NCBI GenBank assembly: GCA_015231515.1
Contig: JADGBM010000023.1
Location: 1-33,886, forward strand
Source of the DNA: Desulfobulbaceae bacterium
GTDB taxonomy: Bacteria; Desulfobacterota; Desulfobulbia; Desulfobulbales; VMSU01
Length of the DNA stretch: 33,886 bases
Direction: 5' to 3'
In this document: positions 1-33,886 of the stretch, one piece after another
Position numbering within the stretch: the first letter of the stretch is position 1
How the letters are laid out: each line of letters opens with the position of its first letter
Translations under genes and position numbers: made by a program
Notes under the pieces: model-generated
Told to the model about the DNA's origin: nothing
Database searches by the model: none
Seen by the model: only the letters and a program-made list of their open reading frames with translations

Positions 1-28
1 CCCTGGGATCTAGGAACATTTAATGAAT

Positions 29-156
29 AGCCCTGAAAGGGCGTCACATAGGCTTAAAACCGGCACGGTCAGATGTCACGCCCTTTCAGGGCTATCTGTA
101 CTATTCCAGTCCCCAGGGCGTTGCCCTGGGCTGGTATGTTCTGGCCCTTTCAGGGC
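29..156. repeat. Palindromic repeat cluster (REP-like)
   Basis: Several GC-rich palindromes lie together. Positions 29-49 and 73-93 form a 21-base inverted repeat with one mismatch, each arm containing the core CCCTGAAAGGGC or its complement. A second hairpin at 112-130 pairs CCCAGGGC with GCCCTGGG around a short loop. A third copy of GCCCTTTCAGGGC sits at 144-156. The window opens with CCCTGGG, so the cluster may continue to the left. An 86-codon open frame across it is just a translation of the repeats. Positions 157-325 show nothing recognisable. Such clusters usually mark intergenic, recombination-prone DNA; the exact family is not known to me. Confidence 0.7.
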
Positions 157-325
157 AAACCGAATATTTACAAACTTCGTAATCAGCCGGGTAAGCTGTA
201 CCAGTAGTAAATGGATGAGCCATGACGGCTACCGATTGTCTTCATTGACACTGAAAACAATTTTGAGTATTTTTCTTGTATGAGCGAAACAAATTGGCGG
301 TCAAAATGGTCGAAAGAACAGGTCA

Positions 326-652
326 ACCTTTTCCTTCAACGAGTGTCTGCGCTTTAAAAACGAGATGGCTTTCGATCTCGCCCGGCTGACGACAACGAAC
401 ACCGCCCTGCTGCAGAAGGAACTCCTTTCCTACCTCCAATTCGGCGGCATTCCCGACAGTCTCAAGTATCCGGAGCTTTCCCTGCTCCGCACCCTGTATG
501 ACGATATCCTCTACCGGGATGTGGTGACCCGGCACCGCGTCGACTCGGTCCCGGTTATCAAGGAACTCGGCTCTTTCCTGCTGAGCAACCCTGCCGCCCT
601 GATCTCTTTTGTGAAACAGAAGAACACCATCAACAAAGACAATGATACCTGA
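326..652 (+). pseudogene. Remnant of an AAA ATPase with DUF4143 domain
   Basis: The frame running through 326-652 reads like the middle of the AAA_14/DUF4143 family of predicted ATPases, which are usually about 380-450 residues. The recognisable parts are a segment FSFNECLRFKNE just before the first ATG (365), then LSYLQFGGIPDSLKYPE, LYDDILYRDVVTRH and SFLLSNPAALISF. The N-terminal P-loop ATPase part is absent, and the C-terminal part ends abruptly after about 20 unrelated codons at a TGA. No ribosome binding site precedes the ATG. I read this as a dead internal fragment flanked by palindromic repeats, not an 95-residue protein. Family assignment rests on motif memory. Confidence 0.72.
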
Positions 653-724
653 TATGTAGGCAGTCTGTGGGCCAAAGGTATTTTATTTGGATTACAATTA
701 AAAAAAACATTGATATTATAGCAG

Positions 725-1381
725 ATGCGAAATTTAAAAGGCATAGTTTTTTGTGCTTTGGCAGGGGTTCTTTTGGTGGCCTGCTCCACTATCAAGACTA
801 CCTATAATATTACAAAGGGTACTGTGAAGGCGACCTATACCACGGCTAAATTTATAGCTGGTGTCGGGGTTGGTACCCTTAAAATGTCATACAAGATTGG
901 TGCCTTTACTTTTGATGTTATTACGGCACCAATTGAATGGCCGATGACTTCTGATATTGAAAGTATTGATGGATTGACCCCGAAAGAGGCTGTTCGGCAG
1001 GGCAGGGTTAAGAACGCTCCCTATGTGGTGAAAGGTAATCGTTATATACCGATGTCTGTCGCCGAGGCTTCGACCTACCAAGAAGTTGGTATTGCTTCAT
1101 GGTACGGGAATGAGACTTTGCGCCAGAAAGATGGTCATATGACTGCCAATGGCGAAGCATTTGATCCTGGAAAGCCAACAGCTGCCCATAAACTTTTACC
1201 ACTACCAATTCATGTTAAGGTTACTAATCTTGAGAATAATCGTTCAATGGTGGTGCGGGTTAATGACCGTGGACCATTTTTTGGTGACCGGATGATTGAT
1301 CTTAGTGCGGGGGCTGCCAAAAAACTTGGATTTTATAGAAAGGGGACGGCGCGAGTAAAAGTTGAAACAGTGGAACTATGA
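725..1381 (+). CDS. rlpA: RlpA-like septal ring lytic transglycosylase, lipoprotein
   Basis: The 218-residue product begins with a lipoprotein signal peptide: a hydrophobic stretch followed by the lipobox LVAC, with Cys20 as predicted lipidation site. Residues about 25-115 are a low-complexity linker region. Residues about 120-218 are a double-psi beta-barrel typical of RlpA, with the motifs GIASWYG, TANGEAFD and VRVNDRGPF; the Glu and Asp in the last two match residues needed for lytic activity in Pseudomonas RlpA. Many RlpA proteins carry a C-terminal SPOR domain, which is missing here. It is expected to cut denuded peptidoglycan strands from the outer membrane side. No strong ribosome binding site is visible before the ATG, but the signal peptide supports this start. 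Confidence 0.88.
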   Translation: MRNLKGIVFCALAGVLLVACSTIKTTYNITKGTVKATYTTAKFIAGVGVGTLKMSYKIGAFTFDVITAPIEWPMTSDIESIDGLTPKEAVRQGRVKNAPYVVKGNRYIPMSVAEASTYQEVGIASWYGNETLRQKDGHMTANGEAFDPGKPTAAHKLLPLPIHVKVTNLENNRSMVVRVNDRGPFFGDRMIDLSAGAAKKLGFYRKGTARVKVETVEL

Positions 1382-1468
1382 TTTAATAGTCGCTTTGGAG
1401 TGAGATGGAGTAAAATGAGCTCTTTAGCCAATTACTGTCACTCGCAGACGTCGTAATCGTGATTTAAT

Positions 1469-2281
1469 ATGAACAGTACAATATTTACGATCAGGGCTGA
1501 TAAGCCTCACAGTGTGTCTCTGCTTCTGGATAGTTGCAATCTGGTTTCCGCAATTGGCAGTGCGACCACGGTCATGCTCAAACCTAATCTGGTTGAAGCC
1601 CTGCAACCGCCCATTACTACACCGGTCGAACTGGTGTCTGAGGTGGTGCTGTATCTCAGGCGAATTCGTCCCGAACTTGAAATTATAATTGCTGAGGGTT
1701 CTGGTGCCACCGAATACGAAACATGGCACCCCTTTGACCTCTTGGGTTATTCAAAAATGGCAGAGGCATTTGATGTACGATTAATTGATCTTAATGTCGA
1801 ACCTCAAAGGAAACTCAAGAATGAAGCATGCCGGCAGTGGCCGATAATGTATCTGCCAGAAGTACTGTTTGACGTTTTTTTGATATCAATACCGGTTTTA
1901 AAGGCTCATTCACTGGCCGGGGTTACTCTAACGATGAAAAATATGATGGGCGCCGCACCACCAGAACATTTTCAACAGGGTGGGCATTGGAAAAAGGCAG
2001 CCTTTCATGAAAATGTGCAGGAAGCTGTCTTTGATCTGAACCGGTACAGAACCCCCGACTTTACGATACTCGATGCCTCTATTGGTATGCAGCAGGCACA
2101 TTTATGGGGACCAACCTGCAATCCACCCCATAACCTGTTGGCTGCCTCTCAGGATCCTGTTGCAATTGATGCCTATGGGGCAAAACTCCTGAAACGAGAT
2201 TGGCGGCAGATTGGACATATCGCCATGGCCAATAGAGTTCTTGGCAATGCTGATTCTTATCAGGTGAAGAAAGTTACTTGA
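1469..2281 (+). CDS. DUF362 domain protein
   Basis: A 270-residue protein of the DUF362 family (PF04015). Visible family features are the early segment VMLKPNLVEA, the central IIAEGSGATEYETW, the LKAHSLAGVTLTMKNMMG block at about 150-167, and the C-terminal DPVAIDAYGAKLL. Many DUF362 proteins carry a ferredoxin-like domain with cysteine clusters; this one has none, so it is the short, iron-sulfur-free form. The family is common in anaerobic Desulfobacterota and Firmicutes and has no settled biochemical role. It lies 87 bases after the RlpA gene on the same strand and converges on the radical SAM gene, with only 23 bases between the two stops. The ribosome binding site is weak. Confidence 0.85.
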   Translation: MNSTIFTIRADKPHSVSLLLDSCNLVSAIGSATTVMLKPNLVEALQPPITTPVELVSEVVLYLRRIRPELEIIIAEGSGATEYETWHPFDLLGYSKMAEAFDVRLIDLNVEPQRKLKNEACRQWPIMYLPEVLFDVFLISIPVLKAHSLAGVTLTMKNMMGAAPPEHFQQGGHWKKAAFHENVQEAVFDLNRYRTPDFTILDASIGMQQAHLWGPTCNPPHNLLAASQDPVAIDAYGAKLLKRDWRQIGHIAMANRVLGNADSYQVKKVT

Positions 2282-2304
2282 AAGGGATTGTTGTTATACA
2301 GTCT

Positions 2305-3408
2305 TTACGAAGAGGCTCTGTCCAACATAACAGGTAGACCACCTTTTTCTTCGGGTGTATAGCCAAACACATCCCTCCATATTTCATCGCTTTCCATGCA
2401 CATATAGATACAGGTGTTTTTTGCTGATTTGGCCTTGAGTTGGTTGTAAATGTGCTTGTACATTCCGGTTCTTTGGGGGCGGAAATAACGGGACTTGCCA
2501 TCAAGGCCGACAATAAACTCCTCATAAAAAAAGCGAGATTTCGGGAACCGACTGGTTGCAATCTGTTTTAATGTCGGCAAGTAACGCAGTGCACCCAGGC
2601 TGATCCAGACAATATTTGCAGCAGGAACTGTGTCGTAGAGGGCTTCGATGGTTTCGGTGTAGCCCTGCTTCCAATCTGGATGATAAATGATCGGATCAAA
2701 ATGAAAGGCCAGTTTGTAGCCCCAGTCGGCACACTGTTTGGCAGCCGCCAAGCGCTCTTTGAGTGTTGCTGTCCGAAATTCGTGTTGATTCATGACGGCA
2801 GTGCTGTTGAGTGACCAGGCTAATACCGTGCGGCCTTTATGATCGAGTCCCTCAAGATTATCAATTACAGCACTTTTGGTCTTGAGCTCAAGGACGGCAT
2901 TTTTTTTTGAACTCATGAAGGTCACGAGTTCTTTACTCAGGCCAGTCAGTTTGTCGAGTGCCATGCTGTCAGTAAACTCACCGGTGCCGATACGCCAGAA
3001 GCGCTTGGGCTCTTTTTTAAAGGCCTGAGTCAATTCCGAAAACAGATCCTCGGTGTTAACGTAGAAAGTCATCCAAGGATTATTGAGATAGGCCTGTAGA
3101 ATGCAGTACACGCAATCCATAGGGCAGTTGGCGCCAATGTTTAATACCTGATATTCACAGCAGCGATACTCTTTTGTCGCTGGGCATGGTTTGAAGAAAG
3201 CCCCTTTGTTCTGACATAACAGGAGATGTTTTTTTCCCATGGACATGCTGTCTGGGTAGGGGGCATAATCAAGGTGGTTAAGATCATGCGCGTCAATTAT
3301 CTCTACAGGCAGCCCTTCGGATCGTTCAAGTATCCTCCGGGTCATTGGCAGGTCTACTATCTGCTTTTCTACATAGATTGACTGGATATGAGTGGCTGGG
3401 TTTTTCAT
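2305..3408 (-). CDS. SPL-like radical SAM protein, lacking the spore photoproduct lyase cysteine
   Basis: A 367-residue radical SAM protein resembling spore photoproduct lyase (SplB). The CxxxCxxC motif for the [4Fe-4S] cluster is Cys95, Cys99 and Cys102 in ANCPMDCVYC, followed by LQAYLNNP, as in the SPL family. A preceding segment CPATKEYRCCEY is also typical of the non-spore-former branch. In Bacillus SPL the hydrogen donor is Cys141 in a motif that, recalled from memory, reads AACTSDIVGID. The aligned stretch here is TGEFTDSMALD, placing Glu144 at that position. True repair of spore photoproduct is therefore doubtful. The start ATG has AAGG about six bases upstream. It is transcribed alone on the minus strand. 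Confidence 0.82.
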   Translation of the reverse strand: MKNPATHIQSIYVEKQIVDLPMTRRILERSEGLPVEIIDAHDLNHLDYAPYPDSMSMGKKHLLLCQNKGAFFKPCPATKEYRCCEYQVLNIGANCPMDCVYCILQAYLNNPWMTFYVNTEDLFSELTQAFKKEPKRFWRIGTGEFTDSMALDKLTGLSKELVTFMSSKKNAVLELKTKSAVIDNLEGLDHKGRTVLAWSLNSTAVMNQHEFRTATLKERLAAAKQCADWGYKLAFHFDPIIYHPDWKQGYTETIEALYDTVPAANIVWISLGALRYLPTLKQIATSRFPKSRFFYEEFIVGLDGKSRYFRPQRTGMYKHIYNQLKAKSAKNTCIYMCMESDEIWRDVFGYTPEEKGGLPVMLDRASS

Positions 3409-3554
3409 TTGGTGCCTTTTTAGAAGGATAGATGTATATAGCGTGAGTTGGAAGTTACAAGAAACTGCACTCCTGAAGGGATACTGCTTCAGCGTTATGC
3501 AAATGATCTTAAGGTACAGGATGCTCGGTATAAAACAAAAGGTTTTTGTGGGAA

Positions 3555-5357
3555 ATGTCTAATCTTATAAGTTGTCAGTCTATCAGTAAATCCTTTGGTG
3601 CTCAAACATTGTTTGAGGATATCACTCTTGGGATATCCTCGGGTGAACGTCTTGGCTTAATAGGCCCTAACGGAGCCGGAAAATCAACCTTACTAAAGAT
3701 ATTTGCCGGTTTAGAAGAAGTCGATACCGGTAAACTGTTTATTCGCAAAAACTTGCGGCTTGTCTTTCTGGCGCAGGCAGAATCATTTGTAGCGGGTGAG
3801 GATATTGAGTCTGCCCTGTATAGATCCTTGGAGTCCAAAACTCATGACAGTCAGTCATTTACTCAAGTTCAAAAAATGGCGGCTAAATGCGGCTTTTTTG
3901 ATCTTAGTCAAAAAGTTGATTCACTCTCCGGAGGCTGGTTAAAGCGCCTGGCCATTTCTTGTGCGTTGATTAAAGAACCCGACCTGCTGTTTCTTGATGA
4001 GCCGACTAACCATCTTGATATGGAAGGAATTTTATGGCTGGAAGATCTTCTTTCAAATTCAAGTTTTGCCTTTGCCGTCATCACCCATGACCGACATTTC
4101 TTGAATACGGTCACCAATCGAATTATTGAGTTGAGCGCCCAATATCCCGACGGCTATCTGCGGGTAGAAGGGAAGTTTGAAGATTTTTTGCGCCGAAAGT
4201 CTGAGCTTTTAACCATGCAGAACAAGCAGGAAACGGTACTGGGGAACAAACTGCGTCGTGAAATAGAGTGGTTGTCCCGCGGACCAAAAGCCCGGACAAC
4301 AAAGGCCCAATATCGTATCGATGAGGCGGCTAAACTTAAAAATACCTTTCAAGATACAAAACATCGAAATGCCCAGGGGAAAGCCATTGATTTGTCGTTT
4401 GATTCGACGGGACGTAAAACCAAAAAACTACTTACTGCCCGGAATATAAGTAAGGTGTTGGGCGGCAAAACCATTTTTGAAAAGCTTGACTTAACGTTAA
4501 CACCGAACATGTGCTTGGGGCTACTCGGTAATAACGGCACGGGGAAATCAACCTTGATCAATGTTCTTGCCGGCAACATCGTTTCAGATACTGGTTCAGT
4601 CGATAAGGTCGATGGTCTCAAGGTCATTTTGTTTGATCAGAAAAGAGAAGGTCTCAATAAGAATCAAACCCTGCGCCGTGCTTTAGCGCCGGATGGCGAT
4701 TCAGTACTCTACAATGACAGGCCGCTCCATGTAGTGAGTTGGGCCAAGAAATTTCTTTTCAGGCCCGATCAGCTTGATATGCCGGTAAGCAGGCTTTCCG
4801 GAGGAGAGCAGGCCCGTATTTTAATTGCCGAACTGATGCGTCAACCAGCGGACATTCTTCTTCTTGATGAGCCGACCAACGATCTTGATATTCCGTCTCT
4901 TGAGGTTCTTGAAGATAGTTTGGCCGATTTCAAAGGTGTTGTTGTTTTAGTCACCCATGATCGATTCCTGCTTGATAGATTGGCGGATTATGTTCTTGGT
5001 TTTGACGGTAATGGCAACTGTGAGCGATATGCGGATTTCAGGCAGTGGCTTGAAGATTTAGAGATAAAAAAAAATCAACAGAGTGCTTCTAAAAGCCAGG
5101 CAGTTCAAAAAGCAAATCAGACAAAGCCTAAGAATAAGATTACCTTAGGAGAGAAGATCGAGCTTGAAAAGATGGAACAACGTATATTTGAAGCCGAACA
5201 GGAGCTTGATATATGTCATCAACGTCTTAGTGATGAGTCAATTCAGTCGAACCCTGCGACCTTAGCTGACTGTTGTGCTAAGCTTGAAGTTGCACAGAAA
5301 AAAGTTGATAACCTTTATAGTCGTTGGCAGGAGCTTGAAGGAAAAATAGCTAATTGA
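3555..5357 (+). CDS. uup: ABC-F ATPase, Uup-like
   Basis: A 600-residue duplicated ABC ATPase with no membrane segments, so an ABC-F protein acting on ribosomes or nucleic acid rather than a transporter. First cassette: Walker A GPNGAGKST, signature LSGGWLKRL, Walker B LLFLDEPTNHLD. Second cassette: GNNGTGKST, LSGGEQARI and ILLLDEPTNDLD. The linker is short and the C-terminal 80-90 residues are charged and helical, like the coiled-coil DNA-binding tail of Uup; the length also fits (E. coli Uup about 635). A longer reading from TTG at 3546 is possible, but the ATG at 3555 is better placed relative to AAAAGG at 3537-3542. It is probably a single-gene unit. Confidence 0.85.
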   Translation: MSNLISCQSISKSFGAQTLFEDITLGISSGERLGLIGPNGAGKSTLLKIFAGLEEVDTGKLFIRKNLRLVFLAQAESFVAGEDIESALYRSLESKTHDSQSFTQVQKMAAKCGFFDLSQKVDSLSGGWLKRLAISCALIKEPDLLFLDEPTNHLDMEGILWLEDLLSNSSFAFAVITHDRHFLNTVTNRIIELSAQYPDGYLRVEGKFEDFLRRKSELLTMQNKQETVLGNKLRREIEWLSRGPKARTTKAQYRIDEAAKLKNTFQDTKHRNAQGKAIDLSFDSTGRKTKKLLTARNISKVLGGKTIFEKLDLTLTPNMCLGLLGNNGTGKSTLINVLAGNIVSDTGSVDKVDGLKVILFDQKREGLNKNQTLRRALAPDGDSVLYNDRPLHVVSWAKKFLFRPDQLDMPVSRLSGGEQARILIAELMRQPADILLLDEPTNDLDIPSLEVLEDSLADFKGVVVLVTHDRFLLDRLADYVLGFDGNGNCERYADFRQWLEDLEIKKNQQSASKSQAVQKANQTKPKNKITLGEKIELEKMEQRIFEAEQELDICHQRLSDESIQSNPATLADCCAKLEVAQKKVDNLYSRWQELEGKIAN

Positions 5358-5467
5358 CAGTAGCGGAGCGCGTTGACTGAAAATATTTTGGTGTGCTCTC
5401 TTCGCTCTCTGTGGTAAGAGAAAAAGTCAATTTACTAGTTTGTTGAAATTATATACGAGGAAGAACT

Positions 5468-5749
5468 ATGGCATCAGATGTAAGCGAATTAACAATAAAT
5501 TTTGAAGAAGATGGTGTTGTGACTCTTAAAGAGTTGGATAAGATAGTTCTAACCAAGGGAGCCTGGGCAACACTAATTTTTCGTTATCAGCAGTTTGATA
5601 AGAAAAAAAATGAGTATGGCCCTGACAAATATACAATCCGCCGTTATCAAAAACGTGCCGGAGAATATGCCCCGAAAAGTAAGTTTAATATCTCCAGCAG
5701 AGATCAGGCTGAAAAAATTATTGAAGCCCTGCAAAGCTGGATCGATTAA
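5468..5749 (+). CDS. Small conserved protein of unknown function
   Basis: A 93-residue soluble protein with a clear ribosome binding site (GAGG about eight bases before the ATG). The sequence starts acidic and becomes basic: the middle has FRYQQFDKKKNEYGPDKY, followed by TIRRYQKRAGEYAPKSKF and a C-terminal helix EKIIEALQSWI. The alternating aromatic and basic residues followed by an amphipathic helix recall PC4-like single-strand nucleic acid binders, but I cannot support that assignment from sequence alone. No signal peptide or cysteines are present. The thioesterase gene starts 21 bases downstream on the same strand, so the two are probably co-transcribed. Confidence 0.75.
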   Translation: MASDVSELTINFEEDGVVTLKELDKIVLTKGAWATLIFRYQQFDKKKNEYGPDKYTIRRYQKRAGEYAPKSKFNISSRDQAEKIIEALQSWID

Positions 5750-5770
5750 CGCCTCTTCCTGGGAAATTTC

Positions 5771-6265
5771 ATGAACTGTGACGACATTGTAATCAGCCAG
5801 ATTATGCAGCCCCACGAGGCAAATCCCATGGGCAATATTCATGGCGGTGTTATCATGCATTATATTGATAATGCCGCAGCTGTGGTGGCGACGCGGTATG
5901 CTAAAGGTATTGCTGTTACGGCTTCAGTCGATAGGCTTGATTTTTTTCATCCGGTCTATATTGGCAACTTGCTTTTGTTGAGAGCCTGTCTTAACTGGGT
6001 GGGCAATACCTCTATGGAGATAGGGGTTCGTGTTGAAACGGAAGATTTGAAAACAGGGACAATTAAGCGCATAGCCTCTTCATATCTTACCTTTGTTGCC
6101 TTGGATGATCAGGGTAAACCGCGTAAATTGCCAAGTCTTAACATCACCAATGATGCTATGAAGCTTCGATTCAGGGAGGCGGAGGCTCGCAGGAAGAATC
6201 GCCTTGCTGAAAAAGAGGCGGAAAGGCAATGTCTCGAAAACCCCGATGAGTGCAGACTTTTATAG
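5771..6265 (+). CDS. Acyl-CoA thioesterase, hotdog fold (YciA/ACOT-like)
   Basis: A 164-residue hotdog-fold thioesterase that should hydrolyse acyl-CoA to free acid and CoA. The segment ANPMGNIHGGVIMHYIDNAA near residues 18-37 is the family core, with the HGG turn that starts the long central helix and the Asp near its middle. A second conserved strand reads VDRLDFFHPVYIGNLLLL. The C-terminal 25 residues are charged and cysteine-containing (RLAEKEAERQCLENPDECRLL in part), a common tail in cytosolic ACOT-type enzymes. It ends in TAG, and its last six bases overlap the convergent gene for the PEP synthase regulator. Substrate chain length cannot be read from the sequence. Confidence 0.85.
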   Translation: MNCDDIVISQIMQPHEANPMGNIHGGVIMHYIDNAAAVVATRYAKGIAVTASVDRLDFFHPVYIGNLLLLRACLNWVGNTSMEIGVRVETEDLKTGTIKRIASSYLTFVALDDQGKPRKLPSLNITNDAMKLRFREAEARRKNRLAEKEAERQCLENPDECRLL

Positions 6266-7078
6266 CCCGGCTTTTTTGATGAGTCCGAGCTCTTGGGCTA
6301 TTTGTGTTGCCAGTTCCTCAATTGATTTACCGTAGGTGTCAATGGCAGGAATTTTATATTTCAGAAATATCTGTTTTGCCTGTTCGAGTTCCTGAACGCA
6401 GGTTGTCTTCTTTGCGTAATTACTGTTTGGATATCTTTGTTCGCGGATGCGATGAAGGCTTTCCGGGCTCGTGGTCAGGCCAACGGCTTTCTTTCTATTC
6501 TTGTTTAATCCTTCCGGCAGGGTATAACTTTCCAAGTTATGTGTAGTTAAAGGATAGTTGGCAGATTTCATGCCCATGTGTGTCGACATATACACACTGA
6601 CAGGTGTTTTCCCTGAGCGTGAGACGCCAAGCAAGATCACATCAGATTCGTCATAATCATCAACTCGTGTGCCATCGTCGTGATCCAGGCAGAAATGGAT
6701 GGCGTCAGCGCGTTTAGCCATATTGAGGTCGTTAACCTGTCTTGAAAATCCAGGCAGCAATAAGGCCTTGGCCTCCAGGCAAACCTCAAGTCTATTTACA
6801 AATGCACCGCAGACATCAAAAAGCTCAACCTCCGGGTGATCAAAGATTTGCCGAATCTCTGGATCAATGAGGGTGCTGAAGATTATCGGCCGTCTGCCAA
6901 CCGAGTTTTTTAGTATGTAGTTTATGGTCTTATGGGCTTCCGGCTTGGTTTTAATAAATGAAAATTTTTCTTCATGAAAATTGATTTCAGGAAATTGACA
7001 TAATAGCGATTGTCCGAGATTAGTTGCTAAGATTCCTGTGCTGTCTGAAACGAAGTAAATATCTTTTGATTTCCACAT
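6260..7078 (-). CDS. ppsR: PEP synthase / PPDK regulatory kinase-phosphorylase (DUF299)
   Basis: A 272-residue member of the DUF299 family, bifunctional serine/threonine kinases and pyrophosphorylases that switch phosphoenolpyruvate synthase or pyruvate phosphate dikinase off and on. The family start is DIYFVSDSTGILA, and the P-loop-like segment LLGVSRSGKTPVSVYMS is at about residues 148-164, followed by KSANYPL. Full length matches the family (about 270-280). The target enzyme is not in the window, so whether it acts on PpsA or PpdK is undecided. No strong ribosome binding site is visible. The stop codon overlaps the end of the convergent thioesterase gene. Confidence 0.9.
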   Translation of the reverse strand: MWKSKDIYFVSDSTGILATNLGQSLLCQFPEINFHEEKFSFIKTKPEAHKTINYILKNSVGRRPIIFSTLIDPEIRQIFDHPEVELFDVCGAFVNRLEVCLEAKALLLPGFSRQVNDLNMAKRADAIHFCLDHDDGTRVDDYDESDVILLGVSRSGKTPVSVYMSTHMGMKSANYPLTTHNLESYTLPEGLNKNRKKAVGLTTSPESLHRIREQRYPNSNYAKKTTCVQELEQAKQIFLKYKIPAIDTYGKSIEELATQIAQELGLIKKAGL

Positions 7079-7344
7079 AGTTGATACCGACGATAATTAG
7101 TTATGAAAAGCAACTTTTCTGACAATGGCTTACTACTTTTTGTACCATAAAGAGTGGTCTTTAAAAAATTGTTTTTTTATCAGTGTTGGGGCTGCGCTTT
7201 ATGTTGTGCAACAATTTTTCAGATTGACTGGTTTTGCAGTTGTATGTGAGTATAGTGAATAATAAAAACTGCGACAGTTATCTGCTGACAAATGTAATAA
7301 AAAATAAGGTTCTTTAAAAAAATAATTTACACCACAACGCAACA

Positions 7345-7926
7345 ATGGTTTCAATAAACATGAACTCTGAATCGACGAACGATGATACTAAACGTATCAA
7401 TATTAAAATAAGGGAGATGGAGATTGACGATCTCTCAGAAGTCTTCCACCTTGGAGAAGATCTTTTTAAAGCCCAGAATTCCCCGAATATGTACCGCACC
7501 TGGGATCCGTACGAAGTTGTTGGGCTCTTTCATAGTGATACTGAATTTTGTCTTGTCGCCGAAGTTGGTGACGATATTATCGGTTTTGCACTGGGAACGA
7601 CTATTGAAAAAAGTCATTCGGCCTGGAAATACGGCTATCTTATCTGGTTGGGCATTAAGCCGGAATTCCAGCGCACTGGGGTTGCTGAAAAGCTGTTTCG
7701 CCGTTTCAAGGATCTTATGCTTAAATGCAAAGTTCGTATGCTCCTTGTTGACACCCAAAGCGAAAATCTGCCGGCGCTTCGTTTTTTTCGTAAAATCGGT
7801 TTTGGTCATCCAACCGAACACATATACTTAACTATGAATGTAACGGCCGAGAAACAGGCTTTGACCAAAAAGGCGCAAATTCCTTCTATACTGTCCATTT
7901 CGGACCAGAAAAAAAATGCCAAATAA
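7345..7926 (+). CDS. GNAT family N-acetyltransferase
   Basis: A 193-residue acetyltransferase with a standard GNAT fold at about residues 12-160. It begins INIKIREMEIDDL, has the beta4 strand GYLIWLGIKPEFQRTG leading into the acetyl-CoA loop QRTGVAEKLF, and the late motif ENLPALRFFRKIGF. Both ATG 7345 and ATG 7360 are possible starts; neither has a good ribosome binding site. Its last 11 bases overlap the start of the M20 hydrolase gene, so translation is probably coupled. The pairing of an acetyltransferase with an ArgE/DapE-like deacylase suggests the two act on the same kind of N-acyl compound. The substrate is unknown. Confidence 0.85.
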   Translation: MVSINMNSESTNDDTKRINIKIREMEIDDLSEVFHLGEDLFKAQNSPNMYRTWDPYEVVGLFHSDTEFCLVAEVGDDIIGFALGTTIEKSHSAWKYGYLIWLGIKPEFQRTGVAEKLFRRFKDLMLKCKVRMLLVDTQSENLPALRFFRKIGFGHPTEHIYLTMNVTAEKQALTKKAQIPSILSISDQKKNAK

Positions 7927-9037
7927 TCGTATAAAACCTCAACGATTGAGTAAATTGCTGCAGCGGTTGGTAGACATCTACAGCCCTTCAGGCAAAGAGG
8001 GTGATGTACTTGATTTCCTGAAAGGCTATTTCAAACGGCGCAACCTGCCGGTTATTGTTCAACCAGTTGACGATGATCGTTACAACCTCATTTTGTCCCC
8101 TGTAACCAAAGATATTAAGCTTGCCTTCATTGGTCACATCGACACAGTGCCTGCCCCTGATCTCGACAGCTACTGTTACAGTGAACTGGGGGATACTGTC
8201 AAGGGGCTGGGTGTGGCTGATATGAAAGGTGGCTGTGCTGCAATGATTGAAGCGTTTTTGACTTTCCTGGAGGCAGGAAATTCACAAGCTCCTATTGCGC
8301 TCTGTCTTGTTGTCGGAGAAGAGGAGAGCGGTGACGGTGCTGAAAAGCTGATGAGAGCCTATCATTTTCCGTGGGCCGTCATTGGTGAACCAACGGATAT
8401 GGCGCCCTGTCTGCAATCTTACGGCTATGTCGAAATACAGCTTACAGCTAAGGGCACAAGGCAGCATGCATCGGTGGCCAAGCGTCGCCAGAATGCCATA
8501 GAAGTTATGCTCCAGACAATTTTACGCCTCACCCATCATCTGGAATTAAAATACCCTCATGTAACCTATAATATCAGGGATCTTTTTAGTTCTCATTCCG
8601 GTTTTGCTGTGCCGGAGCGAAGTGAAGCGTGGCTTGACCTGCACGTGCCGCCGGGCATGGACATTGGCGAGATTCTTCTCGATCTGGAGGGCATTGCGAT
8701 GGCCAAAACAGAAAAACTTAACGGTATTGAGATCGTGTTTCGGCGTGTTACTATAGCTGCAGGGTATCAGTTGCCCGAGAAAGAAGCGGTTGTTGAGACA
8801 ATGAAAAGCATTTTTAAAAATCACGGCATCCAGTGGTCTTCTTCAGCCTTTAGAAGTCACTCGGATGCTAATCAGATATGGGCATCGGGGGTCAAGCCGA
8901 TCATTTTAGGGCCAGGCCAATTGGAACAGGCCCATTCGCATGATGAGTCTGTTTCATTTAAGCAGGTCTGTCAGGCGGCTGAAATTTATCTTGATCTCAT
9001 GTACGCGATGGTGAAGGATGGTAGTGATGCCTCATGA
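7916..9037 (+). CDS. M20 family metallohydrolase (ArgE/DapE-like deacylase)
   Basis: A 373-residue zinc hydrolase of the M20/ArgE-DapE-CPG2 family. The metal and catalytic residues are in place: His74 and Asp76 in FIGHIDTVP, Asp102 in GVADMKGG, Glu135 and Glu136 in VVGEEES, Glu158 in IGEPTD, and a late His in QAHSHDES. A dimerisation lid domain at about 170-285 separates the halves. The length fits acetylornithine deacetylase or succinyl-diaminopimelate desuccinylase, but no lysine or arginine biosynthesis genes are nearby. The start overlaps the upstream acetyltransferase gene by 11 bases, pointing to a shared function in adding and removing an acyl group. The precise substrate is not assigned. 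Confidence 0.85.
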   Translation: MPNNRIKPQRLSKLLQRLVDIYSPSGKEGDVLDFLKGYFKRRNLPVIVQPVDDDRYNLILSPVTKDIKLAFIGHIDTVPAPDLDSYCYSELGDTVKGLGVADMKGGCAAMIEAFLTFLEAGNSQAPIALCLVVGEEESGDGAEKLMRAYHFPWAVIGEPTDMAPCLQSYGYVEIQLTAKGTRQHASVAKRRQNAIEVMLQTILRLTHHLELKYPHVTYNIRDLFSSHSGFAVPERSEAWLDLHVPPGMDIGEILLDLEGIAMAKTEKLNGIEIVFRRVTIAAGYQLPEKEAVVETMKSIFKNHGIQWSSSAFRSHSDANQIWASGVKPIILGPGQLEQAHSHDESVSFKQVCQAAEIYLDLMYAMVKDGSDAS

Positions 9038-9074
9038 AATTGATGTTTAATGCTGAGAGTAAGGAGATGGACGG

Positions 9075-9980
9075 ATGATGGACTTAAGATGCTTCAGGTA
9101 CGGTACGATAGTTATTATTTCTCTCTTTTTTCTTGTCTGTAGCCGTCCCGGCATTTCTCACAGTAAGGATAATTTTATTATTGGTCTTATTCCCGAGATG
9201 AACGTTTTTAAGCAGCAGCAGCGATTTCAGCCTCTTGCCGATTATCTGTCGGAAAAAATTGGAGTTAAGGTTGAACTTTCAATGCTGAGTCGATATGGTA
9301 ACATTGTACAAAGACTCAAAGAGGCCAAGGTTGATGCAGCCTTTCTCGGGTCGTTTACAGGGGCGCTGGCAATTTCACAATTAGGGGTTGAACCGCTTGT
9401 CAGACCGATTAATCTAAACGGAACCTCAACCTATCACGGCCATATTTTTGTTAGAAAGGATAGTGGTATACAAACCTTTGAGGAGATGAGGGGTAAGACC
9501 ATGGTTTTCGTAGAACGGGCAACGACTGCCGGCTATATTTTCCCTCTTGCCTATATTAAACGTCACGGAGTTACTGATTATACTACCTTTTTCAACGAGT
9601 ATTTTTTCTCTGGCAGTCATGATGCCGCAGTTGATGCAGTATTTAAAGGTCAAGCTGATATTGGTGCCGCTAAAAACACCATCTTTGATTTTTACATGGA
9701 GAAAAACCCAAAAGCTAAGGACGAAATAGTTATACTCGCCAGTTCACCAAATGTTCCCTCAAACGGCCTTTGTGTAATTCCGACTTTAGATAAGGAGTTA
9801 AAGTATAAAATAAAGAATGCTCTGCTCGAATTAGATACCAATCCGAAAGGAGCTAGTGTACTAAAAAAACTACGAGCGATTCGCTTTGTAGAAACCCGCA
9901 AAGAAGACTACCTGCCGGTTACAGTTCTTTCATCTGAGGCGGAAATCAGCCTGAAAGAGTATCAATACATAAACAGATGA
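9075..9980 (+). CDS. PhnD-like periplasmic phosphate/phosphonate-type binding protein
   Basis: A 301-residue exported binding protein with a signal peptide of about 30 residues (hydrophobic GTIVIISLFFLVCS, predicted cleavage after ISHS). The mature part follows the PhnD/SsuA/THI5-like pattern: LIPEMNVFKQQQRFQPLADY, DAAFLGSFTGAL, then FVRKDSGIQTFEEMRGKT and ADIGAAKNTIFDFY. ATG 9075 has AAGGAG eight bases upstream. There are no ABC permease or ATPase genes next to it; instead it overlaps the histidine kinase gene by four bases (ATGA). It therefore probably presents a ligand to the kinase sensor rather than feeding a transporter. The ligand could be an oxyanion such as phosphate, phosphite or phosphonate. 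Confidence 0.85.
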   Translation: MMDLRCFRYGTIVIISLFFLVCSRPGISHSKDNFIIGLIPEMNVFKQQQRFQPLADYLSEKIGVKVELSMLSRYGNIVQRLKEAKVDAAFLGSFTGALAISQLGVEPLVRPINLNGTSTYHGHIFVRKDSGIQTFEEMRGKTMVFVERATTAGYIFPLAYIKRHGVTDYTTFFNEYFFSGSHDAAVDAVFKGQADIGAAKNTIFDFYMEKNPKAKDEIVILASSPNVPSNGLCVIPTLDKELKYKIKNALLELDTNPKGASVLKKLRAIRFVETRKEDYLPVTVLSSEAEISLKEYQYINR

Positions 9981-11446
9981 AACGACTGATCATCATATCA
10001 TTTGCCCTGATTTTTGGGATTTTCTCTTTAGGATCAGGTGTTTTTGTCTACAACATCTATACCACCTCAAATAATCTGCATAGCCTGATTGGTATGCACG
10101 AAATTGAGGATATCCGCCATGAGCTTTTCTTCAGTGTGCAGAAAGTGCAAACCTATGTCCATGCGCCAGGCATAATTTTTTCAAAACATCTTGATGAGAT
10201 CATTTCAAGTGCGGCAATGCTCGATAATGCAATCGGCCGTTGTCATGAATGTCACCATAGGGAGGATGTAAAGGCCGAAATTAATGCTACCCAGCAATTG
10301 GTTGATACCTTTGAAGAACAGCTCAGCTATTTGATTACTATGATTGCTGATAGCGATCGAAGAACTGCTATGCAATACAAAGTTTCCAACCTTGGCAACA
10401 CAATTCTCGATCAGGTGCAGAGTATGATCAAACGGGCGGGGAGCACCGTTCAGCAACGGACGGACGAGGCACTTGCACTGCTTAACCGTATATATCCTCT
10501 CCTTGGTGTAACAATTCTGACAACGTTTCTTCTCGCCCTGTATGTAGCCAGGTTTCTTACTCTGAGGATTACACAGCCAATTGACGCACTTGTTGATGCT
10601 TCGCGTAAACTTTCTGATGGCAATTGGGGGTACCAGAGTGAATTTAAGGCTACAGGGGAATTTGCTGAACTGGTGAACTCTTTTAACACCATGAGTTTCT
10701 CGCTGGCCACCAAGAAAAAACAGATTCAACAGCAGGTTGAAGAGTTAAAAAATACCCAGAAGCAGCTTGTTGAGGCGGAAAAACTGACTGCCATAGGAAC
10801 GCTTGCCGGCGGCATTGCCCACGACTTCAATAATATTCTTTGCGGCATGATTGGTCACCTTGCGCTGCTACGAAACTATATTGCCCCTGATGATAAAAAA
10901 CAGGCAATAATCAATACTATTGAAACTGCCGGATTCAGGGCAGCTGATCTTATTAAGCAGTTATTGGCTTTTGCACGACATAAATCTATTGAGAAAAAGG
11001 CTGTTGATATCAATCAGTGTGTGAATAATGTTTACGAACTGATCAAACATTCAATCAGTAAAACAATTACGACCAACATTTCTTTGTCCAGATCGGTTTC
11101 TTGTGTCATTGGAGATCATACCCAGCTTGAGCAGGTGGTAATGAACCTGTCTATTAATGCCCGTGATGCTCTGCAAGATAAAGGTACAATTTCGATCAGT
11201 ACTGAACAAGTTACTGTGGACGAACAATCTTGCACGAATCATCCTGATGCACGTCCCGGCGACTACATTAAACTTGAAATTTCAGATACCGGCGCAGGTA
11301 TAGATGATGACGTTTTGCCCAGAATTTTTGAGCCTTTTTTCACCACCAAAGGGGTTGGAGAGGGTACAGGCCTCGGCTTGGCTATGGTTTACGGAATAAT
11401 AAAAGGCCATGATGGTTTCTGTTTGATTGACAACACCCCAGGCTAA
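9977..11446 (+). CDS. c-haem sensor histidine kinase, cut from its receiver domain by an in-frame TAA
   Basis: A 489-residue membrane kinase. TM1 is about residues 4-26, the periplasmic sensor 27-170, TM2 about 172-193, then HAMP (196-245), a coiled coil, HisKA with phospho-acceptor His282 in GGIAHDFNN, and a HATPase domain with [23 protein letters not shown] and [11 protein letters not shown]. The periplasmic part contains Cys89-His-Glu-Cys92-His93, a CxxCH c-type haem attachment motif. The frame stops with TAA (11444-11446) just after DNTPG, where relatives continue as PG-x-GTxFxxYLP. The missing strand and a receiver domain follow directly in the same frame. The gene overlaps the binding-protein gene by four bases. 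Either a hybrid kinase with a nonsense mutation, or a kinase lacking only its final strand. Confidence 0.85.
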
Positions 11447-11449
11447 GGT

Positions 11450-11911
11450 GTGAGCTTCAAGGTATACCTGCCGGCTTCAGAGGGAACTAAGGTTGCCGAT
11501 AGAGTTCTTCTTGATACAGACACGCGCAAAAATGATGCAACTATTTTGATAGTTGATGACGAGGCAATTATCACCAGTATGCTGGTTGATTATCTTAAAA
11601 GCCTTGGCTATAAGACCATGCTGGCCACTAATGGAATAGAGGCCGTTGCGATTGTGGCTGAGCATAAGGATGCGATTGATATTGTTATTCTTGACATTAA
11701 TATGCCGCTAATGGATGGTTGCGAGGCCTACGCAAAATTTATTGAGATAAAGCCGGATATTAATGTGCTTGTTTCAACTGGTTATGTCAGCAGTTGTGAA
11801 ACCCAGGAAATACTCCAGAAAGGGGCGAAGGGCTTTATTCAAAAACCTTTTAAGATGGATGAGATAAAGGGTAAAATTAGCACGATTTTGAGAAGTGATA
11901 CTCAGGCATAA
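11450..11911 (+). CDS. Receiver domain, C-terminal part of the split hybrid kinase
   Basis: This 153-codon frame begins with GVSFKVYLPASEG, the last strand of a HATPase domain, which shows it is the continuation of the preceding kinase and not a free-standing gene. Residues about 28-150 are a response-regulator receiver: ILIVDDEAII with the acidic pair, phospho-acceptor Asp82 in VILDINMPLMDG, the Thr in VSTGY and Lys in FIQKPF. It is in the same frame as the kinase, separated only by the TAA codon and one glycine codon. GTG 11450 is the only nearby start and has no ribosome binding site, so separate translation would be weak. If the TAA is an error or read through, the full protein is about 644 residues. 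Confidence 0.8.
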   Translation: MSFKVYLPASEGTKVADRVLLDTDTRKNDATILIVDDEAIITSMLVDYLKSLGYKTMLATNGIEAVAIVAEHKDAIDIVILDINMPLMDGCEAYAKFIEIKPDINVLVSTGYVSSCETQEILQKGAKGFIQKPFKMDEIKGKISTILRSDTQA

Positions 11912-12017
11912 CGAAAAGTATCACTTTATACCCTGCTACGGCCGTATAATTTTATGGGCCTGCCGCAGGATATGCTCATCAATTGTTATTTCCATTTCAC
12001 CGGCATTTTTTAAATTA

Positions 12018-12671
12018 ATTGCCAATATTAATATTTATCTCATGGATGGCAAACTTTCCAACCAGACGCAGAAGCTTCTTTCTGAGGCAGAAAAGGCTTC
12101 CATCCGGGCACAAGATCTCACCCAACAACTGCTCACTTTTTCAAAGGGTGGTGACCCTGTTAAAAAAACATCCTCAATTTATGAGATCATTAAAGATTCT
12201 GCCAATTTTATTCTGCATGGCAGCAGTGTCTCATGCCAGTATGAGATTGCCGATGACCTTTTGTGTGCTGAAATTGACACAGGCCAGATAAGCCAGGTCA
12301 TCCAGAACCTTATACTTAATGCAAAACAAGCAATGCCGTCAGGTGGCATCATTAAAGTGAGTTGTGTCAATACGACTTCTGTACCCAATAGCGGATTACT
12401 GCCTGATAACAGACCCTATATAAAAATCGATATTACTGACCAGGGTGTTGGTATCGATAAAAACATCATAGATAAGATATTTGACCCATATTTTAGTACC
12501 AAGAAAGATGGCAGTGGTCTTGGCCTTGCTATCGTTCACTCAATCATTGCCAAACACAACGGACATATTTCAGCCCATTCAGAGTTGGGTGGGGGGACAG
12601 TTTTTACTGTTTTTCTTCCTGCTGTAGAAGCAGCAGAGACGAAGGTTCACCTGTGCTTTATGACGGACTAA
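12018..12671 (+). pseudogene. Decayed histidine kinase fragment lacking the H-box
   Basis: From about 12018 the frame resembles the second half of a HisKA domain and a whole HATPase domain: IYLMDGKLSNQTQKLL, LTQQLLTFSKGGDPV, VIQNLILNAKQAMPSGG, ITDQGVGIDKN, FDPYFSTKKDGSGLGLA and GGGTVFTVFLP. The GGIAHDFNN helix with the phosphorylatable His, expected about 20 codons before IYLMDG, is missing; the upstream codons (SPAFFKLIANINI) look like an internally deleted version. No credible start or ribosome binding site is present; ATG 12042 would give 209 residues. It lies right behind the receiver fragment but in a different frame, so it is a second kinase module, probably inactive as an autokinase. 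Its end overlaps the convergent gene by four bases. Confidence 0.75.
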
Positions 12672-13549
12672 ATGAGCCAATTTGAGTATTCTTGACCGAA
12701 TTGGTCCTTCAATCGACGTGTTACCAGTTCCTGATGGGTATTCTTTTCATGATTGTTAGCAGCTTTATCAATAGCATGTTCAGCAACTGATGTTACGAGT
12801 GGCGTGAGCCGAGGGTTTTTCGTTACTGTTTTTTCAACTTCGTTGAACATCTGTTTTGCAGTTTTATTTCTGTTGTGAGACCTATCGCTTCTGGAAATAT
12901 ATTTCTGGTTTTCGTCTGATTCGTAATTCTTCTGATCTGTCTTGGCCATATGCTCCTGCTGATCCCGTTTATTTAAAAAATCGATGAACTGTTGCCATTG
13001 AGCCTGTAGGGCTTTTGAGGCCATATCTTCTTTGTTGAGTTCATTTTTCTGCATTGACGCAAAAACATCATCAAGCAACAGGTCCTGCATGTCAGGCATT
13101 GGATGTGGCCCTTTCAGGTAGTTGCTAATGGCAGTAGTTTGAGAAAAATTAGCCTCAAGTCTGGCAATAGTTCCCATGTCCCCAATGGCCATAGCTCCTG
13201 CTATAGCTTCATTGGTGTCTCCGGTATAAAAATCGTCGGCAATTGTTGTTAATTTGTCCAGGAGGGTCGTGAGATCTGCGAGCTCCTGCTCATTTAAATC
13301 TCCTTCAACGGTGAAGGAAAATTTCTCAACTGTCACTTCTTGGGCCAGGGATCTCTCAATACTTTCATAACTGCTCATCTGCTGACGGGATTTTTCTAAG
13401 ACACCGCTTTGGATGGTAATCTTGTCGCCCTCCTTAGTCAGGAGAGTTATATCTGCTGCTTTGCTGTTTGAGGCGTTAAGCTGTTGCTGCCATTGTGATT
13501 GATTGGCTAATGGCGGTGTGTAAAGAGAAGATGAAAGTGCAGTTTTCAT
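12668..13549 (-). CDS. Hypothetical protein, possibly DUF5610-like
   Basis: A 293-residue soluble protein that I cannot name with confidence. The start is taken at the fifth codon of the longest frame because GGAG lies six bases before that ATG. The N-terminus is polar and Gln/Asn-rich, then comes a strand-like block EKFSFTVEGDLNEQELADL followed by a helical stretch with repeated acidic residues, and a C-terminal third rich in Lys, Asn and Gln. This layout resembles proteins annotated DUF5610 in flagellated proteobacteria, but that is memory of pattern only. It has no signal peptide, membrane segment or cysteine. The gene stands alone between the decayed kinase and the divergent acetate operon. 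Confidence 0.7.
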   Translation of the reverse strand: MKTALSSSLYTPPLANQSQWQQQLNASNSKAADITLLTKEGDKITIQSGVLEKSRQQMSSYESIERSLAQEVTVEKFSFTVEGDLNEQELADLTTLLDKLTTIADDFYTGDTNEAIAGAMAIGDMGTIARLEANFSQTTAISNYLKGPHPMPDMQDLLLDDVFASMQKNELNKEDMASKALQAQWQQFIDFLNKRDQQEHMAKTDQKNYESDENQKYISRSDRSHNRNKTAKQMFNEVEKTVTKNPRLTPLVTSVAEHAIDKAANNHEKNTHQELVTRRLKDQFGQEYSNWLI

Positions 13550-13652
13550 ATTTGTCTCCATGTTTTATGAGTTCTACGGCTTATTCTGCTGATCGGTTCA
13601 GAAAACCAAAAGCATTAAATTTATTTTTTTTTGGTTAATCTGGCAGGCTAAT

Positions 13653-13682
13653 TTGACTTTTTTATTAAGGAAGGCATATACT
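13653..13682 (+). promoter_or_regulatory. Sigma70-type promoter of the acuC operon
   Basis: TTGACT at 13653-13658 and TATACT at 13677-13682 are separated by 18 bases; each box differs from consensus at one position. The first gene starts 60 bases downstream at 13742. The upstream DNA is A/T rich, including a T9 run near 13622-13632. No operator palindrome is obvious. Confidence 0.6.
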
Positions 13683-13741
13683 TAACTGTAATTTGTTTAT
13701 GACGGCTTTTAGTACCTTAAAAACAGCTTGCCTGGAATTAG

Positions 13742-14713
13742 ATGACCAATTTTCGTAATTTTACAGTAATTGATCACTGTCAATTTGATGCTCACGATAT
13801 CGGCAGTGGAACGCATCCTGAAAGCCCCGATAGATTGGGTGTTATTCGTAGTCGACTTAAAGGCAGTATTCTCAAAGATTTTATTACTCAAGTTGAAGCC
13901 TCCACGGTTGATAGGGATATATTCCTAGCCGTGCATGATGATGCCTACCTCTATCGATTTGAAGAGGCTGCCTTATCCGGAAATCTTGATATCGATCACT
14001 CCGATAATCAGATCTGTTATGAATCTTTTGACGTTGCCATGCTGTCTGCTTCGGCGGGTGTAAACGCTATAGATTTAATTGAAAGCAACAGGGCGAAGAC
14101 GGTATATTGCAATATTCGTCCGCCGGGACACCATGCGGAACGTAAAGCGGCACTTGGCTTTTGCTTTTTGAATAATTCATTGGTTGCGGCGCGTTACTGG
14201 CAGAAAAAATATCAGAAAAGAGTCTTTGTTATTGATTGGGATGCACATCATGGCAATGGCATTCAAAGTGGTGTTGAATCCGACCCGGATATCTTCTATG
14301 TCAGTATACACGAACACCCGACATTTAGTTTCCCTGGCACCGGTTATGCCGAAGAAGTTGGAGTTGGTGAGGGAAAAGGCACAATTTTGAATATTCCTCT
14401 GCCGCCTGGTGCGACAGACGAGATGGTTATACGGGCATTAAATGAAAAAGTAGCCCCGGCTCTGAAGAAATTCAAGCCGGAGGCGATTGTCGTTGCAGCG
14501 GGTTTTGACGGTCACCAGCTCGATGATATGAGCGCTTTATGCTACAGCACGAACCTGTATGCGCAACTTGGGGTCTACATGAATGTTTGGGCTCAACAGT
14601 ACTGTGGCGGAAGAATCGTCTCAATTCTTGAAGGTGGGTATCATCTTCAAGCTTTAGCTGCCAGTGTTGAAGCATATCTTGCCGGTCTTAGTGCAATTGA
14701 TACCAATAAATAG
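13742..14713 (+). CDS. acuC: AcuC-like histone deacetylase family protein
   Basis: A 323-residue zinc-dependent deacetylase of the arginase/deacetylase fold. The catalytic set is complete: tandem His130-His131 in RPPGHHAE, zinc ligands Asp167 and His169 in DWDAHHGNG, zinc ligand Asp256 in GFDGH, and Tyr300 in LEGGYH. Bacterial members remove acetyl groups from lysines (AcuC on acetyl-CoA synthetase in Bacillus) or from acetylpolyamines. The next gene is AcuB-like and the two after that make acetyl-CoA enzymes, one with an acetyltransferase domain. This context favours a role in reversible acetylation of acetate-activating enzymes. It is the first gene behind the promoter at 13653 and ends in TAG just before the next ribosome binding site. 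Confidence 0.88.
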   Translation: MTNFRNFTVIDHCQFDAHDIGSGTHPESPDRLGVIRSRLKGSILKDFITQVEASTVDRDIFLAVHDDAYLYRFEEAALSGNLDIDHSDNQICYESFDVAMLSASAGVNAIDLIESNRAKTVYCNIRPPGHHAERKAALGFCFLNNSLVAARYWQKKYQKRVFVIDWDAHHGNGIQSGVESDPDIFYVSIHEHPTFSFPGTGYAEEVGVGEGKGTILNIPLPPGATDEMVIRALNEKVAPALKKFKPEAIVVAAGFDGHQLDDMSALCYSTNLYAQLGVYMNVWAQQYCGGRIVSILEGGYHLQALAASVEAYLAGLSAIDTNK

Positions 14714-14722
14714 GAGAATGCT

Positions 14723-15382
14723 ATGTACGTCACGAACTATATGACAACTCCAGCCGTTACAGTTCTGCCGGATGCTTTAATGTCAAGGGTCCGCAGCCTG
14801 GTTAAGGAGAATCATTTCCGCCATATTCCCATAGTCGATGCCAATAATGTTCTTCTGGGAATGATCACTGATCGTGATATCCGTTCAGCATACCCTTCAA
14901 CGGCTGTGCATGACGACAATTATGCACGTGAACTTGAAAAAATTGATAACACGAAAGTTAAAGAGGTGATGAGCCGTGATGTTGTTGCGCTTAATGAGTT
15001 TTCGACCTTGGACGATGCGCTTATTTTGCTGGATGCAAAAAAGGTAGGGGCAATGCCGGTGCTTAACAGCGACGGTACTGTTATCGGAATATTCTCTATC
15101 CGCGACCTGCTCCAGGCTTACCGAAGAATCTTTGGACTTGGGGAACGAGGTGGCGCTCTTGTTGCGGTGAAACCTGACGGTAAACCGAGACCGTTAACCA
15201 GGATTTCGCATATACTTGAGGAACATAAAATTCACTTCAGCCGATTAGTGCGATCGAAGGGCAAGGGAAACTCTGATCCTGAGACCATCTATGTGCGTGT
15301 CAACACAATGAATATCCGTGCTGTCCACGTTGCACTTGAAGAAGCGGGTTTTACAATTGAACAGTTAAAACCGCAAAGCTGA
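14723..15382 (+). CDS. acuB: AcuB-like CBS-CBS-ACT regulatory protein
   Basis: A 219-residue protein with two CBS domains (about 1-60 and 78-135), each opening with a motif like MTTPAVTV or MSRDVVALN and ending in GMITDRDIR or GIFSIRDLL, followed by an ACT-like domain (about 145-215). This is the AcuB architecture. CBS pairs bind adenosyl ligands such as AMP, ATP or S-adenosylmethionine, so it may report energy charge to the acetate enzymes. AGGAG lies eight bases before the ATG, and only nine bases separate it from the deacetylase gene. In Bacillus, AcuB is encoded with AcuA and AcuC. The function of AcuB itself is not firmly known. Confidence 0.85.
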   Translation: MYVTNYMTTPAVTVLPDALMSRVRSLVKENHFRHIPIVDANNVLLGMITDRDIRSAYPSTAVHDDNYARELEKIDNTKVKEVMSRDVVALNEFSTLDDALILLDAKKVGAMPVLNSDGTVIGIFSIRDLLQAYRRIFGLGERGGALVAVKPDGKPRPLTRISHILEEHKIHFSRLVRSKGKGNSDPETIYVRVNTMNIRAVHVALEEAGFTIEQLKPQS

Positions 15383-15460
15383 ACTATACTGTCAAATTTG
15401 TAGTTGTGTCTGCATGTTAATCGTCAAACTGGTTTTAAATTTAATGGTACTTTAATCCTA

Positions 15461-17560
15461 ATGCTGGAATCACTTTTTGAACCGAAGATAATTGCTGTGG
15501 TTGGCGCCTCCAGAACACCCGGGAAGGTCGGCTACTTTATGCTTGAAAACCTTGTTGAAGGCGGGTTCGAGGGCACGATAATTCCTGTTAATCCTTTTGC
15601 TGAAAAAATATTGGGTCTTCCCTGTGTAGGATCCTTGTCACAGATCAAAGAACCAATTGATTTTGCCTTGATCGTTGTACCTCAACCTGAAGTGAAAAAA
15701 GCCGTTCGTGAGGCAATTGATGCTGGAGCTAAAGCTGTTGCAATAATTTCCGGCGGATTTAAGGAGGCAAGTGAAGCAGGAGCTGAACTTGAGAAACAGA
15801 TTGCCGGCATGTGCAGACTTCGTAATGTCCGTTTGCTGGGGCCAAACTGTCTGGGCTTAATCAATACTGACAATAAAATGAATGCCTTTTACGCGGTTCG
15901 TATGCCCCGGAAAGGTGGTATCTCAATGATATCCCAATCGAGTGCAGTCTGTTCTGCCTTTTTAGATCGTCTGCCGGGTGATCAGTTGGGGGTAAGTAAG
16001 GTCATTAACATCGGCAATAAGGCTGATCTTAGTGAAGTTGATTTTTTGCGTGTGCTTGCTGACGATAAGAAAACAGATGTTATTATTGGCTATCTGGAAA
16101 GTATTTCTGACGGTGATGCCTTTGTGAAGGCTGCCGAGGATGCCTCTGCCAATAAACCTGTTATTATTTTGAAATCGGCAACTACAATTTCAGGGCGTAA
16201 TGCTGTTGCTGCTCATTCGGGGGAGATTTTAGGTACGGACACTGCCTATGGTGCAGCTTTTAAACGCGCTGGGGTCGTCAGGGCTGACAGCTTTGGCAGT
16301 TTGCTAGACTTTGCCTCTGCCTTTTCATTACAGCCCTTACCGAAAGGTAAACGCGTTCTTGTTATAACAAATGCCGGTGGGCCGGGAATAATGGCGGTTG
16401 ATGCCATAGAACGTAACGGTTTAACGGTCACGTACATGCTGACGGAGACCATTGACTCCCTGCGTGCCAAAATGCCGGATGCAGTAACTTTTTATAACCC
16501 TGTCGATATCTTAGGTGGCGCCAAACCAGAACATTATAAGCTGGCTATTGAGGCTGCATTGGCAGATGACAATATTGATGCCATTGTTGTGGTTTTTGTG
16601 GATAGAATTACCAGCGATCCTGTGGCAACAGCTCAAGCAATATTGAGTTGTAATAACATCGGTAAACCGATTCTGGCCTCATTTATTGGCGGCCAGAACG
16701 ATGCCGCCCGGCAGATCATGCGACCTGGCGGTATCCCTGAGTTTGATTCTCCAGAGAGCGCAGTTGCGGCGCTGAAGGCGATGTGGGAATATGTAGCCTG
16801 GAAGCAGCGACCTCCTCGTATAGTCACACGGTTCAAGGTACACCGTAGAAGGGTTGAGCGTATCATAACCAGACGTCTTCGTTCAGAAAGACTCCATATC
16901 AGTGAAGTTAAGGCCAAGGATATACTGAAGGCCTATGATTTTAATATTCCCAAGGGCTATCTTGCAACATCTGCTGAAGAAGCTGTTGAAATTGCAGAAC
17001 GAATTGGTTTCCCGGTCGCTATGAAGATTGTTTCACCTGAAATCGGCCATAAAACTGATTTCGGCGGCGTAAAGCTGAACATGGCCAACCGACAATCAGT
17101 TCGAGATAATTATGATCTGATGATGATGCGCGTAAGGCAGAAATCTCCCAAGGCGGTCGTTGACGGAATTTATCTGGAAAAAATGCTTGATCGCGGACTT
17201 GAAGTCATACTTGGTTTTAATCGAGATCCGCAGTTTGGGCCTATGTTGATGTTTGGTCTTGGTGGCATTTATGTCGAGGTACTTGAGGATGTCGCTTTTT
17301 ATCTTGCCCCCATAACTTTTGATGAGGCCATGCAGATGCTGGTAAGTTCAAAATCGTATCAGATTTTAGTTGGTGCACGTGGTGAAGAAAGTGTTGATAT
17401 TCATATGATTGCCAAGTGTCTACAGAAAATCAGTCAACTCTCAACCGATTTTCCTCAGATTGCTGATCTTGAAATTAATCCACTGATTGTCGGTGAAATC
17501 GGCACGGAGCCCTATGTTGCAGATGCACGCATTAATCTGCGCCATTTAGATGTACAAAAA
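15461..17560 (+). CDS. ADP-forming acyl-CoA (acetyl-CoA) synthetase, fused alpha-beta
   Basis: A 700-residue NDP-forming acyl-CoA synthetase, which can make ATP from acetyl-CoA and ADP or run in reverse to activate acetate. Order: CoA-binding domain (FEPKIIAVVGASRTPGKVG, about 1-130), succinyl-CoA ligase-like domains (about 145-450) with phospho-His252 in VAAHSGEILGTD, then an ATP-grasp domain (about 480-700) with FPVAMKIVSPEIGHKTD and a late ADLEINPLIV. A longer frame opens at TTG 15404, but the ATG at 15461 gives the usual family start (LFEPKxIAVVGAS). Unlike the bacterial Pat-type proteins, no GNAT domain is attached; the acetyltransferase is fused to the next gene instead. TAA follows at 17561-17563. 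Confidence 0.9.
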
Positions 17561-17604
17561 TAATCATCAGTTTATTTTTGAACCCGAAATTGAATAATTA
17601 GGCT

Positions 17605-19488
17605 ATGCAACGCGAAATTGATACCAACTGGCAGCAGCATTACTCGGCCTTGATCAGTACTGCAAAAGAGGCGATATCAAAACTGCGCCCAGGGCAAAGG
17701 GTATTTATCGGCACCGGCTGCGCTGAACCACAGGAACTGGTAGCCGCGCTAGTGGATAATGCTCCAAATCTTGCCGACATTGAGATAATCCATCTTTTAA
17801 CGAAGGGTGATGCCTCGTACACCGATGAAAAGCTCGCTGACAGTTTTCGGGTAAACAGCTTTTTTATTGGTCAAAATGTCCGTGATAGAATTCAGGAAGG
17901 TTTTGGCGATTATACACCTGTTTTGCTGTCTGAAATCCCTAAACTTTTTCAGTCCGGCAGGGTACCGATAGATGTTGCCCTGATCCAGGTAACACCGCCA
18001 GATATACGAGGCCGGGTAAGTCTTGGGATCTCTGTTGATATCGTCAGAAGTGCGGCTGAAAATGCCTCTCTGGTGATAGCCCTGGTCAATGAACAGATGC
18101 CATTTACCCATGGCGACAGTTTGCTGGATATTTACGATATTGATTTCCTGGTGCCGACTAATATGCCAATTTTAGAGAGGGCATCGAAGGCCCCTCACAG
18201 CTCCACTAAGAAAATCGCTGAATATATAGCAGCACTTATTGAAGACGGTGACACCCTCCAGTTTGGTATGGGGCGAATTCCCGGGGTCGGACGAATTCCT
18301 CCTGCAGTTATGAACTATCTGAAGGATAAGAAGGATCTCGGCATTCATACAGAAATGATCACCGACAGTATCATACCTTTGATCGAGTCGGGTGCCGTTA
18401 CCGGTAAAAAGAAAACCATTGATCGAGGGAAAATTGTGGCATCGTTTTGCATGGGTACACGCAAACTGTATGATTTGATCGATAACAACCCTCTGTTCTC
18501 CTTTAAACCCTCAGATTATGTGAATGATCCGTTTGTAATCAGTGAACTTGATCGCATGGTCTCTATAAATATGGCCATGGAGATTGACCTTACCGGACAA
18601 GTTTGTTCTGATTCTTCAGGAGATAAATTCTATTCAGGTATTGGTGGTCAGGTCGATTTTAACAGGGGCGCTGCTCGCTCAAAAGGCGGAAAACCGATTG
18701 TTGTTATCTCGGCACTGGATGAAATATCAAGGCAATCACGAATAGTTTCACGACTTTCTCCGGGCGCTGGTGTTGTTATTACACGAGGAGATGTCCATTT
18801 TGTGGTAACCGAACATGGTGTTGCCTATCTGCATGGCAAAACAGTACAGGAAAGGGCCTTAGCCCTTATCAGTATTGCACATCCCGAGCATCGTGAGCAA
18901 CTGTTTCAGGAAGCTATTGATCAGAAGCTGATACGGAAAGAACACGCTGATGTCGAGGGTGGTTTCGTTGTAGCCTCTAATGAACGCAAGAAGGTATATG
19001 TCCTTGATGACGGAATATCACTGACCTTGCGACCGATACGACCAACCGATGAGCAGGGCATGAAAAATCTTGTCTATGCCTTAAGTCAGGAGACTCTTTA
19101 CAACCGATTTATCAGCAGGAAAAGGCATTTTGGCGCCAAGCAGATACTTGATTTTGTCTACGTTGATCATCGAAAAAATGTAGCATATGTTGTAACCGTG
19201 CCTGAAAATCATGGCGAAGATATTATCGCGGTTGGACGATATTATCTTGATGAAAAAACAAACCGTGCCGAAGTTGCATTTGTGGTCAGGGATGAATGGC
19301 AGGGTAAGGGGATTGGCAAGATCCTGTTCAGGCAGTTGCTGGTGGTTGCCAAGCAGAGCGGAATAGCGGGGTTTACGGCTGAAGTTCTGCGCGATAATCG
19401 AAAAATGCAGGCAGTTTTCAATAAATGTGGTCTTGCAGTGAAGAGTCATCTTGATGATGACATGTATAGCTTTCAGATGGATTTCTAG
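17605..19488 (+). CDS. Acetyl-CoA hydrolase/CoA-transferase fused to a GNAT acetyltransferase
   Basis: A 627-residue two-part enzyme. Residues about 10-460 are an acetyl-CoA hydrolase/4-hydroxybutyrate CoA-transferase: RPGQRVFIGTGCAEPQEL at the start, LQFGMGRIPG, GIHTEMITDSI with a candidate catalytic Glu near 250, YSGIGGQVDFNRGA and TEHGVAYLHGKT. Residues about 468-627 are a GNAT domain: LTLRPIRPTDEQGM, the acetyl-CoA loop VRDEWQGKGIGKILF, and a C-terminal DNRKMQAVFNKCGL. The first part moves CoA between acyl groups or releases acetate; the second could acetylate lysines, as Pat-type GNATs do. It is the last gene of the acuC operon, 41 bases after the synthetase. The ribosome binding site is weak. 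Ends in TAG. Confidence 0.88.
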   Translation: MQREIDTNWQQHYSALISTAKEAISKLRPGQRVFIGTGCAEPQELVAALVDNAPNLADIEIIHLLTKGDASYTDEKLADSFRVNSFFIGQNVRDRIQEGFGDYTPVLLSEIPKLFQSGRVPIDVALIQVTPPDIRGRVSLGISVDIVRSAAENASLVIALVNEQMPFTHGDSLLDIYDIDFLVPTNMPILERASKAPHSSTKKIAEYIAALIEDGDTLQFGMGRIPGVGRIPPAVMNYLKDKKDLGIHTEMITDSIIPLIESGAVTGKKKTIDRGKIVASFCMGTRKLYDLIDNNPLFSFKPSDYVNDPFVISELDRMVSINMAMEIDLTGQVCSDSSGDKFYSGIGGQVDFNRGAARSKGGKPIVVISALDEISRQSRIVSRLSPGAGVVITRGDVHFVVTEHGVAYLHGKTVQERALALISIAHPEHREQLFQEAIDQKLIRKEHADVEGGFVVASNERKKVYVLDDGISLTLRPIRPTDEQGMKNLVYALSQETLYNRFISRKRHFGAKQILDFVYVDHRKNVAYVVTVPENHGEDIIAVGRYYLDEKTNRAEVAFVVRDEWQGKGIGKILFRQLLVVAKQSGIAGFTAEVLRDNRKMQAVFNKCGLAVKSHLDDDMYSFQMDF

Positions 19489-19637
19489 GGGTTGTCCGGA
19501 AACGCCCTTTTTCCACAACTCATCGGTTAATTAGTTGATTTGTTTATTTGATAATTGGTAGACTTATTTCTCTGAGAATTGGTAAGTAGCCCAATACATG
19601 GCATATATAAAAGAAATTTATAATAAGGAGATTTGAA

Positions 19638-20909
19638 ATGAGTGACTTTGACAAGGCACTGGAGATCGGTAGACCACCAAATATTGTGAAGCTTTTCCCT
19701 AATTCAAAGGCCTTGATTGTCAGCGGCAAGGTTATTGACCGAGCCCTGTTGGCTAAAGGGAAAGCAATGACTATGGCCGCAAATGGCCGGAACAATTTTA
19801 TAATTCGTGGCGCTCTCCTTGCTGCCCAGCGTGCCAATGCCTGTATTATTATTGAGATTGCCAGGTCAGAAGGTGGAGCGACCAACTATTGCCCGACCAA
19901 CTACTGGAATATGGCCCGCCAGATTGATGCCGCCTGTAACGAACTTGGCATAACGGTTCCGGTAGCCGTTCATGCTGATCATTATGGCATAAAAAAGGCG
20001 GCAGATCTTGATTTTGCCAAGACTGAAATCCCAACATTATTTGAGGCGGGTATGACATCGATTGCAATTGATGCCTCACATATGCCCGATGATCAAAACC
20101 TTCTGGCAAATATTGCCTTAAATCCGTTTATTCCCAGTTGGGCGGGACTTGAAACAGAGGTTGGCGAAATTAAGGGTAACCAGGGATTATCGACAATTGA
20201 TGACGCTAAGTTTCTTATTGCCGGCTTGAATGCCCATGGAATTTTTGCAGATTGGATTGCCTTAAATAACGGTACAACTCATGGGTTAGAGGCAAGTGGC
20301 CAAGGTATTCAAGTCGAATTGACAGGCAAAATTCATGAGGCCCTAGCGCCTTACAAGGTCTCAGGTGCGCAGCACGGAACTTCGGGGAACTCCTCTGAAA
20401 GACTGCGTGCTATTGCTTCCCAAACCAATACCACCAAGGCCAATGTTGCAACAGCATTGCAAATGGTATCCTGGGGTGTAGAGGTTAACGATTACGGGAA
20501 TGCCATTCTTGATGATGACGGCAACTTTAAAAAGGTGAAAGGTGAGGGTGTAACAGAAGAGATGTGGCAGAAGATGGTCGATTATGCCGCCGAAAAAGGC
20601 TGGAAGGGGGGCAATTATAAAAATCTGAACCTGCCTTTTGAGGCCAAATTTATGGGGCAGCCCAAGGAGATCCGCGATCGAATGGTTAAGCGGGTTGATG
20701 ATTTTATCTATAATATGCTGGTTAATGTCTTAAATGCTGAAAATACGGCACCTCTGGCTATTGAAGCCATATTAAACGCGAACTCCTATGATATGGGTGC
20801 CAAGGTAGGTCGTATTGAAAATCCTGCTGACTGGACAGAGGCAAAAATTGTTGAAAGAGCTACCACTCTGGATACTGATAAAGGCCCTGGTGGTGATTTT
20901 GACGACTAA
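19638..20909 (+). CDS. fba: Class II fructose-bisphosphate aldolase
   Basis: A 423-residue zinc-dependent aldolase that splits fructose 1,6-bisphosphate into dihydroxyacetone phosphate and glyceraldehyde 3-phosphate, or runs in the gluconeogenic direction. Family motifs are VPVAVHADHYGIKKA (metal-binding and catalytic region, about 111-125), MTSIAIDASHMPDDQNL, ALNNGTTHGLEASG and KVSGAQHGTSGNSSERLR (substrate phosphate loop). It is longer than the E. coli enzyme (about 359) and belongs to the longer class II branch. AAGGAG seven bases before the ATG is the best ribosome binding site in this part of the window. It is followed by a strong terminator, so it is probably a single-gene unit; no promoter stood out in the 149 bases upstream. 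Confidence 0.88.
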   Translation: MSDFDKALEIGRPPNIVKLFPNSKALIVSGKVIDRALLAKGKAMTMAANGRNNFIIRGALLAAQRANACIIIEIARSEGGATNYCPTNYWNMARQIDAACNELGITVPVAVHADHYGIKKAADLDFAKTEIPTLFEAGMTSIAIDASHMPDDQNLLANIALNPFIPSWAGLETEVGEIKGNQGLSTIDDAKFLIAGLNAHGIFADWIALNNGTTHGLEASGQGIQVELTGKIHEALAPYKVSGAQHGTSGNSSERLRAIASQTNTTKANVATALQMVSWGVEVNDYGNAILDDDGNFKKVKGEGVTEEMWQKMVDYAAEKGWKGGNYKNLNLPFEAKFMGQPKEIRDRMVKRVDDFIYNMLVNVLNAENTAPLAIEAILNANSYDMGAKVGRIENPADWTEAKIVERATTLDTDKGPGGDFDD

Positions 20910-20940
20910 GGCGAGTTGATGGCTGGTCGCTAAAAACATA

Positions 20941-20979
20941 AAAGGCCGTTGGCTGATCGCCAACGGCCTTTGTTTTTTT
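20941..20979 (+). terminator. Rho-independent terminator after the aldolase gene
   Basis: A perfect 13-base stem (20941-20953 with 20959-20971), core GGCCGTTGGC, closes a five-base loop and is followed by G and seven T. It ends the aldolase transcript. Read on the other strand it is followed by TATGTTTTTA, so it can also stop transcription from the convergent tatA genes. Confidence 0.92.
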
Positions 20980-20996
20980 AAGAGGTAGGAGTTGAG

Positions 20997-21239
20997 TCAG
21001 CTTTTGGTAAACGATTTGACCTCTTCGACCTGCTTCTTGAGATCTGCCACTTCTTTTGCTCCGGGTACAGAGTCATTAACAATAGCTTTTCCTGACTCTT
21101 CGACATCTTTAAGACCTGTTCTGAAAGATCGTATTCCTTTTCCCAGTCCGGCTCCGATTTCAGGAAGTTTCTTGCCGCCAAAAACCAGAAAGGCAATTCC
21201 AAAGATGACAATTAACTCGGGTGTTCCTAATCCAAACAT
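20997..21239 (-). CDS. tatA: Twin-arginine translocase subunit TatA (copy 1)
   Basis: An 80-residue TatA/E protein. Residues 1-20 are the membrane helix (FGLGTPELIVIFGIAFLVF), followed by the FGGKKLPEIGAGLGKGI hinge and amphipathic helix, and a charged tail with VEEVKSF. TatA oligomers form the translocation path for folded proteins with RR signal peptides. AAGGAG lies eight bases before the ATG. It is 14 bases downstream of a second tatA copy and co-directional, so the two form an operon. TatB and TatC are not in the window. The hydrogenase small subunit 11 kb away has a clear twin-arginine signal and is a likely client. Confidence 0.92.
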   Translation of the reverse strand: MFGLGTPELIVIFGIAFLVFGGKKLPEIGAGLGKGIRSFRTGLKDVEESGKAIVNDSVPGAKEVADLKKQVEEVKSFTKS

Positions 21240-21253
21240 AGCAATCTCCTTAG

Positions 21254-21439
21254 TTATGATTCGTCAGAGTCTGATTTTTTATTATCTATCTTATTTTTTT
21301 CTTCGTCCTTAGTGGCATTTTTGAAGTTCTTAATGCCCTTGCCGATGCCTGAACCAATCTCAGGCAGTTTCCCGGCCCCAAATATTATAACAATAATAAC
21401 CAGTATAATTATTAATTCCGGCATGCCAAGTCCAAACAT
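21254..21439 (-). CDS. tatA: Twin-arginine translocase subunit TatA (copy 2)
   Basis: A 61-residue TatA/E protein, shorter than its neighbour. Helix: [20 protein letters not shown]; hinge and amphipathic part: [18 protein letters not shown]; then a short, very charged tail ending DKKSDSDES-like. Its membrane helix is richer in Ile/Val and its hinge has GAGK where copy 1 has GGKK, so the two are diverged paralogues, not a recent duplication. Such pairs can form separate or mixed complexes, and one may play a TatE- or TatB-like role, but sequence alone does not decide. It is the first gene of the two-gene operon; AGAGG lies seven bases before the ATG. Confidence 0.9.
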
Positions 21440-21538
21440 CTGAAAACCTCTTTTGTATAGTAAAATTCAAAAAATTGATGAACCACGACTATGTTTAGTA
21501 TATATATCGTAATAAATACATAAAATAAAGGAGTTCAG

Positions 21539-22303
21539 ATGATTAAAGTAGGTATAATTGGTGGTTCGGGTCTCGATAATCCCGATATTCTGCAAGATGC
21601 CCGTGAAGTTGAGGTGGAAACCTCCTACGGGAATCCGTCGTCATCTTTAACCTGTGGTAACATCAACTCGGTTGATGTTGTTATTCTGGCACGTCATGGC
21701 AAAGATCATTCGATCTACCCGTCAGGGGTGAATTTCCGGGCCAATATTGCTGCCCTCAAGGAGCAAGGCTGTACGCATATTCTTGCGGCAACTGCCGTTG
21801 GTTCCTTACGACTTGAAATTGAACCGGGACATCTCGTTTTTCCTGACCAGTTTATCGATTTCACCCGAAAACGAGTAGTAACTTTTTTTGACCAGGGTCA
21901 TGTCGTCCATACGCCGATGTCTGTACCCTTTTGCCCTAACCTGCAAGGGCTTCTGGCGAAGACAGCAGCGCAGCTTGATATCCCGTTTCACAGTAAGAAG
22001 ACGGTCGTAACCATAGAAGGGCCGAGGTTTTCAACAAAGGCTGAGAGTCACATGTTCCGCAGTTGGAATGCTGATATCATCAATATGAGCACAGTCCCGG
22101 AAGTCACTTTGGCCCGAGAAATGAAATTACATTACGCAACAGTTGCCATGTCCACAGACTATGATTGCTGGCATGATGAAGAAGAGCCGGTAACCTGGGA
22201 AATGATTGTCGCGACCATGAAAGAAAACGCTCATAATGTAATTCGACTTTTTGTGGAAACAATTCCTCGAATTGTCGAATATAATGATGTTTGCCGCCAG
22301 TAG
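21539..22303 (+). CDS. mtnP: S-methyl-5'-thioadenosine phosphorylase
   Basis: A 254-residue purine nucleoside phosphorylase family enzyme that cleaves methylthioadenosine with phosphate to adenine and methylthioribose 1-phosphate. The phosphate-binding start is IGGSGLDNP; the family signature is TVVTIEGPRFSTKAES; the ribose site is ADIINMSTVPEVTLAREM; and the base site is AMSTDYDCWH. The two Asp in TDYDCW are the adenine-selecting residues of MTAP, which argues against the methylthioinosine enzymes. AAGGAG lies seven bases upstream of the ATG. The adenine phosphoribosyltransferase gene follows 91 bases later and would convert the released adenine to AMP. Ends in TAG. Confidence 0.9.
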   Translation: MIKVGIIGGSGLDNPDILQDAREVEVETSYGNPSSSLTCGNINSVDVVILARHGKDHSIYPSGVNFRANIAALKEQGCTHILAATAVGSLRLEIEPGHLVFPDQFIDFTRKRVVTFFDQGHVVHTPMSVPFCPNLQGLLAKTAAQLDIPFHSKKTVVTIEGPRFSTKAESHMFRSWNADIINMSTVPEVTLAREMKLHYATVAMSTDYDCWHDEEEPVTWEMIVATMKENAHNVIRLFVETIPRIVEYNDVCRQ

Positions 22304-22304
22304 T

Positions 22305-22360
22305 TGGTTAACTGGTTAACTGGTTGACTGGTTAACTAGTCAACCAATCAACCAATCAAC
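22305..22360. repeat. Seven tandem octamers forming a hairpin between mtnP and apt
   Basis: Seven exact 8-base units run without a break: TGGTTAAC, TGGTTAAC, TGGTTGAC, TGGTTAAC, TAGTCAAC, CAATCAAC, CAATCAAC. The first units and the last are partly inverse of each other, so the tract folds: 22322-22329 pairs perfectly with 22338-22345 around GGTTAACT, and outer bases pair with a few mismatches. It lies just after the mtnP stop and ends 34 bases before the apt start, so any transcript linking the genes carries this hairpin. No T-run follows, so it is not a typical terminator. Confidence 0.85.
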
Positions 22361-22394
22361 TAACACAACTAATATAACCAATATAGGGGAGATT

Positions 22395-22928
22395 ATGCCA
22401 ATAAAATCAAAAATCCGTTCCATTCCTGATTATCCCAAAAAGGGAATTATGTTTCGTGATATTACCACTCTTATTCAAGACCCTGTCGGCTTTCGCCTTA
22501 TGGTCGATAGTTTGACCCAGCGTTATATTACATCAGAAGTTGATTATGATCTCATCGTCGGGATTGAGGCGCGGGGTTTTATAATGGGCGGGGCCTTAGC
22601 ATACACCCTGGGCAAGGGGTTTGCGCCTATCCGTAAATCAGGTAAGCTTCCATCTGAGGTTATCAGTCAGGAGTATAATCTTGAATATGGAACCGACACC
22701 GTCGAAATTCACAAAGATGCCTTTGTGCCGGGAACCAAGGTGTTGTTGGTTGACGATCTTTTAGCGACAGGTGGGACCGCTATGGCAGCAGCAGCGTTAG
22801 TTGAAAAGCTGGGCGGGATAGTAACCGAGATGGCCTTTATCGTTAATTTGCCCGATGTTGGCGGCGAAAAGAAGCTGCTGGCCAAAGGCTATAAAGTTTT
22901 CTCCTTAACCGAGTTTGAAGGCGAATAA
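22395..22928 (+). CDS. apt: Adenine phosphoribosyltransferase
   Basis: A 177-residue phosphoribosyltransferase that makes AMP from adenine and phosphoribosyl pyrophosphate. It starts with the family block KIRSIPDYPKKGIMFRDITT, has IVGIEARGFIMGGALAY, FAPIRKSGKLP and the PRPP-binding motif VLLVDDLLATGGTAMAA at about 117-133. Length matches E. coli Apt (183). GGGGAG lies five bases before the ATG. Its position behind mtnP makes a two-step salvage route from methylthioadenosine, the by-product of polyamine and other SAM-consuming reactions, to AMP. The convergent ABC-F gene ends 71 bases downstream. Confidence 0.92.
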   Translation: MPIKSKIRSIPDYPKKGIMFRDITTLIQDPVGFRLMVDSLTQRYITSEVDYDLIVGIEARGFIMGGALAYTLGKGFAPIRKSGKLPSEVISQEYNLEYGTDTVEIHKDAFVPGTKVLLVDDLLATGGTAMAAAALVEKLGGIVTEMAFIVNLPDVGGEKKLLAKGYKVFSLTEFEGE

Positions 22929-22967
22929 AGTAGAGATTCCGTAAGCCTATCTCTGTTAGACCGCAAC

Positions 22968-23003
22968 ATAGAGCAACTGAAGCAGTTCGTTCGGTTGCTC
23001 TAT
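22968..23003. terminator. Hairpin between convergent apt and ABC-F genes
   Basis: A perfect 10-base inverted repeat (ATAGAGCAAC at 22968-22977 with its complement at 22994-23003) with a 16-base loop lies between the converging genes and overlaps the stop codon of the minus-strand gene. There is no clear T-run on either side, so terminator function is only likely, not certain. Confidence 0.45.
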
Positions 23004-24976
23004 AGGTCGGAGAGTTCCTGCATGAGTAGATCGAGTTCAGCCTGAAGGTTTTCCCAATGATGGTAATTTCTGCCTAAACGCTCATCGACCTTTTTAAACT
23101 GAGCGCTTTTTTCAGCAAAGGCGTTCAAGTCCTGATAAAGATCCGGGTCGGCAAGAGCACCTTCGAGAGCCGATTTTTCTTTTTCGAGCTTTTCAATCTC
23201 TTTTTCAACAGTCTCAAGCTTGGTCTTTACAGGGCCAAGTTTTTTGTTTCGGCGATCCCGCTCTAATGCTTTTGCCTGTCGCGCCTCTTTTCCGGAAAGG
23301 CGAGCATCGTTTTTTTGAGACTCTTGTTGGGCTGATTGCGGATGGCTGTTGAGCTGTTCAGCGGCTTTTTTCTGTTGAACTTTCTCAAGGTATTCTGAGA
23401 TTGTGCCATCATACAGATTGGCGGCACCATTTTTTATCTCCAGGACTTTATTGACAAAAGCATCCAGAAACGAGCGGTTATGTGATACAACAAGAATTGT
23501 GCCGTCGTATTGGTCCAAGGCCTCTTGCAGAACCTCTTGTGAAAAGATGTCAAGGTGGTTGGTTGGCTCGTCCATAATCAGGAAATTGGCTGGGGTTGCG
23601 ATCATTTTAGCCAGGGCCAGCCTGCTTTTTTCACCTCCGGAAAGAACCTGTACTTTCTTGTCGACATCATCACCCCTAAAAAGAAAGGCCCCTAAAAGGG
23701 AACGTATTTTTGTAGTGGTATGCTCGACCTCAATCTGTTCCATTGTCTGCAAAACTGTCGATTCAGGCGACAGATCTTTGGCCTGATGCTGGCCGAAATA
23801 GGAGATCATGACATTGTGACCAGTGCGTATGGTGCCTTTGTCCGGTTTATTGATGCCAGCCAGCATTTTAACGAGGGTCGACTTTCCTGCGCCATTAACA
23901 CCGACAATTGCCACTTTGTCTCCGCGGTTAAAGGAGATGTTGAGGTCTTTAAAAACGGTTAAATTATCAAAACTTTTTCGAACGTTTTCCGCCTCAATTG
24001 CGAGGCGGCCGCTCGGTGCGGCGGGCGGGAAACGAAAGGAGACCTGCATCTCAGAATCTTCCAGCTCGATTCGATCCATTTTGCCTATCTGTTTAACTCT
24101 GCTTTGCACCTGTTTTGCTTTTGTTGACTTGGCGCGAAAACGAGTAACAAAACGCATGGTTTGCTGAATTTTTGCTTGTTGATTGTTGTAGGCTGCCCGT
24201 TGTACCTCCAGGCGAATCTCTTTCTCCTCAAGATATTTTGAATAGTTGCCCCGATAAATATTGAGGCGTCCCAGGCTTAACTCCCAGGTTGCTGTTGTCA
24301 GGTTGTCGATAAAGGTACGATCATGAGAAATGATCACCAGAGCCCCATTATAGGACTTAAGGAACTCTTCGAGCCAGGTAAGGGATTCGATGTCAAGATG
24401 GTTTGTTGGCTCGTCAAGAAATAAAAACGAGGGGTGAATGAGCAACAGTTTAGCGAGCATCAGGCGCATTTGCCAACCCCCGCTGAAGTCGCTGCAATCT
24501 TTTGTCATGTCAGATTGAGTAAAGCCCAAGCCGGTCAAAACTTTTTCAATTTTACCCTGAATTTGAAAAAAATCAGAGTCATCGAGTTGGTGCTGCAGTT
24601 CACCTTGCTGTTTCATGAGATCTGAAAAAACCGGGGATTGCGGGTCTGTACTGGAAAGCTGCTGGTTTATGGAGTTCAGTGTCTTGTTCAAAGCAAGAAG
24701 GTGTGCAAAAGCAGTTTCGGCTTCTTGATACAATGTGCGGCCAGGCGGGAAATTGCTCAGTTCCTGAGGCAGATAGCCGATGGTTGCCTGCTTGGATCGG
24801 GTGATAACGCCGAAATCAGTTTCAATAGAGCCGGCAAGCATTTTTAATAAGGTGGATTTCCCAGTGCCGTTAACACCGACAAGGCCGACACGATCCTGCT
24901 CGTTAAGTCGGCCTGAAACATTTTTAAAAAGGTGTTTGTCACCGTATTGAAGGTTTAGGTCTGTGATTTGTATCAT
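23000..24976 (-). CDS. ABC-F ATPase, YheS/YdiF-like
   Basis: A 658-residue duplicated ABC ATPase without membrane segments, the second ABC-F protein in the window. Cassette 1: GVNGTGKST, signature FSGGWQMRL, Walker B FLFLDEPTNHLD. Cassette 2: GVNGAGKST, LSGGEKSRL and FLIMDEPTNHLD. The inter-cassette linker is long and basic (TRFRAKSTKAKQVQSRVKQI), as in the YheS/YdiF group, which places a helical hairpin at the ribosomal E site. The C-terminal 130 residues are a charged coiled coil (ERDRRNKKLGPVKTKLETVE). It differs from the gene at 3555 in linker length and signature, so the two are separate subfamilies, not duplicates. Resistance is not implied: housekeeping translation factors look the same. 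Confidence 0.87.
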   Translation of the reverse strand: MIQITDLNLQYGDKHLFKNVSGRLNEQDRVGLVGVNGTGKSTLLKMLAGSIETDFGVITRSKQATIGYLPQELSNFPPGRTLYQEAETAFAHLLALNKTLNSINQQLSSTDPQSPVFSDLMKQQGELQHQLDDSDFFQIQGKIEKVLTGLGFTQSDMTKDCSDFSGGWQMRLMLAKLLLIHPSFLFLDEPTNHLDIESLTWLEEFLKSYNGALVIISHDRTFIDNLTTATWELSLGRLNIYRGNYSKYLEEKEIRLEVQRAAYNNQQAKIQQTMRFVTRFRAKSTKAKQVQSRVKQIGKMDRIELEDSEMQVSFRFPPAAPSGRLAIEAENVRKSFDNLTVFKDLNISFNRGDKVAIVGVNGAGKSTLVKMLAGINKPDKGTIRTGHNVMISYFGQHQAKDLSPESTVLQTMEQIEVEHTTTKIRSLLGAFLFRGDDVDKKVQVLSGGEKSRLALAKMIATPANFLIMDEPTNHLDIFSQEVLQEALDQYDGTILVVSHNRSFLDAFVNKVLEIKNGAANLYDGTISEYLEKVQQKKAAEQLNSHPQSAQQESQKNDARLSGKEARQAKALERDRRNKKLGPVKTKLETVEKEIEKLEKEKSALEGALADPDLYQDLNAFAEKSAQFKKVDERLGRNYHHWENLQAELDLLMQELSDL

Positions 24977-25118
24977 TGATAATATCTAGGTAAAGGAATA
25001 AGTTTTATAAGTGGCGATTTTTAACGCTAAACTGCTTTAAAAGCAACAGCTAGAATCAGAACTGGCTATTCGATATAATGATTGCGACACTATATTTAAA
25101 AAACTAGAGGAGGTTTTT

Positions 25119-25361
25119 ATGCCAACATTGAACAAAGCTGTCGGCAAACGTGAGACGTTGAATATCCGAATCAAGCCCGAGGAACGGAGCTTTATAGACC
25201 GTGCCGCTCGAATACGAGGAAAAAACCGTACCGATTTCATTCTGGACGCTGTGCGGGTAGCCGCAGAAGAGGCGTTGTTTGATCAGTCGCTCATCTTAGC
25301 CAGTCCGGAAGCCTATGCAAAATTTCTTGCACTACTGGATATGCCCCCCCCCGACCAATGA
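25119..25361 (+). CDS. TacA-like DUF1778 antitoxin, frameshifted near its C-terminus
   Basis: An 80-residue antitoxin of the DUF1778 ribbon-helix-helix family. RETLNIRIKPEERSFIDRAA is the DNA-binding part, and KNRTDFILDAVRVAAEEAL the second helix region. The frame ends in LLDMPPPDQ after a run of nine C (25344-25352). Removing one C restores NERLRKTMQTIAPWEKE up to TGA at 25408-25410, which is how intact family members end, and that tail neutralises the partner toxin. The restored end would overlap the toxin start by four bases. GAGGAGG lies before the ATG, and TATAAT at 25074-25079 could be a -10 box, without a good -35. DNA binding is probably intact; toxin binding is probably lost. Confidence 0.85.
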   Translation: MPTLNKAVGKRETLNIRIKPEERSFIDRAARIRGKNRTDFILDAVRVAAEEALFDQSLILASPEAYAKFLALLDMPPPDQ

Positions 25362-25406
25362 GCGCTTGCGTAAAACGATGCAGACCATCGCCCCTTGGGA
25401 GAAGGA

Positions 25407-25484
25407 ATGACGTTTTCACCACCCGAGCCGTTGACTGATCAGCACGACATCGAGGCGTTTACCTCTGGCGTAGAAAGCCTATAG
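25407..25484 (+). pseudogene. Stub of a TacT-like GNAT toxin
   Basis: From ATG 25407 the frame reads 25 codons (FSPPEPLTDQHDIEAF, then SGVESL) and stops with TAG. This is the typical N-terminus of TacT-type toxins, GNAT enzymes that acetylate aminoacyl-tRNA; intact members continue ESL-[DN]xWL for about 160 residues. Nothing in the next 200 bases, in any frame, matches the rest of the toxin, so about 85 percent of the gene has been lost. The ATG overlaps the restored antitoxin stop (ATGA), the usual arrangement in these pairs. The remaining 25485-25690 contains an unassigned 43-codon open stretch and no other recognisable element. Confidence 0.75.
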
Positions 25485-25690
25485 TCATTCTCCCTTCTGA
25501 AGTTCACCATGAACAAGCAATAAAGGTCGCAGAGTCAGGTCTAATTAGAAATCGACTCGTAATTTCAGTCCTAATCCACTACTATAATGTGAAAAACTTC
25601 CACTCAGTGTAACTATTCGATCTTACCTCAAAATATATAGTTGGGGTATAGGGTGGATATCTCGAATTTGTCTAGCGGAAGGATAAGACC

Positions 25691-26590
25691 ATGCAAAGGA
25701 CTGATAGATTCAATCGAGCTGATAGGATTATCAAGATAGGATTCTGGGCTAACGCTTTTCTGATGATCATGAAGCTTCTGGCTGGCTATTTCGGTAACTC
25801 CGATGCCGTTTTCGCTGATGGGGTTGAGAGTTTTTCTGATTTTGTTGCCTTGTCGGCAGTGATTATTGCTCTGAAAATAGGTCGCAAGCCTTTTGATAAG
25901 GAACATCCTTATGGCCATGGCAAAGCCGAGAGTTTAGCTGCCGTTTTGGTGTCGGTGGTTATCTTTGTGGCCGGTGCAGCAATTTTGTATCAGTCGATAA
26001 TGACCATTCTGGTAGGAGAATATCAAGAACCCAAATTCATAGCAGTCCTGGCCGCCGTGGTGACAATTGTAATCAAAGAGTTACTCTGTCGTTTTTCTAT
26101 GTCGGTCGGAGAAGGGTTGGGGAGTCCTGCAGTTCTCGCCATTGCAAAAGACCATCGTAAAGATGCTGTGACCTCGATAGCTACTCTGATTGGTGTCTCT
26201 GCTGCCTTTTTTGGTTTCAAGATTATGGATCCAATTGCGGCTGGACTGACCTCCTTATTTATTTTCCATATTGGCTATGAAACATTCATGAGTGCTGCCC
26301 ACGAACTGATGGATGGCAAACCGTCGGCGGAGACAATCAACTCTATTAGCGGCATAGCCCTTCAAGTTGAAGGCGTAGATCATGTTCACGAGATTCGCGG
26401 TAGACGATCCGGCCAGTATATTATAGTTGATCTCAAACTTGACGTTGACCCGCAGATGACAGTCAAAGCTTCTCATGATATTGCAACTACAGTAAAAAAA
26501 CGTATTTTTGAACAGTTCAGCGAAGTCGGTGATGTGATGATTCACATCAATCCCAATGGCGAAGAACACGATGATCTGGTTCGGTTATAA
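25691..26590 (+). CDS. Cation diffusion facilitator family metal exporter
   Basis: A 299-residue CDF transporter with about six membrane segments (residues 14-36, 40-60, 83-102, 116-132, 160-178, 180-198) and a C-terminal cytoplasmic domain with HVHEIRGRRSGQYIIVDLKL. The loop KPFDKEHPYGHGKAES is conserved in the family. The four residues expected to hold the transported ion are Glu46 and Asp50 in VESFSD (TM2) and Asp154 and Asp158 in KDHRKD (TM5). The second pair, DxxxD, is the manganese-type arrangement; zinc/iron types have HxxxD there. Manganese or iron(II) export is therefore plausible. No strong ribosome binding site is seen. The channel gene follows 54 bases later. Confidence 0.87.
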   Translation: MQRTDRFNRADRIIKIGFWANAFLMIMKLLAGYFGNSDAVFADGVESFSDFVALSAVIIALKIGRKPFDKEHPYGHGKAESLAAVLVSVVIFVAGAAILYQSIMTILVGEYQEPKFIAVLAAVVTIVIKELLCRFSMSVGEGLGSPAVLAIAKDHRKDAVTSIATLIGVSAAFFGFKIMDPIAAGLTSLFIFHIGYETFMSAAHELMDGKPSAETINSISGIALQVEGVDHVHEIRGRRSGQYIIVDLKLDVDPQMTVKASHDIATTVKKRIFEQFSEVGDVMIHINPNGEEHDDLVRL

Positions 26591-26644
26591 TCGAACACAG
26601 ACTATCTTCAAGGTATCCGCCTGATAAATAATGAGAAAAAATAA

Positions 26645-27511
26645 ATGCATAAAATAAATCGACTGCTATTGGCGGTTTTTATTCTCGGTTGCCTGACCCT
26701 GACCGCGAACAGAGGCTTGACATTGGAAGAGGAGACAGCCAAAACTCAGCCTCAGGCTGAGGATATCCAGCTCATACTTGACGAACTCCAGACCCGAATC
26801 AAAATTTTTTCAGAGGCCGAACAGGAAGATATCGCCAAAGGGTTGAACGTCAGTCTGGAGCAGTTGCGCGAGAGAGCCGAAGTTCTTCAGGAAACCAGAG
26901 CCTTCTACAGCCATCTGCTCCAGGCCTTTTACAAGCATGAATCCCTGCTGCTTGAAAAAAAGGATCTCATGGACAAGATCGCTACCGGGGAGGCCATGGA
27001 AATCGAAGTAGCTCCACCGTACTCCCTGAAATTCCATGACGATTTCAATCTCAAGCTCTCAGAGAGCAAGCACAGCCTGGAAACAGCCAGCTTGTCATTA
27101 TCGATGGCGGCAAAAATTCTCCAGGATGCCAAGGAACGCTACCAGAATGCCAGCGCCCAGGTTCGCTCCCTGAAGGAAAATCTGGACAAGAATAATGACA
27201 GCAAGGAAGTTGTTAACTTGCAGTGGCTGCTTGAACAGGCCGAAAGAGAGGCCGCTCTCGCGGAGGCTATGGTCCAAAACCAAGAACAGATCATGGCCAA
27301 CGTCAAAGAGGAAATTGAGTTATTCGAAATCAAGACCGGTCTCTATCGGCAGATCAGCGCAAGAATTGTGGAGAACATCCATTTCGATCCGGTAGATCTG
27401 GAAAACCAACTGGCGCTAATTGATGAGCGCAAGAAAGAGATGCAAGCCAGGGTTGATGAGCTCAGGAAAGAGCTGCGCCAGGCCAACCGCAAACTGACCA
27501 AGGCCCAATAG
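26645..27511 (+). pseudogene. N-terminal part of an amber-interrupted MscS-type channel
   Basis: A 288-residue frame with a signal peptide (RLLLAVFILGCLTLTANRG, probable cleavage near residue 26) followed by a long periplasmic helical domain with heptad-like patterns (EQLRERAEVLQETRAF, LLEQAEREAALAEAM, RKKEMQARVDELRKEL). Such domains head the large MscS relatives (MscK/MscM type). It ends in TAG at 27509-27511, and the same frame continues without a gap into the next segment, showing that it is the front of a 753-codon gene ending at 28906. The DNA is richer in G+C than the metal transporter gene before it. Whether the stop is an authentic mutation, an error or a recoded codon cannot be decided here. 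Confidence 0.75.
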
Positions 27512-27820
27512 AAAGTTGAACAGAGTTCAGGCGACCTCGATCTGTCCCGGGCAAAGGCCAACCTGCTGGTTACGGAACAATGGCGCCAGGCCTCGCGGAT
27601 CAAACTTGAACAGAGTGAAGACATTCTTCAACAACTCACGACCAGAAAACAGCTTTGGAAACAACGCTATGATCTGGTCAAAGGGGAGATCCCCCGTGAG
27701 GATTTTGCGGACCTGAAAGAAACCTCCGAAAGGCTCCGTCAAAGGCTGCAACAGAGTATTTCCCTGGAGCAGGAGCGGCAGACCAACCTCCAACTGCAAA
27801 TCGGCAAACTGGAAGAATAG
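27512..27820 (+). pseudogene. Middle part of the amber-interrupted MscS-type channel
   Basis: Between the first TAG (27509-27511) and the second (27821-27823 region, codon after LEE) lies an open stretch of about 103 codons in the same frame. It encodes a continuing helical domain: VEQSSGDLDLSRAKANLL, LTTRKQLWKQRYDLVKGE, LKETSERLRQRLQQ and SLEQERQTNLQLQIGKLEE. It has no start codon with a ribosome binding site. Both interruptions sit where Gln (CAG) would fit the pattern, and each needs only one C-to-T change. The segment shows no frameshift, so decay, if real, is very recent. Confidence 0.7.
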
Positions 27821-27835
27821 CTGCAACAGGAAGGA

Positions 27836-28906
27836 TTGGGCCGGGAAGCAGAGAACAATCTTAACGCTCAACAGCAAGCCCTGGTAAAACTGGCAGGAAG
27901 CACTATCAACTTTATTACCGCCCTGACTCACACCAGTCAATTAAATCTACAATTTATTGATGAACTGGAAAGGGTCCAGCGCTCGATATCACTGATAAAA
28001 ATCTCCTCGGACATCATCGACACCATGCAGGGTTGGTGGAAAACAGAACTGTTGGTGGTTGACGATCAAGCCCTGACAGTGGGCAAAGTCACCATCTCCC
28101 TGGCCATCCTGATCTTCGGTCTTGTGCTGGCCGGTTTTCTCAGTCGCCTGGTTCAGAGAAGACTTCTGGTTCGTCTCCATATCAGCACCAGTTCGGCCGC
28201 TATTATCGAGAAATTGATCCATTACACGATTCTGCTGCTGGTTATCATCTTCGCGATGCGGATCGTGAATATTCCCCTGACCGCCTTCACCTTTCTGGGC
28301 GGCGCCATTGCCATCGGCATCGGATTCGGGGCCCAGAAACTGATTAATAATTTCATCAGCGGCTTCATCATCATGGCTGAGCAACCGATCCGGGTAGGAG
28401 ACCTGATCATGATGGATAGCGAGCTAGGCTGGATTGAGGATATTGGCGTCCGCTGCACCATGGTCCGAACTCTAGCCAATATTCACATTCTGGTGCCGAA
28501 CAGTTATTTTCTGGAGAACAACATCATCAACTGTACCCATAACGACAATATCGTCCGTGGTAAGGTGACGGTCGGCGTGGCCTATGGGTCCGAGACTCGC
28601 AAGGTCAAAGAGGCGCTGCTCAAAGCTGCCGGTGAACACGGAGAGGTTCGTAAAAGTCCGGAGCCCAATGTCTGGTTTGGGGAATTCGGCGACAACGCCT
28701 TGGTCTTTGAACTTTATTTCTGGGTCACTGTTACGCAAAGTGCGGGGATCCAAAGTATCTCCAGCGATCTTCGCTTCATGATTGATGAGAATTTCAGGGA
28801 AGCAGGCATCTCCATCGCATTCCCGCAGCGTGATCTGCATTTCGATTCCGGCAAACCCCTGCAGGTCGAACTGTCCCGATCAACATCACGAGGGAAAATT
28901 GATTAG
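27836..28906 (+). CDS. MscS-type mechanosensitive channel, C-terminal part with pore
   Basis: A 356-residue frame from TTG 27836, in phase with the two upstream segments. It holds membrane helices at about residues 88-110 (VTISLAILIFGLVLAGFL) and 130-150 (IHYTILLLVIIFAMRIV), then the MscS pore helix and beta domain: FLGGAIAIGIGFGAQKL, NNFISGFIIMAEQPIRVGD, LGWIEDIGVRCTMVRTL and HILVPNSYFLENNIIN, ending with the alpha/beta C-domain. The Gly/Ala-rich TM3 is intact. AGGA lies four bases before TTG, so re-initiation could give a functional core channel without the periplasmic domain. In an intact gene it would release osmolytes under membrane tension. The upstream metal transporter gene is co-directional. 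Confidence 0.85.
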   Translation: MGREAENNLNAQQQALVKLAGSTINFITALTHTSQLNLQFIDELERVQRSISLIKISSDIIDTMQGWWKTELLVVDDQALTVGKVTISLAILIFGLVLAGFLSRLVQRRLLVRLHISTSSAAIIEKLIHYTILLLVIIFAMRIVNIPLTAFTFLGGAIAIGIGFGAQKLINNFISGFIIMAEQPIRVGDLIMMDSELGWIEDIGVRCTMVRTLANIHILVPNSYFLENNIINCTHNDNIVRGKVTVGVAYGSETRKVKEALLKAAGEHGEVRKSPEPNVWFGEFGDNALVFELYFWVTVTQSAGIQSISSDLRFMIDENFREAGISIAFPQRDLHFDSGKPLQVELSRSTSRGKID

Positions 28907-29128
28907 AGAAAGAGTTAGAATTTGAGAATGTTATTAATGAATATCTATGCCCTTGATGATATAGCAGCCGGCTGTATTTCGAAAAGTTCGAGAGAGATTA
29001 TCATGCGTGCCCCTATTTACCTGGCTATTTTGGGTTGACAAAAACTTAGAATGAAAGTAACTGATTTCTATTGGTTTTTAGATAGAATCAGACACCTAAA
29101 GATTTTCGACACCGCGCATGGCACCCAG

Positions 29129-29265
29129 GCTTGTTGTCAAGAATAAAGATTTGACCCCGGAGGCTCCCGGAGGCTCCGCTTGTTGTCAAGAATAAAGATT
29201 TGACCCCGGAGGCTCCGCCGGAGGCTCCGAATAAAGATTTGACCCTGGAGGCTCCGGAGGCTGAC
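29129..29265. repeat. Three direct repeats of 49/39 bases beside a DruA-like gene
   Basis: Unit 1 starts at 29129 and unit 2 at 29178, a period of 49 bases; both contain TTGTTGTCAAGAATAAAGAT followed by TTGACCCCGGAGGCTCC. Unit 3 (from about 29229) lacks the first part and has one change (GACCCTGG). The end of each unit carries short near-palindromes CGGAGGCTCCG. The array is not CRISPR-like because the units are contiguous with no spacers. It lies 60 bases past the end of the minus-strand DUF4338 gene. The rest of the gene-free stretch, 28907-29128 and 29266-29323, shows nothing recognisable. Confidence 0.8.
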
Positions 29266-29323
29266 CGGGTGAAAGCCAACCTGATGGATGTCGACCTTGC
29301 TTACCTGTTTGAGTAGTTCGTCG

Positions 29324-30193
29324 CTATTCATTACGCAGCCTCTTCAGTGCCTGATTGTGTAAGGCGTAAGCATAGATATCCTTAATCGGAGCGGTGGGGA
29401 TAAGCTGGCCGTTGCGGGTACGACCAGTCGTCTGACCCAGGCGAAGCCAGTTGGCCGCCCGATAACATGTGCCCTGAAAACGATGATCCACGAAGGTCTC
29501 AAGCAGCAAGATTGGGTGGCCGTACTTGGCTTGCCAATCCTTGCTGAGCCGTCTGGTAATCATGCCAAGCAAGTGGCTCGCCAGGCATGGAACCTGTACC
29601 CAGGGCAGGACAAGAAATCGATGGTTGTTGGTTAGGAACTTTAACCGTTCACGGCGCTGGTTGACGTTCCATCCGATATGCTGGTCGCGTGCCGCACAAC
29701 TCCAGGCCGCTGAACCGAATAGCAAACAGGCGAGCGGGCGGCCATGGCGATCAGCAGCCAGATAGGCCATGTTCTCTCCAACTGGTTGCTTGAAACTCAA
29801 ATAGTGGTACTTGGCCAGCAGCCAAGCGAATAAGGCGGAGTGCTTCTTTAAAGAGATATCGAGTAACTGCAAGGGCTGGAGAGAGGAAAGCGGTTCCGTA
29901 ACGGGTGTTGTGTCGTGCTCAATCGGCTTGACTGGCAGATGGCGAAAGCGGTTTGGAGAAAGCATTCTAGGTGCGGGGAGATCGATCACACCCTTATCTG
30001 CGAGTTTCCGTAGGAGGCTTCGGCAGGCAATGTCCTTGAGCTGGTTATTGCTGTTCCGCCAATCCCAGAGTGTGGCAAGTTCACGGCTTAGCCGGTATCG
30101 GCTCCACGACGGATTTTGTCTCCTGAGATCCTGTATGGTAGTAATGTCTTTGGCGGTGAGAGTGCGGCCTTGGATAATAATTGGTGTTTGCAT
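29324..30193 (-). CDS. Orphan DruA-like DUF4338 protein
   Basis: A 289-residue protein of the DUF4338 family, to which DruA of the Druantia antiphage systems belongs. An N-terminal winged-helix-like part (TTIQDLRRQNPSWSRYRLSR, about 15-90) precedes the DUF4338 core: LFAWLLAKYHYLSFKQPVGE, LACLLFGSAAWSCAARDQ, FLVLPWVQVPCLASHLLG, LETFVDHRFQGTCYRAANW and a final GRTRNGQLIPTAPIKDIYAY. The other Druantia genes (large DruE helicase and partners) are absent. Orphan copies of this family occur repeatedly in some genomes next to short repeats, suggesting a mobile or DNA-processing role. The direct repeats just downstream fit that view. No strong ribosome binding site or terminal inverted repeats are evident. 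Confidence 0.82.
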   Translation of the reverse strand: MQTPIIIQGRTLTAKDITTIQDLRRQNPSWSRYRLSRELATLWDWRNSNNQLKDIACRSLLRKLADKGVIDLPAPRMLSPNRFRHLPVKPIEHDTTPVTEPLSSLQPLQLLDISLKKHSALFAWLLAKYHYLSFKQPVGENMAYLAADRHGRPLACLLFGSAAWSCAARDQHIGWNVNQRRERLKFLTNNHRFLVLPWVQVPCLASHLLGMITRRLSKDWQAKYGHPILLLETFVDHRFQGTCYRAANWLRLGQTTGRTRNGQLIPTAPIKDIYAYALHNQALKRLRNE

Positions 30194-30316
30194 GGCCTAC
30201 ATATATCACAGTTGGCCAGCAGAGTCCTGCAAAAAATAACTACATCAAAAAAAAAATCCTGATTTGGTTTTTAAAAGGGTGTTGAATGAGTGTTTTAGGT
30301 GAAGATTTAAAATAAT

Positions 30317-30346
30317 TTGACTCAAAGTGTTAAAAAAATATAGAAT
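30317..30346 (+). promoter_or_regulatory. Candidate sigma70-type promoter of the hydrogenase operon
   Basis: TTGACT at 30317-30322 is followed by TATAGA at 30339-30344 (16-base spacer), overlapping TAGAAT at 30341-30346 (18-base spacer). The large-subunit gene starts 89-90 bases downstream. The surrounding DNA is A/T rich, so chance matches are likely enough to keep confidence moderate. No sigma54 -24/-12 element was seen upstream of the gene. Confidence 0.45.
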
Positions 30347-30432
30347 TAATCCTGTGCAAATAGAAATTTACCCCTCCTAAAAGGTGTGAAGTTGAGTTGA
30401 ATGAAGAAAACATGAGTTCATAAGGAAAAACT

Positions 30433-31944
30433 ATGAAAGTAGATATTGGCCCTATTACCCGTATTGAGGGACACCTGAGCATTCAAACGACAGTTGAAGA
30501 TAACATAATTACAGAGGCGCGAAGCGTTGGCGAAATGTTTCGCGGCTTTGAAGTTATTTTACGGGGACGAGACCCATTAGATGCCCAACAAATCACTCAG
30601 CGTATTTGTGGGGTATGCCCTTACGCACATGCCATTGCTTCTTCCTATGCTCAGGAGAATGCTTACAACCTAAGCGTGCCCGCTAATGGTCGTATCATGC
30701 ATAATCTTATACAGGGTGCTAACCACCTCTATGATTACCTACTACATTTTTACCAACTTTCAGCCTTAGACTTTGTTGACGTTACAGCCATCCTAAAATA
30801 CACGGGATCTGATTCTGACCTGGTCAAATTGAGAGATTGGGTTAAGTTTGAGGTGGCCTCGGGTAAGCCCTTTCCGGCAACACCTTTTTTGCCACGCCTT
30901 TCTGGAAAATATATTGAAGACACTGATCTGAATATTGGCGCCTTAAAACATTATATCGAGTCTTTAGAAATTCAGCAAAAAGCCAACAAAGCCTCAGCAA
31001 TTTTTGGTGGCAAATTTCCGCATGCTACAGCAATTTTTCCTGGAGGTTGCACCCAGGATCCTAGCATTGATCACATTTCCTCATACCGGTCGCTGATCCG
31101 TGAAGTTAAAGAGTTCATCCACCAAAAATATATCCCCGATATTCTCGCAGTTGCTCAGGGATTCCCTGAGTACTGGGAGATAGGTAAGAGCAAGGGAGGC
31201 TTTATGTCGTTTGGGCTTCTGCCGCTTGGGCCAGAGTTGGACAGCAAAAGGTTGTTTGCTCCGGGGGTGCTTTTGAACGGCGCCTTAGAGAAAGTTGATT
31301 TTGAAGCTATCAAGGAAGATGTTAAATATTCTAAATACTCATCACCGTCTGGTCTCAAGGTGCGAGAAGGGACTTTAACTCCCGCCCCACACAAGTCCTC
31401 AGCATATACTTGGGTTAAGGCACCACGCTATAAAGGTCAGGTGATTGAGGTTGGACCTGCAGCAAGAATTATGGTCGACTATACGCAAGGTCATAACCAA
31501 AAAATCAAGGAGCTTGTTGATAAATTCGCCGGGGTTGCAGGAATTGGTGCTGAAAACCTTAACTCTGTGCTTGGCAGACATCTGTGCCGCGCAATATCTG
31601 CCGTTGTAATTGCTGATTTTTTACTTGAAGAAACAGAACGGATTGACACCAAGGCTCCAACCATGGCCGACTATGAATTGCCTGAATCAGGTGAAGGATT
31701 TGGAGCTACAGAAGCCTCACGTGGTGCGTTGTTACATTACATCAATATAAAAAATTACAAGATCGATAGATATGAATGCGTTGTGCCGACCACCTGGAAC
31801 TGTTCTCCTAAAGATGATAGGGACCAACCAGGTGCTCTTGAATCCGCTCTGATAGGAACTCGCGTAGAAACGCCTGACGAGCAGATAGAAGCAAATAGAA
31901 TTGTGCACTCATTTGATCCTTGCCTTGGTTGTGCTGTCCACTAA
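30433..31944 (+). CDS. [NiFe] hydrogenase large subunit, HysA-like with Cys, no C-terminal extension
   Basis: A 503-residue catalytic subunit. The N-terminal metal motif is Cys59 and Cys62 in QRICGVCPYAH, the C-terminal motif Cys497 and Cys500 in FDPCLGCAVH. The family block ARSVGEMFRGFEVILRGRDP is intact. The shorter length and the LGCAVH ending resemble the [NiFeSe] large subunits of sulfate reducers, but the selenocysteine position is Cys (TGC). Most large subunits carry about 15 extra residues after the last His, removed by a maturation protease; here TAA follows His503 directly, as in H2-sensing hydrogenases (HoxC/HupV) and CooH. AAGGA lies eight bases before the ATG. The large subunit precedes the small one, the reverse of the usual order. 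No maturation genes are in the window. Confidence 0.92.
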   Translation: MKVDIGPITRIEGHLSIQTTVEDNIITEARSVGEMFRGFEVILRGRDPLDAQQITQRICGVCPYAHAIASSYAQENAYNLSVPANGRIMHNLIQGANHLYDYLLHFYQLSALDFVDVTAILKYTGSDSDLVKLRDWVKFEVASGKPFPATPFLPRLSGKYIEDTDLNIGALKHYIESLEIQQKANKASAIFGGKFPHATAIFPGGCTQDPSIDHISSYRSLIREVKEFIHQKYIPDILAVAQGFPEYWEIGKSKGGFMSFGLLPLGPELDSKRLFAPGVLLNGALEKVDFEAIKEDVKYSKYSSPSGLKVREGTLTPAPHKSSAYTWVKAPRYKGQVIEVGPAARIMVDYTQGHNQKIKELVDKFAGVAGIGAENLNSVLGRHLCRAISAVVIADFLLEETERIDTKAPTMADYELPESGEGFGATEASRGALLHYINIKNYKIDRYECVVPTTWNCSPKDDRDQPGALESALIGTRVETPDEQIEANRIVHSFDPCLGCAVH

Positions 31945-31983
31945 GCCATTTTTTGATAACGAATAGATTGGAAAGGGGAAATT

Positions 31984-32898
31984 ATGCCTGATCTTGATCG
32001 ACGAAAATTTTTGAAAATGGCAGCATGTCTAAGCGCTGCCTTTGGAGTTGGCAATTTACCAGCACCTGTGCTGGCAGCCCTGAAGAAAATTGATGGGGCT
32101 GTGCCCACGTTAGTCTACTTGCAAGGGCAATCATGCACTGGTTGTTCTATTTCATTGTTGCAGGCCGAAACACCTAACGCTGTGACCATGATTACGGAGT
32201 ATTCAAAACTCTCCTTTCATGCCGATATGTCCGCAACTTCGGGGAAACAAGCTTTAGCGCTTATTGAGAAATACCTTAGTGGAAATGCTGGCGAGTATTT
32301 TTTAGCTGTTGAGGGCTCAATTCCATATGACATGCCTGAGGCCTGTGTAATGGGCCACAAACCTTTTGCAGAGCATCTGCTTGACGCCTCAAAAACCATG
32401 GTCGGTGCTGTTGCCATAGGGACCTGTGCAACTCATGGCGGAATACCTGCTGCTGAAGGGAATCTTACCGGAGCAGTAAGCCTCAAGGAATTTTACAAGC
32501 GCAAGGGAAAATCCCCTCTGATAATTGACATCCCTGGCTGTTCAGTTCACCCAGATTGGGTATGGAAAACAATTGTTCACTTGGTTCAGGTTGGTTTACC
32601 AGAACTGGTTAACGGCCAGCCTAAACTGTTTTTTGATCGAAAGGTACATGAGCTGTGTCCACTTTATCATGATTTTCAGCAAGAGATATTTGCGAAAAAG
32701 CTTGGCGAAAAAGGGTGTCTCTTTAAACTAGGTTGTATTGGGCCAGATACCAACGCTGACTGCTCAACCCGTTGGTGGAATGGGAGGCAAAGTTGGTGTA
32801 TTGGCGCCAAAGCTCCTTGTATAGGCTGTGCCTCACCAATTTTTGCAGCCAAAAAAGATTTCCCATTCTACCGGATAGCAAAAAAAGGCAAGGAGTAG
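31984..32898 (+). CDS. [NiFe] hydrogenase small subunit with Tat signal
   Basis: A 304-residue electron-transfer subunit. It starts with a twin-arginine signal, DRRKFLKMAA, and a hydrophobic stretch to about residue 32, so the dimer is exported and the large subunit rides along. Proximal cluster ligands: Cys51, Cys54 (QSCTGCS), Cys148 (GTCATHGG) and Cys186 (IPGCSVHPD). Distal: His222, Cys225, Cys245 and Cys251. Medial: Cys260, Cys272, Cys279 and Cys282; Cys272 in SWCIGAKAPCIGC replaces the Pro that forces a [3Fe-4S] cluster in standard enzymes, so three [4Fe-4S] clusters are predicted, as in [NiFeSe] hydrogenases. The two extra cysteines of oxygen-tolerant enzymes are absent. No C-terminal membrane anchor. 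GGAAAGG precedes the ATG, 39 bases after the large subunit. Confidence 0.92.
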   Translation: MPDLDRRKFLKMAACLSAAFGVGNLPAPVLAALKKIDGAVPTLVYLQGQSCTGCSISLLQAETPNAVTMITEYSKLSFHADMSATSGKQALALIEKYLSGNAGEYFLAVEGSIPYDMPEACVMGHKPFAEHLLDASKTMVGAVAIGTCATHGGIPAAEGNLTGAVSLKEFYKRKGKSPLIIDIPGCSVHPDWVWKTIVHLVQVGLPELVNGQPKLFFDRKVHELCPLYHDFQQEIFAKKLGEKGCLFKLGCIGPDTNADCSTRWWNGRQSWCIGAKAPCIGCASPIFAAKKDFPFYRIAKKGKE

Positions 32899-32957
32899 CA
32901 AGCGCCTTTTAGTTACTATTACTTTCATTGAATATGTAGATTTAAAGAGGAAAGTGA

Positions 32958-33886
32958 ATGAAAGATCAATTCTTAGACAGATTGCCAGTATCGTATCGAG
33001 TCATCATTGCCGTCGTTATTGCGCTCACCGTTTCACTGCTTGCCGGTATCGTTTTGTTAAATGGATTTGTCGAAAAACAGATGAACAAAATTTATATTGA
33101 TTCTGTTCAGACTCTTTTCACCTCGCTTGAAGACGGTGTTAAGGGATCATTGGAAAGGGGGCAAATGAAGAATTTTCAGAAACTCCTTGTCCGACAGAAG
33201 GAGATCAAAGGTGTTATTGAAGTAACCCTCTTTGACAAAACTGGTGCCCTCAACCTTTCCTCTAATGGCGCCGAAGGGAAGCAAAGACTTGAACCAGAGG
33301 TAATGGCACAGTTTGAGAAAAGTCAAAAACCTGTATGGTCGAAAAAGGGTTCAGTTCTACAAATTTCAGCCCCTCAGGAGGTTGTCGCCGACTGTATTCG
33401 TTGTCACCCGCTATGGAAGGAAGGGGAAGTCGGTGGAGCATTATCACTCTCTTTTGATCTCAGCGATTTAGACGAAACTGTATCAAAATTACAGCTCTTT
33501 ATGTCCGCTGGGGCCTTATTCCTTTTATTGTTTATTAGTGCAATAATTTTAATGCTCATGAGCAGAATGGTCAGCTCACCTATCAATAAAATTATCGATC
33601 ATCTTACTAGAAGTGCTGCGAATGTCGGTGAAGCTGCCCACCTATCTGCGTCAAGCAGCGAATCACTTTCTGATAATGCATCACAGCAAGCTTCTTCTTT
33701 AGAAGAAACTGCTGCCTCCCTTGAAGAGTTGTCTTCTATGACCAGAATGAACGCTGAAAATGCTGCTCAAGCAGATCAGCTTATGACAGGAACTAATCAA
33801 GTTATGACAGATTCCACTAAAATCATGGATAAGTTACAAGATGCTATGGCCAAAATCGTTGAAAGTAACAAGGAGACCTCATCAAT
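32958..33886 (+). CDS. Methyl-accepting chemotaxis protein with periplasmic c-haem motif (runs off the window)
   Basis: The first 309 codons of a chemoreceptor. TM1 is about residues 15-38, the periplasmic sensor 39-172, TM2 about 176-200, then a short HAMP-like region and the start of the signalling coiled coil (ASQQASSLEETAASLEELSS, methylation-helix pattern). The sensor has a single Cache/PAS-like domain containing Cys146-Ile-Arg-Cys149-His150, a CxxCH c-haem motif, in ADCIRCHPLW. This recalls DcrA of Desulfovibrio, a haem chemoreceptor for oxygen or redox. The conserved hairpin tip that contacts CheA/CheW lies beyond the window. GAGG lies eight bases before the ATG. It is 59 bases behind the hydrogenase small subunit on the same strand, suggesting a functional link. 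Confidence 0.87.
   Translation, partial: MKDQFLDRLPVSYRVIIAVVIALTVSLLAGIVLLNGFVEKQMNKIYIDSVQTLFTSLEDGVKGSLERGQMKNFQKLLVRQKEIKGVIEVTLFDKTGALNLSSNGAEGKQRLEPEVMAQFEKSQKPVWSKKGSVLQISAPQEVVADCIRCHPLWKEGEVGGALSLSFDLSDLDETVSKLQLFMSAGALFLLLFISAIILMLMSRMVSSPINKIIDHLTRSAANVGEAAHLSASSSESLSDNASQQASSLEETAASLEELSSMTRMNAENAAQADQLMTGTNQVMTDSTKIMDKLQDAMAKIVESNKETSS

Follow-up and report, generated by a model that had tools for sequence, protein, structure and literature searches.

A likely exported hydrogen sensor composed of a [NiFe] hydrogenase and a c-haem chemoreceptor in a Desulfobulbaceae bacterium

Three adjoining genes of a Desulfobulbaceae bacterium, encoding the two subunits of a Tat-exported [NiFe] hydrogenase and a c-haem chemoreceptor of the MCP type, likely work together as an exported sensor dedicated to H2: electrons from H2 are inferred to reduce the haem of the receptor and so bias chemotaxis. 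In anoxic sediments and in syntrophy H2 is a central currency, yet it is an open question by what means motile bacteria would locate it. A methanogen has been reported to show H2 taxis (cited in PMC4266047), and the only chemotactic hydrogenases in HydDB are putative [FeFe] ones. The unit described here offers a concrete molecular route to H2 taxis, and it occurs in enough genomes to test. The first-pass annotation, made from sequence alone, knew of no described system with this arrangement, and in the open-licence literature searched we likewise found no description of an exported, extension-less, group-1-like [NiFe] enzyme together with a c-haem receptor. If our reading is true, a clade that surveys could easily file under respiratory group 1 probably consists of sensors instead, and predictions of H2 metabolism drawn from these enzymes would therefore be wrong. 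A simple rule tells the sensor clade apart: the large subunit ends in DPCxxCxxH and its gene comes first.

The hydrogenase and its neighbouring receptor

The window, by which we mean the whole stretch of DNA analysed (33,886 nucleotides), is the whole contig, and the receptor is therefore cut and retains only the beginning of its MCP signalling part (Table 1). Orthologues are complete, as in the 491-aa receptor of locus L056 (MCPsignal E 1.1e-41).

Table 1. Positions of the features of the hydrogenase-receptor unit in the window
Feature	Position	Strand	Details
[NiFe] hydrogenase large subunit	30433..31944	+	503 aa; Pfam NiFeSe_Hases (PF00374) E 4.6e-153
[NiFe] hydrogenase small subunit	31984..32898	+	304 aa; NiFe_hyd_SSU_C E 1.5e-24
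Intergenic gap	32899..32957	+	59 bases between small subunit and receptor; no terminator-like site
c-haem chemoreceptor (MCP)	32958..33886	+	Residues 1-309, truncated at contig end
Receptor Met70 codon	33165..33167	+	Met70 invariant in 59/59 sensors
CIRCH c-haem attachment motif	33393..33407	+	Receptor residues 146-150; Cys/Cys/His invariant in 59/59 sensors

The gene set is shown directly, with the large subunit encoded ahead of the small one. The large subunit, for which PF00374 is the sole Pfam match, possesses the Ni-Fe ligands C59, C62, C497 and C500 (the C497 codon being TGC, which puts Cys, not Sec, into the L2 motif) and ends exactly at DPCLGCAVH, without a C-terminal extension. The small subunit bears a Tat signal (DRRKFLKMAA; Tat-signal model 21.3 bits, cut-off 16.7) and the ligands of three [4Fe-4S] clusters (C51, C54, C148 and C186; H222, C225, C245 and C251; C260, C272, C279 and C282), and has no C-terminal membrane anchor. 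These ligands are intact throughout the clade: among 72 extension-less loci, all four Ni-Fe cysteines are kept in 72 and the Fe-S ligands in 72 except C54 (70/72), while the Tat motif is found in 69, the remaining three reading RRxAL. The window hydrogenase scores 187.1 bits with NCBIfam hydA TIGR00391, above the 179.5 cut-off, and 472.5 bits with NF045518 ([NiFeSe]), below the cut-off of 780.

A ribosome-binding-like stretch, AGAGGAAA, precedes the receptor ATG inside the gap, and a scan for promoter-like sites gave about as many as chance would (6 against 4.8 expected). The first-pass claim of a Tat-exported hydrogenase pair followed closely by a CxxCH chemoreceptor held. Its further claim that no cytochrome, membrane anchor or maturation gene stands between them held for anchor, cytochromes and protease, since no anchor, cytochrome b, cytochrome c or protease gene lies between the hydrogenase and receptor genes in the units inspected; the extension-less end and the large-then-small order had been missed. 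The same genome encodes a second, paralogous copy of the unit, a separate Hyb-type respiratory set (L008) and FlhA. HypD is required for the Ni-Fe cofactor; it was not found in this 95%-complete assembly of 225 contigs, and is present in 11 of 13 genomes carrying the unit.

The receptor consists of TM1 (~13-35), a periplasmic Cache domain with the CIRCH motif, TM2 (~177-203) and the start of the cytoplasmic signalling part. A single-sequence search of the PDB gave no placement for the sensor domain, and the window receptor missed the gathering cut-off of sCache_haem (PF11845, Tll0287-like; 14.9 vs 24.1 bits). A 34-sequence profile retrieved GSU0582 (E 0.65) and GSU0935 (E 0.94) among unrelated matches, and because these were weak and mixed a fold comparison was required. 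With an AlphaFold2 model of the domain (mean pLDDT 76.4), Foldseek matches included GSU0935 and GSU0582 (3b42 E 3.7e-4, 3b47 E 9.8e-4), and VIA-align returned Cache-type matches with Z up to 12, GSU0582 and GSU0935 being absent from its list of 50 rows only. The model thus predicts a Cache fold resembling the Geobacter haem receptors. Met70 is a possible second haem ligand, by inference. Its equation with the axial Met60 of the Geobacter sensors is unsupported; Met60 aligns with Leu65, and the Geobacter ligand switch is therefore not simply transferable.

Linkage and joint inheritance among relatives

Linkage was assessed in 94 loci of related hydrogenases in which the end of the large subunit could be read; 72 of them lack the C-terminal extension and 22 possess it. 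A CxxCH sensor follows the hydrogenase in every extension-less locus with enough flank (70/70), and in none of the 22 relatives that bear the extension (respiratory type). Sixty-one of these sensors have one motif (mono-CxxCH) and nine are two-motif (di-CxxCH) histidine kinases; the MCP signalling domain was seen in all seven mono-CxxCH sensors scanned with Pfam and is inferred for the others. Apparent sensors at two extension-bearing loci (L131 and L135) proved to be HybA ferredoxins with a chance CxxCH, and at L115, an apparent exception to the linkage, the receptor is present. In the reverse direction, 58 genomes contain 29 close copies of the sensor (E < 1e-70, or the gapped C66 copy; the next matches have E > 1e-14), and 28 of these sit after a small subunit; one receptor (L151) has no adjoining hydrogenase. 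Chance adjacency is ruled out by this two-way linkage. Loss of linkage in relatives was an outcome that the first-pass annotation had named as refuting its proposal; the linkage is conserved both ways bar the one orphan, and the proposal was not refuted.

Enzyme and sensor are inherited jointly as a whole unit. Pairwise distances of large subunits and sensors are correlated (r = 0.89; 59 loci; 0/2000 permutations), and in two-copy genomes the nearest relatives of each sensor are partnered with hydrogenases that are nearest as well. On the tree, one change parts extension-less from extension-bearing enzymes, and one change yields the kinase group. The genomes carrying the unit include single-contig ones; a genome-contig scan with one query sequence recovered 6 named loci, and plasmid records held no close relative (best 36%).

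CheA-receiver and CheW genes follow the receptor at L062, and CheA follows it at L116. Since sister loci with the histidine kinase also hold CheX and receiver genes, the output need not always be flagellar.

Proposed mechanism and competing explanations

In the mechanism that we propose, the two subunits would fold in the cytoplasm, metal centres included, and then exit jointly via Tat by means of the small-subunit signal. In the periplasm the enzyme would oxidise H2, and electrons would run through the small subunit, via its three iron-sulphur clusters, and on to the c-haem held by the partner's Cache domain. Reduction may alter haem ligation, by analogy with GSU0582/GSU0935, and TM2 would relay this change to the signalling domain of the MCP and on to CheA/CheW, so that movement is biased; the sister loci with histidine kinase, CheX and receiver would produce some other response. 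Re-oxidation by an oxidant (oxidised cytochromes, O2 or NO) would let the receptor read H2 supply against oxidant. For the c-haem receptors of Geobacter, potentials of −156 and −251 mV and a change of ligation upon reduction have been described (PMC8396549). The textbook standard potential of H2, −414 mV, is low enough to reduce them. Known H2-sensing hydrogenases likewise have no C-terminal extension (PMC7294309).

The first-pass idea that the hydrogenase reduces the receptor haem and couples H2 to swimming is supported to this extent; haem loading, direct electron transfer, redox switching and behaviour are inferred only, without any biochemical or behavioural datum. Its alternative, a hydrogenase depleting a local signal, is unneeded. 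Four observations stand against the H2-sensor reading as a whole: the NO-binding sCache_haem kin, the HypD not found, the Met60/Leu65 mismatch and the orphan L151 receptor.

Energy taxis is an unlikely alternative, in which the enzyme is an ordinary uptake hydrogenase of the periplasm that donates to the cytochrome c pool, and the receptor monitors this electron flow or pool, H2 being only one of several inputs. In its favour, the nearest solved small subunits are those of periplasmic NiFeSe enzymes, which use soluble cytochrome c3; a soluble enzyme could reach other cytochromes, and these genomes contain further, more distant CxxCH Cache sensors. However, no unit inspected has a cytochrome gene, the pairing with one sensor clade is near one-to-one, the extension-less end is typical of sensory and not of exported uptake enzymes (PMC7294309), and the Hyb-type respiratory set is separate. 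We regard as very unlikely the reading that NO, O2 or an oxidant is what the receptor detects, with the hydrogenase as a private reductase and H2 merely keeping the haem ferrous. It draws on sCache_haem domains joined to signalling modules, the nearest sensor family with experimental data, which bind NO and not O2 (PMC12889525), and on the binding of NO and CO by Geobacter sensors (PMC8396549). Yet one enzyme type serves two sensor types, mono-CxxCH MCP and di-CxxCH kinase, which H2 as common signal fits better, and other periplasmic reductants should, by inference, exist. Less likely still is shared regulation only, namely co-transcription of genes that are useful under the same conditions, their products neither touching nor exchanging electrons. 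Operon membership alone is no proof of contact, no complex has been shown, and adjacency would be equally expected; against it stand the two-way linkage in a phylum-wide sample, the joint replacement of sensor type on one branch, the correlated divergence of enzyme and sensor, and the absence of any other encoded electron acceptor.

Beyond the H2-sensor reading, we lean slightly towards a bolder claim, taken jointly: that these enzymes are a previously unrecognised class of exported extension-less [NiFe] hydrogenases that give c-haem receptors a signal-specific front end, acting like a ligand-binding protein with electrons as the ligand, and that direct H2 chemotaxis would occur in many families of the phylum, with a sister lineage re-using the module in combination with a di-haem kinase.

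Relation to known hydrogenases and haem receptors

The regulatory [NiFe] hydrogenases HoxBC/HupUV with the kinase HoxJ/HupT (HydDB group 2b) sense H2, adjoin a signal-transduction gene and share the extension-less large subunit (HoxC ends DPCMVCTVH), and the window enzyme meets this criterion of group 2b. It fails the other, absence of an export signal with a cytoplasmic PAS kinase: HoxB has no Tat motif and its system is cytoplasmic, signalling through a PAS kinase, whereas the window unit has a Tat motif and a transmembrane c-haem MCP, and HoxC is very distant from the window clade in the tree. [FeFe] group C2, "chemotactic (putative)" in HydDB, has been put forward as sensing H2 by way of methyl-accepting chemotaxis proteins (PMC5037454); the window enzyme lacks the [FeFe] H-cluster domain that defines it, being a Tat-exported [NiFe] enzyme with a putative haem relay.

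Periplasmic [NiFe]/[NiFeSe] uptake enzymes (HydDB 1a/1b) are likewise Tat-exported soluble heterodimers with three [4Fe-4S] clusters, and the four-Cys medial cluster of the NiFeSe enzymes is present in the window enzyme too. The group 1 criterion of a Tat signal with standard L1/L2 Ni-Fe ligand cysteines is met. An extension cut by a dedicated protease is not, the 72 loci, window included, ending in DPCxxCxxH; nor does the unit encode a membrane/quinone or cytochrome c partner, although one elsewhere in the genome is not excluded. In contrast to 1a/1b enzymes, the window enzyme has its large gene first and scores below NCBIfam equivalog cut-offs, and with Cys in L2 it does not meet the selenocysteine (TGA) criterion of [NiFeSe] (HysAB).

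The receptor resembles DcrA of Desulfovibrio, GSU0582/GSU0935 of Geobacter and sCache_haem (PF11845) in its two TMs, periplasmic Cache/PAS-like CxxCH domain and MCP output. Both criteria of a c-haem MCP of the DcrA/GSU0935 type are met, the Cache/PAS-like fold as modelled and the CxxCH domain between two TMs with MCP signalling, the latter part complete only in orthologues. Unlike these receptors, to which its sequence similarity is very low and under Pfam cut-offs, and with its candidate distal ligand Met70 off the Met60 position of GSU0582/GSU0935, the window-type receptor is nearly always coupled to a hydrogenase.

The unit in the window and its genomic surroundings

The first-pass annotation had placed a [NiFe] hydrogenase large subunit, a small subunit and a c-haem receptor in succession, and all three placements held at the same positions (see table). 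The gap of 59 bases between small subunit and receptor contains no terminator-like site. The window spans the whole of contig G000:C23, one of 225 in the assembly, and the receptor is therefore truncated; full-length orthologues (491 aa in locus L056) possess the MCP signalling domain. Contigs with close matches are labelled Desulfurivibrionaceae, Desulfobulbaceae and other delta-proteobacterial MAGs. No further Druantia genes were seen adjoining the neighbouring DruA-like gene.

Coordinates of the window's genes and of features at related loci (L-numbers)
Feature	Position	Strand	Remarks
[NiFe] hydrogenase large subunit, window	30433-31944	+	Identity beyond doubt (Pfam, NCBIfam)
[NiFe] hydrogenase small subunit, window	31984-32898	+	Identity beyond doubt (Pfam, NCBIfam); Tat-signal model above its cut-off
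c-haem receptor, window	32958 to window end	+	Cut at residue 309
Lone DruA-like protein, window	29324-30193	-	Immediately upstream of the unit, transcribed away from it (Pfam DruA, E 1.1e-30)
Genes upstream of paralogous unit, L007	5837-14125		CheC-like, receiver, NMT1-receiver fusion, dCache MCP
Hyb-type respiratory hydrogenase operon and neighbours, window's genome, L008	3230-5275, 5687-11231, 12619-14301		Flanked by receiver and CheB-like genes to one side and by an MCP to the other
Orphan receptor, L151	4310-5782		73% identical to the window's
Sister hydrogenase lineage, L090	2360-5618		Di-CxxCH kinase, then CheX-like phosphatase and stand-alone receiver; likewise L106, L107, L109
GGDEF-EAL protein, L095	709-3279	+	Carries a CxxCH domain of its own, flanked by two TM segments; transcribed convergently with the hydrogenase-MCP unit
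Extra MCP genes, L052; L053	10099-11841; 10570-11967		Without CxxCH, between small subunit and haem receptor (two related MAGs)

The same genome carries a paralogous unit on contig C66, with large and small subunits 78% and 73% identical to those of the window. Its receptor, interrupted by an N run and the contig end, matches the window receptor at 50% over its first 98 residues and bears CLRCH, a transmembrane stretch and the beginning of a signalling part. HypD was not detected in this assembly, despite several NiFe hydrogenase gene sets there; it was found in 11 of 13 genomes carrying the unit, and its absence is therefore read as a probable assembly gap. The flagellar export gene FlhA is present.

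Linkage and common inheritance of hydrogenase and haem sensor

The large subunit was searched in overlapping sets of 96 relatives, 258 genomes of the class and 395 of the phylum, and the DNA around matches was retrieved down to ~40% identity; units diverged beyond ~39% identity remain unsampled, and the sample covers one phylum only. Sorted solely by whether residues follow the DPCxxCxxH motif, the 94 loci with a readable large-subunit end split cleanly into 72 extension-less and 22 extension-bearing ones. Every extension-less locus has the order large-then-small, and an ORF with CxxCH comes next in all 70 with enough flank; the other two reach contig ends, one after 83 residues matching the kinase at 89%. 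L115, an apparent exception, was ruled out, its receptor being present. The extension-bearing loci (extension 14-17 residues, mostly small-then-large) have no haem sensor after the hydrogenase in any of the 22 cases; two flagged cases were HybA ferredoxins with a chance CxxCH.

In the reverse direction, a profile built from the sensor alignment and run over 58 genomes recovered 29 close copies, among which the N-broken C66 receptor is counted; E-values then jump from below 1e-70 to above 1e-14. All but one (28/29) are immediately preceded by a small subunit; the sole exception, in L151, has no adjoining hydrogenase, and its genome carries the unit elsewhere. The conserved linkage of hydrogenase and CxxCH chemoreceptor that the first-pass annotation had proposed to check in relatives was upheld in both searches.

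Large-subunit trees separate extension-bearing from extension-less enzymes by one change and give the kinase-linked group a single origin among MCP-linked enzymes. The extension split is modestly supported (86% SH-aLRT), and the root is unsure because the outgroup HoxC, from the group 2b regulatory H2-sensing hydrogenase, sits on a long branch. Across 59 loci, pairwise large-subunit distances correlate with sensor distances (r = 0.89; 0/2000 permutations as high); between the two hydrogenase subunits r is 0.97, and within the close clade both coefficients stand at about 0.80-0.81. In two-copy genomes, a sensor groups most closely with the sensors of the nearest hydrogenases, not with its own paralogue. 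Enzyme and sensor have been inherited together.

Putative signal path from H2 to chemosensory output

The four Ni-Fe cysteines are kept in 72/72 extension-less large subunits and the small-subunit cluster ligands in 72/72, save C54 (70/72); the medial cluster has four cysteines, like NiFeSe enzymes. By hydropathy, no small subunit of this set has a C-terminal membrane anchor, and 69/72 carry a standard twin-arginine motif. The enzyme is therefore exported and soluble, looks active from its ligands and has a complete electron path, with no respiratory partner encoded in the unit. In the deepest members, L143 and L144, Asp replaces the proximal-cluster Cys54 (CSGD in L143), and the large subunits of L103 and L105 are without the L1-motif His (RICGVCPVSQ).

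Modelling from seven sequences gives the receptor's periplasmic domain a Cache fold (pLDDT 76.4). Its Foldseek matches include the two c-haem receptor domains from Geobacter, most better-ranked matches being other Cache-type sensors. G68, Met70, F73, L91 and the CxxCH motif are the same in all 59 sensors compared. Met70, an attractive candidate distal haem ligand, possible by inference only, lies five residues from the position aligned with Geobacter Met60.

Among the 70 sensors, 61 have one CxxCH (Pfam MCPsignal in 7/7 scanned representatives, the remainder assigned by similarity). The other nine have two and look like histidine kinases, an ATPase domain having been identified in L090. Downstream of the receptor come a CheA-receiver hybrid and CheW in L062, CheA in L116 and CheA-sized genes in several further loci; in the kinase lineage, CheX and a receiver adjoin. 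The inferred output is therefore chemosensory in kind, flagellar swimming not being shown for each locus. The di-CxxCH kinase of L110 is split into two ORFs. The GGDEF-EAL protein of L095 might represent a c-di-GMP branch of the same signal.

In the mechanism we favour as likely, with all function inferred, the enzyme would oxidise H2, its electrons would reduce the receptor haem, and the resulting ligation change would drive the signal. The Geobacter c-haem chemoreceptors GSU0582 and GSU0935 change haem ligation on reduction, with potentials of -156 and -251 mV (PMC8396549). By textbook potentials, H2 is thermodynamically able to reduce such haems. A rival reading holds that the receptor senses NO, O2 or oxidant and that the hydrogenase only keeps the haem ferrous using H2; very improbable in our judgement, it stays alive because sCache_haem domains fused to signalling modules bind NO (PMC12889525).

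Relation to known H2-sensing hydrogenases

No paper on an exported extension-less [NiFe] hydrogenase with a c-haem receptor was found in the open-licence literature searched. HydDB lists 2b, 2c and the putative chemotactic [FeFe] C2 as sensory classes, none in group 1 (PMC5037454). The H2-sensing hydrogenases of groups 2b and 2d are known to lack the C-terminal extension, as are groups 4c, 4e and 4g, and group 1 is not named among them (PMC7294309). HoxC, as confirmed here, shares this absence with the window-type large subunit, whereas HoxB lacks the Tat motif of the window-type small subunit. A hydrogenase serving as H2 sensor is thus already known; what is likely to be clearly new here, function being inferred, is the export, the c-haem relay and the chemoreceptor output.
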